A DNA stretch of 64,000 nt from contig WFMF01000057.1 in NCBI GenBank assembly GCA_011033025.1, positions 372,001-436,000 of the forward strand. The letters are read 5' to 3'. The DNA comes from Beroe forskalii. Lineage: Eukaryota > Ctenophora > Nuda > Beroida > Beroidae. The position numbers and the translations under genes are program-made. Below, one piece after another: positions 1 through 64,000 of this stretch (its first letter is position 1; every line of letters starts with the position of its first letter). The notes below the pieces were generated by a model. It worked only from the letters and a program-made list of their open reading frames with translations, did no database searches and had not been told where the DNA came from.

Positions 1-2800
1 AAGTTTCTACAGCTGTCCTTTTTCTACGGTGTGTATTGCAGTAAGGTCAAAGTATAAGGAAGGTAGAATCCTACAGGCTGATCAGCGAAGTGAAAGTCGG
101 ATTTCCCGCCCAGAATTCCGGCTCATTGAGAGATTGAGGTAGAATGCGCATGCCACATAGTATTACTTAGTAATGGCTCTCTGTAAACCTGCATCCACAG
201 ACGTAAACCGCTTCTTTTCCTTGCCTGGCACCGCTCCAGTCGCGAATGATTGAATGGCACCTCTCCGGCACTTTGCTCTGTGCATTCTAAACTCATTTAG
301 TGCGTACCCTAGTGTATTTTTACTCACCACCACAGAATGACGATAATCGCACTAAATATCATACCTTTAACCTTATAGCTTGTCTTTGATGATATGGCAC
401 TTCAATACGTGCCCTCTTATCTGCATATATTATCTCTACAAACATAGTTCTGTCAGCATAATATGTGGTCGTGACCGTTAACCATTAACTAAGATAACTG
501 AATAGCAGTCATGGAGTCCTATACTCCGATTTGGAGTCGAACCAACTCCAGTAGTACTACGATATGCTCAATCATAATTCTCAATTTAAGAATGTAATGT
601 GGATTTTGTTCCGTAAACCCAACCTGGACAGCTTTAGTAAAACTAAAACAATGATGTTAGAATCTAACTTAGATAATAGATCTTGTCATCTTCAACTATT
701 AATAATTGTCATCTATCTATCTATTTGTTGTGTAATGAATTGCTAATTCCTTCATTTTCATTACCTCCATCTGGCGTGGGCTGCTGAGTCCACTTGGCTT
801 CAGCCATGAGATCTCCAGGATCTTCCACTCCAACACTTCTGTGTGTCTTGAACCCTGGGGAGAAGATATGGATTAATGCCAGTGGCTCACCAGCTTTCCA
901 GCAGATTTCGTACATGTTTCGGAAAACCTAGCTTATGTTAAACAGTCAAAACAGCAATTCTACTTTTGTTTTTGCATACTTTTTTCACGTAGTTCGGGCA
1001 AATGTCCGAATTCGAATTCTAGTCCGATGCGGAAAGATCTGTTCGGATCTAGCTAATTTTAGATGGTGCCGGACAAATTTCCAAGAATCTCCAATGTCAA
1101 ATGGGGACCTGTGGGTACTGGGTATTAGCTACTACTATACCCTGTCGATAATAGAACCTATAATTCCTATAGAGATCAAGTGTACACCTATAATACCTAT
1201 CTGAAATTTACGTATAGCTGAGCTGGTTATCACTTTGAGCACCCCATGAATTATTCATGAGGTAACCTCCCCCTCCCGAGTTCCTGAAAAGCAGGCGCTG
1301 GAGGAATGGGCGGCAAAACGTCACTAGCTCACTACTCTAAACCATGATAATGACGTCACTTCACATTAATCGTCTTCGTATCTCATATACGTACAGCGGA
1401 TATTATATACACGTCACGATATGGAGCTCTATTCCTTCGCATTTAAATTCATAAAGCTCATGGGTGTGCGTGGTTCCAGGTTGGTTACCATTACGTCACG
1501 TGATTCTACAGTGAGAGAAAAGAGAGATATATCTCCTCGCTCAGTTGGTATATCATGTACGTCACGTGCACTTGATAATCGTCGTCATCAACGCCCCAAT
1601 CTGGGATATGATAATTGCGTCACCAGCTCAACCGCTGATTTAAATTATTCGCGCGCGCGTGCGAGAGACCATTAAATCCTGCAACAATACACGAGATATA
1701 GAAAATACAGTGATCTGCGAACCCTGGGGGAGGTTGCGCCTTTGTTCTGGGTTCTGAATTCAGCAGATCTTGGAGCTTCGCGTGGAGAGAAAAGGCCGTG
1801 AATTCCTGCTTTATTTCAAGTGTGAGAAATATACCTATATCGGGTGGTTGATGTCAGTATCATGGCTTGATGAGGTTAGTTGATGCTGTGATAATATTCG
1901 CACGGACAGTTTTTACATGTCTACAGTTCATTCTTGTTTGCACGATCTAGTTTTGTGTTCCTCCGAATTCCTTTAAAGAGATCAAATGCTATCGTGTACG
2001 ATGGTGATAGATATCAACAGGTTCAACTTCAGAAATTGAACATATCACGATATCGTATGTTGATTTAGATAGCCCATAATATCTCCCAAAATACTGCAGG
2101 TATAAAATTCTCATACATCTGCCTTGTTGGGTTTAATTTATTTTAATATTTTCATCAAATTTTTCGCAGATCCTATAAATTATGCGTTTATTATATTTCT
2201 GGGAATTTTGTGAGCCGGTGTTTTGTTCTGTTATTATTGCAGACGTTACGGTATTATTCCATAATTTCATTTTTTGCACATCTCCATACATGCCATTGCC
2301 ATTCATAAATCCAAGTTATCTAGCTTCAGATTGGTTATTTTTAGATGAAAATTTATTTTATTTATTTTATTTACAAATATTTTAGCAGATTCCAGCTTAT
2401 CAATTCATTTAACAACCCTGAGATTTTCTATCGATGTTCTACCCAACATTAATATATTATATCGGAAGACCTCTAAGTCACATGTTGAGTATCATGATAA
2501 TAACAAATACAATTTATATTTGCTGTGTGTACCATACAGACTGTTCAACACCTCTATCTTCAACCTCTAATTTTTTGACCATACCCTCCGTACAATTAGG
2601 AAACAGGCACGGACGCGTTTTCAGATCGTTACGCGCGCGCGCGTGGTTCCCACGCTATAGAAATATTTTATTATATTTTCCCTGGTGTGACAGCCGTGAA
2701 ATAGACATAATTAGCCGTATATTCTAGTTTATTAATAGTCGGCATAGTATATAGTTTTCTAGAATATATAACCCAGGTGAAAACAAGAAGTATGAAGTGT
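1..2800. other. No recognised gene
   Basis: Both strands show only short open frames without family motifs or credible exon structure. Several CG-rich dinucleotide runs (near 1651 and 2634) and AT-rich stretches are present. I see no RNA gene or mobile-element end here. Confidence 0.5.
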
Positions 2801-2806
2801 TAGTCA

Positions 2807-4391
2807 GGAGCTCTTCCATGAAATAATCGCCTAAGAGTACTCGTAACTCCTACGAACATGGTACCCGATTTACGAATACTCTCCAAAAGTGTCCATGAAA
2901 CACTCGGACCCTGTTTGAATGATCCTGAAATATCACGCGCACTGTCCACGAACATTGATTTACGAATACTCTCTAAACATGTGACAATGTCACGTGTAAT
3001 GAACACCAACCAATAGGGTGTAGGTATTTCTCACGCGGATTTGAGAGCGGGATGCTCTCCTCTCGTACCTTGGCACCTCATTATTCCTTATATGGAAACT
3101 TGTTGTTGTATCAATGTTTCAGTGTTTCGTACTATGAATTGAGTGTAGCGATTTCATTGTTGGTTTGTGTATAGTTTGCTGTTTGGAACCGCGTCAAGCT
3201 GCTTTGAGTTCTCTTTTTCTTCAGTGTACTGTGTACCATATTTACCCTCTTTATTTACCTAATACCTTTACCTGTTTACCCATAAACCTTTTTTCAGATT
3301 CTCTTTTCTATTCTCATTTACCGTATCTTTTAAATTGAATTGAATTGCAGACTATTTGATCGAGTTTTTTTCATAGCCATATTGCTATATTACAATACAT
3401 AGACACGGGCCTATCGGGACCATTTTGGGGTACTTCCCGAGGGATGTATCCAGTTTTAACCCGAGCCCGTAGGACAATCAGGGTCTAAACCGATATGAAG
3501 TAGGTTCGTCCGACATTTTTGACACTAGTCTTATCTTAAATTACTTTAGTACTGAATCGTATTTGTATGTACACAGCATGATGAGATGGTAAATTGGTAT
3601 AAAGCACATAATTATGAATTCGGTTGGTACAACTTTTTGTTTAATTTCATGCTTCCTTTCACTTGATTGTGCTACGTAGACGATCGATAAAGTCGTTTTC
3701 TGCTTGATCGATGCTGTACATTTCTAGGACTAAGGAGTTTTATTCCCTTCTCCAATCTCCATACTTACTTACTTAGCCTCAAAATTATGGAATACGTGTG
3801 AATAATCATCGGTGGCTCGATAGATCAATCTTGTATTACGTCATCGATTGATCAGTACTGAAAAGCTATTGGAAGGAGAAGAAAGCATCTACCAAATACT
3901 CACTATCAGTGAACTTGAAGATTCGTTATATAGTGACAAATGAATGTAAACAAGAGTGTAACAGTCTGAAAGGATGCTTTTATTATATTTCCATTTGAAA
4001 AAATCGACAATTCAGCTTTATTTATTCAATGTCATATACGAGTTGGTTCACGCTCATTTCAGTGAGAGCAGCTAAGAGTATTCGTAAGACCCCTCTCGAG
4101 TGGTCGTAAGATTTTTTCGTAACTTGGCACACTTTACGAGTACACTTTACGAGTGAATTCTGACTTACGAACACTGCGTGAGGGGTCACGGACTCAAAAG
4201 CAGTGAATCACGCACACTGAAGGGTTCTAGGAGTACTCGTAAATGTCCAAGAGTACTCGTAAATCAATGCACTTACGAACAAGGGTCCGAGTTTCATGGA
4301 CAAAATTTTTGGAGAGCATTCGTAACTACCCAAAAATATCAGGTGACAGTGTTCTTAAGAATACAAAAACGTGTTCATGGAAGAGCCCCAG
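2807..4391. repeat. Pair of inverted repeat copies, possibly one element
   Basis: An arm at about 2807-3010 is matched in reverse complement by about 4180-4391. Shared blocks include GAGCTCTTCCATGAA against TTCATGGAAGAGC, TTACGAATRCTCTCCAAAA and CATGAAAC..TCGGACCC. The arms carry repeated GAGTACTCGTAA motifs, and a further fragment lies near 4070-4100. The two arms may bound one 1.6-kb foldback element or be two insertions of one MITE in opposite orientation. No clear target duplication was found. Confidence 0.5.
3399..3497 (+). repeat. Short dispersed repeat, copy 1
   Basis: This block runs from CATAGACACGGGCC to GGGTCTAAACCGATATG. It is matched in the opposite orientation at 48441-48591, including ATTTTGGGKTACTTCC and GGGTCTAAACCRATATG. 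It is a short interspersed family (SINE or MITE not decided) and lies inside the 2.8-4.4 kb inverted pair. Confidence 0.55.
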
Positions 4392-4399
4392 GTGTGCAC

Positions 4400-7300
4400 G
4401 AGTTCAGGAGATCTGTGGGTACGTGAGCTTGTGCGTCTGCGTTCTATATATCCGTATTAAAACATGATTTTGCAGTGCCTTATATCTTTAAACCAACCCT
4501 CCTACGGGTTTGATACGTGCGCGCGCGAGTACAAAATATACTCCAAATATACACGCTTTTCATCGATCTAATGTGTTGCGTGCCTCGGTGGGGTTTCTAA
4601 GTTTGCGGATGTGTTTATAGCCAGCGTTAAAGTTTCCACATGAACATAACAGCGTGACGGTGTTATTATATGATTAAAATTGCGAATTTTTGACGCAAAT
4701 AGGTGCCTATGTTTTGCGCTCAGCACAAAAAACTTCCCCCGGTATAGTTCTCACTATCTACATTAACAAATTAAAGCATGGGCAACTGTGCACGAAAGCA
4801 TTCCCATTTCTTGTCAATTGACACGTTGTTTTGTATCTAATTCCAATCCCTGTTGACGTTTTGCTCAAATAGTTCCACACACTTTCTGAAAATTGAACCT
4901 TCAACAACTTCAATCTTCCTTAGTTACTTGATATGAAAAGCTAAATATTTTGGGGTGCTACGAATCATGTATAACTACAAAGGTCGCTGGATAGAAATTT
5001 CATGCCATATTTCTGAATTTCTGATTTCAGGGCAGTTTTGCTTTTTTCACCTTCTTTTGATTTTTGATCGCAAGAGCATAGCAGACTTCTAATTAGAAAA
5101 CGAAATTTGTTGAATAATGTTAAAGACATAGGAGTCACATCTGAGTCATATCTGATAATTCCAGTTTCTGCGCATGAGAATTGCGTTGGTCTCCCCGGTT
5201 CTCTGTAGGGCAGTGACCAAATTCTGACAAGAATTCAAGATATAATTCCTCGCAATGAGTCTCATCCTAACCAGACCTACACGATGTCTATTACTCTTTG
5301 TCATAATACACATCATGAACCCCAAGTCAACTTACAATGCTAGTCATCACGTGGTTCAAGGCTGTGAACTTGCTGAATTATAGAATTATGTTGTAAACTC
5401 CCTATTAATCGTAAGTGCAAAAGTTAAACAGATACTAGAGCAAATCTAGCAAATCTCAGCCTTCATGTGCTAGGCTAACGTATCATAGAGTTATCTAAAC
5501 TCCTTACTACTTGGTTACCAGGTATCTTAAATTCTATATCCGACTAATATATCATCATTTTCAGATTTTAAAAATCGGAAATATTATTCGCTATATTAAA
5601 AGTTCTTGTTAAATAATATTCATTGGCCGAGCGTCTCACACAAAAAATTAACGAATATAATTTTCTCGCAAGGAGGTATAAAATCTAATTCCGTTGGTTG
5701 AAAGTCCCGCGTTTAAACGAGTATAATATACGTTAATAGGATTATATATACGTTATATATCCAGTTGGCCGGCTGCAGACCTGTGTAATGTTCAGGCCTG
5801 TATCCTGTCAGTAGGACTCACATCGGACTTCCACTAGCTAAACGCATACGTGAGCTCGACGTTGTTGTTGTGGTAGATGTCCGCGTGTCCGGATTTTATT
5901 ATAAGTACAAACGTTGAGTACATGCCAAAGAGAAGATAAGGATGAGTGTGGTGGATATATGAAAAATGAGCGATGGGTAGCTGCATCATTGTCATGGTTT
6001 AAGGTGGTCAGCTATGCGATATGATAAGAAAAACGTCTAAATGTGCGCGCAGAAGGCAGCAGCAGAGCTGGATGATTAGTAAAAAGCTCCTCCCTCAATT
6101 CGAACATTATATTCAGTGCATCGTACCAGCCAAGATCTGTGCTATAAAACAGGGAACACACGTGCAGCAGGGACAATCTTATTCCAAGAACTTCGAATTC
6201 GGATTAAATTCCTGATTTCTGTGCCCTTGCGCTTTATCCTAAATTCAGTGCAATTCCCAAGACAAAACTTGATTTTATCAGATTTTTTGATCATAGTCTC
6301 ATAGATTTTCTGAACGGTCATAAATTTTCCCACCATGATTTCATGAGTTGTGCTTTGATCAATTTCTTCTTCCTCAAAGTTGCAAGGAATATCACTTTTA
6401 TTCCTTATCTGATGCAGCCTGAACAATCGATACTAATAAAACGATATGAATACGTCTTTGTCCGACAAAATGTCTCAGTATAATCAATACGTTCTATCAA
6501 GATTAAATATAGTGTTAATTTCGATATTATAACACGACAAAACGCAAATTGAGTTTTAAAGCTGACGAAATGTCGAATAATATAGATGATTCAGAGTCTG
6601 ATTCGTTTGCTGCAATCCGAAATCTCAGTGAAATAATACAGAACACTTTTATTAATGTTAATTGGGATTAATTAGTCAATTACCTGCGCTGCATTAGTAT
6701 AATTTATTTCCATCAGTGATACCAAATACTCAAATAGGCATACCCTCAATCTTCCTTACATCGTTAACCAGCTTGCTAGTACCGTAAATTTGCTTAATTT
6801 CATTGTTTTTCGCTCTAGTTGGGATAGAATTTTCGTATAAATTTTTTCAACATCTTCTCGTGTTAGGTATCGGTCGACAGTATCCTTGAAGGCATGCCAA
6901 ATAATTTCAAATTCTTTCCTTTCCGTTAAAAAATTGTTCAAACTTTAAAACTATATATATCGTTAGAAACCACGGCTAGAGTTTGACTGAATTAAGCAAA
7001 TATTTATGTATCAATCTGTTGAGTTTCATTTAACCGAATCCCAATGGCCAAAGGACATCGTAAAAGTAAAATTTTTGCATAATGAATATATATTATGGCG
7101 GATTATTATGTTGAAATGCCATGAAAAATTGATAAAGCAGGTCTGAACGTCACTTCATACCTGAAACAAATCGCTTCCATTATATGAAGTGCGACGTTTT
7201 CATATTTACATCATATTATGAAAAAAATTATTAAATTTGATTGTATAAAACAGTGTGTTGATAAGTCTAAAACTTATCATCACTACTTTGTACTAATCAA

Positions 7301-8500
7301 CACTACTCATTGATAGCAAAATAAAGTTTTTAGAAGTTACTCACAATATGTTTCTTGTTTATTTGCTTTTTAAGAGCTGAGATGAGAATGTCTCAACATG
7401 GTCGAGCCTATATTATACCAAACTCACTGGGTGTTATATTTCACCCCATTTCATTTAAAATTTCAACGTTTTTATGGCTAATTGAAAGTGAAAATTTAAA
7501 TAATAGTTCGAAAAATATTGACGCAGAAATTACACGGGTCATGCATTTATCTTAAATTTCACAATCGTGCACATTACGAAGGAGTTTAAAAAATGATAAA
7601 GATCTTGTAAAATCTTTTATTTTTCATTTTCCCACAATAAACATTGGAAACATAAATTACCAGTACATACACATGCCAGTTTGTTTTCAAACTCTTGCAC
7701 TTTCCAGACGTCCTATATATGTAATTGCATGTACACACCTTACAACATGCGCCATTAAACCATTCGTCCCCACACATATATATATATAGCTATATCTCCA
7801 GCGCATTACGAATGGGCGGGTATAAAATGTATAAAAGGCAGGTCATCCGCCCGCCCACATACATATATAAATATATATACAGCATCTAGACTTATTTCAG
7901 TAATGGGCGAGAAGAGTGGAGGAGGAGTTATACGCAACTCCGTATGCTTCCCGTTATCTTGAGAGCTGCAAAGTTGGAACATCATACTATCGCGCTTCCC
8001 AAAACACTTGCGACTATTATATTAATTGTTCGCGACTCAGGACTAAAAATAGGTCTCATTACTGAACCTCAAAGGCATGATATCGGTATATATATATTGT
8101 AAGTAAAAACAGTAGCGCCGCGCACTTAATTGATGGAGAGCTTCCCGAGGTCACGGAAGAAGGTGTGCAGTGTGTGTAGTCTAAAGCGCAATACTGAGAA
8201 CGGGAACTGTAGTAAGAGAGTTTTAGTTGTAGTTTAAAATGTATCTATATGTTGTTTTTCCTTTGTTATAGTTGAAACTACAGAGTGTCTAGAGACTCGT
8301 TGCCAGATTCTATAGAAAACCATTTAACGAAAAATTTAGGAAAAATAGAATCGGACATTGTGTCGATATGTTCTTCAGTTAGGCTCCCTCAAGTATTATT
8401 TTTGAGTTTTCGAAAACTTGATTTAATTTTTTGCAATTTTGCATTATCTCAACTTTCAAAAGACATTTTCCTAGTTCCTACTGATTCAAGATATAATGAG
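4400..8500. other. No recognised gene
   Basis: Low-complexity AT-rich sequence with TA microsatellite patches (near 5725-5760 and 7770-7880). Minus-strand open frames at 6142-6426 (94 codons) and 6756-6941 (61 codons, helix-like composition) look somewhat protein-like. They match no family I know, and I could not join them by splice sites. Confidence 0.4.
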
Positions 8501-8524
8501 GGAAGAACGTATGGTGCAACCTTT

Positions 8525-9030
8525 CTAAAGGTATATACGATACTTTGCTGTTGCAAAACACCGAGTAGAGTTTTTCGACAATTTTTTCTTGTATTTTTGG
8601 ATGCCGTTATAGTTTATCGTCAAAGCGATATTTCTGCTGTAATCCTTAGCACAATTTAAGATGAATCGTCGAAAACGAGTTTTTCTGCTTTTGAAATCAT
8701 CAGAATTCAAAATTTTGCTAAATAAAACTATTAGTTTTTTACCGTACAACCTCTGGAATAAAAAAGTATAAAAGCAGATAAATGGCAGCGACATTTCATG
8801 AAAGCTTCTGAATGTGTGTCTAATATTTAACATGTAGTAACAATGAAATAAAATTTCACACTTACGTAAAAGAATTCGACTTCCAGTTGAAAGTATCCGT
8901 AGAATTTGAAGACATTTTCCAAAGTTTTAACATTCAGAATACCGCAGCTTGAAAAACATATAGCTCCCTGAAGCCCGTCAGCAGTTAAACTGCGAACAGC
9001 AAACAGAAAAGAGCAAAACAAATATCTCAT
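8525..9030 (-). CDS. Candidate two-exon small secreted protein (hypothetical)
   Basis: I do not recognise this gene. Exon 1 (9030-8866, 55 codons) starts with ATG and a hydrophobic stretch (MRYLFCSFLFAV) that could be a signal peptide. It ends in frame at a GTAAGT donor. A 113-bp intron follows, ending in a T-rich tract and CAG. Exon 2 (8752-8525) continues in phase 0 with a basic, Lys/Arg-rich segment and ends at TAG, giving about 130 residues. Splice consensus and phase agree, which is the only support. Composition is AT-rich, unlike the three firm genes nearby. The plus strand over 8284-8529 is also open and ends at a possible donor, so the coding strand is uncertain. Confidence 0.25.
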
Positions 9031-9545
9031 GGCGTCTAGTTTTTAACCTGTTTCCCAAAGTGTGGAAGCCTTCAATACTACAACTGTCATGCTCCATTAT
9101 GCAGCAGTATAGAAAAACGTTTTTGAACAACACATAATAGCGATAGTTATTGACAGATTTCCTTTTCATTCTCAGAAAAATCACAGTTTTGTTATATACT
9201 GTTTTCTGGTTTAAATTTTTAGAACGCAGGGTTTAGCTAGCACTTTTTTAGTTTCAACAACTTCTACTGCTTCCTGTGTGCCTTGGGACAGGGAAATTTA
9301 TCTCACTTTGTTCACACTATCTAACTGCAGTATACCTTTGATTTGGTATTTCTTTGCTTTCTGCAGTCAAACGCAACCCTGGGTTGCTCAATTTAAGAAG
9401 TATTCGCCTTGCTGCGTTGGAAGCTTTGAACTCAACAGTCAACACCAACTTCGTCATTCAAACTAAATTACCGCAACTTCCATTCTACCACTCAATATAT
9501 GTTTTTCATGTGCCGTAAATGAGAGTTATCAATCGATCATAAAAA

Positions 9546-9735
9546 TTAAGAATAAAGAGTTAAGTGCCTGAAGCTTCAGAGTTAAGTGCTTGACTGTTTA
9601 AGAGTTAAGTGCCTGACTGCTTAAGAATTAAGTGCCTGACTGCTTAAGAATTAAGTGCCTGACTGCTTAAGAGTTAAGTGCCTGACTGCTTAAGAGTTAA
9701 GTGCCTGACTGCTTAAGAATTAAGTTCTTGACTGC
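9546..9735. repeat. 23-bp minisatellite
   Basis: About eight head-to-tail copies of GAGTTAAGTGCCTGACTGCT plus TAA, with a few substitutions. No coding role seen. Confidence 0.9.
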
Positions 9736-9739
9736 TGCC

Positions 9740-10795
9740 CTTTCCGCAGAAGATTTTGTCTCTACTGCGTGATTGGAACTCCTCTCACCTCTACAGGCGG
9801 CTAGCATTATAGCCAGTGCAGATCCACTTAGACGTACTAATTAACGTTTAGACTGTACATGAATCGACTAAGGTCTTGATGAAAGCAGTGTACTTGAGTT
9901 GCAAATAATATTTATATTACTGAACTTATTAACGACAGATCGTCGTTCTAGCTCCTTACTTTCAATCATCAAATACTCTTATAGTTTAACATATTTTCTT
10001 ATTAATAGCTCCAAAAATTAACGATAAACGAGATCTTGCCAAGTCTTCAAAAACTCGAGGGATTGAAATTTTCCGATATTCTCAAATCATTCCATACACA
10101 AGTTTGCATGCCCAAAGTGGGGCAATATTGGCACACATACCACTATACTATAAAAGCTTTTGGAGCTAATCGCGTTTCTGAAACACGTTCAACATACGAG
10201 TTGACACACACTCAGTACACACTTGTAAGTTATCTAACAAACAAGAAGTCTGAAGACACTCAGAAAGCACACAACACATCCACAGCTCCTGGGTAGACTA
10301 GCAGGGGAGGAATGATGTCATTATGACAGGATAACGTATTCAAGTGATGCCGTACAGCCTCTTAGAGCTCGCGCGCGCGACAGCTACATATATATCATTA
10401 TTATACAGCCTGTATTTAATTATAAAGTGCTTGTCCACTAGTGTCCACACTCAAGCTGCTGGCGTTAGGTATTTCCTTTATTTCACAATACGTTGTAAAC
10501 CCTATATTGTGATGGATACGTCTATGATTTTCATTGAGGAGTTTATGAGAATTTTCAGTGTATAGTTTTAAGCATGATTTAGATCTGGGTATTTGAACTA
10601 AGTCTATAGACATATCAATCATACCGAGTGTTGTGGGATATTTTCTAGGCGTTAAATAATCATCCGAGGCGAAGGATATCCGATCTATGAAGCATTAGTG
10701 AGATTCCTTAAATTTGTCAGTCAATTTTATTCAGTGCTTTGACGCTAATTCACTCTCTCGCATTTTTGTGCTGCCATCAAATTCCTTGGATGCCA
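9740..10795. other. No recognised gene
   Basis: Unique-looking AT-rich sequence between two minisatellites, with a short GCGCGCGC run near 10370. Nothing further was identified. Confidence 0.4.
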
Positions 10796-10814
10796 CAGCA
10801 CTCTGACACCGCCC

Positions 10815-11800
10815 TGGAAGTCTAACATCACTTCACCTTGACACCAGGACATCACTTCACCATGAAACAAGCAAATCACTTCACCTTGACACCAGTACAT
10901 CACTTCACCTTGACACCAGTTCATCATTTCACCTTGACGGCAGTTCATCATTTCACCTTGACACCAGTACATCACTTCACCTTGACACCAGTGCATCACT
11001 TCACCCTGACACCAGTACATCACTTCATCCTGACACAGTACATCACTTCACCCTGACACCAGTACATCACTTCACCTTGACACCAGTACATCACTTCACC
11101 CTGACACCAGTACATCACTTCATCCTGACACCAGTACATCACTTCACCCTGACACCAGTACAATAGTACATCACTTCACCTTGACAGCAGTACATCACTT
11201 CACATTGACACCAGTAAATGACTCCACCATGAAACCACCCTGTCAGTAGCAGTCTGAATTCACTTTGAAAGTCTGATATCACTTCCTGCTGACACCAGTT
11301 CACCACTTCACCCTAGCACCGCCTCACCTTGACACCACTCCACCCTGATACCACTTCATGCTGGCACCACTTCATGCTGACACCACTTCACCCTGACACC
11401 ACTCCACCCTGACACCACATCAACCTGACACCATCTCTGACACCACTTCACCCTGACATCGCTTCACCCTTACACAACTTCACCCTGACACCAACTCACC
11501 CTGACACCACTTCACCCTGACACCACTCCACCCTGACACCATCTCACCCTGACACCACTTCACCCGGACACCATCTCACCCTGACACCACTTCACCCTGA
11601 CATCACTTCGCCCTGACACCATCTCACCCTGACACCATCTCACCCTGACACCACTTCACCCTGACACCATCAGCTCACAATGACACCATCTCACCCTGAC
11701 ACCACCTCACCCAGACACCATCTCACCCTGACACCACCTCACCCTGACACCATCTTATTATCACCCTGACACCACTTCACCCTGACGCCACTTCACCGTA
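10815..11800. repeat. 24-bp to 16-bp minisatellite
   Basis: The first part (to about 11,210) repeats a 24-bp unit, ACATCACTTCACCTTGACAC plus CAGT. The second part (about 11,290-11,800) repeats a related unit of about 16 bp, TTCACCCTGACACCAC. The 24-bp period is a multiple of three, so both strands show long repetitive open frames that are artefacts of the repeat. Confidence 0.93.
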
Positions 11801-13140
11801 AAATCAGATTACCGCTTACATAACCCCCTTACTCTGTCTAGACGATGACATAGATTGATGAGCAGCGCTGCGGAGGGCAATGTGAGGCCGGGACACCAAG
11901 GATCAGTTCAACGCTCGGAGCACAAAATGTAATATGCATGTCCGAAATAATCCAGAGTCAGAGGAACTAGTTGATTCGAAAAGAAGCGAGCTAATCAATG
12001 AAGAAAACGCTCTTCCGAATAATAGGTATTAGACAAACTTTTAAAACGTTACGATTTTCATTAAATCCTCAGGTCACGCACCTAGAACTGAAAGTTTCTG
12101 AAAAACTTGAAAATGGTACGTTATGAAAATGTGATACTGGTAGTTGGTCCCTAACTTGTTTGAATGTCATTCAGGAAGACGAAATGGCTGAGAATGGCAA
12201 AGTCCCCAAATTGTAAAGTATCAAATACATCATTATCATGGGTGTAACTGTTTTTATGACGCACGCCCAAATGCCCTATATTCTCAAAATTCATATGTAT
12301 GCTTCTGTAGAACGCAAGCCCAAAACTGAAAATCTGTTTTAAATGACCTGATATTTAACATTCATGATTTTCCCATCAAATGAAACTGTGGGTAAAATAA
12401 ACTAATAACTACCAGCAAAACTCCAAAATCTACAATGACGAATTTCAGCTTTCACGAGAAATAGCCCAATGCTTGATATTAAAATCACTCTCAACAGAAC
12501 ATAACCACTCTCTCCCTCCCGCAGCCCAGTCACATCGATTGTTGGAAACAGCCACGGGGCAGGGAACAATCTCCTTGTTCCGGGGGCGGAGACGCTTCCA
12601 GCCAGAAGCAGAGGGGCGACAACCCCTTTCGTTAAGAGCAGGTAGATTATTTCGCAGTGAGGTTTTGGAGAAAACTAATATGACTTTTTTAAACACAAGA
12701 AATACTTTCCTTGGGTCTTTAAAGCCTGGCAAGAAAGGTGCTCTTTAGTATAATATGTCCTTGGCACCATGGTCCTCTGTATATGAACAAGGCGGTGAGA
12801 GGACTGTTGCCTTACACTGGTACTCTACCTGAATATGGAGGCAATAAAACACACCTAATCACTATGTGGAGCCTGGGCTGCCACCCTCCGGCAACATCAA
12901 TTTATATGGGATTGAGATAAACAGGATAATTCATTAGATGAATTTATTAGACTTTTAAATACACCCTCGATAAAGTTCCTCTCCTAAAGCTTTTAACGAA
13001 TAACTTTTAATATTCATGTAAATACGATAAATAGCATTAAATGCATAAGACACTTGAGATTTCAACGATGGGTCTTTAGCAAAATTGTAACCGAAATGGT
13101 AGTACCACTCAAGAAAAATCCAATTCCTCAAATTTTCATT
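11800..13140. other. Probable upstream region of the Kv gene, no feature seen
   Basis: Sequence between the minisatellite and the first recognised Kv exon. Upstream exons or the promoter should lie here or further upstream, but I could not identify them. A block at 12473-12748 is open on both strands without family motifs. Confidence 0.35.
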
Positions 13141-13144
13141 GATG

Positions 13145-13233
13145 AATTTTCGATTTCTTCAATTCGATTTCTTCATTTCGATTTCTTCATTTCGATTTCT
13201 TCAATCCTTTAACTTTTCAAATCCAACTTTTAG
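13145..13233 (+). promoter_or_regulatory. Repeated pyrimidine tract and 3' splice site before Kv exon 1
   Basis: Four or five tandem copies of about 13-14 bp (TTCGATTTCTTCA) precede the acceptor TTTTAG at 13231-13233. This region makes an unusually repetitive polypyrimidine tract. Confidence 0.5.
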
Positions 13234-16200
13234 ATCCTTGGAATGCGGCGTGTATGATAAGTTGTCAGAACACGAGAGACAGCAGATGAACAGCCTGAGC
13301 CTGGTCCAGGGTAACGGAGACAAGTTAATCTACAGCTCCAGCCACAACAGGAGGGTTAACATTAACGTTTGTAAGTTGAAAATTTAACGTCTCATTTCAT
13401 CAATTTAACCCCTACGTTGCAATCAAGGCAACTCATTAAATCAAAACCTCTTTCTTTCGTTCTTTCGTTAGGAATTTTAATGTTAAAACTAGACAACTTT
13501 TAACAACCATAATATTGAACGCGCGACTCACGTATTCAGTAGACCACTAAAATAAATAACTGCCGGCGTTTTGAAAATCATCATAGCTCAAGATAAATCT
13601 GAATCAACAATAAATTCCCCTCTTTCACAGCCGGTAAACTGTTTGAAACAACACTTGAAGCACTGGAGCAGTTTCCACACACGTTGCTAGGCAACCCAGA
13701 CAGGAGACAGGAGTACTATGACGACACACGTGACGAGTACTACTTCAACAGGAATCAGGTCGCATTCGACGCCATACTCTACTTCTATCAGTCAGGTAAG
13801 TGCAAAGCCACCATGCTCTACTTCTACCAGTCAGGTGAGTGCAAAGCCACCATGCTCTACTTCTATCAGTCAGGTGAGTGCAAAGCCACCATACTCTACT
13901 TCTATCAGTCAGGTGAGTGCAAAGCAACCATACTCTACTTCTATCAGTCAGGTGAGTGCAAAGCCACCATACTCTACTTCTATCAGTCAGGTGAGTGCAA
14001 AGCCACCATGCTCTACTTCTATCAGTCAGGTGAGTGCAAAGCCACCATACTCTACTTCTATCAGTCAGGTGAGTGCAAAGCCACCATACTCTACTTCTAT
14101 CAGTCAGGTGAGTGCAAAGCCAACCTGCTCTACTTCTATCAGTCAGGTGAGTGCAAAGCCACCATGCTCAACTTCTATCAGTCAGGTGAGCGCAAAGCCA
14201 CCATATTCTACTTCTATCAGTCAGGTGAGTGCAAAGCCACCATACTCTACTTCTATCAGTCAGGTGAGTGCAAAGCCAACATGCTCTACTTCTATTAGTC
14301 AGGTGAGTGCAAAGCCACCATGCTCAACTTCTATCAGTCAAGTGAGCGCAAAGCCACCATACTCTACTTCTACCATTCAGGTGAGTGCAAAGTCACCATA
14401 CTCTACTTCTATCAGTCAGGTGAGTGCAAAGCCACCATGCTCTACTTCTATCAGTCAGGCAAGTGCAAAGCCAACATACTCTACTTCTATCAGTCAGGTG
14501 AGTGCAAAGTAACCATACTCTACTTCTATCAGTCAGGTGAGTGCAAAGTAACCATACTCTACTTCTACCAGTCAGGTGAGTGCAAAGCCACCATACTCTA
14601 CTTCTATCAGTCAAGTGAGTGCAAAGCCACCATGCTCTACTTCTATCAGTCAGGTAAGTGCAAAGCCACCATACTCTACTTCTATCAGTCAAGTGAGTGC
14701 AAAGCCACCATGCTCTACTTCTATCAGTCAGGTAAGTGCAAAGCCACCATACTCTACTTCTATCAGTCAGGTAAGTGCAAAGCCACCATACTCTACTTCT
14801 ATCAGTCAGGTAAGTGCAAAGCCACCATACTCTACTTGTACCAGTCAGGTAAGTGCAAAGCCACCATACTCTACTTCTACTGCAGTCAGGTGAGTGCAAA
14901 GCCACCATACTCTACTTCTATCAGTCAGGTGAGTGCAAAGCCACCATACTCTACTTCTACCAGTCAGGTGAGTGCAAAGCCACCATACTCTACTTCTATC
15001 AGTCAGGTGAGTGCAAAGCCACCATGCTCTACTTCTATCAGTCAGGTGAGTGCAAAGCCACCATACTCTACTTCTACTGCAGTCAGGTGAGTGCAAAGCC
15101 ACCATACTCTACTTCTATCAGTCAAGTGAGTGCAAAGCCACCATACTCTACTTCTACTGCAGTCAGGTGAGTGCAAAGCCACCAATGTCACCATGATCTA
15201 CGTTTATCAGTCATGTGAGCGATTGTATATTTTTTTGGTGCTTCAGTGGACCCAAACGCATAATATTTAATTTTTACAGGGTGATTGGTCAAAAAAATGC
15301 TTTTTGAAAATTGAACATTTGAACATCCCTATACTATGAAAGCCGCCATGCCCTACTTCTATTAGCCAGGTGCGCGAAGCCACCATGCTCCACCGTCTAT
15401 TTCTGATATCAGACAGGTATTCGGAGATGTTTTATCATCCAGCGACCCAATGTCTTATCGTGAGTAATGACTGTTGACCACTAGGCACTCAGGCAACGCC
15501 TAAATAGTTGACCGTCGAGAAAATGTGCTAAATTATTTAACACTCAATAAGTAAATGTTGGTTAACGAATATTTTGACGCCATGCTCCATTAGCACCAAG
15601 CATATAAGTCAACAGCTCCTGCCCCAAGCATGAATTATGACTGCTCAGTGGTCAATGCTCATAACTCATGTCTATTTAGGTTGTATGAATCGAAACAATA
15701 TAGATTGGGAAAAATAGCACAGCATATTATTTGAACGTCTAAACTACGAGCATAAAAATTGATAAGAATGTCCACGAAGCATTAAGAATAGATGGCAATT
15801 GAATATTCGACGATTCTTAATCAGTATTTTACACTAAATCATAAGACTGTTTTCAAAATGATTGATTGCTGACGTCTAAAAACATGTAACTGGGGTGTTC
15901 CAATTCCAAAAATAAATCAATCATTTATCAAAGTAGTATTGAATTGTCGATTCGTGAACGTCAATGATTTATTTCATTTAGACAGTTTTTTAAAATAGCA
16001 GTTGAAACATAGCTAAGCAGAATAAATAAGTTTCGGCGTCTCGCCTCCCTGTCTGACTGAACCTAAAACTCGGACCAATAGATCAGCTAGAATAATATAA
16101 TATTTATTGATTGCAAAAACAACTGTTTAAACCTTACTGCTATTAATAACTAGAAATAAGAAAGTTTGACAAAGAAGTTTTTGAAAAAGTAAAATGAGAA

Positions 16201-19200
16201 TGGACGATCACGAAAATCGCGTTCACGATCGGAATCTCGAGGTTGCATTCAGGAATCAACTGCTTTTTGAAGTTCACACTTCCACAATAAAACATAATAT
16301 ACTGGATGAAAACTAGAGTGATTAAGATAAAGTATGGATAAGAACTAGATGTCATATCCACAGAAAAATTTATTGGTAAAATTAAATGTAGCAATGAAAA
16401 AGGTTTTATTTTGTGTAACGATACATTGGCATGATGTGGTCGATAGTCTCAAATTCTTGTTCCCAAAAATATTAGGGGTGAACCCACAAGGAGAACTATA
16501 AGCTGAGTGGTATAAGTCTTAGTCTATATGGCGAAAGTTATTGCAAAAGTATTACACAAAATGATTACACCACGGAATGCACAAGTTATGTCGACCTCTT
16601 TCATAACTTATTTCACCCTCTTTCATACTCCAACCTACCATCCCGCAGAGGGGGACATATACCAGCCAGACGGGTTACCGGACACAGTGTTTGAACGGGA
16701 ATTAGCCTTCTTCGATCTGGTGGACAGGACCATCGAGATGGACACTTCAGACACCCCCGAACCCGAAGTGCTCCACTCAGAAGTCGTGAAGTTAGTATTA
16801 AATAAACTGTCTCGTGAAGTTAGTATTAACTAAACTGTCTGAGCGTAAAAGCGTAATGAATTTTTGTGAGGCAAGTATTAATCATAAACTTTCAAGAGGT
16901 TGTGGCCGTCAGGGCGTAAACGGGTGGTTATCAAATGGCTGAGACCATGGAGGAATTTTGTTAAATGATTGAAGCGTCTGGTGATTTATCTACCTAGACA
17001 TGATGAATATCAAGATTTCAGAACAGGCAACAAATTCTCACTGCTGAGTGCTGCGATAAAATTAAATGGCCGGATTACTGTAAACAGTTTCAAATCATCA
17101 AAAAGATAAGAGCAAATAAAAATGATTATACAACAACAACTAAAATAATCCCTCGTTGAACAACAACTAATAAAAACCCTCATCGATTAACCAATAAATA
17201 ATTTCAGGAGTTCACGAGGGGTCTCCAAGTGGCGGGCAGCTCTGTGGGGCTTCGTGGAGTTCCCCAAGAGCTCGATACCTTCCCGAATATGGGCCTCAAC
17301 TAACATGCTCATCATTCTGATAAGTGTAGTAAGTAAAACTACGTACTACATAATATAGTGAGTCGAAACTTATGATGTATTCAGTAAAAGAAATAGTTGA
17401 TTGAAATGCGACTCAATTAAGTTCTTTATATGATTTACATCATCATTCATCACTTCCACTTGATATTAGGTCATATTCGAAAAAATTAACAAAGTTTGAC
17501 GGAAACCCTAACGACAGACATGAGTCACCTAAACATTCCATCGTCAGGTAAATCTAATCTGGGAAAGTTTACCGCGGTACAGAGAAGACACAACGATAGA
17601 AACCTTCTTCATCGTGGACACCATCTGTGTCTCCTACTTCACACTAGACCTCTTCCTTCGAACGGTGAGACTTGTTTATCTGTTTATTGGGATGTTAATT
17701 TCCATATCTCCACGTGCAAACTCAAACATATTTTGATTTTCTTCTTCGTGCCAACTGCCAAAATATGAGTGTGACTTGCTGACTTTATTGTTGAAACCTG
17801 GATTGCCCAAATAATGACTTTGTGCACACCGCGAGAGCGATTTTTTGTTAATTCTACAACTTTCCTTCGAGTTGCTTTATCTTACTATCTTAACTGCTGA
17901 TTCACTTTCTTCCTTATTGCGAAGCTATTACAAAATAGATCCCCTTGAATTCCTGTGCACAATTCATCTCTCAGATCATCAGCACAATTAAATGGGCATT
18001 TTTCGTAATTTCTCCAAATATTCCGGATTGTATTACAAAAAATAAAACACAGGGAAACTTTCCAGATTTCAAGTTTAAGATTAAAATTGTTGAAAGAAAG
18101 GGTCTGGCCTAGCTGGACCTCCAACTACTTATTGCATCCCAGGAAAACGACCTGTTGGCTATGATCTTATGATTCAAAGATTTCCTAAATTCTTCGCTTA
18201 GGGCTTAAGCCTATAAGTATAAGTAATGTCTATATCCACGTTACATAAAATTCTGTACATCTTATGGCCTGATTAACACTCTAAGGACTGTAGATTGAAC
18301 CTTTATTGACTCTGGCGAATCTAAGTAATCGTCTAATTCCTCAGTTAAGTACGCCAACTGTGTGCAGCTTTATCAAGAACGTGCTGAACTGGTTTGACCT
18401 GCTGGCCATCATACCTTTCTACGTGGAATTGATTGTCGGCAGAGAAAACGCCTCAGGTAATTTAAGGTTTCCTCACGTTTCACGCGCGTATCATGCATTT
18501 TTATATCGATTAATATTCGTTCACTTTACAATAAAGCAATTGACTCTTGATGCTATAAAAATAGGTCATCATTTCGATACATATTGTGCATTTCAAAATC
18601 GGCTTCGCCTCGTCTTATATGCTCTAATATTCATCTCAATAGCTATATGATATACGTGACTACAGCCCGTTCAGTAGCGAGTTGTACCTATGAAAGTTAC
18701 TTTACGCGTACCTAGACCTATCTCATGTTTGCTGATTAATGGTAATTGTTCTGCTGCCTTGTACAGAAAGAATTGACGAAGAAAACCCAAATTTTTCTCT
18801 CCACATATCAGAAAAACAGTTCGCCAGGAAATGTGCATATTTCGACTGTTAAACATAAGCTTACGCATATAATATATATCTATATTATGCCGAATAAATA
18901 TTAGTTCTCTGACAGTTCGGAGAAATCTTTCAATGAGAAAACAGCTGCTACAGAGCTCTGGAGTGATGAACTTTCGGTATTCACAAGTTTAAAAAATGTA
19001 AACCATGAAGTTCAACACGAGCTTAGCGTGGCTGTATGGTTTTTCGTTGCGGTGCATGAAAAAAGGCTGTTCTTATAACAAGGAATATGAAAACAGCTCT
19101 ACTTGCAACGCCTTGAGAATTCCTTAAACGGCATGTAATGCAATATGCAAATATTTATCGCAGGTTTGGCAGCATTCAGGATCCTTCGACTTTTCAGAAT

Positions 19201-20227
19201 CACAAGGCTTTTCAAACTTATTCGTCACTCATCCAGAATGATGCTAATGATGGAGGTTAGTTGAGAATAGTTTTTGAAAATCAGAGCGAAATAGATGTAT
19301 AAGTGGTTGATTCCTGTCAATAATTCATTTTGAATTTCGATATGATCACCGTACTCCATTTACAATCTTAGTGGCAAAAAGACTTGTCTTACATCAAAAA
19401 TTTGTCTTACAGCAAAATTTGTCTTTCGACGAAAATAATCTTTCGGCAAAAATTAAAATGCAAACAACACCCCAAATTAAAATGCAAAAATCTAAGATGA
19501 AAACCACACCCCAGGTTGTAAGTAACTGTTTGTCGGAACTGGTGATGCTGTTCCTCACGTGGGTAATGGGGACACTCATATTCGGGACTATCATGTTTTA
19601 TGTGGAGGAATCACCCGGCTCAGACTTCAAAAGGTTCGTACTCGAGGCAGTGGCTGGTTTTAGGGTGCCTATTATTTCGAATAGTTTCTGTCTATAGTCA
19701 TGATATTTTGTAGTCAATGTAGCAAATGGATAATTTTCTTGAATAGAATGAACTATGCTATTAGATAAAAAAATGTCTGACAATGTCTTTTAAAAAGTAC
19801 CTACAGCAAGCAGGGCTATATCGAAAACTGCACTCATTATTATGGAGTCAGCAGGCTGGCAACTTGCCAGTGGCAAGAAGACAACCAAATGACACCCACT
19901 CCCTACATTATTCTGAGACATTCATGAGCAATTGAATGTCTGAAATGCAATGACCTCCCCTTCTATTCCAGCATATTACACGCGTGTTGGTGGGCAGCGG
20001 TTACCATGACGACAGTCGGCTACGGCGACCTGTCACCCACCACGCCCCTCGGCCAAGTCATCGGCTCCATCATCCTCTTCCTCTCCATGATCTACATCGC
20101 CCTGCCCATGACTCTTATCGTTAGCAAGTTCAGTTCCACCCTCGGGGCGCACCAGGACAAATTGGACGAAAAACGGCGCAAGTATAAGAAAATGCCGAGC
20201 AAAGAGAAGAACAACGTGTTTTCATAG
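13234..20227 (+). CDS. Shaker-superfamily voltage-gated K+ channel subunit (Kv1-like), ten coding exons
   Basis: This is a pore-forming or modifying subunit of a tetrameric plasma-membrane K+ channel. Coding exons are 13234-13370, 13631-13795, 16649-16790, 17208-17328, 17470-17547, 17583-17664, 18345-18456, 19164-19255, 19515-19633 and 19972-20227 (TAG). All junctions are GT-AG. Counting from the in-exon ATG at 13286 gives about 416 residues. The frame is open upstream to the acceptor at 13233, so an earlier exon may hold the true start. In order: T1 tetramerisation domain ([18 protein letters not shown], then [10 protein letters not shown]), S1 (about 140-170), S2 (197-224, [17 protein letters not shown]), S3 (225-261), S4 about 265-285 ([19 protein letters not shown], a basic residue every third position), S5 (293-331), the filter TTVGYGD (about 346-352), S6 and a short Lys-rich tail. 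Two oddities stand out. S6 reads [12 protein letters not shown], so the second Pro of the usual PxP hinge is missing, as in silent/modifier Kv subunits. Exon 5 fits its neighbours only if one base of an A6 run (near 17480) is ignored, and the next intron would be only 35 bp. Family assignment is firm; Kv1 versus silent subtype is inference. Confidence 0.93.
13770..15195 (+). repeat. 39-bp minisatellite built from an exon end plus its 5' splice site (about 36 copies)
   Basis: The unit holds the last coding bases of the T1 exon (CTCTACTTCTATCAGTCAG), a consensus donor (GTGAGT or GTAAGT) and GCAAAGCCACCAT. About 36 head-to-tail copies follow the first donor at 13795/13796. At 39 bp each, the unit keeps the Kv frame and encodes 13 residues ([13 protein letters not shown]). 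In the Kv frame the first 13 donors can be reached without a stop; the 14th copy carries TAG (about 14296). Three later copies (near 14880, 15075 and 15155) have two extra bases, giving CTACTGCAG. Decayed copies lie at 15190-15220 and 15340-15380. Each copy could act as an alternative donor adding 13 residues within T1; whether any but the first is used is not visible. Confidence 0.95.
15200..16648 (+). other. Remainder of Kv intron 2
   Basis: AT-rich intron between the donor array and the exon at 16649, with decayed 39-bp units at its start. The acceptor is CCCGCAG at 16642-16648. No other element recognised. Confidence 0.6.
16786..16848 (+). repeat. Tandem duplication of the Kv exon 3 donor
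   Basis: TCGTGAAGTTAGTATTAA is present twice, 28 bp apart, at the end of exon 3. The first GAA/GTTAGT (after 16790) gives the correct phase 2 junction to S1. The second is out of frame by one base and would shift the S1 reading. Confidence 0.75.
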
Positions 20228-20836
20228 CGCGGGAGGAGAGAGAAAGACAGATATGTGTTGAATGCGTATGCCAATGAAAAGTGAAGCATGGAGTGAAGAT
20301 GATAATGTAAGGTCAATTAGATCTAATATTATGGCATGTTCATGAAGGAAATAATACGCCAAACAAATGAATTCATGAAACACCCAAACGAATTGCGAGG
20401 AGCAGAGATGAAGGAATTGAATATATGATTCCACGGTAAACAGAGAATTGAAGAGTCCAGAAAACTCCAGATGTTGAACAGTTTTAGAAGTATTAGGGTC
20501 CCAATAATGGAAAGTCGTTCTAATATGGTAGAATATTCTAAAGCCTGGTTAGGATGATGATCATTGATATTGAATAGTTTAATGATTATATGGAAAATTA
20601 AAATGTGAATATGCAATATATAATTTGACTTCGAAAACAAAAAAATTGACAAGTCTGAGCTACATTCACTCCAGAAATTTGTTCAAAACACGAAACTTCT
20701 TTGTCATAAAAATAAGAATTTAAAAAGATGATCATCAATGATTATAACAAAAGTTTGATAATCATACTGATCAGAAAAGCAATTATTAAAATTAATCAAA
20801 GCAGAAAACAGTTCAAAAACACCAATAGCTGGCGGC
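20228..20836 (+). other. 3' region of the Kv gene
   Basis: AT-rich sequence after the stop codon, presumably 3' untranslated sequence and flank. I found no convincing polyadenylation signal close to the stop. Confidence 0.4.
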
Positions 20837-21186
20837 CCAGGATGTTAAATACGTGAAAAAATCGCGAAAAAGTACGGCGTACTAGCCTCTGAAGAAAAAT
20901 ACGCGTATTTTTTCTTACAATACGTGGCTTAGAAATCTAAACACGGAGTCTGAATAAGGGTTGTTAAATACGTGAAAAAGTACGCGCGCATGCGCTACCG
21001 AATACAATAAAACGATGGTATCGTAAACATTTAGAGTGCGCGCGCGACCTATATATGACAATAGTTGTAAATTAGAAATTAAGCAAAGTTTAAAATTTGA
21101 AGGAGAAAAAAGTACAGCAATTTCTGCCAAAAAATACGTATTGTATTTTTTGCCGTATTTTTAAAAAATACGTATTTAACAACCTT
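20837..21186. mobile_element. 350-bp non-autonomous DNA transposon (MITE), 9-bp target duplication
   Basis: The ends CCAGGATGTTAAATACGT and ACGTATTTAACAACCTT are inverted. They are flanked by the direct repeat GCTGGCGGC (20828-20836 and 21187-21195). A third copy of the end motif (GGTTGTTAAATACGTGAAAA) lies inside at about 20960. No coding capacity. The 9-bp duplication suggests a MULE-type family. Confidence 0.82.
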
Positions 21187-21334
21187 GCTGGCGGCATAAT
21201 ATTTTGGCCTTTTCTAGTTTCTACGAGGCAATCATCATTCATCACAAATGTTTTGATTATCGCATAAGATTACATTAAAATTAAGATTATATTAATACAG
21301 ATAATTCTAATCAGTTTGATCCTGTACCAAAGTG

Positions 21335-21491
21335 AGGGGGCACGGAGCTGCAGTTGTACACTCGCTGACACACACCTAAAGTTTCATTTAAATATTACTA
21401 CCTACAAAGATTGTAAAGTTGTAAGTAGTGGCAGTAGTAGTAATTAAATGAAACTTTGAGTTGAGTGAGACACACTAACAGCGGTGCCTTG
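21335..21491. repeat. Imperfect palindrome, probable MITE
   Basis: AAAGTTTCATTTAA and TTAAATGAAACTTT form inverted arms with further paired blocks (CACTCGCTGACACAC against GAGTGAGACACAC, and GGGCAC against GTGCC). The ends are not precisely defined. Confidence 0.45.
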
Positions 21492-21499
21492 ACTACGCG

Positions 21500-22756
21500 G
21501 ATTGCTATATAGGCTGTTGTTTTGTTGAGGACTCTATATATGACGTGCAATACGGTATATAATAATGGTGTAACTCGACTGTATGTTCTCGTTTTAAATT
21601 ATTAATAGGGCGGTGAAAATGATCATAAATATGCAATGTGGAAAAATAACGAAAAAACTAGGACGTTATTGATCGTTAATCAATAAAAGTTTTCCTAAAT
21701 CGAACGCATATTCTAACGTGAGCTGATAATTTGTTAAGAATGGATGTGTATACTGTATATTTAAGTCGAGATTCAGTATGATTTTGTATGAATGTATGAT
21801 GTTTCGAAAGAAAAATTCGTTTAAAAGAGGAAAGGAATAGTTTCATATTCGTTATTGTCTTGCTGTAATCAATTAGTCTTTATACCTAATCCCAAAAACT
21901 GGAACAATGGGACGAAACTTGAACAGATGTCGAATAAATTTGAAACTGAACGTGGAAATTTAGTTCAAGAGAGAAATCAAGGTGCTTGTATACTAAAGCA
22001 GCATGCAAGAAATTCCATTTAATTTATTTCAAATTTTCACACGCCTTGTGATTAGAGAAAAATACCTCCTTTTCCCTGTTTTTTTATAACCTGCTTTTTT
22101 GGGAAACATCTGAACAGAGTTTTCGGCCCATTGACTTCTATATTGATTCAATCAGTCACTCAAACTAGGCTCACTGTATCACTACAAGTCACTGTGCGGG
22201 ATGAAGTTAACGTGATGTTGCCGGAATAGCCGTCAATGCTTATATTATGACATTCAAATATTCTTTGCTTGAGTGCGGCTTAATTTAAGTAGTGAAACAG
22301 TAGCGCGCCCGCATGTCCACAACGTGACTCATTTCATGCCCCATGGGGCATTGACCCCCACCAATGGCAATAGAATGTTATTGTCAAAGTCAAACGTACG
22401 ATCCATTTTCCACTCCAATATGTGTTCGCTGCGGCCAATTTAATTATCATTATGAGCATTCGTGCTATACTTTCATATTTGCGTTCATCATGCATAGAAT
22501 CAGTAGTATTTGATTTATAACGTTCATTCTTGCAAACATTTATCATTAGGTACGCTACACGAAGGATTGGTATGAGAAGTTCATGCAGATGTTGAGATCA
22601 TAATATTGTGGATGAACTTTTCACGACATCATCATGGAGACCTTGTGTTGTAATCGAGTTTGGTCGCTTGGTTTTGTTGCAACAAAGTAATTGATGGGAT
22701 ATTCCGGAAATTATCGAAAATGATCCCTGCTTGATATAATAGTATAATCGACCTTA
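21500..22756. other. No recognised gene
   Basis: AT-rich sequence between two small DNA elements; nothing recognised on either strand. Confidence 0.4.
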
Positions 22757-23203
22757 GGGATCGTTCACATATTACGTAATCACCTAGGGGGAGGGGGGAG
22801 TTTTCAAATGATTTCGTTTGATTACGGGGAGGGGTTTAGTGGTTGATTACGTAATCAAAATTTACAATTTTGACATTTTTTGCCACAATTTCTCGGTATT
22901 TTTAGCAAAATTTTCAGAAAACCAACTCAATAGCACCAATTTTCAGCACCATTTTTTAAAACTTACCTCAATATTTTCATAAATTTCTCCAAAGTTGAAA
23001 CATAATCAATTTTAAAATATTTACATTTTCAATTTTCTTTATTTTCTACTCAAATAGTCAAATAGGTGGGGGGGGGGTTAAGCCATGATTACGTAAAATT
23101 CTCCTCAAGAGAGGGGGGTTGGGCTTTGATTACGTTGGATTACGAGGGAGAGGGAGGGGGTTGAAAATGGCCAAAATCGATTACGTAATATGTGAACGAT
23201 CTC
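22757..23203. mobile_element. 447-bp Harbinger-type MITE
   Basis: The inverted ends GRGATCGTTCACATATTACG are flanked by TTA on both sides (22754-22756 and 23204-23206), which fits the 3-bp TWA duplication of PIF/Harbinger elements. The interior is low-complexity with runs of G and no coding frame. A short related piece (ACGTGATCACCTAGGGGGG) lies in the GPCR gene near 49445. Confidence 0.8.
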
Positions 23204-23209
23204 TTATCA

Positions 23210-24490
23210 AAATGACATCGTAAATTGTGGCATTCCCACGCCAAATCTTTTTGCTCACCGTGCGGGAAGGCAACACTTCACATTTGAGACAGAAACTGCT
23301 GACTAAAGGGCAGCTGGCTATAGCTTGTTGCTAAAAATAACATATAATTTTAACTTTTATATAAAGCAAATAACTAACATTTCAAGTTGCAACTAAGGGA
23401 AATTTAGTCCAATTGGAACTCGCCTGGAAGGACTTAAGACACTTATATCATTTTTCAATTCTGGCCATCATTTAATTTAAGTCAGAGTCATTAACGAGCT
23501 ACACCCTATGAAATGTGTCCTTGAAGGTGAACTACCAAGGTTAGCTTGGCACGTTTAATTAACTGATTGAAAAAGTGAAATATTGTTACTTTGTATTTGA
23601 GAGTTATAATATTTAGCTTCAGCGTAGTTATAGTGTATTTAACATTTTGACCGGGACTTGATTCATATGATAATCCTAGCTTTCATGCGGCAGCAATATT
23701 AATGTCGACGGCGAATTAGTTCACCCACAGGTCCATTTGACATTAGCCAATAAGCGCGCGAGTTGACTTCAAACTCGTTCGCTGATTGGTGAATGTCTTG
23801 TCAATTTTGTGATCCTTAGGGTTAAGCTAGGCCGTCGAGTATTTAAGCTGTCTGATTACATGAACCCCCTAATAATATAGACACTTTGGACGCATACGGG
23901 CTATACGTGAATAAGACTCATCGAACCTTTTAGTTGGACAGTAAGTACTCGGAGTATGGAGTAATATAATGACAACACTCGCGTCAAGGAGGTCAGCTTT
24001 GTGTGTCTTTTCCGTGCAGACAAAGCAATCTTCCGTGACAGCTTATTAAGCCATCAATGCGTGTATACTGTATGCGGACCGTATTGTTACTTATGTTCGC
24101 GTTACTCACGGGGGAATTTATAAAGGTATTTTCTAAAGGTGCACCTGCTTAGTACTTAGATGTATTTTCGACTTGAGCTGTTGAGTAGCAGCTTTCATTT
24201 GCGTATATTGACCGGTATAGATCTGTTTGCCACTTCGTAGGATGTTACCCTACCCTCGCGCGCGGCGCAACGTTCCACATTTGGACGTCACTTTGCGCTC
24301 TTGATAGCCATCCAGTCAGAAGAAATCGACGGGCAACGTCCGTCGATTTGCCACTTTGTCCAGGCGCCAGTCTAGTCTGATGCAGGTCTAGCGCCGGTTT
24401 AATGCAGGTTTTGATGCGGATCTATGTCCAACAAAAGAGTTGAAATTCAATGATCATGTGATCTGGAAAATAAAGTGTTAAATACCATTG
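23210..24490. other. No recognised gene
   Basis: AT-rich flank between the Harbinger-type MITE and the large MULE. No motif, RNA gene or element end recognised. Confidence 0.4.
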
Positions 24491-24499
24491 CCGCCATTT

Positions 24500-24567
24500 G
24501 ATAGGGGGGGGGGGGTAAGGCAAACTTTGGCAAACTATGGCAAACTTTGGCAAACACTTTATTTGGC
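24500..24567. repeat. Left half of a GGCAAACTTT palindrome split by the MULE
   Basis: Tandem GGCAAACTTTGGCAAAC motifs after a G run. The matching right half (AAAAAAAGTGGAAGC, then TTTGCCAAAGTTTGCC) is at 33095-33160. An unsplit relative is at 36926-37072. The large element therefore landed inside an older small palindromic element. Confidence 0.7.
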
Positions 24568-25885
24568 TAGGGTGCGCCCTTTTTTCAAAGTTTTTTAGGC
24601 TCTTTGACTCGATTGTAGATCTCAGTGAGCTGATCACGAGGATATCAAGTTTTGAAATTGGACAATGTCTTCCTTTGCCTCTGGGCGTTTTTTTCTGTTT
24701 CGTGACGTCACATCACGTGACCTGTCACGTGATCCGCCTGCTAGTACTTTGTGCGCTCTGATTCCGCGCGCGCAATTGCAATTCTATGCGTTCGCGGATC
24801 TGAGTTGTCTGTGTCAATTCTGTGCTATCTATGGCATTGGTAAAACTTATCTTTATTGAATAATAGAATTTTCTGTTGCCAATCTATGATAGACGCAGAT
24901 AGCAAATAATTTAAGGATCAGCTTATCTTGCCAGTGACATTTTCAAGACTGATAATTGCGATAACTTGGAAAATGGAAGCTCAAGATTATACATTGAGAG
25001 CTGAGAAGTTACATTAGTACTATACAGGGTTAAAATTGTATCCCAATCAGGAGTGTCCCCAGTCAGATCACATGACAAAGCAGAGGACACTCCCTCAACC
25101 ATTGATAGAGCAGAACAAAAGGTTCACGTGACTGATAGAGACGAAGCAAGCAGTATCTCTTTGACCATGAAGAAATCCAGTTAACAGTGACCTAGTTTGT
25201 TATATTTCAACGAGTAGGCACTCTTGCTTATTCTATTTCATCGTTCGGCAGTCTTGAAGCTTATTCCGATCCCGTGAGATTTGTGAAAAGTGAAACACAA
25301 AAAATCCGTTTTATTGTTTTGTACTTTTAATCATGAGTATACAGGAATTTTGTTCCCGCAGATTCCAAAATTAGGAAGTAAACTCCAAGTCCAGGCTCCT
25401 TGGGCTAGTAATAAGGTACCATGATAGTGATACAGAATTGCAGACTAGCTAGAGTCCGCAATTAAAGGGGTACTCACGAAACAGCTGGGAACACGCCACA
25501 CAGATTATGATAATTTCAGTCAAGCAGGGATTATGTCTGGCGTTGCAACACCCCCTGGGTCTGAAAAAGGCGGAAAAAGCGGATTCAAAACGACGGAATG
25601 TCGCTCGGAATAATGGGAATCGAGGTCTAATCCCATAGTCATGGATTAAACCTGCATTTCTGTTGTCTGATATCGCGAATTCGTACTCTTCTGATTCAGA
25701 TGATTAGGAAACGGCCAAGATAACGGTATGCAAGTTCCTCAGGATTGTGAACCGTCGCTCAAAATCTGGGCACCATGGAATTTTCTGATACCAATCTACT
25801 AATTCAACGATAGACGCAGAAAACAGATAATTTTAGAATCAGCAAGTCTTGCCAGTACCATTTTCAAGCTGATAATTGCGATTAC
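24568..25885 (+). repeat. Left long inverted arm of the MULE
   Basis: Reverse complement of 31925-33094 plus 29937-30131. Matched landmarks include the CACGTGACCTGTCACGTGA block (about 24716 and 32932), GGTTTAATCCATGACTATGG in reverse at about 25645, and the GATTCAGATGATTAGG junction near 25700. Confidence 0.85.
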
Positions 25886-26030
25886 GGCAGTCTTAAGAAC
25901 TTCTCTGACACCACCGGCTGGCCGGCCGGCTGGCCGACTTGCCAGACAGCCAGCTAGCCGGTTGGCCAGCCGGTCTGCAGGTCGCCGGCTGGCTAGTTAG
26001 CCAGCTGGTCGGCTAGCCGATCGTCTTGCC
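25886..26030. repeat. GGCTAGCCGG palindromic array, left inner copy
   Basis: Begins with GGCAGTCTTAAGAAC followed by a dense run of GGCTGGCC/GGCTAGCC palindromes. A reversed copy (about 29820-29933) ends with GTTCTTAAGACTGCC. The pair could be the ends of a nested element that occupies the centre of the MULE. Confidence 0.65.
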
Positions 26031-26232
26031 AGCAATTTTCGAGCTGATAATTGCGATTACTTGGAAAATGGGAAGCTTGAGTTTTATACACTGGGAGCCA
26101 AGAAGTATTAGCACTATACAAGGCTAAAAATTGTACATCCCAATCAGGAGTCAGGGTGCATGTGAATGCCGAGTGTCCCCAGTCAGATCACATGACAAGG
26201 CAAGGGACACTCTCCCTCAACCAATGATCGAG

Positions 26233-27012
26233 GGCAGTATTAACGAAGACCGACCGGGATAAGGGTTGAGTGAATGGGGTAGCCCAATATAACGGAGGGG
26301 AGCCCATATTTAAAGCGAGGGGGAGCCCAAGGTAGGGTGGAGCCATATGCGGTATAGCCCAGGATAAGGATTGGTCTGGTATGGTGGATCCCGTGTTTGG
26401 GGGTTAGCCCAAGGCATTGCAGAAGCCCAAGGTAGGAGCCATATGCGGTAGCCCAGGATAAGGGTTGGTCTGGTATGGTTGATCCTGTGTTTGGGGTTAG
26501 CCCAAGGCATTCCAGAAGCCCAAGGTAGGGTGGAGCCATGCGGTATAGCCCAGGATAAGGGTTGGTCTGGTATGGTTGATCCCGTGTTTGGGGGTTAGCC
26601 CAAGGCATTCCAGAAGCCCAAGGTAGGGTGGAGCCATATGCGGTATAGCCCAGGATAAAGGTTGGTCTGGTATGGTTGATCCCGTGTTTGGGGGTTAGCC
26701 CAAGGCATTCCAGAAGCCCAAGTGTAGGGCGAGCCTGGGTATGGTTAACTCTGTTATGATGTATACCAAGATTAAGGGGAGGCATTTTGACTCCCCCATT
26801 GCCCGGTATACCAAACTTGCCACCCCCATTTCCGCCTTCAATTTCCGTTATCAATTTCCGATTAGGTTCCGACTAAGTTCCGAGTAAGGTCCGATTAGGT
26901 TCCGATTAAGGTCCGACTAAGTTCCGACAAGGTTCCGACTAAGTTCCGATTAGGTTCCGACTAAGTTCCGACAAGGTTCCACTTATCCCGGTCGGTCTTC
27001 GTTAATACTGCC
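26233..27012. mobile_element. 780-bp nested non-autonomous DNA element with 31-bp perfect inverted ends
   Basis: The ends are perfect inverted repeats of 31 bp (26233-26263 and 26982-27012), starting GGCAGTATTAACGAAGACCG. An 8-bp direct repeat, TGATCGAG, flanks them (26225-26232 and 27013-27020). The interior is repetitive: about four copies of a 100-bp unit (26310-26740, long repeat-derived frames on the minus strand) and a short GTTCCGACTAA array (26860-26970). It encodes no recognisable protein. An 8-bp duplication fits hAT, P or MULE families; the GGCAGT terminus is shared with two other arrays inside this MULE. Confidence 0.88.
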
Positions 27013-27109
27013 TGATCGAGCAGAAAAAGGTTCACGTGACTGATAGAGAAGGAGGAGGAGGAAGCAAGCAGTATCTCTTTGACAATGAAAAGATCAGGGA
27101 ACGGACATT

Positions 27110-27750
27110 TCATCTCGCCGTGTGTGTCTGCTGCTTCTCCAACGACTCCAGTAGTTTCCAGATGGAAGGATGCTGACAGCTGAGGAGGCTGTTGAAGGAG
27201 TGGTGGAATGCTTCAAGGGCGTTGGTAGTCCTGGAGGATCCCTGAGCGTGTCTGTCGTAGACATTCCACATCACGAGAGGGAACATAGGATCCATCCGCT
27301 GTCCAGCCACGAGAGTCCAATCCAGGTTGATTCGAAGTAGTGGAGGATGGGGAGCTCTGTCTGGGAGGAAGGAGGTTGACAGAGACTCGTAGACCCACAA
27401 CATCAGAGAGAGGGACGAAGGCAAGAGCTGCAAGCTTCTTCACCCGCACCTTGAAGTCCAGGTCAGAGGTGTACTCCGAAGGGAGGCCCAGCTGCTTGAT
27501 GTGGTAGCCCAACCGTTACACATGTGAAAGAAACAACCTCCTCCCCAATCCCTGGAAAGACTTCTTCACAGCAAGAAAAGCACCGCTCTCATAGTCACTC
27601 AGGTACGAATCAAAGTCCCATGTCGCACTGAAGTCAGACAACCATGACTTGACCTGCTGGAAGAGACGGATGTATGTCTCCTTGCGTTTATCAGGCAACA
27701 AGGCATAAACACAAGGAACCGTAAACCCGTTCTTCTGTCCGTGCATATGC
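27110..27750 (-). pseudogene. Decayed MULE transposase fragment
   Basis: Minus-strand pieces read like the MULE catalytic region. A segment near 27746-27590 has HGQKNGFTVPCVYALLPDK, then ETYIRLF and DYESGAF (a candidate catalytic Asp). A second near 27510-27410 has QLGLPSEY and LAALAFVPLSDVVGL. A third near 27290-27120 has MWNVYDR, then RTTNALEAFHHSFNSLL (a candidate catalytic Glu) and HPSIWKLLESLE. The order matches the family, but the pieces lie in different frames and the N-terminal part is missing. The protein would have cut and joined the element ends; this copy cannot. Confidence 0.82.
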
Positions 27751-27899
27751 TAAACGAGCTTTGAAACCAGTGACGCCTCTCGTTAAGTGGTCATGATGTG
27801 ACCCAAAGCTATATGAGTACCATGATACAACGTTATATGAGTATCATGATCCGATCCTTGGTACCTGACACCATTGCTCGAACGGGATAGCATCACGTG

Positions 27900-28215
27900 A
27901 GTTCCTCCTCGAAATGTGATCCAGGTGGGTAAAAGGTCGCAGTTCTACGGTTAGGTACGACTGTTTATCCCCCATCGAAGCTTGAACGGGGATAAAAAGG
28001 TCGCAGCTGTATTTGTCTGCGACCTTTTATCCCCCTGCTTCAAACCGAGCTCATTTTCAATGGGGATAAAAGTCGCAGTCTATGGCAGAAGTGCCTTTTA
28101 TCCCCTCAGAATACAGTACAGATCAAAGGCAAAGCAGGGGGTAAAAGGTCGCACCTGTACCATAGGGTGGTAAAAGGTCGGGGGATAAAAAGTCGGGGGG
28201 TAAAAAGTCGCATCA
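27900..28215. repeat. Interspersed GGGGATAAAAGGTCGCAG repeats
   Basis: Eight or nine irregularly spaced copies of a TAAAAGGTCGCAG motif in both orientations inside the MULE. No coding role seen. Confidence 0.7.
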
Positions 28216-28269
28216 CCACATGGGTACGACAATTCATCTTGTGCTGTAACTTGATTGTACTGACATATG

Positions 28270-29640
28270 ATTATGATCTCGAGAGTACGACGTTTCATCT
28301 ACAAGGCTACGACATTTCAACTCTGGGGTTGACACCTCTTATCAGGGTAGGAAACTTGATCTCAGTGTATGACCCTTCATCTTAGACTGCGACATTACAT
28401 CTCTCGGTATGACACTTCATCTCAGGTACGACACTTCATCTCAGACAGCGACATTTCATCTCTCGGTACGACACTTCATCTCAGACTGCGAAACTTCATC
28501 TCTGGCGTGTACAATACTTCATCTCAAGGTACGACACTTCATCTCAGACAGCGACACTTCATCTTAGGGAACAAAACTTCATCTCACTCTCAGGGTTCAA
28601 AACTTCAACTCAGGGTACCACACTTCATCTCATGGAGCGACACTTCATCTCAGACTGCGACACTTCATCTCTCAGTACGAAACTTTACCTCAGACTGCAA
28701 CACTTCATCTCAGGGTACAACACTTCATCTCAGGGTACAACACTTCATCTCAGACAATGACATTTCATCTCAGGGTACGACGTTTCATCTCAGGTATGAC
28801 ACTTCATCTCAGGGTACAACACTTCATCTCAGACAACGAGATTTCATCTCAGGGTACGACACTGCAACACAGGGTACGAAACTTCACTCAGACTGCGACA
28901 TTTCATCTCAGGGTACGACATTTCATCTCAGGTACGACACTTCATCTTTTTGGTACCACAGTTCATATCAGACTTTCGACACTTCATCTCTGGCGGGTAC
29001 GATATCATCTTTGACTGCGACACTTCATCTCTGGGTACGACACTTCCCAGAGATGAAGTGTTGCAGTCTGAGATGAAGTGTCGTACCTAGAGATGAAACG
29101 TACCCCGAGATGAAGTGTCGTATCCAGAGATAAAGTGTCGCAATCTGAGATGAAGTCATGAAATGTCTCTAGATGAAGTGTCTGCCAAGACTAAGTGTCG
29201 TACCTGAGATGAAATCTCTACCCTGAGATAAAGTGTCGTACCAGAGATGAAAATGTCTTTGAGATGAAGTGTCGTACACTGAGATAAAGTTTCCTTCCTT
29301 GAGATGAAGTGTCGCAGTCTGAGATGAAGTGTACATCCTGACCGGCTAGCTGAGCTGTCTGGCAAGATGAAATTCCAGCCGGCAGAGATGGCCAGATGAA
29401 GTGACCGGTGGTGTCAGAGATGAAGTTCTTAATGAAGTGTCGTACCGAGATGAAGTTTCGGAATTATCAGCTTGAAAATGGTACTGGCAAGACTTCAAAT
29501 ATCGTTTACAGAGTTACAGTACAAATCAACTGTTTTTTGAGATGAAACGTCGTACTCTGAAGATGAAATGTCGTTGAATTAGTAGATTGGTATTTGAGAT
29601 GAAGTCGAAGATGAAATGTCATGAGATGAAGTCTCGCGAG
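28270..29640. repeat. 20-bp minisatellite folded as a large palindrome
   Basis: From 28270 to about 29045 the unit reads ACTTCATCTCAGGGTACGAC. From about 29046 to 29640 the same unit appears only in reverse complement (GTCGTACCYTGAGATGAAGT). The polarity switches once, near 29045, so the region could form a stem of several hundred bases. Open frames here are repeat artefacts. Confidence 0.9.
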
Positions 29641-30139
29641 ATTGTCCGACCGACGGTTGTCAAAATCCTGAGTCACGAACCTTTTTATGCTCGTTATCTT
29701 GCCGTTTCTGTGATCTGGAACTTTTCATACCGTTATTGGGATGGCACAATTTTGGCAGTCTTGGCTCCCATTCCGATTTTTCCAACATCGAATTATCAGC
29801 TCGAAAAATTGCACTGGCAAGACGATCGGCTAGCCGACCAGCTGGCCGGGCCGGCTAGCCGGTTGACCGCCGGCTGTCTGGCAAGTCGGCCGGCCGGCCA
29901 GCCGGTGGTGTCAGAGAAGTTCTTAAGACTGCCGTAATCGGGAATTATCAGCTTGTACTGGCAAGACTTGCTGATTCTAAAATTATCTGTTTTCTGCGTC
30001 TATCGTTGAATTAGTAGATTGGTATCAGAAAATTCCATGGTGCCCAGATTTTGACCGACGGTTCACAATCCTGAGGAACTTTTATACCGTTATCTTGGCC
30101 GTTTCTGAGGAACTTTTATACCGTTATCTTGGCCGTTTC

Positions 30140-31924
30140 GGCTATTCCGTTTGGCTGGCCGGCTAGCCGACCGGCCAGCCGGCCGGCTAGCCGGTTAGCC
30201 GGCCGGCTGGCTGGTCGGCTAGCCAATCAGCCGGTCGGCTAGCCCGTTAGTTAGCCGGCGGCTAGCCGGCTGCCGGCCGGCTTTAACCGGCACAAGCTGG
30301 CCGGTCGGCTAGCCGGCCGGCTAGTCAATCGTCGGTTAGCCGGCCGGCTAGCCTCCCGGCTTGCCAGATGAGCCGGCTAGCCGGCGGCGCCGAGCCGACC
30401 GGCCAGCCGGCCGGCTGGCCGGTCGGCTAGCCGGCTGGCCGGTCGGCTAATCAGCCGGTCGGCTAGCCGCCCGGCTAGCCTCCCGGCTTGCCAGTTAGCC
30501 GGCCGGCTAGCCGGTCGGTTAGCCGGTCGGCTAGCCGATGAGCCAACCGGCTAGCCGACCGGCCAGCCGGTTAGCCGGCCGGCTAACCCCTACTCCAACA
30601 CCCCTTTGCCTTCCTTCTCCAAACCTTCGTTTGCCTTCCTTCACTGGCGAAATATCCGAAATCAGCGTATCCAAATTTTCAGGATGCCTCAATCGGTGCA
30701 TAAGTGGGTTAACGTATTCTCGCGGTATACCTACGTATCTCGCGTCATGTAATGCCTTATCAAGATGAGAACACGTTTGATCCTACTTGGGATCGCATTC
30801 ACTCACGTGTCTTACGTGAAGATGCCTCATCACATGATCTGAACCGAATAGTAGCCAACTGAACGTGTGCAAGGTCTCATATCCCATCGCATCTCGTTAT
30901 GATCCCATATCTCGCCATATGAATGGTCTCGTATCACATCACCTCTCGTGATCACCACCCTCACTGTAGAAATAGCTTGGCGGAGGGTTCTGTTTATCCA
31001 GTTTCTCTATGACAAGACCACATCAAAGACGAACACAGTTCCAGAAAAAGATGATGAATCTACCACCTCTTCGAATGGCCCCTCTTCCACCCCCTTCCAG
31101 TCCACCTACACAGACTACATCTCCTGCTCAACCCACCTCTCCTGCTACACTTACCTCCTCTACAACATCCTCATCTACCTCTCCACTACGCCCCACAGCA
31201 CCCACCACTGCCACAGTTTCTACTGGTACCAGTTCTACGAGACATGGCATCCTCAGGAGAACAGTCCCCGACATCTGTGCCGTATGCGAAGTCAGACACG
31301 ACCCTCTCAACTGTCCAGTCCGACAAGCAAGGCTTGCTACCCACCGCAACTACATTGAATGTAGTCCTGATCAGTCCGTGTCACATGGGATACGTAATTG
31401 ACCGATGTTACTATTCTGTTGGAAGTATTTTCATCCTGCAATCAGTCATATTCACGTAACACACGTAAGTGAATGCGATCCCAAGTAGGAGAGCGATGTT
31501 CTCATCTTGATAAGGCATTACATGACGCGAGATACGTAGGTATACCGCGAGAGGCAGTCCTGAAAATTTGGATACGCTGATTTCGAATAATTTGCTCTTA
31601 ATACTGTCAGATGCCCGAGAAGGAAGGCAAACGAAGGTTTGGAGAAGGAAGGCAAAGGGGTGTTGGACTGTTGGAGTAGGGGTTAGCCGACCGGCTAACC
31701 GGCTGGCCGGTCGGCTAGCCGGTTGGCTCACCGGCTAGCCGGCCGGCTAGCCGACCGGCTAACCGACCGGCTAGCCGGCCGGCTAAATGGCAAGCCGGGC
31801 GGCTAGCCGACCGGCTGATTGACTAGCCGGCCGGCTAGCCGGTTGGCTCAGCGGCTGGCCGGCCGGCTAGCCGACCGGCCAGCCGGCCGGCCAGCCGGTC
31901 GTGTCGGAATAGTTCAAGACTGCC
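30140..31924. mobile_element. 1.8-kb nested element with GGCTAGCCGG arrays as ends
   Basis: An 8-bp direct repeat, GCCGTTTC, flanks it (30132-30139 and 31925-31932), and removing it restores the continuity of the MULE arm. The right end in reverse reads GGCAGTCTTGAACTATTCCG; the left end reads GGCTATTCCG, so about ten bases of the terminus appear lost. Next come palindromic GGCTAGCCGG arrays (30150-30590 and 31685-31910). Inside these is a second inverted pair of about 230 bp (30590-30820 and 31445-31690). The core is unique sequence. Confidence 0.82.
31009..31401 (+). other. Open frame with zinc-knuckle-like motif inside the nested element
   Basis: A 130-codon open frame, rich in Pro, Thr and Ser, ends with a Cys-X2-Cys-X3-His-X4-Cys pattern (CAVCEVRHDPLNCPV). 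This resembles nucleic-acid-binding knuckles of retroelement Gag-like proteins, but no other domain supports that. It may be a captured fossil fragment. Function unknown. Confidence 0.35.
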
Positions 31925-33094
31925 GCCGTTTCCTAATCATCTGAATCAGAAGAGTACGAATTCGCGATATCAGACAACAGAAATGCAGGTTTAATCCATG
32001 ACTATGGGATTAGACCTCGATTCCCATTATTCCGAGCGACATTCCGTCGTTTTGAATCCGCTTTTTCCGCCTTTTTCAGACCCAGGGGGTGTAGCAACGC
32101 CAGACATAATCCCTGCTTGACTGAAATTATCATAATCTGTGTGGCGTGTTCCCAGCTGTTTCGTGAGTACCCCCTTTAATTGCGGACTCTTGCTAGTCTG
32201 CAATTCTGGTATCACTATCATGGTACCTTATTACTAATACCCAAGGAGCCTGGACTTGGAGTTTTACTTCCTAATTTTGGAATCTGCGGGAACAAAATTC
32301 CTGTATACTCATGATTAAAAAAGTACAAAACAATAAAACGGATTTTTTTGTGTTTCACTTTTCACAAATCTCGGGCGGATCGGAATAAGCTTCAAGACTG
32401 CCGAACGATGAAATAGAATAAGCAAGAGTGCCTACTCGTTGAAATATAACAAACTAGGTTGTAGGTCACTGTTAACTGGATTTCTTCATGGTCAAAGAGA
32501 TACTGCTTGCTTCGTCCTCTATCAGTCACGTGAACCTTGTTCTGCTCTATCAATGGTTGAGGGAGTGTCATCTGCTTTGTCATGTGATCTGACTGGGGAC
32601 ACTCCTGATTGGGATGTACAATTTTAACCCTGTATAGTACTAATGTACTTCTCAGCTCTCAATGTATATAATCTTGAGCTTCCATTTTCCAAGTTATCGC
32701 AATTATCAGCATTGAAAATGTCACTGGCAAGATAAGCTGATCCTTAAATTATTTGCTATCTGCGTCTATCATAGATTGGCAACAGAAAATTCTATTATTC
32801 AATAAAGATAAGTCTTACCAATGCCAAAGATAGCACAGAATTGACACAGACAACTCAGATCCGCGAACGCGCATAGAATTGCAATTGCGCGCGCGGAATC
32901 AGAGCGCGCACAAAGTACTAGCAGACGGATCACGTGACAGGTCACGTGATGTGACGTCACGAAACAGAAAAACGCCCAGAGGCAAAGGAAGACATTGTCC
33001 AATTTCAAAAAACTTGATATCCTCGTGATCAGCTCACTGAGGTCTACAATCGAGTCAAAGAGCCTAAAAAACTTTGAAAAAAGGGCGCACCCTA

Positions 33095-33160
33095 TTATTT
33101 GGCAAACCCCAAAAAAAGTGGAAGCATTTGCCAAAGTTTGCCAAAAATTAAACACCTTTT
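33095..33160. repeat. Right half of the split GGCAAACTTT palindrome
   Basis: Begins with the MULE target duplication TTATTTGGC, then AAAAAAAGTGGAAGC and TTTGCCAAAGTTTGCC. It partners 24500-24567. Confidence 0.7.
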
Positions 33161-33169
33161 TGAGCTCTT

Positions 33170-33520
33170 TGGTAACACTTTAGGTACCCATAATATGCCT
33201 TTAAAGGATGCTGAATCGATTCCCAAGGTCTGTTTCACATTTTGACGTTATCCAAAAGCTGTAGGAGAGACCACATCCACATTGAATAGAGTAGAAGGCT
33301 GCAGTAACAAATTCAATATTTCATTACCTCTTATTTTAAGTTTTATGCATCTAAGTACTAAGTAGTCCGAAGTACTAAGAAGCCCTAAAACCGAAGCATC
33401 CACGCTACAATAGTCTGTTCCAGCAGCCTAAAATCAATAGTAAGGCCACACCGTTACCACTTACCACTGACCTGTTTCCACGGATTCCTGCGACATAACC
33501 CGACATAACGGTGTTGAGAA
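33170..33520. other. No recognised gene
   Basis: Unique-looking flank between the MULE insertion site and the GGAGGCT minisatellite. Confidence 0.4.
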
Positions 33521-33529
33521 TGCTAATTG

Positions 33530-35290
33530 CCTACTGACGGCTTAGTGGAGCCTACTGCCTAGTGGAGGCTATGTAGGGCCTAGTGGAGGCTGAGTGGAGC
33601 CTAGTGGAGGCTATTGGTACATATCGGAGGCTGAATGAAGCCTAGTGGAGGTTGAGTGGAGACTAGTCGAGGCTGAGTGGTGCCTAGTGGAGGCTGAGTG
33701 GAGCCTAGTGGAGGCTGAAAGGAGGCTGAGTGGAGCCTAGTGTAGGCTGAATGGAGCCTAGTTGAGGCTGAATGGAGCCTAGTGGAGTCTATTGGTGCAT
33801 ATAAGAGGCTGAATGGAGCCTAGTGGAGGGTGAGTGGAGACTAGTTGAGGCTGAGTGGTGCCTAGTGGAGGCTGAGTGGTGCCTAGTGGAGGCTGAGTGG
33901 AGCCTAGTGGAGGCTGAACGGAGGCTGAGTTGAGCCTAGTGTAGGCTGAATGGAGCCTAGTTGAGGCTGAATGGAGCCTAGTAGAGGCTGGGTTAAGCCT
34001 AGTGGAGGCTGAGTGGAGCCTAGTGATCTAGTGGAGGCTGTGTGGAGCCAAGTGGAGGCTATAATTGGTGCCTAGTGGAGTCTGAATGGAGCCAAGTGGA
34101 GGCTGAGTGGAGACTAGTGGAGGCTTAGAGGAGGCTGAGTGGAGCCTATTGAAGGCCGAATGGAGCCTAGCTGAGGCTGAATAGAGCCTAGTGGAGGCTG
34201 GGTGGAGCCTAGTGGAGGCTGAGTTGAGCCTACAGGAGACTGAGTGGAGCCGAATGGAGCCTAGTGGAGGCTGAGTGGAGCCTAGTGGAGACTGAGTGGA
34301 GCCTAATGGAGGCTGTGTGGAGCCTAATGCAGGCTGGGTTGAGCCTAGTGGACAGTGGAGGCTAGTGGGGGCTGAGTGGACTGTGGAGCCTAGTGGAGGC
34401 TGAATGGAGCCTAGTGGAGGCTGAGTGGAGACTATTCGAGGCTAAGTGGTGCCTAGTGGAGGCTGTGTGGAGCCTAGTGGTCCAGTGGAGGCTGAGTGGA
34501 GCCTAGTGGAGGCTTAATGGAGCCTAGTGGAGGCTGAGTGGAGGCTGAGTGGAGCATAGTGAAGGCTGAATGGAACCTAGCTGAGGCTGAATGGAGACTA
34601 GTGTAGGGCGGAGGCTGAGTGGAGCCTAGTGGATGCTGATTGCTGAGTGGAGCCTAGTTGAGGCTGTGTGGAGCCTAGTAGAGGCTGAGTGGAGGCTGAA
34701 TGGAGACTAGTGGAGGGCGGAAGCTGAGTGGAGCCTAGTGGAGGCTGTGTGGAGCCTAGTGGAGGCTGAGTGGAGCCTAGTGGAAGCTGAGTGGAGGCTG
34801 AGTGGAGACTTGTAGAGGCTGAGTGGAGGCTGAGTGGAGCCTAGTGATCTAGTGGAGGCTGTGTGGAGCCTAGTGGTCCAGTGGAGCCTAGTAGAGGCTT
34901 AATGGAGCCTAGTGGAGGCTGAGTGGAGGCTGAGTGGAGCATAGTGAAGGCTGAATGGAACCTAGCTGAGGCTGAATGGAGACTAGTGTAGGGCGGAGGC
35001 TGAGTGGAGCCTAGTGGATGCTGATTGCTGAGTGGAGCCTAGTGGAGGCTGTGTGGAGCCTAGTGGAGGCTGAGTGGAGCCTAGTAGAAGCTGAGTGGAG
35101 ACTTGTAGAGGCTGAGTGGAGGCTGAGTGGAGCCTAGTGGAGGCTGTGTGGAGCCTAGTGGAGGCTGAGTTGAGCCTAGTGGAAGCTGAGTGGAGGCTGA
35201 GTGGAGACTTGTAGAGGCTAAGTGGAGGCTGAGTGGAGCCTATTGGAGTCTGAGTGGTGCCTAGTGGAGGCTGAGTTGAGGATAGTTGGA
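33530..35290 (+). repeat. 21-bp minisatellite, GTGGAGGCTGAGTGGAGCCT plus A
   Basis: About 80 imperfect copies over 1.7 kb, with larger blocks duplicated inside it. For example, the segment around 34540-34640 recurs at 34935-35040. Not coding. Confidence 0.93.
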
Positions 35291-35379
35291 GCTGTCTGAA
35301 AGTTTGAATCTATAAATTGCCTTTCAAATTATTGCACAGTTTACCCTGGTTTAAGCAAGAAATTTTGTTTTATGGAGGC

Positions 35380-36600
35380 TACTTGATTTAGGCGCTACTC
35401 AGCCTCCAATAGCCTCCATTATTACTCCATTAGCCTCCATATTAAAGCTTTAGCCTCCACGAAAATGTTATATTTCAGTTTCTGTGGAGGCTAATGGAGG
35501 CTAATTCTTCAGTGGAAGCTAGTGGAGGCTAAACCAAAATTTTACCTACATGGAGGCTGAGTGGAGGCTAGCAGAGGTTAATTAGCCTCCACAGTGGAGG
35601 ATATTTTTCGAAAATTAGCCGGAGGCTTATTTTTGAAATTAGCCTCCACTCAGCCTCCATGGATGCTAATGGAGGCTAATTTTGGTCATATTCCTGTGGT
35701 ACCATTTTGCCGAAAACACCTTATCTGATGAACTGGTTAAAGATAAGTAGATAGTAGATACATGAACCAAAATTTCACCCATTTTAGCCTCCATGGAGGC
35801 TGAGTGGAGGCTTAGTGGAGGCTTCAGGCTATCTTTCGAAAATTAGGGCCTATTGCAACCATAAGACTAATTTTGGAAATTAGCCTCCACTCAGCCTCCA
35901 TGGATGCTAATAGAGGCTAATTTTGGTCATATTCCTGTGGTATCATTTTGCCAAAGACACCTTATCTGGTGAACTGGTTAATTAAGACAAGTAGATAGTA
36001 GCAGGCCCGTAGACAGAGGGGGGGCTAGGGGGGCTGCAGCCCCCCTCGGAAGAAAAGGTACCATTTCAAAAAAATAGTTAGAATAAAAGTTTTGTGACTG
36101 ATAATCATAATTTTATACTTTGGCTTGGTTAAATAGTGGCAGTTTGATCTTATTCTGACTGTTATAGCTCGTTTATATTTGAGTATATACTTTTTCGATG
36201 CTCTAATTTTGACAAATATTGTCCTATACATTTCCTGTACATTTCTTAATTGTAAAAATCATCATGCAGCACCCTAATTTCCCTAAATTTTCAGGGGCCT
36301 CCGCCCCCACCCCTGGCAGGGGCTCGCCCCTGGACCCCGCTGGGAGCTGCGCCCTCAGACCCCTGCCCAGCTTGCTCGCAGCGCGAGGGCCCCTCCCGGA
36401 AAAAATTCCTGGCTACGGGCCTGGATAGTAGATACATGGGCCAAAATTTTACCCATTTTAGCCTCCATAGAGGCTGAGTGGAGGCTATTTTTCGAAAATC
36501 AGCCTATTGCTACCATTAGCCTCCATGGAGGCTAACTTTGAAAATTAACCTACACTCAGCCTCCATGGATGCTAATGGAGGCTGATTTTGGTCATAATCG
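35380..36600. repeat. Dispersed TAGCCTCC/GGAGGCTA palindromes
   Basis: Short copies of the same core as the neighbouring minisatellite occur in alternating orientation, separated by AT-rich spacers. A larger unit is repeated three times (near 35640-35760, 35880-36000 and 36540-36660), each ending with GAACTGGT and AGTAGATA. A hAT-type MITE interrupts it at 36002-36423. Confidence 0.75.
36002..36423. mobile_element. 422-bp hAT-type MITE
   Basis: The ends CAGGCCCGTAG and CTACGGGCCTG are inverted. They are flanked by the 8-bp direct repeat GATAGTAG (35994-36001 and 36424-36431). The terminal sequence and duplication size are typical of hAT elements. The interior is GC-rich near both ends, AT-rich in the middle and non-coding. 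Confidence 0.9.
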
Positions 36601-36925
36601 TGTAGTTCCATTTTGCCGAAGACACATTATCTGATGAACTGGTAGTAGATAATAGATACATTGATCCATTCCTGATGATTATAAACATATCTTTTCTTGA
36701 AGTTTGAACCAAAAGGTTCTCGAAAATTTCGAACCCTGGTCCTTTAGGATACCTTTTGGCTTTTTGTAAACAATGCGGTGCTTGCAGAGGGAAGGTCCAG
36801 GCGTGGACACCAGGAAAGCCTCTAAGGGGAAGGTATGAATGAAAATTAAGCATCGGAAATCAATTCAGCTCCCTCAAAAACCATTATGCACACAATTATT
36901 ATTATTATTAACTGTGGACAAAAAA

Positions 36926-37072
36926 CAGAAATAACAAAATTTTTGGGGTATTTTTGGCAAACTTTGGCAAATTTTGGCAAACTATGGCAAACTTTGGCAA
37001 ACACTTTTTTTGGCAAACTCCAAAAAAAGTGGAAGCGTTTGCCAAAGTTTGCCTTACCCCCCTTGATAACTA
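36926..37072. repeat. GGCAAACTTTGGC palindromic element, intact copy
   Basis: Tandem TTTGGCAAAC motifs on the left are matched by GTTTGCCAAAGTTTGCC on the right around an AAAAAAAGTGGAAG core. It is related to the palindrome split by the MULE at 24.5/33.1 kb. Exact ends uncertain. Confidence 0.6.
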
Positions 37073-37079
37073 GACCACC

Positions 37080-40000
37080 ATTTGCTAACTGGACTAGACG
37101 CAATCGTTTACTTATTGCTATCTTTACCTCTTAAGACGGAAAGAAATCGTGCTCACTTTGAATTTTCTGTAGAAAGATTCGACATTTTCTGGAAGTGGAA
37201 AGATTTGAAGTTTTCCCTCCCTCTAAATCATAAGTACTCTGTATTGTATGACGGCTTGATTAACGGTGGACTTGGTATAATTGCGTGCTCATGTAATTTT
37301 CATGAGATCATGTTTTACTTTGATACGTTAGACCAATAGACCTCGAGATTTAGTTATAAAACGAGGTAAGTAGGTGGGTCTGGATTTCTTAAATTGCTCA
37401 ATTTTTCACTTTTCAGGAATTAGAAGTTGCACTGATTTGGTCCTAACCAAATACACAAGTGAAGTACCTATTGAGAAATCAGAGTTAGTTCTTTATCTGC
37501 GAGGGGATGCAAAATTATATCTAGTCACTCGAGGGGGGAGGTTGCCACATTAGTGTCCGGGCTGTGAATTTTTCCTTGGAAATTGCTATCATCTCCCCCT
37601 TGTTAATTAGGCAGTGCATAGTAATATCGCTAATTTCTTTGGTGTAATATCTTCCGAGCACACATCCCTGCTAAGCGAGGGTACCATCCATTTAAACGAT
37701 ATCACAAAACCATCATCAATAGTAGGTTTTTCGTAAATTATGTAAAATATGCCCGAATCATTTGAGCAGTTATACGCCCGTCTGCTACTTCGCAGAGGAA
37801 ATGAATTAATGAATTAATGAATTAATTTGTTTTACTTGAAAATCTTCAATGAATCCTGAAATTCTTGATCATTTGGCCACTGAGCCTAATAAGACAGATG
37901 ACATTCTTGCGTGTAGATTCAAATTTCTGCAAGTCTGCACATCACGTCATGTGAATTAAAAATAGCTAATCTGTGATCGAACGGTTCAAATAATGCCTCA
38001 GTCGTTTATTTTGTGTATCTTTAGAATTAGAAACTGAAAAAAACGCAAAGTGATAACTTATGCAGGTACAATACCACGTGAGTGTCAACATAATAGTCAT
38101 TACTTTATAGTATAACTACTATAATTCCTAGTCCTAGTCTTGACTAGGTTCAAGTTTCGACCTTTCAAGTTTTGACTGTAGCTATAGCGCTGGTTATAAA
38201 CAACGATTAATGGGTCTAAATGTCTCGACAGTGTGCACTGGTATGTTATTGGGGGCCAATTCAGCTCACGCGTTAGCTTGTGCGCAAGTTGACGGCGCAT
38301 ACTTATAATATATACCTGATACTTATATCATATTTGATTATTTTATCGCTGTGATATTTGTAATTTGTAGATGATCGAATTCCCGCGTTTTCACATGATG
38401 CAATGAAAAAGTCCGAAAAAACCACAGATCATAATAAAATTTTCTTTCTTTTCAAAATCCAAGTTCCAAAATAAATTCTGGGACTGGCACGTGCGCCTGC
38501 GCAACTATGGTCACGAAAGGTCTTTGGTCTCATAACGGTATTTTTCGGCATAAATTGCAGATGTTTACAAAATACGAGAAAACCTGTTGGAGTTTCTCTT
38601 TTATTGGATGTATAGTCAATTGGAAGTACGTTCAATTGGACGAATTATACCTTAAAATAAACTGAAATTTCAAAACTTGAACATTTCAAGTCACTTATGG
38701 TTTTCCGGAGTAATTTTATGTTCGTAAGGGTTTGGGGTGCAATTTTCGAATTTCGAAATTTTAACTTTTTACTACCAAATAAGTAAAAATATTGATCAAT
38801 AAATAACAAAAATGAAATAACTCTTAAGCGTCCTTCATATTGCAAAACGCGTGACTTGAAAAAACAGCTGTGTGACTCTTACTTCTTAGTCAAAACTCCC
38901 ACTTCGAAGTGCAATTGTTGCTTGACACGACTCAGTACCTAGTGAATACTTGGAAGACTGTAAGTGACGTTGCGCGACAAAGTTTATTGACACATGGTAA
39001 GACTACCACGTTCTTTTTCATTTCGATTCATATCACGGGTTTTGTAATAACAAAAGTAATAAATAAGTAAGGGTCGCTTTCACTGCCGCAGACTAAGTAC
39101 ACAAAAAAATTCTTAATAAGTTATTACATAGAAAGAATCTGCTCATTCGAGATGTGTAAAAATTTGCTGCGTCAAGAAATTGCTTTGAATAGTTCTCCGT
39201 ACACCATTATCTCTTTATTGCGCACCTTTTTCAATTCATTAGTGAACATAGTTCAATTCTGAATTGTTCACATTGGTCTAGACGAGTCAGTAAAGCGTTT
39301 TAACTTTATGTAGGAGAACTTTTCTTAATTCTAACAGTTCAGCTGGAGCCTGAAAGTGAAACCATTCTATATTGCATGAATTTGTGATCGGTCAAAGATA
39401 TGCCAATGCAAAAGACATTAATGAGAAAATTCTTCATTTAGTCGTTTACCAAGGGCACGCGAAACTCAGTTTAACGTGCAATTGCATGGTTTGAGTATTA
39501 TTTATCTATTTTTTACGGTACCTGATCCTATTCAAACCATTTAATACCCAGACGCGATTCCATTCATGTCAAATAAGCAAATACTACTGTTTATCAAAAT
39601 GATTCATTATTATTAACTCTATTCTAAATCCAGCGCAATAAGGTGTGTCTGGGAGTCAAAGACACAAACTCATGCCCGAAAAGCGTGATTTAGTGCCACT
39701 TACCACGAATTACGTAGAATTCATAATTCATCTGCACGGATGATTTCATGTTAAGTTTGAGCGAGGTAACGCACATATGTGCTTAAGACCATTGGCTGAA
39801 AACACGCGTTAACGCAATAAGGTGTCCAGTATTTAAACATGTCAAGTTTTGATTAGTTTTATTTTTGCGAGGATTTGAGTGGCTGAGATAATGCACGTTG
39901 CAGGTGTTGACCACTTGACCCGGCAAGCCGATGCCCAATCAAACCCTGCATCTCCTTTCACGCCCTTCTAGAATAAAAATCATGCGCCCAACACTGTACG

Positions 40001-42700
40001 TTCAAACATCGCAGAACCCCTTCACATATAATATCGAAATTTCTGGGAACCGACTTGAATTATAATTTTCAATCAGAAAATCTGGTGATTCTATTAAATT
40101 TGAGCTTCGCATTATGTGTTGGTAAATCGATTTTATTACAAATCTTTGCAGGTTGGCGAGTAAGGTGACGCGGTGCAATAATCGTATAAATAATTCTGCG
40201 GGAGCAAGATTTGCGTTTTCTGTTGATAAGTTTTAGAAATGTAGCATCAAAATTTCGGCGGCTTTGTTTTGTCTATCTGATGAAACTGCTTGAATTATTG
40301 AATTGGGCCTGAGCTCGGAATGGGTTGTCGCTTATCATCAGCTGTTTTTTCAAAAATAAATTTTAGGTTATTATAATACTACAATGACGTGATCGTCGAC
40401 TCCTGTGCTGTTCCTAATTACCGCGCGGGGGGGATTGTCAATTTTCAAGGAAAAATTAACATCCTTGCCTAACCTACTTTGAAAATATTGAACCCCATCC
40501 AACACAATTTTCACTCTAAGTTCGTTTTGCTTGACTTCTTGATGCTGGAATTTTGAATTTGGTTTAGTAGGATTATCCCAAATCATTGTTTCTCACATTA
40601 TTTCATTGATTGCCCAAATACAAATAAAGAGTTAATCTGGCGTCGCATCATGAATCCCGGCTCACTCACCTATTTGGCAGCCACCTTCTTACATGAATCC
40701 CCACCCCATAACGCTTATTTTAACTGCAGAGTGCAGAGTGACTTCCGCCACTTCAGGAGTAAGGAATTTGGGAGGTGTTGCTACCTAACCACATAACCAC
40801 ATAGAGCTGAGGATTGATGAAGCGCACTATGTACAATATGATTTCGGATGCATCCTATAAAAGTATTAATATCTTATTCTCCGCGCAACAACCAGACCTG
40901 ATTCAGTTTATTGTGAAACTATAAATTGGTTTTAAGAGTACGACGTAATTTTCGAAGTTTTGAATAGCAAATTGCTGGATGTTGAGCCGCCTATTTTTCG
41001 CGCGCGCGGCTCATACACTCATACTACCGCGTTGGTGCCTGGTGGTAATGACTAATGGACTACAGAGTCGTGTAAAATTTACTGCAATTACTATATTACA
41101 ATTGACTAAGCAAACAATTGAGTAATTGACTATAAAAACATCTATTATAAGTTAAATGGCGCATAAACGATCCCAAGTGTTGCTCAAATCTTATTCTTAC
41201 TGCGTATTATTATGGTTATCATTGAAGGCGCAAGTCTTAGCACTGAAGATGTTCTGAGTGTACTCTGCTATTTTAACAATCAGCTCGACCCTCGTGTGTC
41301 TCATTAAAGTGTTTCAAAACCCCGCATGTGACATAGTGACATAGTATAAGTTTGATTTCCCGAATAATTTAGGCGATAAGACATTTAGACGTTCGGTTTC
41401 CGTTTAGATTTCCAAAAGCAAAATCCATAAATGGGAAAATTGAGAACCACTAAATTGCGATCAGAATTTCACTAATTTGAAATACCCTTTATTCGGCTTA
41501 ACTCATTAGATACTCATAAGTCATATATTTATCATCTCAAAGCTAGTACTGGAATTCACTTCTGGAATTTGCCGCGTGTCCGTATAAATTGGACAGGTTG
41601 GCAATGGCCAAGGTTCCCTGATAGCCTTCGTTTTTCTTGATATTTTCTTGACAAGTTCAAATTAAATTGTATACAGATGCATAAAAAACGTTATTCTCGT
41701 GTAAATTCATTTTATATTGAAGATTTATATTCGACTCATTATACTTGACAATTAAAAGTTAACGGGTTGTTTCCTCAATTCACTATAAATCAGACATTAT
41801 GATTTATGGATATTTAGTTTAGAACATTTAGTTCAATTTCCTGGGAGTTATGAGTTACGATTCTCTCACTTGCTTTCTTATGTAATTGATGTCTCCAGAG
41901 TTCTATAGTATACTGGGAGTGTCTATTAAACCGCTTCATTATTTATGAATCATCATATGCATATTTGATAGTTTTAAATATTGCATTTTGATTTGTTGAA
42001 AAGCCCTTGAAATTACTAGTTCAAATTACTAGTTTCTGATAAAAGGAAACCCCTACCATATACTGTCTATCACCACTCCTTTTGCTGAACTTTTCCTCAT
42101 TTAGATGACAATAAATCTATCGGCTCATGGGTATTGGGCGGGGTTACATGTAGTATGTACCTATGCATAGTGACAGATCATCCACTTTGATTCGTGAAGT
42201 TGTGGTCGATAACACAATAATATATGGTGAGGTTCCGCAGATAGTAATGCTTTTAGTAGATACTTCGCCAAGGCCCGCGGATCCGTATTTAACAGATTTA
42301 TTAAATTTAATTTTTAGAAATTATAAAATAAATAACCTACCTGATAATAATGAAAAGAAACCCATTTTACTCTTCCTACTACAAATAAATATTATGCTCA
42401 AAATTTCAAGTTGCGATGATGACATCAACGCGACAACACATGGGATTGTAAACAATCTATTAAACTAAATGGTTTAAATGGTCGAAAAACAAGATTCATA
42501 AATTGAGGAAGTAAACTTTTATTATTTTTCACTATATAAGGTTTTGTCATAGATTTAATTTCATCATAACCTACTTATTCACAACAGGGATGATTTAATA
42601 AACTCGACTATGATATGTCTGATTTTAATGTTTGACTTTAATTTGAAATCAAACATAGAAGTGAAACTCAAAAATCAATGATTTTTACGTTGACCATACT
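37080..42700. other. No recognised gene
   Basis: 5.6 kb of AT-rich sequence with no convincing exons, RNA genes or element ends on either strand. The longest open frame (42163-42468, 101 codons) has no recognisable motif. Confidence 0.45.
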
Positions 42701-42721
42701 TATAGATAAACTAGCAGGCCC

Positions 42722-45700
42722 TAGTCTGGTAAGTTATGCACATTTGTCTGCAAAAATTGTTAGAGTTCTATGGACACTTGTTATACCTTCCTTAGACCAT
42801 TTTGAACGAAAAAAGCCAGGGAGACAACTTTTTCAGATGGGGCTTGCCCCATTTTTGGGCCACGCCCTTTTTCCACTCATCGCATGATCTGAAATTCCAT
42901 ATCTTGGCTTAGGAAGGTCGTACAGACTTCGTTCATAGCTCAAACGAATCGCAATCATCATGTTTATATATGACTTGTTAATAAACATATGCTGTAAAAT
43001 GCTCAGGAAATGAGTTATGGGCCAAAAACCCATTTTTTGGGCACTCGGGCCTCATAATTTCGGCGATTATCATGTTTCGGCTTAGGAAGGTCGTACAGAC
43101 TTCGTTCATAGCTCAAACGAATCGCAATCATCATGTTTATATACAACTTGTTAATAAACATATGCTCTAAAATGCTCAGGAAATGAGTTATGGGCCAAAA
43201 ACCCATTTTTTGGGCACTTGCGACTCATAATTTGGCAATTATTATATTTCGGCTTAGGAAGGTCGTACAGACTTCGTTCAATCGTTCATAGCTCAAACGA
43301 ATCGCATTCGCGTGTTTATACACTACTTTCTAATGAACATATGCTCTTAAATGCTCAGGAAATGAGTTATGGGCCAAAAACCCACTTTTTGGGCACTCAC
43401 GACTCATAATTTGGGCAATTAGCATTAAGCATATTTCGGCATAGTAAGGTCGTACAGACTTCATTCATAGCTCAAACGAATCGCAATCATCGTGTTTATA
43501 CACGACTTGCTAATGAACATATGCTCTAAAATGCTCAGCAATTGAGTAAGAGGCCAAGAACCCACAACTGAGGTCCTCACAACTGATAATTCAGTGTACA
43601 ACTGAAATTGTACAAGAGAGTTGTCAGAAAAGTGAAAACACATTGTGTACCATCTTGAATCCAAAAACCTGTTAACTGAGAAAAACAATGTTTCAGATCA
43701 TACTGGAGCTGTATATGAATCAAATGATGAATCACTTTTATGATTTATTAGACACAGATTCTATCTACATGGACTATGGAAAAGCTTTAAATAATGGTTG
43801 ACTAAATGTCTTGGAAAATGGAACTTCTTTTCTCGCTCTAAGAGATGGGTTTCACAACAAGTTTATTGGATGGATCATTGGATCCAGTCGTTTTGCACTG
43901 ATTAAGATCAAGTGGTGGTTTTGAATGGTGTACACTATGAAGTTATCAAGGTTTTGAACGGTGTTCATCAAAGAATCATACAAAGACCAGTGGCCACTCC
44001 TCTTCATATTGTTGATGAATGACCTAGAACAATTAGTGGCTTCATCAGCTAAGGTGAGCCCTTTTGCTGATTGATACTTGAATTTCTAAACAAAATGGCG
44101 AATGCCTGCCTTGAAGACTGCATGCTGCTTCAAGATGATCTGTGCAGGATGCTATGATGGTCACAAAGAAATAACTTGCTATGTGAAAGCTCTAATTTTG
44201 AACTCGGTTGTTGCTGAAACCTAGTGCTACGAAATTTCCGATGAAGTTCTTCTTGGCCAGTCGAACACCTCAGAGATCTCGGAGTTCTTGTATAAAAGTA
44301 TAAAGTGATCTCAGTTGGTCTTGGCACATTGGGAATACAGTGTCAAAAGCTAGAAGTTCTTTGTCCAAGGTGTTCAATGTATTTAAAACTCGTGACATGA
44401 ATAATAATGTTGACTCTCTAAAAAGCTAAAAGTCGCTAGTGACGAACATTCTACATTGCCCACTGTGGAACCCATGCCATGCAAAGATACTGAAATCCAG
44501 CTCTTAGAGGGGGAACAGAGAACATTCACTGGTTGCATACGGGGTCTACAGCATGATCACAACTATTGGGAACGACTTGCTCAACTGAACCTCATGTAAC
44601 TGCAACACTGGCGGTACCCTATGTAATTTTGATGATGTGGATTGTGGAAGATCCTCCACAAAGTTGTTTCAAACTGTTGTGACAATGACCTTCACAACAA
44701 CATCAAGACCAGGTTCTGTAGCTATCATTCCTCCACTGTTGAAGTCACGCTCTCCAGCAAGATGTATAAAAGATCTTTTTCAGTCCAAGGGCCAAATTTC
44801 CCAAATTTGTAAGAATTACAAAAATGTTTGAATCGTTATAGAAATTGCATTTTTGCTTGGATACCTGCAACCAAGCAACCGTCTAGTCTGTGGATACAGC
44901 TGCAGCTATTCGAACTCAGACTAAACTACACAACATCAACCTTGAGGTGGTCGAACATCTGATGGCCCTTCTGACTGACGGATAAACTTCATCAAGTTAC
45001 CAGTGACTCAGTAAATGCACTGTGAGAATATGGCAAACTTGATATTTTATTAACAATATGGAAAAATAGAACTGAACTCTGATGTTGGTCAAGTGGGAAG
45101 TTTAGTTGGAGCAGATCGATAATCGGGTCCATTAGATGGACCCCAAAAATGGGGTCTGGCCCATATAACTCATTCTTTGAGCATTTTGCCATTTAAGAGC
45201 ATGATAGGTATGTTCATTGAAACTTATATAAACATTATGATGAATGCAGTTAGTTTGAGCTGTCCTGAAAATGATATTTGATTGACCAAATTAAAAGTCG
45301 TGAAGTCGTGAGAGCCCAAAAATATTGTTTTGCCCATAACCCATTCCCTGAGCATTTTAAAGCATACCTAATGCATATTTTAACCATGTTTATAAACAAG
45401 TCACATGAAAACATGATGGCTGTGTTTCGTTTGAACTATGAACTAAGTCTCTGCAACCTTCCTGGGCCATGATATGATAATTGACCAAATTTAATGAGTC
45501 ACGAGAGCCTAAAAATGTGTTTTTGGCCCATAACTCATTTCCTGGGCATTTTAGAGCATATGTTCGTGTATAAACACGACGAATGCGATTCGTTTGAGCT
45601 ATGAACGAAGTCTGTACGACCTTCCTAAGCCGAAATATAATATTATAATAATTGCCAAATTATGAGTCGCGAGTGCCCAAAAAATGGGTTTTTGGCCCAT

Positions 45701-46187
45701 AACTCATTTCCTGAGCATTTTAGAGCATATGTTCATTAGAAAGTAGTGTATAAACACGACGAATGCGATTCGTTTGAGCTATAAACGAAGTCTGTACGAC
45801 CTTCCTAGGCCGAATTATGATAATCGCCCAAATTATGAGGCGCGAGTGCCCAAAAATGGGTTTTTGGCCCATAACTCATTTCCTGAGCATTTTAGAGCAT
45901 ATGTTTATTAACAAGTCGTATATAAACATGATGATTGCGATTCGTTTGAGCTATGAACGAAGTCTGTACGACCTTCCTAAGCCAAGATATGGAATTTCAG
46001 ATCGTGCGATCACTGGAAAAAGGGCGTGGCCCAAAAATGGGGCGAGCCCCATCTGAAAAAGTTGTCTCCCGGGCTTTTTTCGTTCTAAATGGTCTAAGGA
46101 AGGTATAGCAAGTGCCCATAGAACTCTAACAATTTTTGCAGATTTCATCCAATATATGTGCATAACTTACCAGACTACCCGTTCGGC
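42722..46187. mobile_element. 3.5-kb foldback-type element with tandem-repeat arms
   Basis: The left arm begins TAGTCTGGTAAGTTATGCAC and the right arm ends with its reverse complement at about 46187. The outer 230 bp of each arm are closely inverted, including GACAACTTTTTCAGATGGGG. Each arm then holds four or five tandem units of about 175-185 bp (42905-43590 and 45180-45980) containing CGTACAGACTTCGTTCATAG. The centre holds a decayed LINE. No target duplication could be fixed. Confidence 0.72.
43690..44920 (+). pseudogene. Decayed LINE reverse transcriptase
   Basis: Fragments in several frames resemble a non-LTR reverse transcriptase. IYMDYGKALNNG (about 43755-43800) parallels the DYSKAFD motif. 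PLLFILLMNDLEQLV (about 43990-44040), followed by PFAD, parallels PLLFLLYINDL and FADD. RTFTGCIRGLQHD (about 44520-44570) and RLAQLNLM parallel the C-terminal segment. Frame breaks and stops are many, so the copy is old. The clade (CR1, Jockey or similar) is not resolved. Confidence 0.65.
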
Positions 46188-46379
46188 GCTGCTACGCAGC
46201 ATCACACTGTCAAATTTCAGACCTACGCAGTTCAAATTAATGAAAAAACTATTTAACGCATCGAGAAATCCGAATCAGAACCAAAATTATTCAGGGAAAT
46301 AGCGTAACATAACCAACAAAGCAAGAAATTGAATTAACACTCTATACATGTTACCATAGCAACGCAAGCACATTCCCCA

Positions 46380-46620
46380 CTATCTGCACGTGCATGCCGA
46401 CACAAACCCATACACACATCGACACAGTGCCCATACACACCGATTTATCATTCTAATCTATGATGCCGACACAATGGTCCATACACACGCCGACACAAAA
46501 TCCACACACACGCCGACACAGTGTCCATACACACGGTTTTCCCATTGTAATCTATGATGCCGACACAATAATCCACACACACGCCGACACAAAATCCATA
46601 CACACTTACCAAATTATAAT
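46380..46620. repeat. ACACACGCCGACACAAAATCC minisatellite-like block
   Basis: Irregular tandem copies of CCATACACACGCCGACACA within two larger repeats that share AATCTATGATGCCGACACAA. Confidence 0.75.
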
Positions 46621-46699
46621 TAAAGATAGATTTCTAAGTTCCCTCCGTCATCATAAGCCGAGAGCCCTGCCCACAGGCTTCATTTTGTATAACACGTGA

Positions 46700-48430
46700 G
46701 CTATCTGCTATTGGACTTCAAGTTCATGACCACGTGAACAGTTAAAGGGATAATAAATAAGTATCTTATGATAACCCACGAAGACAAAGTTTCGAGTTTT
46801 GAAGACCTACATTTAGTCGACATTAAGACGTTGTTTTTTGTTGCTTACTAAGTTCTACCGTGATACGTGTGTGTGTGAAAATACGTGTATTTTCAGTAAC
46901 AGTCCGGAACACTAACAAAGCACTCTCCCGCTAAGCGATTTGGAAATTATGAATACCAACCGACACAAAATTTACTCTGAAATCGTCGTATTGTGTTCGT
47001 TTTGCATGATTTCTCGATACTTCACCCATTGAAACCCACGGTAGGCCAGGAAACTATTGAGGAGACTAGGAGAGTCCTTGGGGACCCGCAAGATCAACAA
47101 GATGGAGTTATTATATCGAGGATCAATTGTCAAACTTACGGGTGCCAAGCCCAAACAGTAATGCCGAGACTTCCTTTATCGGGTCCCAAATATCAGGCAA
47201 ACATCATTATTATAGACTTATGCAAAGTTCATCCCCTGAACTAGAAATGGGATGGGAGGGAATAGCACTAGCTATAACCAACTATGGTATATATGAGATT
47301 TGCAAGCCCCTTCTCACTGGACATTTATGAGAATGGAGAAAGTGGAAGAACCGATTTACAACATTTGACGCATAAACGCTGCAAGAGAGTGCGGGGTATA
47401 TAATATGGCTCGTGTTGTAAACTTACATAGGAGGCGCATTTATACAATATTATTATTTGATGCAGCACTCCCAAAATTCGGGATGGTTATGTGATTCTCT
47501 ACCACTGTGGAGTATCGAAATCTCACATTGCTTTCGTTATCGATGAAGGAGTAGATAACCATCATCCACAAACATATTTGATGCAAATTTTTGATTATAT
47601 CCAAATAAATTATTGAGCATTGAAGACACATAAGCTTCTTAAGCTTAGCTAAAAGAAAAACTAAAGCTTTTTGGTAACGTTAAAGTGTTGATGAACATAA
47701 CTTTGAATCAATATAATTATGCTTGTATTGGTAATAATTTGAGCGCCATTAATTGTCACGCAATTTAATCAAGCAGCTAATAGGCCATTAAAACCATGCC
47801 TGGAGTATCACTTTAAAATCACTTCCCCTTGTCCCATTGACAATGCTAAATTACTGAATTAGTTTCATAATTGCGCCATTTAACGATATAACGGCCTGGG
47901 CGGAGATTTTGCTTTGAGTGTCGCGTGTCATAGAGGCATTGCTTCCCTAAAAGTTCGATCCCAATTATACCAACAAATCTAGTAATTTACCAAGTAATTT
48001 ACCAAGTTGTTCGATTTAAGATTTCATTTGATGCGGTCGATCTGAACACTTTGATTGTATATTGTTCGACGATACTATTTTCGATACTATTAATAATGCT
48101 CCTCAGCTTTCTGGTTATCATACAAACCTTCAGACTATCTCTGTGGGCAAATTCTTTTTTTTTCTACCCTTTATCAACCTTTTAGGGAAATTTCATAGTT
48201 CATACATTAATTTCAGGCATTTTTATGGTGACATTTTAACTTTGGTTTTTTATTTAGATTTGAGGTAAACTTTTATTTGAACTCTTGCCAACCTCTACAT
48301 TCTTAAAGGGTTTCGTCTCGAACCTCTTTTTGCGGTCAGACATTACGTAGGATTTACAATTAAGTACAATCTGTAATTGGACTGAAACTATATTTCTATT
48401 TCTATTTTTGCAAGCTGTTCCTTTATTGCC
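46700..48430. other. No recognised gene
   Basis: An open stretch at 46993-47244 (83 codons) has balanced composition but no recognisable domain or splice context. The rest is AT-rich. Confidence 0.4.
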
Positions 48431-48440
48431 TAATCGGGTC

Positions 48441-48591
48441 CATATTGGTTTAGACCCTTGCGCTATACGGGTTGTGGGTCTAAACCGGGTACATATCCAC
48501 CGGCCACGTCCTCAGGAAGTAACCCAAAATGAAAAACTGGACCTAAACTGGACCTAAACTGGACCTGATAGGCACAGCCCACGGGTCTATG
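48441..48591 (-). repeat. Short dispersed repeat, copy 2
   Basis: Reverse-oriented relative of 3399-3497, with three tandem CTGGACCTAAA units inserted. It lies just upstream of the GPCR gene. Confidence 0.55.
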
Positions 48592-48828
48592 TATTTTCTA
48601 ACTTTCGGCAGCTTTCCGCACAAAATTAAGATTCGTCTTATCGCAAGTCCTTTCATATTTTACAGTAACATTGGTTTTTTTGATTAACTATTTTGTGAAA
48701 AAATTCTGGGACCTCCAAAAAGTGCAAAATATTTGATCACCCTTTGGAATGGAATTCTAAGGTCTGTTGAAAAGATTTTTGTTTTCGTCTATTGTTTTAC
48801 TTATTTCACCATTCAATATAGGGTCACT

Positions 48829-51800
48829 ATGACGGAGGAAGTGTCATATGTTGCTACCATATGGACAGTCACACCGACCACGTTCTTAGGGGTTCCCAGC
48901 AACTTCACTGTGGACTACGTTATAGGAATCCTCCTCGGTAAGAGTAGTTTCATGTATTTTTAAGTTATTTTAAATGCTATTTATTTCAATAATTGATATC
49001 CTGTAATATGCATCTGATAATGCCTTAGAACTCTCGAGATGTACAACCGCCTCGACTTCGTCTCGGTGGCATATCTGCACAGCTCTCAAAATGGCAAGGT
49101 AATAATTTACTAAAAACCCCTACCTCTTATCAGGAGTAATGACCAGGGTTCAGCATTCTCTTCAACCTCGTCATGATGCATGAGTTCTGGCGGAAACTGC
49201 GGGCTGGCAAATTCAACGTCAGCTTCTACATCTACTTCCACTTGTTAGCGAGCGACTTGGCCCTGTGCTGCGTCTGTGCCCCCTACTCTGTCTACACGCA
49301 TATCATGGTACGTGTACTTCAGGGAGGGACATGTGCTGTGATCGGGGGGTAGGTGTTAGTTTAGTTGAGACAACAGAAGTATGTTATTAATGTGATAACA
49401 GATATAAATTATAACAGCAGAGAATAAAGTAATAAAACTAATATTACGTGATCACCTAGGGGGGGGTTCCAGATTGTGTTACATGTTATTGTGTAACAAA
49501 TACAACTACTGTAAACTTTATTACAACAGAGGGGGAATTTTAAGAAATCGGCCAAAAATTTTAACGAAAAAGATCGCTTGTTCTGACCCATATCTCACTT
49601 ATCAGGGTCGTTCACTAGAGGTAGTTCTCAGACATAATTTTAACAAAAGAACCTTATCCTCAACGTATCAGGGTCGTTCACTAGAGGTAGTGGAGCAATT
49701 CCAAGACAACCTTCTCCTCAAGATCTACTGCAACGTGTCAGGGTTCACGTACAACGTGGTCAGCAGGACCACCGTCCAACTCATCCTACTGCTCACCTTC
49801 GACAGGTTGGTTCTATGTATACGACCCAAGTAATGGAGAATGTGACTTACTGTACCATATTCCACTGTGACTTACTATACATTCGACTGGGACTTACATT
49901 CAACCCTATTATTTGACTTACTAATGAATTCGACTGGGACTTACATTCAACCGTATTCTGTGACTTACTCATTATTTGAGATTTCTACTGTGACTTACTT
50001 TCGACTGTATCATATTCCACTGCGACTTACGGCTAACAGGACTTGAATGAATTCAGGATTCTATGGCAGTATGGGATGGGCATGAATAAAGTTTGATTGA
50101 GACTTCCCTTCGAGAGATGTTTTAACTTACTTATAGTAGTTATAATAAGAGTCTCAGGGCCTCAGGTCTTCAAATCGCGTTTACCAATGTTTGACAGAAT
50201 TAATTTTATTTTACAATAGCCTTTGTCACTCACATACTTGGTGAATAATGGCCATCAAATATCTAAATTGGATTCTGAGAGGTTCAGTGGGCAATGATAA
50301 ATTTAATATTCGAGTATAATATTAGAAAACATGCTTACATGTGTTACGATGAATCAATACTTGACATGAGTGTCAAGTTGACACGTGGTATGCGATTTGT
50401 TCGACATCAAGTCCGATGGAGGCAATGCCATTATTATGGCTTATGGTGGTGAGAATCTGATGCATTTTGCCTTATTTCGGTGTGGAAGATGCATTCTACA
50501 TCTCAGTATATAAGCCATAAGGTCTCGCAAATCAAATTATATTTTCTGAATTGACAGACGATAGTCTCATGGTGTCCGGAGAGTTACATTATGACTTTGA
50601 CAGCAGTAAAACGTAGCCTCAAGATATTAATGCGATGTTTCTGTTCAATAAAGCAATAAGCAAATCAAATAGATAAATTTACTGTCACAGAGAATGTACG
50701 GATGGTCGAGATTAAATTTTCATCCCTTACAAAACTAATAATAAAGCAATAAGGGACGACACTAAAGCTAAACTTGATAAGACAAGTGGCGAATAAGGAA
50801 ATAATCCTATTCCACGGTTCTAACCCTGATTGAACGCTTACACTTTATGACTTTACAAGTATTTCACATGAAATCCTCAGGTGGTTGACAATCCTGCAGC
50901 CCCGGCTGCACCGCAAGTACGTGACTGTGTCGCTGTATCGGAAGATAACGGCCGCCCTATGGATCATATCCTTTACCATGTCCTGCTCGCCCTTCTTCAA
51001 CGGGCGGTACTACGCCTTCACCGCCAAGTTTCTCTCCATATGCACGTGGGACTTACCGGTTAGTGAATTTAAAGTGAATATATGTATAATTTATTTCATG
51101 TTCATAGACATAAAATTATAAAATAACTGGTTGTTGAAAAGCTATTGTTCTCCAAGTCCAGTCAGTTAGAAAATTGCTTATCTGTTGGTAAATATAATAT
51201 TTATTTCACAACTTCCATTGCCGCAATACTCGAGCTGCCTAATTGCCGCGTGACTAACACACGTGATACGTTCTGAACCAATCACAGAAGACTTCCTGCC
51301 GAGCAGGCAGCATTACACCTGGATTGATTAAAACTTGTGCACCTAAATATAACATGAAATATTCTTATATTTATGTGGCAGCTCACAGATTAAAGTTCAA
51401 GTTCTATGTGTAAGAAATTATCAAGTTTCATATGAAACTTGATAATTTCTTACACATAGAACTTGAAAGTTGAACTTTAATCTGTGAGCTGCCACATATT
51501 ACGTCAGCGACTGGGGGAGAGGGGGTTCCTAAATGCTGACATATTATTCTAATAGGGGGAGAGGTTTCACTACCAGGTCCAATTTACATTTGAAGTTCAG
51601 TCACTTTCTTAATCTTCCTAATGTTCAAATCATTGTTTCAACCCTATAATAGATAAAGTAACTAAAAGCACTCAAATTGTACTCGAATAAAAGCTTTTTG
51701 ATGTGGAGGTTGGCCAATGCTGGCGTCAGCAAAGGAGAAAAGGCTCCACAATGGTGATGGAAGCTATAAGCGGGGCAGGGGGTCCAAAACGGGCAGAAAA

Positions 51801-54451
51801 TAGCTGACGTGATACATGAAAGCTCCCACTCCAGATATTCACTATTTCCCATTTACTGCAGGATTTAGGCGATAAAGTGGATCAGAACGACTGCAGATGG
51901 CTCTTCGTTCTGCTGTATTTCATCTACGTTATTCTACCAAATGTCCTGCCTCTCATTCTAACTGTGTTGTGAGTTGATTCCCAATACCTCCTATCGAATA
52001 TATATTCAATACTTCCAATGACTAATGGCCATCTTATTACGCATATTATTTCCATTCTATACATCGTACGTATAAATTGCTGCAGCTGCGTAAATATCCG
52101 TCAAGAGTTGAACTGGAAGTATAAATTGTGAATATACGTCAAGAGTTCAAGACTGGAAGCATAAATTCATTTTGCACACCACCCACATGAACTGGTGAAT
52201 TATCTGAACGATATTTACAAATAGCTAAATAGGAAGTGATGCGATAGTGAATCTCGTGATGAAAGCTCTTAGATACCACTTTTTTCTACGTTATCACTCT
52301 TTAGGGATGCATTGAACATAAGTAAGCATTATTCATGGTCAACAATCCAACGTATGGAATTTGATATTTGGTGTTGGTTGTAAGACAGTCCACACCCTTT
52401 CGTAGATTAGCAGTGTTTAAATGCCTATGGACAGTGTTTGTGTCAAAATGATACGCTATGACCTCGGGCCTCGAATTAATTTGTCCAGAAATCTAATGGC
52501 ATTTTCTTGTCCCTAAAATACTTGACAGCACTGTGACTGAGTTTAATACGTTCGTCTGGCAATATATGATCCGATCCCACTAATAACATTAAAATTTTAT
52601 AGGCCTATAGACGTTGGACTATCTCCCACTTCAAATTGAGGAGCGTTTAAGTCGCGTGGAACATTTCCGGCTTAATGCTGGTACCAACGAATCAATAATT
52701 TCATGGCATATGATTATATAAAGAGGTCCTTTGCCTATGCCCCTGACTTTTGCCTATTTAAAATTTACGCAAATAAACTGAAGTCCTTTATGAATCTGTC
52801 AGTACTGTCCATAATAACGACCAATGGGAGGCGGAGGTTTATGTATTGCATCGCCCTTGGCAGATAACAGGAGTTGGTTATCATGAAATCAACATATTCT
52901 AGTCCACTTTGATCGACTGCCGAATCAATGGTGAAAGGATTTCTGATTCTTCGTTGAGATATGTCAAATCGGCGTACAAAATGCTGCTCAATGATCTATT
53001 CCATCAATATTGAGGGTGCACTGGTGCAGTGTGCACCCATGACAAACCAACAATTTTCAATTGGGCGTAACCTTTGATTGACAAACCAAAGTGGATATAT
53101 CCAAAGCGTATAAATACCTAGAGCGATAATTCTATACCTTCAAATGAATAAATATCTTGGCATTTGCATCATCGCAACACTCAATCTTGCGGTATTTTTA
53201 GCACAAGGTACTTATTTCATCTGTAAATGAGAATAATTTCATCTGTTAAATGAGAATAATTCTCAGAATATTCCGCCAGACACCTGAGTATAACACCACT
53301 TTACCCCGCAGTTTCGCAGTTTCCATTATCTGGCGTCTACACCAAATCCAGCAGAGCGATTACAAGAGGAACAAGACGACAAGGGTATCCTACGCAGCTA
53401 ACACCGTCACCTTCATCACGCTCTTCCACGTTACAAGGTAGGAGAAAACAACATAATTATAGTTGGAAAATACGAGAAAGTTTGATGTCAGAAGGTGTAG
53501 AAAAATCATGTGTTTCTTATGTGATTGAAACAACATGATTTTCGAGAAAGATTCATTGGTAAACAACTCCCACGTACCTCTGAATCTGTTACCTTGTCAA
53601 ATCATGTGGGATAACCAAACACACGTGAAATAATGAAATATCGTACATGAGATATCGTACATGAGATATCGTTCTTGAATCTCTTCAAAACTACACAAAA
53701 CTACGAAAACTACTGTTTCACCACCTCCAACATTCCTCGCCCTTACACCACGCTGCCTTTCAGTTACGCCATCTGGCACTACGTGATCACTACAGCGCTG
53801 CTCGGCCACCTGGGTCTCATCCCCCCGATCCAGGTGGATTCAGCCCTGAAAAACCACGTGTACACGAGCTACCCTCTAGGAGCATATGTCAACGCGGCAG
53901 GGAACCCTGTCTTCCTCTTCTTCCGCATCCTCAAGAAGAAACTATCCTTCCTGCCGCAGAAAACACCTGCTGGAGCTGCAAACAAAGTGGCAGTGACACC
54001 GGCTGACGAGCGGCGCACAGCCGCACTAGTCGACAACACAGCCACCCTGAGGACAGTGGCACCTGGAACGGTGGTGGTGGATTTCAAGGGGATTAATCAG
54101 GAACAGCAAGAGCAGAGAGTGACTTTATCTTCGCGAGTGAGGGGTTTGGTTTCAGCGGTAGCAAACCACCTGTTCTGCCGGACGCTGTCCGGACAGCGGC
54201 TGATAGCCACAAAATACCCAGAGACTGACCAGGCAGCCGGCGGTGGTGCTGCTGCCGTGGAAACTATCAAGAACTCAACGTTCCCCGAGCAGGACAGTGT
54301 TATTTTCGCGGATGTAAAGTTGAGGACAATAGGAGTGCCACGCAACATGGGGCTCATTGTGTCCGTGGACGATAGGACACAGTGCACGGTGGTGCCAAAT
54401 ACGCCGAAAGCAAACAGCTCGTCGGGCGGTGAAACGATTACACAACCATAG
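48829..54451 (+). CDS. Rhodopsin-class (class A) G-protein-coupled receptor, seven coding exons
   Basis: A seven-helix plasma-membrane receptor; the ligand is unknown and a peptide is a reasonable guess. Coding exons: 48829-48937, 49147-49307, 49687-49805, 50881-51058, 51862-51968, 53312-53437 and 53764-54451 (TAG). All phases agree and give 495 residues. A possible 5' UTR acceptor (CAATATAG) sits just before the ATG. N-glycosylation site NFT near residue 27. TM1 has GFSILFN, TM2 LLASDLAL (Asp2.50). TM3 runs from Cys3.25 (residue 105) to the Arg of FDRW (130), exactly the class A spacing of 25. TM4 has ALWIISF, extracellular loop 2 has ICTWDL (disulfide partner), TM5 VILPNVLPL, TM6 TFITLFHVTSYAIWHYV and TM7 NAAGNPVFLFF. 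Oddities: DRW instead of DRY, no Pro after the TM6 Trp, and Leu in place of Tyr7.53. A tail of about 170 residues, rich in Thr, Val and Ala, follows. Class assignment is firm; subfamily is not. Confidence 0.92.
49028..49097 (+). other. Possible 70-bp alternative exon in GPCR intron 1
   Basis: A GC-rich island is bounded by an acceptor-like CCTTAG and a donor-like AAG/GTAATA. It is open in a protein-like frame (MYNRLDFVSVAYLHSSQNGK). At 70 bp it would shift the receptor frame, and the flanking exons join correctly without it. If used, it would truncate the receptor; it may be only a chance island. Confidence 0.3.
49602..49692 (+). repeat. Duplicated splice acceptor before GPCR TM3 exon
   Basis: The segment TATCAGGGTCGTTCACTAGA plus GGTAGT occurs twice, ending at acceptor positions 49620 and 49686. 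The second copy is the one that gives a standard receptor. The spacing is 66 bp and the interval has no stop, so using the first acceptor would add 22 residues (starting VVLRHNFNKRTL) to extracellular loop 1, ahead of Cys3.25. Confidence 0.8.
49830..50040 (+). repeat. Imperfect TGTGACTTACTRTA repeats in GPCR intron 3
   Basis: Irregular copies of CGACTGGGACTTACATTCAA and CACTGTGACTTACT over about 200 bp just after the TM3 exon. Confidence 0.65.
51373..51496. repeat. 124-bp near-perfect palindrome in GPCR intron 4
   Basis: The arm ATGTGGCAGCTCACAG is repeated in reverse at the far end, and the centre is AAGTTTCATATGAAACTT. Almost every base pairs, with a few unpaired bases in one arm. It could fold as a hairpin and is probably a foldback MITE. 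Confidence 0.85.
52000..53210 (+). other. GPCR intron 5
   Basis: AT-rich intron between the TM5 and TM6 exons. I see no embedded gene. A doubled AATTTCATCTGTAAATGAGA segment lies at 53214-53265, before the TM6 exon. Confidence 0.55.
53635..53670 (+). repeat. 14-bp triplication upstream of last GPCR exon
   Basis: ATATCGTACATGAG occurs twice and then a third, diverged time. It lies in the last intron, 100 bp before the acceptor TTTCAG at 53763. The reading frame stays open between the repeat and the exon, but splice phase shows the exon starts at 53764. Confidence 0.6.
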
Positions 54452-55480
54452 AACACTTTGATTTACCTTACGAGGGATATTGTGAGCTATTGTGTAGTTT
54501 TGGGGTCCAAAATTTTGTCTAATGTTGCCAATGTCCGCTCGCGCGAGGGGGTCAGACAACGTCAGAAAACAAAAATTGTGGCGGAGCAAATATATGGGGG
54601 TTTCTTTTAAAATTTATCGTCTAGTTATCTAAACAAATTTCGCTTCATGATATAAATATCCCTCGCAAGGTGAAGTTAAGATTAAATAAATATTACCGAA
54701 AACTTAAACGTTTACAAATCAAACTCATAAAAATGTTCGTGATCTACATAAACTTAACCTCCTGATAGTTTTCCGTTTTAAAGTTTGAAAATATGTTAAT
54801 ACGATTAAATTATTACCATTTAATTAATCTCACACGGATTACAAATACGTTACCGACAAAGAAGCTATCCTACTTATTATTAAATACGTGCAAAGACCTT
54901 AATGTTACAGAATAAGTGAACTGTTTTCGTACTATATTGTTCTCCTGTAATAACATAACAACCAGCTGCAGAATTTCATTGGTTAGAATAGTTTCATCGA
55001 TGACAGACAAATGAATTACCAGGCTGAAGCCAGAAGACAATTATTGTTAAATAGAACTTTACAGATAATAATTGTGGTGCTAAATTCTCTTAAAATTATT
55101 GTTCAGTTGAAGTGAAAGACACCTTTTTATGACAAATCTTTTCCAATGATTACCATCCGCTTTCATTTTATTAAGATTTATTTAGCTGAAATTCGAAATC
55201 AAATTAGCTGCTCATTATCTGTCATAATGATGTTTTTATTTTTGGTATTTTCAACCTACGGCAGCTTTGTCACTTGAATTCTATCACTCAAAAGAATGTC
55301 ATTCACTGCAGGGAACATACATTCTTTAACACATACATTATATAAAAGCCTCTTGATTACAATTTATCCTTCGCGATCACTTAAACAGTTTAATAGGCAT
55401 TCGATGGTTAAGTAATCTGTAGAATTCTGGCGATTCAATGATTTAAAATCCCCGGAAATCTCGCTCTCTCGCCAGTTTAT
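54452..55480 (+). other. 3' region of the GPCR gene
   Basis: AT-rich, presumably 3' untranslated sequence and flank. An AATAAA-containing stretch near 54685 is a candidate polyadenylation signal. Confidence 0.4.
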
Positions 55481-55499
55481 ACACTGCAAAATACTGAAG

Positions 55500-55665
55500 A
55501 ATAAAGGAAGGAAGTTATATTATGCGAGGTAAAGGAGGTGTCAGAAGTTAAGGAAGAATAGGAGGTATAGGACGTTAAGAGGTATAGGATGTTCAGGAAG
55601 TGTAGGAAGTATTCTGTATTGGAAGAATAGGAAGTATTGAGATTATAGGAAGTTTTAGAGCGAAT
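55500..55665. repeat. GGAAGTATAGGAAGT low-complexity block
   Basis: Short degenerate purine-rich repeats (AGGAAGTATAGGA). No other feature. Confidence 0.65.
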
Positions 55666-55669
55666 TATG

Positions 55670-56540
55670 GTGAGAGCAAGGAGTGATGTTAGTGAATTTT
55701 CGCAACCATTTCACCACTTTGGTATGTCTCATCAATGACAGGTCAAATCTATTGCTCTATTATACCAGTTCCTCTATATGTATTCGGGGGACTAATAAGT
55801 GCAAGGATACTTCCACGAAGGTTGCTTCATAACGATTCACAGAAACATGGGTTCGATTAGGTGCGATTATAGTGCCTAGTGGGGGATGGCAGCATTCTTA
55901 ATCGAAACCATAGGAACTTATTTCCTCAAGCCAAGCTTCAAGAATTTTATTGCTTCTGTTAATTCTACAGCAACTATTTTCCATTTATTCGGTCAGTCAG
56001 TCAACGATTAATAGCGCCTAATAATAGAATGCCGTTAATTCTTGTCCAAATAAACTACATAACCAAGTAACCATGTAACCATATAGGGGTGAATTAGAAC
56101 AACATTTTACTACTCTCCGGCTGAACATAGTACCCAGGTTATATGTCTTAACCACGATTATCTCCTTATATGAGCAATGAGCCGATGAACAACGTTCTAT
56201 TTCATAGGTTCTTATGTTTTATGTTGGAGTCATTAAAGAGCTACACGGTATGAAATGCTTCCTTGAATATCAGCAGTATTATAATGTTTTACATCAATTT
56301 CTGACAGACTGTCACTAACTCAGAGACTGTCTGACATGAATTGGTGACATTTGAATTATGCTGAACTGGTAGGCGTGCATGAAAATTGTGAAGGTCAGAA
56401 CAGCCACGGCCACCGACAACGACAGCAGTCATGATGCACATTGCACGTGCTCGGAAATGTGCCCTGTTGAGTGAAATACTGTGTCACACAGTGGCATAGC
56501 AGGACACATTCCCGTCACTGCTATATGGCTTATAGTAAAG
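55670..56540. other. No recognised gene
   Basis: AT-rich sequence with no element ends or exons seen. Confidence 0.4.
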
Positions 56541-57690
56541 TAAAGTGGTGTCACGAGTTAAGTATGGTGTCAAGAATAAAGTGGTATCAAGAGTAAAGTG
56601 GTGTCAAGAGTGAAGTGGTGTTAAGAGTAAAGCGGTGTCAAGAGTGAAGCGGTGCCAAGAGTAAAGCGGTGCCAAGAGTAAAGTGGTGTCAAGAGTAAAG
56701 TGGTGTCAAGAGTAAAGCGGTATCAAGAGTAAAGTGGTGTCAAGAGTAAAACGGTGCCAAGAGTAAAGTGGTGTCAAGAGTAAAGCGGTGCCAAGAGTTA
56801 AGTGATGTCAAGAGTAAAGTGGTGTCAAGAGTAAAGCGGTGCCAAGAGTAAAGTGATGTCAAGAATAAAGTGGTGATAAGAGTTAAGTGATGTCAAGAGT
56901 AAATTGATGTCAAGAATAAAGTGGTGCCAAGAATAAAGTGATGGCAAGAATGAAGCGGTGTCAAGAATATAAAGTGGTGTCAAGAATAAAGTGGTGTCAA
57001 GAATGAAGTGAGGCCAAGAATAAAGCGGTGCAGAGAGTAAAGTGGTGTCAAGAGTAAAGTGATGTCAAGAATAAAGTGGTGTTAAGAGTTAAGTGATGTC
57101 AAGAGTAAATTGATGTCAAGAATAAAGTGGTGCCAAGAATAAAGTGATGGCAAGAATGAAGCGGTGTCAAGAATATAAAGTGGTGTCAAGAGTAAAGTGG
57201 TGTCAAGAGTAAAGCGGTGCCAAGAGTAAAGTGATGTCAAGAATAAAGTGGTGTTAAGAGTTAAGTGATGTCAAGAGTAAATTGATGTCAAGAATAAAGT
57301 GGTGCCAAGAATAAAGTGATGGCAAGAATGAAGCGGTGTCAAGAATATAAAGTGGTGCCAAGAATAAAGTGATGGCAAGAATGAAGCGGTGTCAAGAATA
57401 TAAAGTGGTGTCAAGAATAAAGTGGTGTCAAGAATGAAGTGAGGCCAAGAATAAAGCGGTGCAGAGAGTAAAGTGGTGTCAAGAGTAAAGCGGTGCCAAG
57501 AGGTAAGTGATGGGAAGAATAAAGCGGTGTTAAGAAAACAAGAGGTGTCAAGAATAAAGAGATGGCACGAATGAAGTAATGTCAAGAGTAAAGTGATTTT
57601 AATTGTAAAGCGTTGTAAAGAGTAAAGCGGTATTGAGAGTAGAGTGATGTCAAGAATAAAGTGGTGTTAAGAGTAAATAGATACCAAGTG
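56540..57690. repeat. 17-bp minisatellite with higher-order structure
   Basis: About 65 copies of GTGGTGTCAAGAGTAAA. A block of roughly 110 bp, running from a GTTAAGAGTTAAGTGATG variant to a GAATATAAAGTGGTG variant, recurs near 56875, 57078 and 57250. Expansion therefore proceeded by segments as well as by single units. Confidence 0.92.
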
Positions 57691-57699
57691 TAGAGGCGT

Positions 57700-58478
57700 G
57701 TGAAATTCAAAGCAAAGGGTCACGGTTGATGTGATCAGATTAAGTGTTATCTATAATTACTTAATTAAGGTGTTCTATCTTTTCTGGGTATATTATGTCA
57801 AACAGAACGTGGCGTAGGTAAATATTGTACATCAATTTTCTATTTCAGAGATAGATACGGGTGGGAAAAGGCTAAGCAGAGACTCATCATTCTTTACCCT
57901 CTTACCCTGCTAATGCAGGAGTTTAAGCTAGTAAGGCCCCCCTACTCCCCTATGTCTACTGCGATGTGTTATGCGTAACTTTTATTCAGCAGGTAGCAAG
58001 GGCAGTTTCAGCCCACCGTGCCCCTCACAAGTCACAACTTACACTTGCAATGCAGGACCACACAGAACTCCGGAATTCTGAGCGTCACAGTTTACAGAGA
58101 AACTGTTCATTGGATTGCACGTGGAAGATTTGCAGGATGATAAAATCATCAGCAATTGGTTACTAAACTCTTATTAAGAAGTAGAGTGAATATCTTTAAT
58201 TAAGATACGTTAGCCTACGAGACGCGAAACAAAAGCAAATGAAAAGAAATGAATACATTTTCGCGGGTTTTTTGGTGACAAATTTTGTGAAATTAATACG
58301 TGGATTTAATTGATCCTCAAGCGCGCGTCGTAATTTGTTTCGCAGCGCCACAACTCAAACAAAAAAACTCCTTCGGTACCGCGCCTTACATAAATTTGAA
58401 CGTAATTATGTAATGAGGATCTCTTTCACCTAGCAAGACGGGCGTTTCCAATTATAATCAAGACCGTATTCTCAATTA
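57700..58478. other. No recognised gene
   Basis: Intergenic AT-rich sequence; an open frame at 57966-58166 has no family motif. Confidence 0.4.
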
Positions 58479-58950
58479 CCTTAGTACACTTAAGAACGGC
58501 GTCACTTAATTAGTGCGGTTTGGAAAAAACCGCACTAATTAAGTGTACAGTAATTAAGTGCACATGAAATTAAGTGTGCTAATTAAGTGAACAATTAGGA
58601 TCAATTTTGCGTTTTTTTCGATTTTGGATTTTTTCGGGCATGAATCAATGAATAATTATTCTACTGTAAGTTTCAAGTGGCCAAAAAATAAGTACAGAAC
58701 GATTTTATTTTAATGATGCAATTTGCAACAACTACCCTTCATCTGTTTATTACTGTTGAAAATTTGTTTCATTGTCATAACTTCATAATTGCAAAATTTT
58801 ATATTGTTGGTTCTATGAATATGACCAAGAGAAAAATTTCAAATTTTATTCTTATTCCATATCTTTTTTAATCTCATAAAAACCGCACAATGAAAGTGCG
58901 CGATCTTAAAATAAGCAAATTACGTGATGCCGTTCTTAAGTGTACTAAGG
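58479..58950. mobile_element. 472-bp mariner-type MITE
   Basis: The inverted ends CCTTAGTACACTTAAGAACG are flanked by TA on both sides (58477-58478 and 58951-58952), as in Tc1/mariner elements. A second hairpin, CACTTAATTAGTGCGGTTT with its reverse complement, lies just inside the left end (58502-58545). The element is non-coding. Confidence 0.82.
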
Positions 58951-58954
58951 TACT

Positions 58955-59818
58955 GCAAACGTACGTATGTAACTTTATACACTATACACAGTGTAAATCA
59001 CTGTACATTCATGAGCTGAGTATAAAGTAGACTATGATACGCTATCATTGATGGCTAAGCAATAGGATCATATTCTTATTCAACTAGGCAACTATCCTAT
59101 TTTACTCTTATGACGAACCGTCGGGCGTCAGCACACGATAAGTACTATTTAATAAGCTCACGCCCGTACTTTCCTGACTATCTGCATTACTAATGGTATA
59201 GTGGTATACACAGCTGATTCTGAAACTGCTGTATGGATATGTCCATTGTCCCTCGATAAATGGGAAATCACACAATTAATTAGAAGGTAGTTCATTAAAT
59301 CAATTTCAGGATTTATTCAGCAAACACAAGGAAGCAAGGATAATGAAAAGACGCGTATGATAAAATAAGAAATTGTTGAAACGATTCACAATATCAATAA
59401 AAAAGTCAAGTCTCAAACTTCGATATTTATCAATTAAACCAACACAGTCATAAATAAATAAATCTTAAACGCATCCGCAGTTTTACAGGCTTACTGGAAC
59501 ATCCTGAATTCAGACTATAATACAAAATTTATTCCTGATAAATATTCAAACACAGAACTAAAACCTTCTTAATCGGAATGTCGTTACTCCTTCACTCGTT
59601 AACATGCGAAATTACAAACATATTGTTCCATATATTAACTTAAGCTTTTTTCTATAAAGGTGTTTTAATTGACTTTGATTTTAAATTACACCTTGAAGGT
59701 TTACTAAATATACAGAAAAATGAATTTAAAACATATCTCTTCACTCCTAAATCCTAAGACATCAGAAAGTATCGAATAGCATCATAAAACATCATCAAAG
59801 TAGCACAGAATGTAGACA
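58955..59818 (-). other. 3' flank of the POMGNT1-like gene
   Basis: AT-rich sequence downstream of the stop on the minus strand. An AATAAA on that strand at 59312-59317, about 500 bp after the stop, is a candidate polyadenylation signal. Confidence 0.45.
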
Positions 59819-62750
59819 TTACCTATCTCTATATTTTGCTATTCTGAAAGGTTGCAAACTGTTCGGCATGAACTTTTCAGCGAAGGCAGACGAAGTTCCG
59901 ACCATTAGCAACTGATTACCGCGGTATCGTGTCCTCAGAACGCCTTCAAAGAGCCCTGTCACAGGAGCCCCATTCCACATGCAGGCCACAAGGGCAGCTG
60001 CCTGGGCAGTGTCAGAGCTGTTTCTCTGGTAGAAGTAAAGCACTAGAGCCTGGTCCCCTTCAGGGATGAATCCCTCCTTGCAGGGGTCCCCAGAGTGATC
60101 CACTACTTCTGCAGTGCTCAGAATCCCGGATACGAGGGATCTGTACGAGGATTTGTCTAGCTTCTCGAGCGAGCTAAGTTCGTGATAAGCAGCCTCTGAG
60201 GCTACATGATCCTTTGATTTCCCAGACTTAGTGTGAGCTCGGGGTAGCTCGGGGTACAGACTGTCCAGTCCTCGCCGCCTCAGTACTTTCTGTAGCTCCC
60301 CACTCCAGCTGACGCCGTGACAACACTTGGGCCACGCTGGCTCCAGGGTGCCTCTCCAGCTACTCTGAGACACCACCCAGCCACGGCCCAGGAAGGACTC
60401 AGAACGGTAAACTACTGCTGGGTCTCCTGGTGACGAAGATAGGGCGTTGGAGTTCCAAACACTGGAGGAGAAGAGGGTTTTATCACCCTTCAGGACAGGA
60501 AGCAACTGCTCGAAGAAGTCTAAGAAGTCGTGCGACACTATTAGATCCTCTTCAAGGAAGAATGCAAAATCTGCATCGGGAAACATACATTTATTCGGGT
60601 TAACTCCCCAGACAGCATCAAAAATCCTCCGGTAATGTGTCGAGAGGAAATCAGCTTCATTGGAATTAGCAACGCCCAGAAGTTTTGAGTTTGCTTTGGG
60701 GAATCTGAGGAGTCTCACACCGAACTGCTGCACCAGAGACAAGATCTCAGAGGAATACCCATCTTGGAACACGAGGATGTTCTGAGGGTTAATTCCCGGA
60801 ACACGGAACAGGGCCAGGAGTGCTTGTTGGAGAGAAGGGCCTCGTTCCCGGGAAACAACCACTATCGGCAGCGAGTTGACTGTGAGGTGTCTATCATCCG
60901 GGAGGGGCTGCGGTTTAACCCACGACCGTTTACACAGGTCGCCGTAAGTATCGTGTAAGTCACAGAACTCCTTCCTCAGGCCCGTCAGTACATCCTCCCC
61001 ATCTAATCTGTGTGGGACACACCGAGACACTGCCACGGGCGGAGCCCATTCCTCGCCCACGTGCCCCAGGGCTTCGTATTGGGATATGGTGGAGATACCC
61101 ACCTGGCCCACAAACGACCAGCTGGACTTCCAAGCCACATCGTGAATGAGAGTGCTGCCGAGTTGCTCAATAGCACGCCGGGATTCCGGGCTGAGGGTAA
61201 AACTGGCGTCTTCCTGAGCCACCAGAACTACGATCCGTTCGTCGTTTATGTCCTCTAAAACTTCAACCATGTCAACATCTGCGAGAAAAGAAGAGGCTAT
61301 TGATTTGTATCGTGAAACAAATTTATAATATGGTCTTGTCACGAATGTGAGGTGATTTTGATTTTTTTCAATTAATCAGAAATTTTTAAAAAGCATTTTT
61401 TCTAAAAAGCACAAAATACCGACCTGAATTTTGGAAGTTATGGACACTGCCTGCAGTCGCTCTTTCTGGGTTGATAACAACGAGATTAATTCCCCCATCT
61501 GCTTTACTTTCTGGTAGCACCTGTATCAGTTAGCTTGATAATTATTAAAAAACTAAGGGTTGTTCTCATATTCTCGTACGATAATTGCAAATTGATTGTA
61601 GCGAAGCGGGTCGAAATTTAATCTGCATAATATGATAAAGTCAAAATTAAACCTGTCTTGACTTTAAACCCGACTTGTCTTCTTTCTGTCGTGGAAATTT
61701 CATAATTCAATGGGTATCTACAGTCAATTGTAACTCACCTCTTTTCCATTCAAGCAAATCTTTGACCTATGAGGCCCTGACTCTGCATAGATATGTATGT
61801 GCCCCTCTCCGCACTCTACTGCATCCGGACAACTCCCCGACACAACTACAGGATCTCCCTGAGCTGATTCCACTGAATCCCCACCATCTTGCTGAACATT
61901 TCCCACAGAGTCAGAGACAGACTTCCTGCCACCAAGTGCTCTCTGTTTCTCCTCATGATGAGCGATAGGGTTAAAGCCCAGATCTGAGGAGACAATCATT
62001 TGAATTTATCAAGGTAAATGAAATTTGAATCAATTCTGTTTATTCATTATTCAGTTATTTCAATAGGAAGATTCCCAAATAACTTGACAAAAAACTGACC
62101 AGTGACCAGTTGTTTTTTAAGATCCAACGTTTTCCGAAACATGAGATAGGAAACTAGATGGAACACCATTTCAAGAGATTATATTATAAGTATTTTAAAC
62201 ATTTCAATAATAAGTTGTAACTCATTCAAGGAATGCAACATAAAACATACCTATTTCAAACCCTCAAAAGCTCAAAAAGAGCTCATAAAATGAGATGAAT
62301 TTAATAACCCTACGTCCCTACCATAAAATATAAAGATTCATTAGTTGTGACTGACTCTTGGTGCCGAATCAGCATAGGTAGACCTAAGGCAGACTCGTCC
62401 TAACCCCAATCATAACCCTATCCCTAACCCTGATCATAACCCTAACCTTGACCCTTCACAAGGGTCCAATTAAGCAAGTCCACCTTAGGCATGTCTGAGC
62501 TGAGTTGGCAGTCCTCCAGACTGCTTGAAACATGCTTCATCAACTAACCTACATAGGGCATATCATTCATCATTTCGGCATCACTATTTTCTGCATAGAT
62601 TGCAAGTAACATCTGAGCATTAATGTAGCAGAGTAAGATGATGAGGAGAATTGCTAGCCTTTCTGTGGTCAAGGGACCTTTCCTCCATGTTAAAAACCTT
62701 TCCAATCTTGTCTTTGGTCCCCTTAAACGGAGCCTACGAGCTTTTGTCAT
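59819..62750 (-). CDS. POMGNT1-like protein O-mannose beta-1,2-N-acetylglucosaminyltransferase
   Basis: In animals POMGNT1 is a Golgi type II membrane enzyme that adds GlcNAc to O-mannose on dystroglycan. Exons: 62750-62549 (ATG at 62750; a CATTAG acceptor lies just upstream in the 5' leader), 61983-61739, 61520-61424 and 61278-59819 (TAA). Phases agree; 667 residues against 660 in human. A basic cytosolic N-terminus is followed by a signal anchor (about 32-53, LAILLIILLCYINAQMLLAI). The carbohydrate-binding stem of the ILEI/FAM3 type comes next (GINLVVINPERATAGSV, then WKSSWSFVGQVG). The GT13 catalytic domain begins near 318 (LPIVVVSRERGPSLQQALLA) and has FFLEEDLIVSHDF, the acidic metal site, at about 424-426. 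It continues with GDPAVVYRSESFLGRGWVV and LEPAWPK. C-terminal STAEVVDHSGDPC matches the vertebrate tail. After WPK, the WDWDMWMR-type segment with the expected catalytic Asp is replaced by CCHGVSWSGELQ, and the WND motif reads WNSN. It could be an inactive or altered paralogue. Family is firm; activity uncertain. Confidence 0.93.
62380..62500. repeat. Telomere-like CCCTAA repeats inside a small inverted-repeat element
   Basis: Degenerate TAACCC repeats (AACCCTATCCCTAACCCTGA) are bracketed by CCTAAGGCAGACTCG and a reversed CAAGTCCACCTTAGG. This sits in intron 1 of the POMGNT1-like gene. It may be a tiny MITE with telomere-like filler. Confidence 0.5.
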
Positions 62751-62759
62751 CTTGGGTAC

Positions 62760-64000
62760 CTAATGATGGAAGATCAGCATTCAAAGTAGGGTTACAACAA
62801 TTAAATAAAATCATCTATATTATATCACTCGGCTCCTAGAGGGAGATTGAAAAGCTGTAATTTAGAAAGCTGTGTGTTTTAGACAAGAATATTTGTGCTG
62901 ATCTATGTTGAAATAGTAGGTATGATTCAATTGATAATAATATTTCAATTCAATATAATATCATATATTGCAGATTGATGTCTATTTGTTTTGAACATTT
63001 TTAACCCTGAATTTTAGGAAAAAGCATCTCTCAAGTTGGAGTATTGTATCAGGATGCATGCCACTCTCATTAATTTTATAAATGTGCAACATAAAAGGTT
63101 GCAAATAACCCGGATCCATCCACCAGTCCTCTACTCTCTTCACTAAGTGTTTTGCTTAATTTCTTGATGCTTGACCTAAAGACAAAGACCAAAGAGGAGC
63201 AAGTTTCAGTTTCATTCAGGCAGGTGGTCACTGCACTTGACGGTGACTGCTGGGGGCCTACCTCATAAAAAGCTTTCGCAAATTAAACAAACACCCTGAA
63301 AGTTGATGAAGGTATTGGACTGAAGATGCCTGCACACCACTCATCTTGGTGTGACTCACTTAGATCCTGATGCTCTTCACATTGCATTACCTTACAAGAC
63401 AAAATAACATGGGACAATAATTCTGGGGATTGAAATTTTGGGGGTTCGAAAATATGGGGATTTTTCACAAAAATCCCCAAATTTCGTACCCCAAATTAAA
63501 TTAGGGGATTTTCGCCTTTTTTTCAAATTCGAAAAAATAAGGTCACTTTTGGGAATGAATCCGAACTTCAGAAAGGCCAATATCACTGAGGTGATCAATG
63601 TAGTAGAATTTCCAATACAAGATCCCTTTTATCGAGTCGAGTGTAGAAGGTTTTATTTGGAATAACTGCATTTTAGATGTTTTGAACTCTTCTGCACTGA
63701 TATACTTATTTAAATTTGTCTGGGAATTAATAATAATAATAGTTGAACTTTAAACACTACTTTAAAGATAACTTTTACTCAGCAGTGTTGAAACTAATTA
63801 CCTACAAATATGAATTAAGATACCAGAAAGTTATTATCAAAAGTGAGCAATAAATTATTATGCAGTTTAGAAAAAGGTTAATGCTTATGTCAGCTTAAAA
63901 CCACTTTCAAAAATATGCGCAATCATAACCATAAAGAATTAGCTATATAATTTATCTACTTCTACAGAATTGAGTCTAAATAAATAAGTTTTCAGTTTTG
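62760..64000 (-). other. Upstream flank of the POMGNT1-like gene
   Basis: AT-rich sequence where the 5' untranslated exon and promoter of the minus-strand gene are expected. I could not fix either. A short AATATGGGGATTTTT / AAAAATCCCCAAATT hairpin lies near 63450-63485. Confidence 0.4.

Follow-up and report, generated by a model that had tools for sequence, protein, structure and literature searches.

In what looks like an intact Shaker/Kv1-type voltage-gated potassium channel gene, as predicted from the DNA, the end of coding exon 2 is repeated in tandem together with its splice donor. The copies match the exon end, most of them carry a strong donor, the frame around them is intact, and no constraint on them was detectable. 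Probably this array is a neutral minisatellite that was seeded across the exon end, and the mRNA is made mainly from donor 1, perhaps with some leaky use of the in-frame copies nearby. The anatomy of the array suggests that it would have been seeded by duplication of 39 bp across the junction of Kv exon 2 with intron 2, and that its later growth within the intron would have come from slippage or unequal exchange. In the productive mRNA, donor 1, which we infer to be the ancestral junction, would mainly be joined to the acceptor at 16649, and the remaining copies would leave with the intron. Leaky splicing at the nearest copies would lengthen the protein in blocks of 13 residues, and copies beyond 13, if used, would give truncated, probably degraded transcripts.

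The array and the potassium channel gene

The 39-bp tandem array was detected by TRF at 13772-15184 on the forward strand (36.1 copies, 93% matches, score 2450), and the first exon/intron junction was placed between 13795 and 13796 (Table 1). All positions are those of the window, the whole 64-kb stretch of DNA that was analysed. The first part of the consensus unit is the 24-nt end of coding exon 2 (CCATACTCTACTTCTATCAGTCAG) and the remainder is GTGAGT followed by GCAAAGCCA, with GTAAGT in place of GTGAGT at six donors including donor 1. The unit is split into 24 nt of exon and 15 nt of intron, and the array, containing the last 24 nt of exon 2, overlaps the exon-intron boundary.

Table 1. 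Positions of the array, its remnants, the Kv exons and the second donor duplication
Feature	Position or length	Strand	Description and basis
Array unit	39 bp	+	24 nt of exon 2 end, donor hexamer and 9-nt linker (unit dissection)
Donors 2-36	13796..15166	+	Close 35 intervals; 2-13 in frame, 14-36 past TAG
Decayed unit remnant	15189-15219	+	Local alignment score 42; 0/1000 shuffles as high
Decayed unit remnant	15346-15390	+	Local alignment score 57; 0/1000 shuffles as high
Decayed unit remnant, weak	15380-15418	+	Local alignment score 31; 3/1000 shuffles as high
Kv exon 1 (as numbered here), start of T1 domain	13234..13370	+	AG/GT boundaries, translation
Kv exon 2, T1 domain, donor 1 CAG/GTAAGT	13631..13795	+	Boundaries, T1 match joined to exon 3
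Kv exon 3, end of T1 domain	16649..16790	+	Boundaries, T1 match
Kv exons 4, 5, 6	17208-17328, 17548-17664, 18345-18456	+	Gene model
Kv exons 7, 8, 9	19164-19255, 19515-19633, 19972-20227	+	Gene model
Second donor duplication, exon 3 end and GTTAGT donor	16784..16840	+	28 bp x 2 (TRF)

The preliminary description of this DNA had reported about 36 tandem copies of a Kv exon end with its consensus splice donor, the first 13 being reachable in the Kv frame without a stop, and a unit length that is a multiple of three. The copy number agrees with the TRF count and with the 36 donor-bearing copies located in the array; 30 of these 36 donors are exactly CAG/GTRAGT; and the stop of the Kv frame, TAG at 14296-14298, sits in copy 14, with 13 full-length products modelled from the donors before it. 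The multiple of three held for 32 of the 35 donor-to-donor intervals (39 bp), but not for the other three (41 bp; copies 29, 34 and 36).

The units are arranged head to tail with variant repeats, as in a minisatellite, and 20 distinct types were counted among 35 units, with a mean pairwise identity of 93.9% (for both values the three 41-bp units were cut to 39). An exact run of 113 bp was found at a lag of 78 and another of 98 bp at a lag of 156. Because the former shows past re-duplication within the array, it is plausible, from the one haplotype read, that the copy number may be unstable between individuals. No clear higher-order periodicity of units was detected over 15 lags (the smallest one-sided P was 0.11, for lag 4) in a unit-order distance table in which the three 41-bp units were trimmed imperfectly; the exact runs were taken from the raw sequence. 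The unit copies decay toward the intron side of the array, where three remnants were recognized (Table 1). Further candidates at 15241-15335 (30/1000 shuffles as high) and 15441-15600 (871/1000) were unconvincing, and the scores at 16400-16660 and 13371-13630 were below the best of 200 shuffles. Tandem arrays are liable to collapse or expansion in assembly, which makes misassembly of the copy number, or of the array itself, a point to be considered. The variety of unit types at this level of identity and the graded decay into the flanking intron both speak against such an artefact, which we regard as extremely unlikely; the presence of the array seems safe, and the exact count of 36 does not.

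The gene was modelled with nine exons, 13234-20227 on the forward strand, encoding 419 residues without an internal stop; its true 5' end was not located. Exons 4 to 9 encode S1 to S6 and the TVGYGD pore, with the filter located in exon 9 and the stop codon at 20225-20227. The product contains the domains BTB_2 (3.7e-20) and Ion_trans (2.8e-36), and its nearest solved structures are Kv1.3 and Kv1.2 (Kv1.3 7ej2 at 1.2e-75). The T1 domain matched best to Kv1.1 and then to other Kv1/Shaker channels, the matches to Kv4 and Shaw/Kv3 being weaker. When exon 2 was closed at donor 1 and joined to exon 3, a gapless match of 85 residues to the Kv1.1 T1 domain 1a68 was obtained (92.3 bits, E 1.5e-25). 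With one added unit of 13 residues, the sole insert length tried, the match fell to 78.7 bits and a gap of 13 residues appeared in the best alignment shown.

Donor strength and predicted products

Except for copy 18, which has GC (CAG/GCAAGT, 14458-14460), all donors of the array begin with GT (35/36). The motif CAGGTRAGT occurs 30 times in the window on both strands, and all 30 occurrences are inside the array. Pairing with U1 was calculated by RNAduplex, using the U1 5' end sequence and no modified bases. The energy was -13.2 or -13.3 kcal/mol for 30 of the 36 array donors and ranged from -11.1 to -4.6 kcal/mol for the remaining six, whereas the seven other donors of the Kv gene (-3.6 to -8.3 kcal/mol) were all weaker than those 30. 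After adjustment for local RNA accessibility, donor 1 ranked sixth of 36, behind donors 36, 25, 23, 27 and 26, with donor 36 first and donor 2 seventh. Since the U1 pairing is nearly equal and the accessibility rank is only sixth, donor 1 is not singled out by strength, and this is the main point against its dominance.

The mean cost of opening was 6.6 kcal/mol for the 25 copies in which positions -1 and +3 are both G (GTGAGC in one of them), versus 4.8 kcal/mol for the six GTAAGT copies. Hiding of the later donors by local folding was considered as a possible switch and rejected, as the GTAAGT form of donor 1 recurs at donors 23 and 25-28 and donor 1 is thus not singled out.

Under exon definition, an internal exon, here of 165 nt, pairs best with a near donor. 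For this reason, and because the isoform from donor 1 has a normal T1 domain, donor 1 would be expected to be the main site in use. Duplicated donors were reportedly the subject of older experiments by Reed and Maniatis and by Eperon and colleagues. The choice between competing donors is influenced by SRSF1, which favours the intron-proximal donor, and by hnRNP A1, which favours the intron-distal donor, as described in PMC5585400; the preference of SRSF1 would thus favour late copies in this array.

Donors 1-13, each joined to the acceptor at 16649, give full-length predicted products of 419 to 575 residues, in which every in-frame unit adds the 13-residue block G-[KE]-C-K-A-T-[MI]-L-Y-F-Y-Q-S. 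For donors 14-36 joined to the same acceptor, translation stops after 267 residues of the model at the TAG in copy 14. The non-coding frame that remains open over the array is longer (13691-14512, 822 nt) than the Kv frame (13603-14298, 696 nt), and thus the openness of the Kv frame is not special.

With donors as strong and as nearly equal as these, and with 13 predicted products in frame, several near donors might be used to an appreciable extent with no adaptive role, giving T1 isoforms with zero to a few inserts together with truncated transcripts from far donors, and channel output might be lowered or diversified as a side effect of array length. In human DOK7, two competing donors 11 nt apart are both in use according to PMC5585400, and boundary repeats in human genes can yield alternative transcripts in the cases described in PMC2812944. 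The lower match to Kv1 structures when a block is present in the T1 domain and the early stop behind donors 14-36 weigh on the other side. We take such leakiness as a genuine possibility, though short of an even chance. It overlaps with the preferred reading of a neutral array spliced mainly at donor 1, and the likelihoods of the two should not be expected to add up to one.

The same unit may also be viewed as a putative 3'-splice-site-like segment, CTCTACTTCTATCAGTCAG, abutting GTGAGT. Intron 2 would then be removed stepwise through the copies, a zero-length step regenerating the donor and leaving the mRNA unchanged. The pyrimidine content of the 20 nt before CAG is 70-75% (70% before CAG/GTGAGT, as in a recursive splice site), and that of the acceptors of the gene is 45-75% (8 of 9 checked). 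Usual introns are longer than 39 nt, however, and steps of this length fall below their size. In human, distal exonic recursive sites with the sequence YAG/GT have been documented, and lariats were found for 10 exons, but AG is the final dinucleotide of over half of all human exons, so that the motif alone is weak evidence (PMC10156609, for the exons described there). Stepwise removal of the intron is unlikely in our estimate. The resemblance to these dual-specificity sites lies in an exon-end YAG/GT that may serve as acceptor and donor; the sites described in that report are single, in contrast to the putative 36-fold arrangement here.

Constraint and repeat background

If the additional donors were kept for use, fewer changes might be seen in the donor columns or in the amino acids. 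The donor columns contained 1.56 variants per column versus 1.17 elsewhere (permutation P 0.71 for so low a donor value). Of the 15 distinct changes in 35 units, 3 were synonymous in the Kv frame, against 4.1 expected; the values were 7 of 15 against 4.1 expected for the open non-coding frame, and 2 of 15 against 4.5 expected for the third frame. For units 2-13 alone, 2 of 9 changes were synonymous in the Kv frame (2.2 expected). No constraint on the donors or on the Kv frame was detected across the copies by these comparisons, the power of which is low with 15 distinct changes. The pattern of changes does not support a maintained donor ladder, although 15 changes are still compatible with weak selection.

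A second donor duplication was found at the end of exon 3 in the same gene (Table 1), in which 27 of 28 positions are alike in the two copies. The length of 28 bp is not a multiple of three, and use of the second donor would shift the frame and end the modelled protein after 188 residues; a donor duplication was thus tolerated in this gene regardless of frame. The window holds 39 merged tandem arrays, which together make up 15.9% of its length. Against this background it is unremarkable that two of the eight donors in the model lie within tandem repeats (P for two or more by chance, 0.37; 0.30 when coverage is computed without the two donor arrays). Among the nine acceptors of the model, none is inside a tandem array, the exon 5 acceptor having been taken one base off in the acceptor checks without effect on the donor counts. 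Together, the second duplication and the repeat coverage make the strongest contextual argument that the array would be of mutational rather than functional origin.

The preliminary description had gone further in inferring that the extra donors form a ladder by which 0 to 12 blocks could be inserted, and a selected array would be kept for regulated insertion of these blocks into the tetramerisation domain. The 39-bp spacing in 32 of the 35 intervals and the 13 open in-frame donors are as such a role would have them. We nevertheless hold it to be very improbable, given that constraint on donors and frame was not seen (in a weak test of low power), that a non-coding frame is open longer than the Kv frame and that 41-bp units are present. 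With donor 1 the T1 domain aligns without gaps, whereas one added unit opens a gap of 13 residues, and the donor of the next exon of the same gene is duplicated by a frame-breaking unit of 28 bp.

Related systems and other features of the window

Internal tandem repeats at exon-intron boundaries have been described in human genes of segmental duplications (PMC2812944). As in the Kv gene, these are boundary minisatellites able to alter splicing, with an average unit of 30 bp; they differ in having about four copies on average and in giving novel introns, some from cryptic sites, in the examples reported there, whereas the Kv array holds 36 copies of the native donor and needs no new exon. Tandem duplication across a boundary is also a recognised route to new introns, as in the potato RdRp gene (PMC4974935), in which splice signals were likewise copied by duplication across an exon-intron boundary, with AG/GT in the copied piece. 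The potato case, as described in that report, is a single duplication over the 3' boundary that produced a new intron and exon, in contrast to the many copies over the 5' boundary that apparently just lengthen an existing intron here. In the Kv gene model, the full-length product needs no extra exon or acceptor.

Other systems share single features with the array. GYNGYN tandem donors (PMC1779574) are neighbouring donors giving subtle protein changes, but the motif treated there is overlapping, unlike the 36 donors at a spacing of 39 nt. For the VNTR in intron 18 of ABCA7 (PMC6660495), an association is described between the length of the minisatellite and altered splicing of an exon next to it; that VNTR lies inside the intron, and its unit is not described, in the passages considered, as carrying the donor of the exon. 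The SmPoMuc mucins of Schistosoma mansoni (PMC2576457) have repeat blocks with splice sites and variable short peptide repeats, but a whole 27-bp exon is repeated there in a unit of about 1 kb, as opposed to the exon end and donor alone. Among the matches listed from the open-licence literature, no account of an array that multiplies a native donor many times or dozens of times was found, which leaves room for the existence of one. PMC8724738, PMC9989356, PMC4039745 and PMC12783039 have only a loose bearing on the matter. Boundary minisatellites are thus already known, and the Kv array is an extreme variant of them.

Experiments on how the spliceosome chooses between identical donors usually involve two sites. 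The present locus, in an intact gene, naturally lines up 36 donors of which 30 are nearly equal, and has a built-in read-out, copies 2-13 giving an in-frame insert and later copies a stop. If the copy number varies, individuals would represent a natural dose series. Exclusive use of donor 1 would be a clean demonstration that position beats strength, and use of later donors would be an unusual case of repeat-driven protein variation. As a more far-reaching idea, which we consider a long shot, if the array were unstable in the germline and its 36 sites nearly equivalent and of dual specificity, this one exon end of a voltage-gated ion channel could act as a splicing dial. The copies in use would then set the number of 13-residue blocks in the tetramerisation domain, or else the amount of transcript lost to the stop in copy 14, and individuals with arrays of different length would differ in channel output.

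An exact search of genome_contigs with a 23-base unit pattern gave a single match, on a Flavobacteriales MAG contig. The match was discarded as a chance identity of 24 bp inside a bacterial reading frame, and no convincing match to the Kv protein was found on that contig (best E 0.57). An exact 27-base unit pattern gave no match in viral_contigs. Within the window, no family was detected by Rfam at gathering thresholds and no tRNA gene by ARAGORN with the bacterial code.

Several other features were noted in the window. A 14-bp unit, TTCGATTTCTTCAA, is repeated 4.1 times at 13149-13205, just upstream of the exon 1 acceptor (13234) and in its pyrimidine-rich region (TRF). Two minisatellites at 28346-29046 and 29050-29332 are inverted relatives aligned head to head, and those at 30153-30588 and 31684-31898 are likewise inverted relatives of each other. 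Inverted arms at 42747-43591 and 45386-46142, lying 2-3 kb apart with a longest arm of 294 nt at 96% complementarity, are built partly of tandem units of 172-173 bp; the arrangement looks like a transposon with terminal inverted repeats holding tandem repeats. A weak match to a rhodopsin-type receptor was found at 50834-51121 (7tm_1, E 0.00018, 21.5 bits against the Pfam cut-off of 30.5). On the reverse strand, an uninterrupted frame of 518 codons (59819-61375) matched GNT-I (4.5e-21) and ILEI (5.5e-12), and its predicted product resembles glycosyltransferases of the POMGNT type.
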